Shown here: in pieces, positions 1 to 24,500 of the stretch
Layout: every line of letters begins with the position of its first letter
How positions within the stretch are numbered: position 1 is the first letter of the stretch
Source of the DNA: Bolinopsis microptera
Lineage: Eukaryota; Ctenophora; Tentaculata; Lobata; Bolinopsidae
Assembly: GCF_026151205.1 (NCBI RefSeq)
Contig: NC_087074.1
Span: 19,049,240 to 19,073,739 of the forward strand
Direction: 5' to 3'
DNA: 24,500 nucleotides
Program-made: the position numbers and the translations under genes
Notes under the pieces: generated by a model
Databases searched by the model: none
What the model was told of the DNA's origin: nothing
The model's input: the letters and a program-made list of their open reading frames with translations, nothing else

Positions 1-291
1 GAACACTGTTCGTCCGTTTATGGTCACAATGTTCATGTTTCGCCTTCGTGGGAGACTTATCAACTAATGATGTTTCAAATATCATAATTAGATTCAACGC
101 TTAAATATACACATTCTTGCATATTTCCAGTTCCCGACGTTGATAATTTACGTTTATATTCGACAGTTTATCACATCTCATCGAGAAATGTGCAGCACGA
201 TATTGTATTATTACAAATATGTCCTGACGCCTAACACATTACATTTTTCGTAATTTGTCGTAAACTTAACCGTAAAATTGTCAGGTAAAGA
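1..291. other. Intergenic DNA and 5' region of the receptor gene
   Basis: AT-rich DNA with no convincing coding frame. Its right end carries a splice-acceptor-like string (ttgtcag followed by gtaaaga and then the ATG of the receptor gene), so the receptor may have an upstream non-coding exon or receive a trans-spliced leader. I see no clear TATA box or other core promoter. Confidence 0.4.
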
Positions 292-1431
292 ATGGCTTCC
301 GTATCTCCCATGGTCTCAGGATCCCCCCAGAACTCCCTGGCACCCACAGACACAGTTGTTACACACCACACCAACACATCAGACTACCTGGGCCACACTT
401 TCCACGGTGTGGTGGGCTCAGTGGAACTGTGGTTGGGAGCCCAGGCCCTTATCTTCAATATCCTGGTTATCATCTACTATCGGGCTATGTTTCAGAGGGT
501 CATACCCATGATGTACCTGATGATAGCTGCCTGTGACACCATAACTGGAGTGGCAGCTCTATTGACTGGAACCCTGATTCTGTCTGTTAGAAACCACGTG
601 GAACTAGCAACAGATCTGAGCTATGCAGCCTACTTCGTGTACTCTGTAACCATCCCAACATCCATCTTCCTGAACGTCAACCTAGCTGTGATACGGACAA
701 TAAACCTGCACAGACCACTATACCAGATCAGTAAGAGAGTGGTGAGCGGGGTTGTGGGTCTAGTTGCAGTGGGGTGGATCATCTTCACAGGGTGGCACCT
801 GACCAGGTGGGACAGGCACCGGAACCTGCTCCGCTCCTACATCTACTCTCCGGGCCAGTTCCAAACAGCATACCACCAAGGTACCACCAGACAAATGGAA
901 TGTACCAACACTGTGCTCTTTGTAACGGTACCCTACCTCCTACCTTCTGCTGTTGTGCTGGTTTGTATGGCTGTGCAGCTGCAATTGAATTATAAAATCT
1001 TGCAACACGTGATCAATGTCCCGACATGGAGACGGAAAGAAAGCGGAGACATGGAACAACACAAGGACAGCCAAAACTCGGAGAGATGGAGACAACAGAG
1101 GCACGTCACCATAACCATCCTGTGTCTCACTCTGCTGTTCTTTGTGTGCAACACAGTGTTCCTTTACCTGCCGCTATCCTACTGTCTCAACCTGGATGTA
1201 GTGATAATGGAGCTAGAGGAGAGGAGACGTAAAGACAGGTTAAGACACATTACTGGGGTGGTGTTCCCTTTCATTAACGCTGCTTTTAGTCCGGTTATAT
1301 TGGTCATCAGAGGTGGGATACTTGACTGGGCATGTAGCAGGAGGAAGCAAGAGGAGGAACAGGTCAAGAAGTTAGATACGGTGCTGAGCAACAACACAAC
1401 CCTCGACAATATTGTTTCTACCAACTGCTGA
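292..1431 (+). CDS. Rhodopsin-like (class A) G-protein-coupled receptor, orphan, single exon
   Basis: A 379-residue plasma-membrane receptor of the seven-helix type. Hydrophobic segments lie at about residues 40-63, 72-97, 112-136, 150-170, 206-232, 271-297 and 319-340. There is an extracellular N-terminus with two possible N-glycosylation sites and a basic third intracellular loop (about 245-270). The end of TM3 reads AVIRTINLHRP: the arginine and the downstream proline keep the spacing of the DRY...P motif, but D is I and Y is T. TM7 reads FINAAFSPVILVIR, a degenerate N-S/A-xx-N-P-xx-Y. Cys204 is a candidate partner for the usual extracellular disulphide. The ligand cannot be inferred. The coding part has no intron, which is common for lineage-expanded chemoreceptor-like GPCRs. 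An attaaa string at 1549-1554 could serve as a polyadenylation signal. The class call is firm; the subfamily is unknown. Confidence 0.85.
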   Translation: MASVSPMVSGSPQNSLAPTDTVVTHHTNTSDYLGHTFHGVVGSVELWLGAQALIFNILVIIYYRAMFQRVIPMMYLMIAACDTITGVAALLTGTLILSVRNHVELATDLSYAAYFVYSVTIPTSIFLNVNLAVIRTINLHRPLYQISKRVVSGVVGLVAVGWIIFTGWHLTRWDRHRNLLRSYIYSPGQFQTAYHQGTTRQMECTNTVLFVTVPYLLPSAVVLVCMAVQLQLNYKILQHVINVPTWRRKESGDMEQHKDSQNSERWRQQRHVTITILCLTLLFFVCNTVFLYLPLSYCLNLDVVIMELEERRRKDRLRHITGVVFPFINAAFSPVILVIRGGILDWACSRRKQEEEQVKKLDTVLSNNTTLDNIVSTNC

Positions 1432-3052
1432 GCTCGGCTTAACACCGTAATGAACTCTGGGAACAATGAGCCATTGTTTTGATGGGATGTAAATTGTAAA
1501 ACCGACCGTAGGTTAACAAAATAATGGTTAGACGACGAATGACGATGAATTAAATGGTCTTAGAGCGAATATGATAGGTTATGTTAGTACGAACTTAGTT
1601 GTTATGAACAACTTATAAACAACTTATAAACAATTTATGAACAACTCACTTGCATGATAGTTTAGCGGCACACCGTTGACAGTATATTTTCTCAATGTTC
1701 ACTTCCTCAGTTTTCTTCGGAGCAGGCAACTTTAACATGGGATCTGAAAATAACTATTTTTTTAAATAAGTATTTTTATAATTAAGTATCTGTTTAATTA
1801 AGTATCGGACAGGACTTTCAGTGAAAAGGTCTATTTCGTAATATTAAGCATATGAAAAAAGAATAGTCAGGGGCAGACGTAAAATTATAATGAATATAAA
1901 ATATTTAGTCACGTGATTGAGCAGCTTAACTGTTAATATTTGCGGGAATTGTGTGCTTACTAAAACGGCAAAGCCCGGCTTACCTGTGGATATTCTAACG
2001 TTGATGACTGAATCGTTCATTACAGGAGGGGCAACCTCTTGGCACTTTATTCTGGTGTCCTCCAACAGATCAATGTCACGATCAGCTACCTTAATTGAAT
2101 TCTATAGAAATTTATTAGCAGATAGATAATTTTAGTTTCACTCATCTTGTATTTTCTGTAGTTGCTTCGTTTAAATTTAATTTACGCGTTTTTATTGCTA
2201 AGAATTTGCAACTCATTGGAAGAAAACATACAGAGTTTTTAAGCTCTTCGGCAATTCTATGTCAATTATGAATATATCCCCTGCCTCAAGGATGATTTCT
2301 CGCTATTTAAAAAAACTAAAAGAGCGCTACGAAGCGAACCTTAAAACCCTACATGCATCAAAAAAAGAAAAATATTATGTTTTCTTACTCGAAGACATTT
2401 GCTGGATATTTCAACCGCGTACTGGTTTTCAATGTTGGGTTTTAGCGACAATTCTATCGTTCCAATCTTTGCTTTCTGCTCGGTATAGTAGAGCGGGTGG
2501 AGAGTCCCGAGCGTTAACATGACTAGAGATAGATAAATCATTAATTCAACATTTCTGTTAAAATATAGTTGAATCTTGAGAAAGTAGAAATTGGAATTTT
2601 CATAATGATTTACATTTTAGTTTCAAATTTGAGCCAAGTATTCATTGACATCACAATTATTCTGATGTATAATTTTGTGAATTACTTCTGTTAGAGGAAG
2701 CCGTTATCCGGCCACTGTAACGACTTACTTGACCATTGCTTAGGTTTCAGACTTTATATCATTCGAAATTTTGATTTAATCTCCCAGGACCCATACAATC
2801 ACCGGATTATCAATTTGTTCTCCATTCAGAATCATAGATAGAAGAATAAATTGCAAGATCAAGGAAGACATTAGGAAATTCAATTTACTAAAGAGTTTTA
2901 AATTACGAAATTTCTTAAGCATATTGCATTGACCCAAACACAAGCAGATTTACCTCTTCAGTTAGAAGTTCGCAGTAAAATAAGTGTTTAAACACATAAT
3001 CTAAAAAATACTTATAGCCACAAAATGTTCAAATGTAATTAACATCCACATA
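1432..3052. other. Intergenic spacer between the receptor and eIF5A genes
   Basis: About 1.6 kb of AT-rich DNA between the convergent receptor (+) and eIF5A (-) genes. It contains a short 11-bp tandem repeat at 1607-1646. The open frames inside it (for example 2259-2522) show no family resemblance or splice context that I can recognise. It should also hold the 3' ends of both neighbouring transcripts. Confidence 0.5.
1607..1646. repeat. 11-bp tandem repeat, about 3.6 copies
   Basis: The unit aacaacttata starts at 1607, 1618 and 1629 (third copy with two changes) and is followed by a partial copy, aacaact. It lies in the spacer after the receptor gene and has no evident function. Confidence 0.8.
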
Positions 3053-3529
3053 TTAATCGGCTTTCGTATCTTCCTTAACGTCAATAACCTTCTCTTCTCC
3101 CATTGCTTTCAGAATAGTAACAATAATCATTTTTCCCTCATCCGTCATAGTCTTTAGTCTTTCTCCGAGATCTCCTTCTGGACAACGGATGTCTTCAACA
3201 AGTTCGCCGGTCTCTTCGTCGAAAAGAGACAGAAAACCAGATTCGTCCATGTATGAAAGGGGGTATTCTTTTCGGATGACGTAAGGAGCATCGACATTAG
3301 CGTGACCAGGTGATACAGCCTCGATCTTCTTTCCTGTGAAGATGTCAATACCGGTGAATGCGCACTTAGCCGAACCGTGCTTTCCGGGTTTCGAAGTGTT
3401 GATGTTTTCGATCTTGCATGCTCGACCTTTCATCAGCATGTATCCACCTTTCTTGATAGAAGATGCTTGAGTTGGGTAAAATTTGGATGCACCAGAATCA
3501 GCCTCGTTAACTTCGAACTCGTCAGACAT
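3053..3529 (-). CDS. EIF5A: Eukaryotic translation initiation factor 5A (eIF5A), intronless
   Basis: A predicted cytosolic protein of 158 residues that binds the ribosome E site and helps form difficult peptide bonds. It carries the hypusine loop SKPGKHGSAK. Starting at MSDEFEV puts the modified lysine at residue 50, the same number as in human eIF5A, and this is why I chose that start over an in-frame ATG 17 codons upstream. The signature GIDIFTGKK and the C-terminal OB-fold region (about 85-150) follow. Oddities: the usual TGKHGHAK is PGKHGSAK here, the sequence is more divergent than most animal eIF5A, and there is no intron. A retrocopy is possible, but the frame is intact. An acceptor-like ttctag lies about 18 nt before the ATG. 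The gene follows ASCC3 on the same strand, 605 bp after its stop codon. Confidence 0.93.
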   Translation of the reverse strand: MSDEFEVNEADSGASKFYPTQASSIKKGGYMLMKGRACKIENINTSKPGKHGSAKCAFTGIDIFTGKKIEAVSPGHANVDAPYVIRKEYPLSYMDESGFLSLFDEETGELVEDIRCPEGDLGERLKTMTDEGKMIIVTILKAMGEEKVIDVKEDTKAD

Positions 3530-3650
3530 GATGGGTTGTGTGGCTACTAGAAGTGTTTTGGTTATTAGTGTACTGATCAATAGTGTGATATAAGGACAGA
3601 TATTGAGGATTTCGTTATGGTTGATTTTTCATTCTGATGAGCCACAAGTT

Positions 3651-3788
3651 GGGCAGGAACCGAGAGTGCCCTTTTTCCCACGGTTTGTCGAATATTGTCG
3701 TTCCCTGTCATTCCCTGTCATTCCCTACTCATATTGTCACATCTTGTCGTAAAATTGTCATGACATTGGGCACTCTCGGTTCCTGCCC
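3651..3788. mobile_element. Small inverted-repeat element upstream of eIF5A (MITE/fold-back type)
   Basis: A perfect 21-nt inverted repeat (3651-3671 against 3768-3788, core ggcaggaaccgagagtgccc) bounds about 96 bp. The interior is rich in tgtcgtt and tgtcattccc motifs, including a tandem cattccctgt unit near 3705-3727. Weaker matching of the arms extends a few bases outward (aagttg against caagtt). There is no coding capacity. It sits about 120-260 bp upstream of the eIF5A start codon, so it may overlap that promoter. I see no definite target-site duplication. Confidence 0.6.
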
Positions 3789-4134
3789 CAAGTTAAGCAT
3801 TAAATATGAAAATTAACTGAAATGATGGTATTTGTTGCACGAAATGTTATAGGGAAAGTAAAATTTTATGGTAGTCATCATGAAATGTAAAATGGGAGAA
3901 GTATTATATTTACCAGGTATACGTAACTAAAACAAATCTGGGAAATTCATCAATTATTATCCAAAACAATACATTAAATGCCACAGATCATAAATACTAA
4001 AAACAAAACATCTAAAATACCTTCCCTAAAAAGCAAGGATATATTCGTCGAAAATAAAACATTAACGAGGGTAAAAAGGCGGTCACTTGCATCATCACCT
4101 GAACAAATAATGAATTTTAACAACATATTCTACA

Positions 4135-4688
4135 TTACGACCAAGCCTCAACAGTCCCATCCCAACCCTCGTCATCTGAATACTCATCTTGTTCGTCCCG
4201 AGTAGATCGCTCACTGTTTTCTTGTTGAGGATTTTCTGATTTCCAAGCGGTTTCCCTCCTCCGAGATAACCCAGGTGGTGGCGGTGGGAGTCCCGGAGGA
4301 AGATCCTGAGAGCTGCTGAAACCAGGTGGGACGCTTTTCGAGGAGTCATCTTCGAAACCAGGTGGTCCTGGAGCTGTTTTCATGAACGAATTTACTGGAC
4401 CTGGGATCATAATGGAGTGTCATAAATAAGTGTTTGATTTGTCTATGTATAAAATTCATTTCAAACATTTGGAAATTCGGGCTGGAGAGAGGGTGAAAAT
4501 GGGTCATGATCCCCCCCCCCCCCCCCCCATGGCAGCTACTAAACCTGTAGTAACGAAGGAGGGTGTGGAGTTATAGTCATCAGGCATCTTGTCATAGTAT
4601 TCCTCCTCCTCCTCATCTAACATATCTGCGTCCATCTGATACACTATCTCCGACTCCAGCACCTCTAAATAGACCGGATATTGTTGAT
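4135..4688 (-). other. ASCC3: ASCC3 C-terminal extension with four PPG[F/L] motifs and acidic tail (exons 26-27)
   Basis: Exon 26 begins with the conserved [10 protein letters not shown] strand that closes the last Sec63 domain, then continues into an acidic run ([15 protein letters not shown]). Exon 27 adds PPGF at about residues 2235-2238 and 2247-2250, and PPGL at 2257-2260 and 2264-2267, the last within a run of five prolines. A polar, acidic end follows, closing with EAWS. Human ASCC3 stops about 30-40 residues after the equivalent strand, so most of this tail is extra. The donor ACTACAG/gtttag and acceptor cccag/GTCCAG join in phase. Confidence 0.82.
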
Positions 4689-7600
4689 CTGAAGTTGCAT
4701 CACAATGAGGTAAAAGTGAAGATCACTGACGGGTCTATAGCTCAATTACTTGAGAATTGATATAATAGAGGAAAACAAGATGCGTACGTGGCACGGAAGG
4801 CAAGATAAGATAAGATAAGATAAAATAAGATAAGATAAGAGTGGTTACCTAGTCCAAGATAGGTTTGTGAGATGACGTAGAAAGTGTAGATGTGACTGCC
4901 CGGTGTTTCAGGGGTGTAGAAAGAGAGGGGGACTGACAAGGTGTTGCCTCTAAAGGGTCCGCATCTCTTCATAGCTATCAGCTCTCCTGAATATTCAGAT
5001 AGTCATTGAACTATTCGAGATAAGGCAGGATAAGATAAGAGTGGTTTATCTGATAAAGTCTTGTTTTAAGAAACCGGATAACTGGTTTAACTGAGCCAAA
5101 TTTCAGTCGGTAATTTAAATTTTAATTAAAAAGGGCACAAACCTGACTCTATTTCTCCCATGAGTACCCACCAAGTCTCATCGACAGGTTTGTTAAACCT
5201 CGGAGCGTGGGCCTTCCTGCCGGACTTGCCGGATTTGTTCTGAGAGTATTTGCCGGATCTTGGCAGGTTCAGTTTAACCTCAATACTGTACTCCTTGTCT
5301 GCGTGGACAGGGACCCATTTCGCACCTGTAAGTTTTTTGCCAGTTATTTTTAGCGAACTGGTGGATAACACATGTTTTTTTTTCTTCGTGGACCTAGAGT
5401 TTGGAGAACTAAAATAAAATCGTAAAATTGTATATACCTTACGAGACATATTTATATATGGTACGAAATTTGGGGATTTTTGGAAAAAATCCCCATATTT
5501 TCGTACTACCAAAATTGTGGCCGCCATTTCAAAATCCCACACATTAATTTTTATGTAATTAGCTTAAATAGGGCTAATTTGAGGTGGATTTGTCAAATAA
5601 GTTGTTTTACGTGTTTTGTGAGACAAGGATACGCATTTCTCAGGTAAATAGAAAGTTACTTAGTATAAAAATTACTGAATAGAAAATACTGGTTTTTCAG
5701 TGTTACGTGAAAAACGTCTCGCATATAATTTTATATAGACTTCTATAACAACGACTAGTTTCACACTAGAAAAACATTAAGTACAAAATAGAATAAGGAA
5801 GACATGCAATTTTCACCCTTATGGAATAACTTGAACAGCTAAAAATTGTTGTTAAACAAATGGATCCTGTCGAGGATTCAAAACCACGCCGATCGCCGAT
5901 ACCCTCTGGAGGGTTAGAAGTCAAACTTAATCTCACATTCAAGAGTAGGGGAGACTTAATTGACAAGCTCAAACTCCTGTTGAGGGAGGCATACACCTGG
6001 GACTACACCGGTGAGCAGACTCAAGGTGAAAGAGACGACGATGAAGACGATTTAAACGAAGAGAATGATTTTTAATTAATTTAGTTTTTCACGATTTAAA
6101 AAAATTCCATCAAAAACTGATTTTGATTTCTCTGAAATAATTTAGCGTGAAAATGCGACAATTTAATTTGGGGTACGAAATTTGGGGATTTCTGAAAAAA
6201 ATCCCCATATTTTCGTTCCCCCATAATTCCGATCCCCAGAATTATGATCATCCACATAAATATGTCTTGTAAGGTATGTAACGTATGTGAAATATGGTTT
6301 TTTAAATTGCTAAATACATTAGATAAGCAGTTTAAAAATGCAGCTTTACCTCCAGGGGCTTCTTTTGGTATGAAGTTCTTGTCTAGAATCTTAGAGCCGG
6401 TAATACTGTGGGTAACACGAAGTAATGGCATGTGAACCATCGCCTGATGAGTTGGACATATTGTTAAGTTTGTCACATATTTGTCCCATAAGTAGGAAAA
6501 ATGAGAGTCAGAAATTAAAATTAAAAACACTTAAATAAAAGCAGCTTGATTATACCTTGTGAATCTGGTTCAATTCCCGCTCATTGAAGTCCGACTCCAG
6601 GTTTTTACGGAGGAGATCCTGTCTATTGGAGTAAGCTAACAGGATCTCAGGGAAGGAAACAGATCCTGATAACGACCTGAAGAGTTGCTGCTAAGACGGA
6701 GCTAGAAGATGTCACATTCGTTCAGAGGAAATTAGATATGTAAACCAAAAACAAAAATTCTCGGGTAAAATAACAGCGAAGCAGCTACTTGGGGCTACTT
6801 AAATACTTGTTCAACTTAATCATCTAAATTCCAAACCAACAGATCATATTTAACATTCTTTGAACGGAAGAATCACATCTGATAAATCTGACGAAGAATG
6901 AAACTAACTGTAGCTGATAAAAGAGATGCAGCTGATGGGGTTCCACGTGGGGTAATTGTAAAAGTGGGTCGTCTTTCATCCAGCACCCTTGAATTACCAT
7001 TTTGACAATGTGCATTATGCTCAAAGATGTCTTCAACCAACCGCTATCTGCTGCTACGTCCAACATTGCCTGTTATTAAGGTGACATTATGCAAAAACAG
7101 AAAGCGGAAAAGATAAGTCCAAGAAAGCATGTAATGTTACACTGGCAAATAATTGGAGAATGATTGTTTTGAAAGCTACTTGAAAAAGACATTACCTGCA
7201 GAATCCTGATTGCTTGGTCATGAACACTCTTAAGATCGGTGATATAATCCGTCATGGGCATGGCAGTACGGGTGAAGTGAGCCTGCAACAGCAGATGTAC
7301 TTTAGTGTGGGGACTGTCATACGAGAAACTGGGCACTCTGATGGGAAGAGAGGTGGCCATTTCCTCGTTAATCTTATCTTCATTGTGTCGGACAGGCATC
7401 TCATCGTACTCAGTCACATCACACAACAGTTGAAGGGTCTCATTCACACTGGTAGCTGGGTTCAGGGTGTCCGCAAACATTTTCACAGTTTTGTGACTGA
7501 GATAGTAGTAGGAGGCGATGTATCCTAAGATTTGAGGCAGGAGAGTTGATCCGTCCACATCCACCGCTACACAGTAGGCCTGTTCTAGTTCGTTGATCTT

Positions 7601-10600
7601 ACCGGACACAATACTTGAGAGGAAGGTGTTGATATTCGCGTCCTCCAGGTCCTCTAGATGGTAATAAGCTGGGTTTTTCAGGAGCCGTCTAAAGAAATAG
7701 GTCCACGTTAGGTAATCCATTGCGTCTTGTTTTGATTTGACAGTTCCAGCTACGATCTCCGCATTGAAATGCTCCGTTAACACGCCCAGAAGGTTCGACT
7801 CGACCGGGAATGGTTCGTACAGGAACTTCTTGTAGAAGTGCTTCTTGATATCATGGACGTAGATGCAAGCAATACCCTGATCATCGAACTGGGGTCGACC
7901 AGCCCGTCCCATCATCTGTAAAACATCTGTAATGGGGAAGTCTACGTATCGGTTAGATTTACCATCGTAAAACTCTGTTCCCTTGATGATAACAAGATGA
8001 GCCGGCAGGTTGACACCCCAAGCTAAGGTTGCAGTGGCAACAAGAATCTGTATCTTCCTCTCAGTGAACAGATGCTCCACTATTCTCCTGTCTTTCTCAT
8101 GTAGACCTGCGTGATGTAAACCTATTCCGAACTGGAGCGTGTGTTTAAGATTTGAGTCTGCCACACCCTCTATAAGAGCCTGGAGTTCAATGTCAGATAT
8201 GTCGTGTATCCACTGTTTGGGATCCTGTGCAGCAGCATGAGAGATCAAGTCGTACGCTGTTAGTCGGGTCTGACGACGGGACGCCACGAAGATAAGAACG
8301 GGTTTTTCGGGACTGTGTTGCTTGATGTCGTTGTAGGCAGGTTTGTTCATAGTAGCCATGCGAGGACAGTAGTGTTGACCCGGGAACCCTGTTATGTGAA
8401 CCTCCAGAGGTACAGGGCGAACTGAGGGTTTGAAGTTGAACATGCCCACATTACTGATATTCAGCCAACTTCCCACATCGCCAGCGTTAGCTAGCGCAGT
8501 GCTGAGCCCCACAACTCTGACTTGTTGTTCGGTGTGCGAGGAGATGAAGTTGGTTCTGCTAACGATTACCTCCAACACTGGTCCTCTGTCGTTACCCAGC
8601 AAGTGGATCTCGTCTATCACGATAAGGCGGACTTTCTGGACGTACTTTCGGTTCTGCCAGGATCTGGATATACCGTCCCACTTTTCAGGGGTGGTGACGA
8701 TGACGTCAGCCGCCACAACCGCTTTCATATCGGGCACCACATCCCCAGTTAACTCAACCAGCTTCTTACCTAGATTCTTACCAATCTTCACACTCCAATC
8801 CTTCATCCTCTCTTTAACCAGCGCTTTGAGGGGGGCAATGTACACACACTTATCACCAGGGAAGTTGATGAAGACCCTGAACATGGCCAGCTCCGCTGCT
8901 ACAGTTTTACCAGATCCGGTCGGGGCTCCCACCAGGATATTGTGATCTGTGTGGAACAAAGAGTGGAATATCTGAGTTTGAACTGGGTTGAAATGACTGA
9001 AACTGAAGTAGTCCTTGTACTCTGGGTAAGGGATGATGGAGGTGGGGATGGGTTGCAAGTCAAGGAGTTGCGTGTGAGGGAGGTGGTCTTGAGGGAGGAT
9101 CACTCCTTTTACGGAGATACACTCCATTCCTTCAGCTCCGATCCAGTTGTCTGATATCATCCTCACGATGTAAGACATGTTGTCCTTGTCAATGAGCGGG
9201 ATGGAGAAGTTGAGTTTCTGAGGCGAGTTCTCCACTACGTGTTTCTTCTGGAGGGAGAAGTATTCGCTGTGGTACATGTGGTCGTTGTTAGTGTCCTCGA
9301 CCCAAACCCACCAGGGTTCAGACATCTTACCGTGCCACTTGTCATTCCAGTGGAACTGAGGCGTGATCGTCAACTCAATCTTTAGAACAGTCGCGGTGAC
9401 TGGCTGCACGACAGCATCTAATGCAACAGCAGGGAAATGGTTGACACACGCTTTGATCTTGTCACCCATTGCCACGTGCTGCAACATGTGGCCGATCTCC
9501 CGAGCTGGCATCTCCTTGAGCTTGTGCATGTCAAGGCTGAGACGTTCTATCCTGTCAAGAACGTGGGACGGGAGAATGTTGAACTGTCGGAGAGGTGTGT
9601 CGCCTTCCCAAATCCGGTGGTTCAGCATCTTGCTCAGATTGAGAAGTTTGGAGGCTACGGAGGGGTATCCGTTGTGTACTGCTATATCAAACATTGCCCT
9701 GATAATCCTCTTTCCGTTCTGAAATAAAATGAAATTTTATCACTTGGTTAGTTATACTTATTAACTTGTTAAAGATTCAAAACATGGTAGACATTTAAAG
9801 AAATATAGTTCCATAAATAATCCATGTTACTATACTAGTCTAACTAGCCTATGTTACCTGAGCAACGTAAAGAGAGTCAGAGAGAAGAGAATAACTCTCG
9901 ATGTGGAGCTGGGATATGTAAGCTTGGAGCAAGATGTTGACTTTACCGTAAACATTCTCCGTGCCCCCTTTAACCTCGAACCTTTGTGAGTGGTGAAGCT
10001 CACCCAACTCAACACTCTCCTCTTCTTGTACCTGTAAAGTGAGTACGTGTAAAGTACGTGTAAAGTACGTGTAAAGTACGTGAGATGCTGTGTTTTACAG
10101 GAGTTGTGTTTTACTGTGAGCGAATAGAGTTGTAGCAACGGGTAAGAGTTGAAATAGACTGATAAACAGACGTAAAAATAGACAATATAGATGGATTTCT
10201 GCAAAATAGATGAAATGGATACATAATCAACACAACAATGAAAATATCCAAACTCTTTTCGAACTGTATCTAATCTAATAAAAACAAGAACTTCGCCGAG
10301 GTTATACCACGTAAGTTCAATTTCCCTACAATGTATTAATCGAACCTTCAATTGAGCAAACTCGTCAGCCTGACTGATACATCCCAAAATCTCAGCTTCA
10401 AGTAGGTTTGGTTTGAAAGTAGAGTTGAAATGCTCAATGGTCGGGTGTTTGATGTAGAAGTGACTTGCTGTCCTTCCCAAATCCGTAGCTGCCAGCAGTT
10501 CGGTTTGGGGGTTGAATCTGATCATTCGGCACTTGTCCAGCACCAGTGCAGATTTCTTTATCAGGTCGGTCAAGTACTGAGGTTGGGGATTACGTCACAA

Positions 10601-13600
10601 CATCATTCAAACTTCAAAACGATTAAATCATGGGATAAGCTCATTTTTTGCATGCATCACTCTGGCAGAACAATTAAATACGTTTGAACAGAGTTTAAAG
10701 TACCCAATACATCTTGGCTAATTTCCAAAAATGCTCGATATGAAAAGTATATCCCCATAAACAAAAGCAAGCTTACATGGTGCAGGTCAGGATCCCGCTC
10801 CCTCATTTTCTGATTAATACCATACAGGAGAGGATTTTTCTGCATTCTAACCCATAAGTAGGTATATTTCATCCACTGTATTGCTTCTTCCACGGAGCCC
10901 ACAGTACCTGGACAGATATACTACAATGAGTTTATCCAAATCTTTGATGCTCAGAAGAGAAATCAACCAAATTAGAAAGTGCTTGATTGAAAAATATCGC
11001 ACTGCGAACCGTCTACTAACCTAAGCAAATTTCAGCGTTGAGGTTATCCTCCAAGCTCTTGATAAACTGTGACTCAATAGGATGCTGCTGAGTGAGCAAC
11101 ATGAGATACTTGTGCAGTTTATCTTGCGGTGTAATAATGATCCCGTGACCGGAGGAATCAAACTGAGGTCGACCTGCTCGACCAAAGATCTGGAGCACAT
11201 CTAGGATTCCAATGTCGACAAATTCTCCCTTGCCCGCATTGTAATATTCAGTTCCTGAGATACACAGGAATTTAAAAACGATAATCCTGATCTTATGTTA
11301 TACATGTAGCTCACTTTTCATAATAAAGTAGAATCAATCACACGCATTGCTGAATTCAGCTGTAATAATAGTACTTTTATTCGATCCACGCTGAAAGCAC
11401 ATATAGGTTGATATACCTCAAAATAACTGACCCTTAATAACGACGGTATGAGCGGGAAGGTTAACACCCCAGGCTAGAGTAGCCGTACAACACATGACTC
11501 TCACCAGACCCTCACTGAACAGGGCCTCAACAACGTTCCGGTCCGAACGGGGCAGTCCGGCGTGATGCACTGTAAAACCATCCCGGTACAGGTAGTTCAG
11601 CTTCTTCTGGGAGGATCGCGCTAACTGCTTCAGACCGCTGGAGGGGTGAATTTTGGTAATTTTTGAGATTATATTACTGAAAATAATTTATAAGAAATCT
11701 AAACAGATAACGTCAGAGCTTTGTTAGTTAAGGAGCAATTCTAGCCTTTAAAAACTTACTATTGATATTTAGGATGTTCTGCAGGACTAAATAATTCCAG
11801 TTCTCCCTCCGTTTGAGCAAGTTCTCGCATTTTCTCAGCCGTCTTGAGTGTCCCATTTCTACTGTGAACAAATACTAATACCTGAACGATGTGAGCGTTA
11901 ACAACTAAATACCAAAATTCCATGAGTACAAGAATATTCTCATAAGATAATACAAATTTGTCCAACAAAAGACCCAAATGATCTGCAATGACTTAAAAAT
12001 GATCTAATTATAGAAGTAACTGACCTGGTTGCCTTGTTTCACACTCTCAAGAACCTTCTCATAACAAGCTTGATCGATATTTTCTCGAGTTTTAAACTTG
12101 TTAGTACCTCGTACTCCGATAAATGTCTGTTTCAAAGGTACCGGTCTGAACCGTGAGTCAAAGTAGAACAGTCCTTTGTGTAGATTGACCTGAAGGGAAT
12201 AGTTAAACAGTTAGACTTGTGGTTCAGTTGAATGGACAAAGTTCAACTTTCACCCATTGAATGGATACCATCAGCTTTGCTTAACAAATCTAAGGAATGA
12301 TCTGCAGCTTTGCCCAACAGCTAGAGAGCAGAAAAAAGAATGTGCAATGTAATGTGACACCCAATTTAAAATGCAGACATTTACAGCGGCGAGTAATGAC
12401 TTGAATTTCCGGCACGTCGAGATGGAAATTCAGAAATTTTGTGTACTACACTTACACTCAGATATTCAGAGTATTCAGCCTATGTCACGCACACACAGTG
12501 CTGCAGAAATATTGCAAGGATTCAAAGGATATGTAGTACACATGCACTATAGTGTTTAACATATGTAACGCATATTTATCTGCAGAAATATTGCAAACCT
12601 TTAAAAAGTTAGCCACGTCAATGTAGTTGGGTAGAGTTGCAGATAGACCAACAATCCTGATCATTTGTTGGGTTGTCTCGACCTGTCTCAACGTCCGGGC
12701 TATCAGGGTCTCTATCACTGAACCTCTGTCCTCGTGAAGCAAGTGCACCTCATCTGGGGAGAAACAGATCAGCTTATTATACGAATGTTTAACAATACAA
12801 TTCCAACAAGTTAAACAACAGTGAAAATAATTTCCAAACAGCGAGCTTAATCGCCTGGAAACAAATCTCACCGATGATGAGAAGTCGGACGAGCTGGGAC
12901 AGTGCGGTGTCTCCCGTGCTCTTCCTGGTGACAACATCCCACTTCTCCGGTGTAACTATCAGCATCTGGGTCTGGGCTATCTCTTGTTTAGTCAGCTGCA
13001 TGTCACCCGTCAACTCACGCACTTGGATCCCAAGTCCTTGGAGTTTTTTACCGAAGGTCTTGGTCATCTCAGCTGCAAGGGCTTTCATGGGCGTTATGTA
13101 CACTACCTGCGAAAATAAGGCTTATTCCGGGCCCAACATTGCGCTCAACTAATGTATGGCTCAACTAATGTAAGGCTTTATGTTAAGGCAATTTGCGGAG
13201 TTCGTAGTTTGAGATTGGGTGATTAGATCATAGATGGTCACACGAAATAACTATTAACTTCGATTGTACCATATTTATTATAAGATAAGGGAACACCAGT
13301 TTAAGTAATAAGCATAGCAAGATAAATGAGTGGTGTCACCTTAAACTTGTTGCGCTGTACCACTCCATTCTCCATGAAGTTCTTAATAAGCTTCAGGACT
13401 GTAAGTAAAGCAACATTGGTTTTACCGGCACCAGTTGGTGCGCTTATCAGCAAATTCTCGTTGGTATTGTACGCGGTATCGAACACCACACTCTGAATTC
13501 TGTTCAACTGAAATAGTCAGCCTGTCATAGTGGGTGTAATATGATGAGATAAAATTCAAAGTGTCGAATAAAATGTTTCTTGGTTACACAAATCTTACAC

Positions 13601-16600
13601 GCCCGATTCGAATGTTCTAACAGAATTCAATCTTATACGCTCGTGGAAAAAATATTCGGGCAACAATAGTAGTGACATGACGCGCTCCGTTTACAAGAAT
13701 CCAATTTGGCGGTTGCGCGCGCCGTATGAAAAGCCACCGTACCTTCTTAATACCTTTAAAAGCAATTCTTCCTACATCATCCAACTCCGATATGTCCACA
13801 AGCTTATCTGTCCACTCAGGTGGCACATGTTTGGTGGCAGGAAATGTATACTCCTCGTAGCCAGGCTTTGAGTCGTTCACAACATCAACAGGAAGGGTAA
13901 TCTTAGCGCCAAGGATGTACGCAGCTGTTTGTTTTACGGTAACGCGGGTGTCGAATACATAGGGTAGTTCAGGATGTTCGGACAGTCGAGGCTGTAAGGC
14001 GGGCATCATGTTTGCCGTCATCAGTGCATATTCTCTGAAATGTACAGTTCTAGAATATTCTCATTTATAACTGAATTCAGTTAGCGCGTTTGCATAGTTA
14101 CATAAAAAAGCGTACGTGCTAAGCTGTTAATAACAAGCATCAATCTTGGGATTTGTTCTTCTTTTAGTTATTACCGCTGTTCGCGAAGCAGTTCCGGATC
14201 AAATGCTCGCTGTTGGGCGATTGCTTCTTTCTTCATTTTCTTCTCCTCCTTACGAACCTGCTTCATCCAAATCTTCTCACGTTCCGTCAAAATGTTTACC
14301 TGGACAAGGTTCATTAAGTTCATTAAATTTGACAAAACTACATGATAATTTCACCCCTAACAATAAATCAATGTTTTGCTAGCAAACGAACAACTGACAG
14401 AACATAGGTAACGTTACAAATGAGTCCAGTGGTTGCTGACTGCTCATACAGATATGCGAACCATAAATCACATACGCAAGGAAATTATCAGAACTTAAAT
14501 GTCGGAGTTCCTTTGTCGATGGGAGCGAATATATGGGAGCGAATATATGGAAACTCGTATGTGGCTTCATAAGATATCTATATCTATAGATAATGTGAAT
14601 ATTATTTAACATTGATTTGATTGCATAATGCATATATTAGTATATTACATTATTACAGTTACACAGGAATTTTCTACACAGCATTTAATTGAATTAGGCG
14701 TCAAGGTTTCCAGGCGACAATCACGTAATTTCTGGGTGTAAAAAATGTCATGATGTTTTGAGTAATGTTTATCAGTAACTTTATACCCGGAGATAAGTTA
14801 ACATGACAGAAGTGCGAGTGTAGGTAATTAAGTAATTAGTGTTACTCATTAATTTTACATTATCCCAGTTTAGGGGGAAGTCTATAATGTTGATGTAAGT
14901 TCTACGGAATACATCTGATATCACTTTTGATTTGATTGACTGACGGGAGACTACTTGAACTAGTATAGAGTATTAACTATAGTTAAACGATATAGTTACA
15001 TTCCAGTCATCACTACATTGGGTGATTCTGTACAGATATGAGATTATCATTATTAGAATTCGCTTTCGCTCTCCCCTATCTCAATTACCAGGAGCATATT
15101 GACCGACAAACTTATATTATTACCATATATGCATATGTATAAAGCAGCTATTAAGAATGTTCCTGACATAATTCCACACAATTCCGTAGAATCTGAGCAG
15201 TGAGCAGAGAATTAATAAATACTAGGCCGATTAGATTTGTACCAGAGTTGCTGTCAAATCAAGTAGTTTAAATTGATAAACAGTGAATATAATGTTTAAG
15301 TATATATATAGTTATATTTTAACTGGGAACGAGAATGAACAGGGCAGTTTAGGAGGCAGTCTTGGCACAATTCAATAAGCTCGACAGAGGTCTGTAGAAT
15401 TCTACCAAGACGTATAACGTTGAAATTCCACTCTAACCTAAGCCTTAGAGTGGAATTGCCAACCAATTCTGATCTACATACCCACGTAGTTGTGCCGGGC
15501 TTCCTGGATAGTGCCGAGATCTTAATGTTAAAGAGAGCCGGAGGGGAGGGGAGGGAGTGCCGAGATCTTAATGTTAAAGAGAGCCGGAGGGGAGGGGAGG
15601 GAGTGCCGAGATCTTTATGTTAAAGAGAGCCGGAGGAGGGGAGGGAGTGCCGAGATCTTAATGTTAAAGAGAGCCGGAGGGGAGGGGAGGGGAGGGAGTT
15701 GGTGTGGAGAAGAGTTCAGGTGGTCACGTGACATTACTGCCATTTCCGATAATCAGTGTTTCTGTGTTTAACAATTCTGATTATCACGTGTAATGTTTGC
15801 TTGTATTTGTGATTGTCGTGGTCACATGTCAGGGGATAATTGGCACAGATGTTTTAAAGTACTAAAGCGCTAATTATGGTAATTAAGCTGACTATTTAGC
15901 TGATCGAGGCCTGGTTACTCAGCAGTTCTCCTAAAATTACCTGTTTTGATAAAGCTGGTCCACGATCTGTTTTGAAATGAGGTATTTTGGGTGCGTTCTC
16001 TGCTTCACCAGAGTAAATATCAAAGTTGGGCTCGTCAGTCAATAAATCAAATCCTGATGGTTCCTTGATAACTCTTCTGTGAGCTAGAATCTCTGCTATT
16101 AGGTCAAATGCTTCAAATCCCAACAGTCCAAACATCTGAAAATTAAAAAAATGTTATTATTGATGTAGTAAAGTAGGATTAGGGTCAATTTATTAGGGTC
16201 AAGGGTTAAGTTAGTTTTTAGTACAGTTTATATTATAGTAAAACGTAAACAAATGTGTTTCACCTCCCCACCAGTATCCACATCTATAAGATAGTTACAT
16301 AACAACACAATTTTCATATTTCTCAGTTAGATGTGGATAGTTCACGAAAGAAAAAACATTATTTTCAAACCCACCATGTCCTGAAGCTGTTCATTAGAGT
16401 TCTGTGAACTGATGTGGTTATAAAGAGCAGATATTAACTCCTCTTGAGATAAGGCAGGAGGGTCCGGCTTCTTGTATAACTCACTACACGTTATCTGTGA
16501 ACAGGGGGTGATACAGATAAATGTCTAGATTGAATGTCTACCTTACTCGGGAATATTATGACTGGGATAAAGTGGTGGGTTTTGGAAAATTCCGCCATAT

Positions 16601-18299
16601 TTTTCCCGGTCATTAATTTTCCCAGTCATAAATTAACCCGCTAAAATGTTCCCGAGTAAGGTAAACTAATAGTAATACACTTTGATGCTTGGTGGGTTTT
16701 GGAAAATTCCGCCATATTTTTCCCGGTCATTAATTTCCCCAGTCATAAATAAACCCGCGACAATATTCCCGAGTAAGGTAGATAAAATGCCAAGATCAAA
16801 TGGACAGCAGCTTTTTGATATATTTGATGACTGAACAAAATAACCATAAACAAAACAAGTCAAACATCATTGAGAAACAACTATAAAACAAACAAAAACC
16901 AGTAATGGAACTCACAGTGAGCCAACCAGGAGAATCAGGAGTAAGTTGTCTCCTGACAACTGCGCCGTTTCTAGAACCACTCTGTTTAGACGTTATCTGT
17001 TTGGTAACGTTAGCAGTAGCCTCCAGCACTCCCGCTCCTCCTCCCACTTCTTCCTCATCCTCACTCTCACCATCTGATGTAGGATGGGAAAACTTCACCA
17101 CTTCCGGAGAGTTGAACTTGATTCTGAGGACGAGAGGGGATGTTTAAGTTAAACAGCTGACAGGTTTTTCTTAAGGAAGCAAAATTATTATTTGTTCCCA
17201 GATTCTTGAACTGTCCTGCAAGTAAATCTCGTTTCATTTACAAGTGTTCGTCAGAATCTTGTTAAGCAATAAAATTATCTTACTTTGCTCCGAAGAGAGT
17301 GGGAGGAATATTGTCTCCATTCTGATGATCGACAGTAAAATACTCTGGCAGGGCTTCACTTAATGTCGTGTAACTTGAGTGTACCTAGAACGGTGTTAAC
17401 TCGTTTAAATACCTTAATACCTGTTTCATTTGATTTGCTGAATTATAACGAACCGGGTTCCATATATTTTTATAATTTGGATAGGTTCCAAATCGTGATG
17501 ACCACAAGAGTACTATTACTTAAGCTACCCAAATTTAAGCTTACTTTTTTAAGGATATCCTCGTCCACGTGACCAAACTTGTCTTTTATTTTGAAGACTT
17601 CTCGCCAGGTGAACTCCTCAAATCCTAAAAACAGTGTGAACATTTCTTCTAATGTTGTTTTCAGGTGATCAGTACTGCAACTCTCACCAACCTGAAAGGG
17701 AATGTTTTATTGGAATGTTGTATTAATATATAGATTGGAATGTTGTTCAAAGATAAATACAAGATTAAAGACAATAAGGGATATGGCATGTTTTAAGGTT
17801 ATGCCGTCCAAAATGGGATTCTAAGTTTTTACTAAAGGAATAGGACGAACCAAAAGAGACATGTTGTGAAGTAGTTCCTTGCCACATGTCTGTAATTCTC
17901 GTTCTCCTGATGACTTGACGTGGTCTGACAGACGGGCCCAATTGAATCTGCTTTCTTTCTTCTTACTCTGTAATATATTAAAATTTAACAATCAGTGAAC
18001 AAAAACATTGGGAAGCAATTCCCACTTTCAATCGACTGATTTAGTTGATAAGCCAGCAATAAATTCAGAAGAGCTTTAAAATAAAAAACGTGCAGCAATT
18101 GTAGAAATATAAGCTGTGGACTAAACCTGCGGGGACTCACGAAATTATTATCACGTCTTTCTAGCTCCAGGAACTTGGCTTGTCTCACGTTGTAGTCTAA
18201 ATCTGTCTCCAATTCTGCAGCAATACCCCCTAGTGCTCGGAGAGAGCCTGTGAATCTGCCGACATCCCAGCATCGCAGATATGTTTCACCCAAACTCAT
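4135..18299 (-). CDS. ASCC3: ASCC3: Ski2-like tandem RNA helicase of the ASC-1/RQT complex (27 exons)
   Basis: A predicted 2310-residue ATP-dependent helicase (human protein: about 2200) that splits collided ribosomes with the RQT complex and unwinds DNA for ALKBH3-linked alkylation repair. Exons in transcript order: 18299-18141, 17967-17851, 17691-17545, 17384-17284, 17123-16916, 16494-16375, 16135-15941, 14299-14175, 14034-13743, 13507-13340, 13106-12872, 12753-12599, 12189-12025, 11881-11760, 11637-11432, 11254-11021, 10907-10777, 10576-10346, 10031-9858, 9718-7196, 7069-about 6905, 6690-6556, 6443-6350, 5325-5143, 4986-4849, 4688-4545, 4400-4135. Only the 6905 donor is uncertain. Cassette 1: APTGAGKT 511-518, DEVH 623-626, SAT 660-662, GRAGRPQFD 863-871. 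Cassette 2: APTGSGKT 1360-1367, DEIH 1464-1467, STA 1501-1503, GRAGRPQFD 1699-1707. A Sec63-type domain follows each cassette. The start is the first ATG of a frame resembling the ASCC3 N-terminus (RFTGSLRAL). The C-terminus carries an unusual PPG[F/L] tail. Confidence 0.95.
4401..4544. repeat. Poly-C run (poly-G on the transcribed strand) in ASCC3 intron 26
   Basis: An unbroken run of 18 C lies at 4511-4528, inside a 144-bp intron and only about 16 nt inside the donor on the minus strand. It is prone to length variation and to sequencing error. Confidence 0.9.
4802..4840. repeat. TAAGA/GATAA pentanucleotide microsatellite in ASCC3 intron 25
   Basis: About eight near-perfect ataag units with one taaaa variant, lying against the donor side of intron 25. 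A short related run, ataagataagagtggt, recurs at about 5031-5045 in intron 24, suggesting that one seeded the other. Confidence 0.85.
5461..5506. repeat. Palindromic element, copy 1
   Basis: An imperfect palindrome, gtacgaaa ... tttcgtac, whose arms include tggggattttt and aaaaaatcccca. Transcribed RNA would fold as a hairpin with a loop of only a few bases. A second copy lies at 6173-6216, identical over 42 nt except for two bases. Confidence 0.8.
5860..6075 (+). CDS. Hypothetical small acidic protein nested in ASCC3 intron 23
   Basis: A 71-codon frame starting [11 protein letters not shown] on the strand opposite ASCC3. The frame stays open for 11 codons upstream of the ATG ([10 protein letters not shown]), after an acceptor-like aacag at about 5837. 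The composition looks protein-like: a leucine/lysine helix ([16 protein letters not shown]) and then a strongly acidic end ([15 protein letters not shown]). I recognise no family. It could be a real nested gene, the last exon of one, or chance. Palindromic repeats sit on both sides, about 350 and 100 bp away. Confidence 0.35.
   Translation: MDPVEDSKPRRSPIPSGGLEVKLNLTFKSRGDLIDKLKLLLREAYTWDYTGEQTQGERDDDEDDLNEENDF
6173..6216. repeat. Palindromic element, copy 2
   Basis: Same 42-nt element as at 5463-5504 in the same orientation (two differences in the central loop/arm). It is in the same ASCC3 intron, 710 bp away. Its flank is gggg/cccc rather than copy 1's tat/acta, so the repeat boundary is close to the palindrome itself. 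Confidence 0.8.
7196..9718 (-). other. ASCC3: ASCC3 exon 20: very large exon holding nearly all of the second helicase cassette
   Basis: A single open block of 841 codons (residues 1096-1936). It runs from the end of the first Sec63 domain through all of RecA1 and RecA2 of cassette 2, its winged helix and the start of the second Sec63 domain. Motifs present are [54 protein letters not shown] and [11 protein letters not shown]. The acceptor is ttttatttcag at 9719-9721 and the donor is ctgcag/gtaatg at 7196/7195. The remaining exons of the gene are 94-292 nt. The opposite-strand open frames in this interval are shadows of this exon. Confidence 0.93.
10043..10082. repeat. 11-bp tandem repeat beside the ASCC3 exon 19 acceptor
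   Basis: The unit gtacgtgtaaa starts at 10043, 10054 and 10065, followed by a partial fourth copy. On the transcribed strand the array lies 10-50 nt before the acceptor tttacag/GTACAAG, and each unit resembles that acceptor (tttacacgtac). Confidence 0.85.
12190..12598. other. ASCC3 intron 12 with a short internal duplication
   Basis: A 409-bp intron. The string tgcagaaatattgcaa occurs at 12581-12596, just inside the donor, and again at 12502-12517, a local copy of the donor-side sequence. Nothing else is recognised. Confidence 0.6.
15424..15457. repeat. Perfect 13-bp inverted repeat (hairpin)
   Basis: Arms aattccactctaa (15424-15436) and ttagagtggaatt (15445-15457) are separated by 8 nt. 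It lies about 50 bp left of the minisatellite in ASCC3 intron 7. Confidence 0.8.
15511..15699. repeat. 46-bp G-rich minisatellite, four copies
   Basis: Units start at 15511, 15557, 15603 and 15647 with gtgccgagatcttaatgtta. Each then runs through aagagagccgg into a purine tract of GGAGGGGAGGGGAGGGA type. Unit lengths are 46, 46, 44 and about 53; the last has an extra gggga. The G tracts on the + strand could form G-quadruplexes. ASCC3 is transcribed from the other strand, so its RNA carries the C-rich version. Confidence 0.9.
16538..16781. mobile_element. MITE-like element with 20-bp terminal inverted repeats in ASCC3 intron 5
   Basis: The perfect terminal inverted repeats are ctaccttactcgggaatatt (16538-16557) and its complement at 16762-16781. 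Inside, a 90-bp segment is duplicated in tandem at a 117-bp offset (16574-16663 and 16691-16780) with about six differences. A second inverted pair is present (tatgactggg against cccagtcata). There is no coding capacity. I see no target-site duplication. Confidence 0.75.
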
Positions 18300-19029
18300 G
18301 TTACCATCTCTCAGTGTACTCTACCTTTTAGTGGTTTAAAATTTAGAGTTTCACGATTTCAAGATGCTACATCCAAGAGAAAGAAATTGATAGTTTTCGT
18401 AACCGAAAGATGTTTTAAAATAATGATGAATTCAACCACGAGAATAAAACTCTTTATTACAATGTGATAATAAAAATAAAGTATTGAAGTACAGATATAT
18501 TTTGACGTAATATAATATCAGAAGTATCTCATATCATACGAACAAATAAGAATGAAATTGTAACGTGATTTAGTATTACATATATTATTATCATTTAAAT
18601 GAAATCATATTACAAAGAATATTGTTTACTATAATTGAATTTGATTGTAAACACTAAACAAGTTGTTGTAGTAGAACCAGGCAGACTAAATTTCTTGTCC
18701 GTCTGTTGAAAGTAATCTTCTCGTGTTATTAAATGATAACTCTGTTATTTAATTTATATTAGTATTGTACATATATTTTAACTTTAAAGATTTCAGTTGC
18801 AATATGCTCGCAAAAAAGTTAAAATTTGATCAATTTTCAAAATCGACAGGCTTTAATCTGATGAAAACAGAGTGGATTGTTAAAATTCCAAACGATTGAC
18901 AAATACTCCACTGACCACAGGAACTGAAATAACCGCTTTTATTGTCCAGTCAGCGCTTGATATTTCTAAATGGGACTAAGGTTTATACAAGGTTGTGATA
19001 AGGTGGATTCAACTGAAAAAAGAAATGGC
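18300..19029. other. Spacer between ASCC3 and the CDK2AP gene
   Basis: About 730 bp of AT-rich DNA. It should contain the ASCC3 5' region and the 3' UTR of the CDK2AP gene. On the minus strand, actaaaag/gtagag about 27 nt before the ASCC3 ATG is a possible but weak acceptor. No gene is recognised. Confidence 0.5.
18938..18943 (-). terminator. Candidate polyadenylation signal AATAAA for the CDK2AP gene
   Basis: tttatt on the + strand reads AATAAA on the minus strand, about 87 nt past the CDK2AP stop codon, a normal 3' UTR distance. Confidence 0.45.
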
Positions 19030-19440
19030 TCAATTATTGGACAAGGCGATGCGTTCTGCCTCTACCCTGCAATCCCTTGCTAATGTTCTGGCTAGAGCAA
19101 TACCTTTCTTCAAACGCTCTGCTGCCATTCTGTTCCCTGCATATGTGGGTTTAATGTCCTTGGTCAGCTCCTCAATGACTGCCAGGAGCTCAGCGTATCG
19201 CTGTTCTGACACACCACCCCGTGATTTTACTGAGTTCGATTTGGCAGCTTGCTGTTGGGCTGCTTGTGCTGCCGCAACGCCTTGCTGTAATATCTGCTGG
19301 TTTGCGAGAAGGATGTTGGAAGTGAGGTTAGCTGTGTTAGCTCCGGCACTTGCGAGCAAAGATTTTAGTTTCTCCAGGTCAGCGACATTTGCTTTGGCTA
19401 TGTTTTGGATAACTGGAGTAGATGTGCTACTCTCGGCCAT
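19030..19440 (-). CDS. CDK2AP1: CDK2AP1/2 (DOC-1) homologue, probable NuRD complex subunit
   Basis: A 136-residue nuclear protein. Residues 80-131 ([20 protein letters not shown] and onward through [20 protein letters not shown]) match the conserved C-terminal CDK2AP/DOC-1 domain, which joins the NuRD chromatin-remodelling complex and was first described as a CDK2 partner. Cys124 lies where the human protein has the cysteine used for disulphide dimerisation. The TER tripeptide reported for CDK2 binding reads AER here. The N-terminal 75 residues are an Ala/Gln-rich, probably helical segment not obviously shared with the vertebrate proteins (about 115-126 residues). No intron interrupts the coding frame. 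A strong acceptor (catccttcag) lies 7 nt before the ATG. Whether it is closer to CDK2AP1 or CDK2AP2 cannot be decided. Confidence 0.9.
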
Positions 19441-19789
19441 GTCTGTACTGAAGGATGAGAAGTGAGCATTTAAGGAGCATGAAATTTGATAAAGACGAAT
19501 ACAGATTTGTCATATAATTACTCATGAATATACAGAAAGCCTACTAGAGGAACGAAAATACAAAGCTTGAGAGAAAATGAGAACAACTGAAAAAAATTAC
19601 AGATATGTATTACACAAGCAATTGAAAACATAATTTTCAAAGACATTTCCAATATGTTTGTCAATTAATAATCCGATTTAAAGTGAAAAATACAAAGTTT
19701 AAAAAATAAAAACATCTAAAAGTTGCATTTATAATGTTAATTTAGTTGTATTGAGAGCCCGATGAACAATAAGAAATATAAAATAAACA
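19441..19789. other. Short spacer between the CDK2AP and TTC9-like genes
   Basis: 349 bp of AT-rich DNA between two genes on the same strand. No canonical AATAAA is visible on the minus strand here, so the end of the TTC9-like transcript is not marked. This would be compatible with a shared precursor RNA. Confidence 0.4.
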
Positions 19790-20350
19790 TCATCCTTTAA
19801 ACATATTTTGGTACAATTGTTTTTCCTTGGAATCCTGTTCCCTGCTCTGAACTTGAAGGTTTTGATTCGCTTGACGGTACAAGTTACTACTGGGATTGAT
19901 TTGCAACAGCTTCTTAATTGCAATTTTGCTATCGTCAATCAGGCCTAGGTTTGTAGCACATGTATGAAATCTATACAGAGATTTCTCATCACTGTCATTA
20001 AAGTCTAAAGCCTTCCGACTATAATCAAGCCCTTTACTCCAATTTTCCTCAATAATAAAGATCATGGCGAGGTTCTTGTTGCAATCAGCCTCTAAAGATT
20101 CAACTTCAGTCTTGAAATTAGCTGATGATGAATATTTCAACCCATCATTCACAGAATCATTAAAGAAGGACATGGAACGACCCACAGTGTCTCGTGAAGA
20201 AATCGCTCGGGTCTGTAAAAGGGCACAATGATATCTCTTTTTGGCTTTATTATATTCTTTAGATTTAAAAAACTGATTTCCGGCTTGTTTATAATTTAGG
20301 GCTCGCTCATGAAGAACTTCAACACTCTCATATTTCGATTTCGAGTCCAT
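19790..20350 (-). CDS. TTC9: TTC9-family tetratricopeptide repeat protein
   Basis: A predicted cytosolic protein of 186 residues. The first TPR lies at about 15-50 (ALNYKQAGNQFFKSKEYNKA). A spacer rich in Ser and Asn follows, then two more TPR-like helix pairs at about 90-165 (CNKNLAMIFIIEENWSKGLD and the KALDFND segment). The end, KEKQLYQNMF, recalls the close of the TPR region in FKBP-type immunophilins and TTC9. The arrangement and length fit TTC9/TTC9C (about 170-220 residues), proteins proposed to bind Hsp90 through the TPR groove. The start MDSKSKYES is chosen because a very good acceptor (ctgtttttag) ends 2 nt before it; the longer in-frame ATG at 20389 lies upstream of that acceptor. 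The paralogue letter is not assignable. Confidence 0.8.
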   Translation of the reverse strand: MDSKSKYESVEVLHERALNYKQAGNQFFKSKEYNKAKKRYHCALLQTRAISSRDTVGRSMSFFNDSVNDGLKYSSSANFKTEVESLEADCNKNLAMIFIIEENWSKGLDYSRKALDFNDSDEKSLYRFHTCATNLGLIDDSKIAIKKLLQINPSSNLYRQANQNLQVQSREQDSKEKQLYQNMFKG

Positions 20351-22050
20351 ACCTAAAAACAGAGAAAATTTACATTGCAGAATAGACATTGCAAAATAGA
20401 CTAATTAGTAACAACAACTTGAACTTGTTAACCCCCTTCCCCCCTAAGCACTAAATAAAATGCAGATAAGATGCAGATGAGCAGTAAGCTGGAACCACCC
20501 TAACCCTTAACTGCTCTTGTCGATTGCATGGACACGAACATACAATTAAATCGTAATAATTTTTTTCAACTGTCAACAAGGAAGCTTGCGAATTTTATTA
20601 CATTAATTGATTGTACTGATTAAAATAAATGATAAAATTTGAAAATTGTTTTATTTAAAAATTAGTTAATTACTTAATTTCTTCACCAAGGAATGCAACA
20701 GATAGTAAGACAAACTAGTTTGGTAGGTCCTCAAATAGCGGCTACAGGTAAAAACGAGCCTTAGTTTCACTATATTTGCTCATTACTCAGGGGATTATCA
20801 TCGATTTTAATGAAGTATTAATATAAGGGTGACTAAAGGAGACAAATGTCAAGTAGAACAATACGATTGATCGTGAACACGTGTTGCTTATTTACACCAA
20901 AAACAAATTTAGGATTGAAATAATTTGGCACCTCCTCAACAGTTTGGCCTAAAGCTCTTATTCGTTGTTCAACTGATATCTCAAAGCCGTGTCTCAAGAT
21001 GACCCACTATCGTGACTCAATTGTCGGTCCTCTACTTTGATTGGTTTACTAACAATGGCATTTAAGATTCGTTCCTGTTACACGTCGTTTGTATCAGACG
21101 AAATGTCTCTTTCCTTAAAATTTGCTTCAAAATGTAATAGATGTGCGATCAGGCACTTTGGGGGGATAAGAGGCAAAGGCTGACGGATACTAGTAAGATG
21201 AGAATGTAAGCCACAAACCTGTGAACGACGAGTGAAAGACACTATAACATGATTGAATGTGTGACATCCGAAATTTCGTCAAGGAAAGAGATAAGATTTA
21301 CAATGATATTTACAATAATGCCTCTCTGGGCATCTCCTACAAAGAGTTCTTCATAACTGATCTATTACGTTTTAGAGTCTAACAAATAGAGAATACAAAA
21401 GAGGCTGACTGAAAGCTTCTAAGCTTGTAAACTTCTAACCTATACAGCTGCGATTCGAAACTAAGCGGGATGATAAGGGTGGCAACTTGAACGTGAAAAC
21501 TCCCAATTGAGACTGATTGAAAGACGTCTACTAGCTGCATAACACATTTCAACCGTTTGTCCTTTAGAGTGTCCATCTAATCAAGATGTAAAAAATTCAA
21601 AGATTAGTGATTGACGACTTCAAAATTTTGAATTAACCAGATAGTCAGAAATTAATAAATGAAATTGAGTTTTTTCAATAAAGTAAGTGAGCTGGTTAGT
21701 GGGTTATAAACCTACGATTTGCATAATATTCGTGATTTCTGCCATGACACACACACACACACACAATTTGCTGTGATTGATTAAAATAAAAATTTACTGT
21801 TTTCTTGAATTTTTTGGCTTCTTAATAAATAAAATGAAGTTTCATAAGTTCGACTAACGATACCTTCAGCTTTTAATTTCAACATATTTTGTATTTGTTT
21901 GACGGATGTTACTCGTCCGAATTTCTTCGAAGTAGAGCGCGCCACTTTATTTTTGCAACATTAGCAATTAGCTCTATATTTGTTTTAATACAATTACATT
22001 GCATGTACATGTCACATAATTGGGTAGTTGAATGAAACGTGTGCTACAAA
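20351..22050. other. Gene-free AT-rich DNA upstream of the TTC9-like gene
   Basis: 1.7 kb with no frame I can support. It includes a (CA)9 microsatellite at 21747-21764. A 42-codon frame at 21055-21183 (+) is too short and unsupported. Confidence 0.45.
21747..21764. repeat. (AC)9 dinucleotide microsatellite
   Basis: Nine uninterrupted AC units. Confidence 0.95.
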
Positions 22051-22078
22051 TGTTTGATTGACGGTGTCAACCCATCGA

Positions 22079-22109
22079 GATCGTTGCTCTGCGAAGCAGA
22101 GTAACGATC
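22079..22109. repeat. Strong hairpin at the edge of the GC-rich patch
   Basis: Arms gatcgttgctctgc and gcagagtaacgatc pair over 14 bp (one G-T wobble) around a gaa loop. It is followed by gacgatgcgaagcaagaatg, which repeats part of the stem/loop sequence. Confidence 0.8.
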
Positions 22110-22513
22110 GACGATGCGAAGCAAGAATGCTAGTTTGCGCGGCGCGTCGAAGTCCTCCAATACATATCTCTTCGCAGAATACTGCGTACTGCTCAGTACT
22201 TTATGCTCGAGTGGTACCGATGTTCACAGAGGCGCGCGCGCGCTCGATCCAATCACGTGGCTTTTGGAATCTTTTCATTATTGGAATTGCAGTTAAGTGT
22301 TCACGGCCTGTACTGCGCGAATTAATTTACGATTTCAATTCATGGCAGCTCGGCGCGGCACAGTATCGCATCGCGCTACAATGCGCGAACGACAGAAATT
22401 TCCCTAAAAATTATTCTGCTTCTGAAATTTTGGCTCTAGTAATTAATAAATGTAACATGTAATTGTAAATTAACAATTGAATAGATCCTGCGCGCGGCGC
22501 TTACAGCTGCACC

Positions 22514-22641
22514 TTGTAGCGCGATGCACTACTGGGTCGCGCGTGCATCAAATAATGCTTCTATCAACCACTTCGGTAGATCGGCGAGATGCACCAATGT
22601 GCCTCACCGAGCTGCGAAGGATTGACATCGTGAATCAAGGA
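22514..22641. repeat. About 127-bp direct repeat, copy A
   Basis: Runs from ttgtagcgcgatgc to gaatcaagga. It matches 22777-22902 along its whole length with scattered substitutions and a 2-bp gap. Shared blocks include gcgcgatgc, atgcttct, ccgagctgcga and attgacatcgt. Confidence 0.8.
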
Positions 22642-22776
22642 GTGCTGGTCAGTAGTGGGTTAAGTTATAAGCAATACACTTTTATCCAGCTTGCTAGTTC
22701 ATTGCTTGCTACTCCAATCACTTATGCGAGAAGCTCGAAAACAGCGCCGCGCATTGGGATTGATTTTTAGCGCGAT

Positions 22777-22902
22777 TTGTAGCGCGATGCGTTACTGGGC
22801 CGCGCCGCGCACTCAATTATGCTTCTCGCAACCACGCTAGATCAGCGAAATGCGCTACTGGGCCTTGCCGAGCTGCGATGAATTGACATCGTAAATTAAG
22901 GA
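22777..22902. repeat. About 127-bp direct repeat, copy B
   Basis: Second copy, same orientation, 263 bp to the right of copy A. Within copy B, gcgctactgggcc and gcgttactgggcc form an internal repeat about 64 bp apart. Confidence 0.8.
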
Positions 22903-23497
22903 TTGATGTGCCAGGTAAAATAAATCAACAATGTACAAAATAGTTTTAAAAATTTGAGGCACATTTGTAATAATTTTTGCAATTTTTTTCAAAAATTTTT
23001 AACGATCATAGACTGTGTATTTTTAAACAAATTTGTTTAATATAATTTGTAATTCCACATGTAATTGATACATGTTTCGTATCCAAATATCAGAGATATA
23101 ATGGATACACCATGAAGGAACACCTCCGCGCGGCGTAAGTAAATTTACAAGTTCGCGCGAAAAATTGTCTTATTTTCCTGGCGCTTTGTTCTCGCGCCGG
23201 GAGTGAATCACTAATTAGCTAACTACTTCACTAACATAATCTACAATGCGAAGTAAGAGTTACCACGTTACTCTTTTATTTCTCCGTTAAGCCTACAATT
23301 CTAATAACTAACAATGGAGTATGAGGTCAATTAAATGTCCATAGATATGGATTATAGAAATTATATAAACACATAATTGAACAGCATGAGACAAGTGGAA
23401 AACTAACAAACGAATAGATTTCAAGCTCGTAAAGGATCGTTGCTGGATATTGGAGATTTCAAAACTGTAGTCCGACAGTCAAAGTTCTCTTGTCTAA

Positions 23498-23615
23498 CTT
23501 TAGTGCGTATCGAACTTGACTCCAGATAGAGCACTTTAGTTCGACAGAGTCGAACCTCAGGGTTTGTCGAACTACATGGTATAAGTGACGAACTAGAGTG
23601 CGTGTCGAACTTGGG
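23498..23615. repeat. Cluster of tcgaac/gttcga motifs with a diverged direct repeat
   Basis: tttagtgcgtatcgaacttg at about 23500 recurs as tagagtgcgtgtcgaacttg at about 23595. Between them lie gttcgac, gtcgaac and gtcgaac. It looks like a decayed tandem or inverted-repeat element. Confidence 0.55.
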
Positions 23616-24274
23616 TACGTGTACCGATAGTGTGGTTGGTTTTATCCGATTTTTAAAGATTTTTATGGAGGTTGTACCATTGTAAAACTTACATTGTGAC
23701 AGTATAGATGGCGAAATATTTTTGAAAATGGTCCTAACACAGCTTTGATACTAACAATAACATTGGGTGAATAGATTGGGTGAACAAACTATGAAGCAGG
23801 CAATTATATGTGCTCATCCATCATTCTGCATATGTAAGCTCAGTAGTTTAATTGCTGATTCATACTCAATGGTGAATCGATAGAATTCATGTGTCGGAGA
23901 TCTCGTGAGAACACCTTTTAATAATTATAGCCCTCAGGATCGCATTATCCTGATCCGGCCGTAATGTGTATTGAGGTATGCACTAATTGTAGTGGTGAAC
24001 GGTTGCAGCTCAGGCTATGTTTCAGTATAACTATATATCAGAGATCGCAGTATATTTACATTCTACTCGGATTGCAGATTGAAATATTTTCCTGTTGGAA
24101 CCATGACACATGCAGGGGAATACCAAAATATTAATTGTAGTTGTACAACTAATATGATCAATAATTAATAACGGCAACGCTAATTTGTCCTTATTGGACT
24201 TTATTTTTACGGACATAAGTTAATAGTTGCTGCAAATGCCAAATGCTACAACTACAAGTTAATCCCTAGCGTTC

Positions 24275-24440
24275 ATTTTAATGTCCGTTCATTTTAATTT
24301 TAATATCCGTTCGAATATTGGCGGACGTTTTAAATTGTAATTAAATAGACCATTGAGCGGTCGCGTTTATTTTAATGTCCGCTCAAAATTATTCCCGTTC
24401 ACATTATTTCCGGTTGCAGTACGGGTAAAATAACGTCCGA
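24275..24440. repeat. Repeated ttttaatgtccg/cggacgtt motifs
   Basis: Motif copies: attttaatgtccgttc (24275-24290), ttttaatatccgttc (24298-24312), inverted ggcggacgtttt (about 24320-24331), ttttaatgtccgctc (24370-24384) and taacgtccg (24431-24439). The mixed orientation suggests a degraded inverted-repeat element. Confidence 0.5.
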
Positions 24441-24500
24441 ATAAAGCTATCCGATAAGTTCAGGCAGAGCTTTCGGACTGCGTAAAACTAAACAACTTGA

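Follow-up and report, generated by a model that had tools for sequence, protein, structure and literature searches.

A PPG-hydrophobic motif array at the C terminus of a ctenophore ASCC3: a candidate docking site for GIGYF

In human cells, ribosome splitting by ASCC3 and the initiation block by GIGYF2-4EHP are described as separate arms, and the locus analyzed here raises the question of whether a ctenophore has joined them, since the last coding exon of its ASCC3 gene encodes an array of PPG-hydrophobic motifs. If the helicase does carry its own docking sites, evolution would have wired both arms together, and the locus would offer an example, simple and testable, of a pathway rewired by a short linear motif array. 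For a faulty message, rescue and shut-off might then be physically linked.

The C-terminal exons of ASCC3 and their motif array

The window, i.e., the whole stretch of 24,500 nt that was analyzed (G000:C3:19049240-19073739; genome searched, 264.65 Mb in 232 contigs), holds ASCC3 on its minus strand, with the following parts given in window coordinates:

7076-9736, minus strand: ASCC3 open frame with the helicase cassette (Pfam domains Sec63, DEAD, Helicase_C and winged helix), holding the large exon
5325-5143 and about 4983-4849 (span 4849-5325), minus strand: two exons before exon 26, conserved with human ASCC3
4545-4688, minus strand: exon 26, 144 nt, frame-neutral, encoding the end of the conserved C-terminal domain and an acidic stretch
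4401-4544, minus strand: intron 26, 144 nt, GT-AG
4135-4400, minus strand: exon 27, the last coding exon including the stop, 266 nt, encoding the PPG tail and then an acidic end

The large helicase exon scored 1567.8 bits against human ASCC3 (chain 8alz_B, the best match in the PDB) and 1188 bits against the best SNRNP200 chain; judged by sequence, its helicase and Sec63 domains are nearer to ASCC3 than to the paralogue SNRNP200. Pattern searches for ASCC3 relatives gave no match in viral contigs and 19 matches in prokaryote genomes, none of which was a relative. A glutamate-receptor ligand-binding domain encoded in this genome has the same residue as ML032222a iGluR (the ML prefix denoting Mnemiopsis leidyi) at 88 of 115 aligned positions, and we regard the animal as a lobate ctenophore.

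Joining exon 26 (4688-4545) to exon 27 (4400-4135) preserves the reading frame, with the junction ACA G|GT CCA. When the joined C terminus was used as a 243-residue phmmer query, residues 3-132 aligned with human 8alz_B (E 1.3e-27), the human side of the alignment stopping at residue 1798. The human chain has 1806 residues and therefore ends 8 residues later, while 111 ctenophore residues follow the last aligned position (132 of 243) without a counterpart in that chain. The initial annotation knew of no such tail in human ASCC3, and this PDB chain bears that out. In order, the extra residues comprise the acidic stretch of exon 26, the PPG motifs of exon 27, a basic and polar linker, and the acidic end. 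The features of the tail are as follows:

4354-4365, minus strand: PPGF, motif 1 (motif scan)
4318-4329, minus strand: PPGF, motif 2 (motif scan)
4288-4299, minus strand: PPGL, motif 3 (motif scan)
4267-4278, minus strand: PPGL, motif 4, after a five-proline run (motif scan)
4135-4200, minus strand: acidic, tryptophan-containing C-terminal end, including the stop

From first to last, the four motifs span 33 residues, and all four read PPG[FILMV] with a following residue other than Trp. The number, spacing and frame claimed at the outset (PPGF, PPGF, PPGL and PPGL in about 33 residues, the last after five prolines, then an acidic end) were all confirmed on recomputation. The array is real, well placed and on an unexpected carrier. 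As a separate observation, the acidic end (4135-4200, minus strand), with its two tryptophans, resembles a distinct, putative binding motif. We rejected an ALG-2-type PxPGF ligand: that consensus needs a proline two positions before PG, and the tail lacks it.

To assess how far composition alone produces such motifs, we used shuffled sequences. Shuffling the 88-residue tail 200,000 times gave one motif in 4,281 cases, two in 35 and more in none; with the 36-residue core, also shuffled 200,000 times, three motifs arose in 4 cases and four in none. At the nucleotide level, exon 27 was dinucleotide-shuffled 20,000 times and scored by the best of three frames, which gave one motif in 431 cases and two in 2. 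The six frames of the window contain five PPG[FILMV] occurrences, four of them in the ASCC3 tail. Across the window and 11 selected loci (141,154 six-frame codons), 15 were found, with 4 in the ASCC3 tail, 10 in ZNF598 and 1 elsewhere in the window, a count that serves as a contrast and not as an unbiased rate, since the ZNF598 locus was picked as a known motif user; it omits the duplicate loci L004-L008 and L013, also L014, and the later L019 and L020. In L019 and L020, none was present in any of the three minus-strand frames.

These counts bear on the reading that the tail is translated and has no specific partner, being a fast-evolving, proline-rich segment with an acidic end whose motifs arose by drift. 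Its terminal position, low complexity and lack of a human counterpart fit such an origin, but the motif number lies far above that of composition-matched shuffles, and PPG-hydrophobic motifs are rare in the background of the scanned DNA; we regard drift as unlikely. The tail DNA has a single match in the genome, its own locus. As a protein query it found, besides itself, one weak match in its own genome (E 0.015, 33% identity, two stops), lying on the opposite strand next to the second GIGYF copy; its two PPG are followed by E and D, and we took this match as chance.

Several further features of the window were noted. A run of 18 G at about 4511-4528, just inside intron 26, is a place where an assembly or splicing error is possible. 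The gene for eIF5A (3053-3628, minus strand), another factor for stalled ribosomes, follows closely downstream of ASCC3 on its strand. An open frame of 81 residues, acidic at its end (5830-6075, plus strand), runs antisense within an ASCC3 intron and has no Pfam match; it has the string EVKLNL in common with ASCC3, probably by chance. There is a 46-bp minisatellite of four copies with 95% matches at 15510-15691, and a receptor-like open frame at 289-1431 on the plus strand (7tm_1, 17.5 bits, below the cut-off of 30.5).

Reading frame and splicing of exon 27

Only one of the six frames of exon 27 is free of stops, and it is the PPG frame that results from the 4545/4400 GT-AG join. A codon score was derived from 2,042 codons in four genes or exons of the same genome. 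In full it gave 40.1 for the PPG frame versus 29.6 and 15.9 for the two alternative frames; its synonymous-only part gave -0.59 versus 19.44 and 11.75. The donor of intron 26 reads ACAG|GTTTAG, which deviates from the usual splice consensus; a neighboring intron uses TCAG|GTTTGT. At the acceptor (4401), the pyrimidine fraction is 0.60, and six other acceptors that were located by homology range from 0.35 to 0.60, one of them (4984) having been placed two bases off its AG. Five AGs lie within intron 26, of which only the one at 4401 yields the tail and the other four truncate the protein. Skipping of exon 26 would preserve the PPG frame, and retention of intron 26 would end the protein early.

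We weighed the reading that exon 27 is absent from ASCC3 mRNA, or seldom present, and that the protein stops within exon 26 or shortly beyond it. At a rival AG ending at 4482 the pyrimidine fraction is 0.85 versus 0.60, and its use would give a truncated end with a stop, retention of the intron would likewise give a short end and a stop, and the synonymous codon score opposes the PPG frame. The 4482 acceptor, however, implies an intron of 63 nt, which is short, and exon 27 offers 87 codons open in the exact splice phase when the other five frames all contain stops. On balance, omission of exon 27 appears quite improbable to us, and we proceed with a tail that is predicted to be part of the protein.

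GYF domains, 4EHP and ZNF598 in the same genome

A search of the genome with the GYF profile PF02213 found three places, two on contig C4 and one on C3. The two C4 places are exon copies of a GIGYF-like gene, separated by 311 kb. The first copy has all three GYF exons in readable form (MWFYLDPK, GNTQGPFDSVKMFGWFKEGYFGMDLKIRRSADTQFTKL and EIMIQQCGRIPF), and the resulting domain shares 26 of 61 residues with human GIGYF2. PMC12249416 lists Y538, D540, Q546, F549, W557, Y562, F563, L567 and F592 as groove, contact or core residues, and all nine, among them the Asp characteristic of the Smy2 type, are kept in the C4 domain assembled from the three exons. A CD2BP2-type reader was rejected, the best GYF matches in the PDB being GIGYF2 and GIGYF1, far above CD2BP2. 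The initial annotation had named a genome without a GIGYF GYF domain as an outcome that would tell against docking; what this genome holds is a GIGYF-type GYF domain with its ligand groove intact. A search of the GIGYF locus for a 4EHP-binding motif gave only scattered, chance-like matches. The GIGYF copies (L019, L020 and L002, at G000:C4 around 15992000 and 15680000) carry long minisatellites that repeat intron-exon boundaries, namely those at which the GYF exon and the next exon begin.

The remaining GYF place encodes a BTB-GYF protein of 464 residues in a single frame, with both domains above their cut-offs (BTB, 24.1 bits versus 20.5; GYF, 51.9 versus 25.7):

G000:C3:12431046-12431180, minus strand: BTB-GYF locus (L001)

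Eight of the nine listed residues are kept in its GYF domain (L567 is changed to I), which is identical to the C4 GIGYF domain at 41 of 61 positions. This GYF domain is without an intron, as expected of a retrocopy fusion. The protein is possibly a ubiquitin-ligase adaptor for PPG-hydrophobic proteins.

The presence of a second well-preserved GYF domain in a protein of this kind suits the reading that the tail is real and mainly serves another reader, either BTB-GYF or, at the five-proline run, a profilin, SH3 or EVH1 protein, all of which read proline motifs. Four PPG-hydrophobic motifs nevertheless suit the Smy2/GIGYF preference, as described in PMC12249416, better than generic proline ligands do, and a main reader other than GIGYF strikes us as decidedly unlikely. 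GIGYF remains the partner that we favor.

Matches to IF4E were found on C11 and C3. A 34-residue piece of the C3 gene aligned over its full length with eIF4E type 2 (4EHP) at 38.9 bits; the best eIF4E reached 24.1. A WD-40 chain and two designed chains of WD repeats scored higher for this piece, but as sums of many short matches, and were set aside. On C6, a ZNF598 gene shows, on one strand and in this order, a RING domain (53.8 bits, cut-off 27), a long proline-rich motif exon and a PAH domain (27.1 bits, cut-off 25), which presumably belong to one transcript. Its motif exon holds ten PPG-hydrophobic motifs in 108 residues (four PPGI, five PPGM and one PPGF). Two of four proteins scanned, one from a ZNF598 exon and one a zinc-finger piece, had no match to Pfam. 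A palmitoyl-protein thioesterase gene (196.3 bits; L009/L010, G000:C6 about 7198500-7199400) lies on the opposite strand, apparently nested in ZNF598.

At genome scale, the PAH_ZNF598 profile found no match, yet a direct scan of the exon did, so that genome-scale misses show little. The same applies to the profiles for TRIP4 zf-C2HC5 and MBF1/EDF1 and to the GW182 M-domain model, none of which matched in the genome, which is not proof of absence. A genome search for COX1, intended for typing the mitochondrial code, likewise gave no match.

A proposed docking mechanism and its relation to known systems

We propose, tentatively and with somewhat less than even confidence, that the exon 27 tail is a multivalent docking site for the animal's own GIGYF GYF domain, coupling ribosome splitting to an initiation block. 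Exon 27 would give ctenophore ASCC3 a C-terminal tail that, to judge by its composition, is probably disordered. Once ASCC3 arrives at collided ribosomes, the four motifs would capture GIGYF and its partner 4EHP via the GYF domain, the four copies on one helicase lending avidity. Cap-dependent initiation would then be blocked on the same mRNA while the lead ribosome is split, so that splitting helicase and initiation block are delivered together to one message. Each link in this chain, namely splicing of exon 27, disorder of the tail, GIGYF binding and translational repression, is a prediction.

The idea that ASCC3 is a GIGYF docking carrier, first raised from the window alone, has gained support from the GIGYF GYF domain, the 4EHP-like gene, the ten-motif ZNF598 array and the rarity of the motif in the DNA scanned; the motifs and these partners are present, and it is binding and coupling that we continue to infer. 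With more reserve still, we can picture ctenophore ASCC3 itself as a GIGYF-4EHP platform in a lineage where ZNF598 and ASCC3 each bear an array, one complex perhaps clearing the collision and silencing the message where microRNA silencing is apparently missing. Because two proteins of the pathway each carry an array, the idea can be tested with peptides and a single small domain.

Work on other animals bears on this proposal from both sides. GIGYF2 is recruited through PPG-hydrophobic motifs by ZNF598, TTP and TNRC6 (PMC12249416 and PMC12171015), and in TNRC6C a single PPGL suffices for GYF-dependent pull-down with GIGYF2 (PMC5467174). In human cells, collided ribosomes are reported to recruit GIGYF2 as well as ASCC3 even when ZNF598 is absent (PMC7486125), and a direct ASCC3 link is accordingly unneeded there; GIGYF2 already has ways of reaching collisions, EDF1 among them (PMC7486125 and PMC7381030), and the expression profiles of GIGYF2 and ASCC3 are modestly anti-correlated in the human collision work (PMC7486125). 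The ctenophore Mnemiopsis is described as having no recognizable microRNAs, Drosha or Pasha (PMC3563456), which makes the microRNA route to GIGYF doubtful in ctenophores. The portions of PMC12249416, PMC7486125 and PMC7381030 that we consulted report no motif link between ASCC3 and GIGYF, and a literature search on disordered C termini of invertebrate ASCC3 found no paper.

One of the closest known systems is the recruitment of GIGYF2-4EHP by ZNF598, which involves the same motif class, the same ribosome-collision pathway and a cognate GYF domain that is present here, as is an array in the animal's own ZNF598. The carrier in our case, however, is the splitting helicase and not the ubiquitin ligase, and the motif types differ, the ASCC3 tail having PPGF and PPGL and the ZNF598 of the same animal mainly PPGM and PPGI. 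TNRC6 resembles the tail in its C-terminal PPGL within a disordered effector region that docks the GIGYF2 GYF domain, which was shown there and is predicted here, but TNRC6 acts in microRNA silencing. With human ASCC3 and yeast Slh1, the ctenophore protein has the helicase cassettes and Sec63 domains in common, whereas the human PDB chain has no tail. A further parallel is exon 5 of murid GRB10, where a lineage-specific exon supplies a PPG-hydrophobic motif and with it a link to GIGYF2; as described in PMC12171015, this case shows that motif gains via lineage-specific exons do occur and can stay confined to a narrow lineage. The GRB10 exon, however, is an internal alternative exon with one motif in a signaling adaptor, while that of ASCC3 is a terminal exon with four motifs in the collision pathway. 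Provided that exon 27 is used and conserved, the ASCC3 tail array would be a variant of the known mode of GIGYF recruitment.
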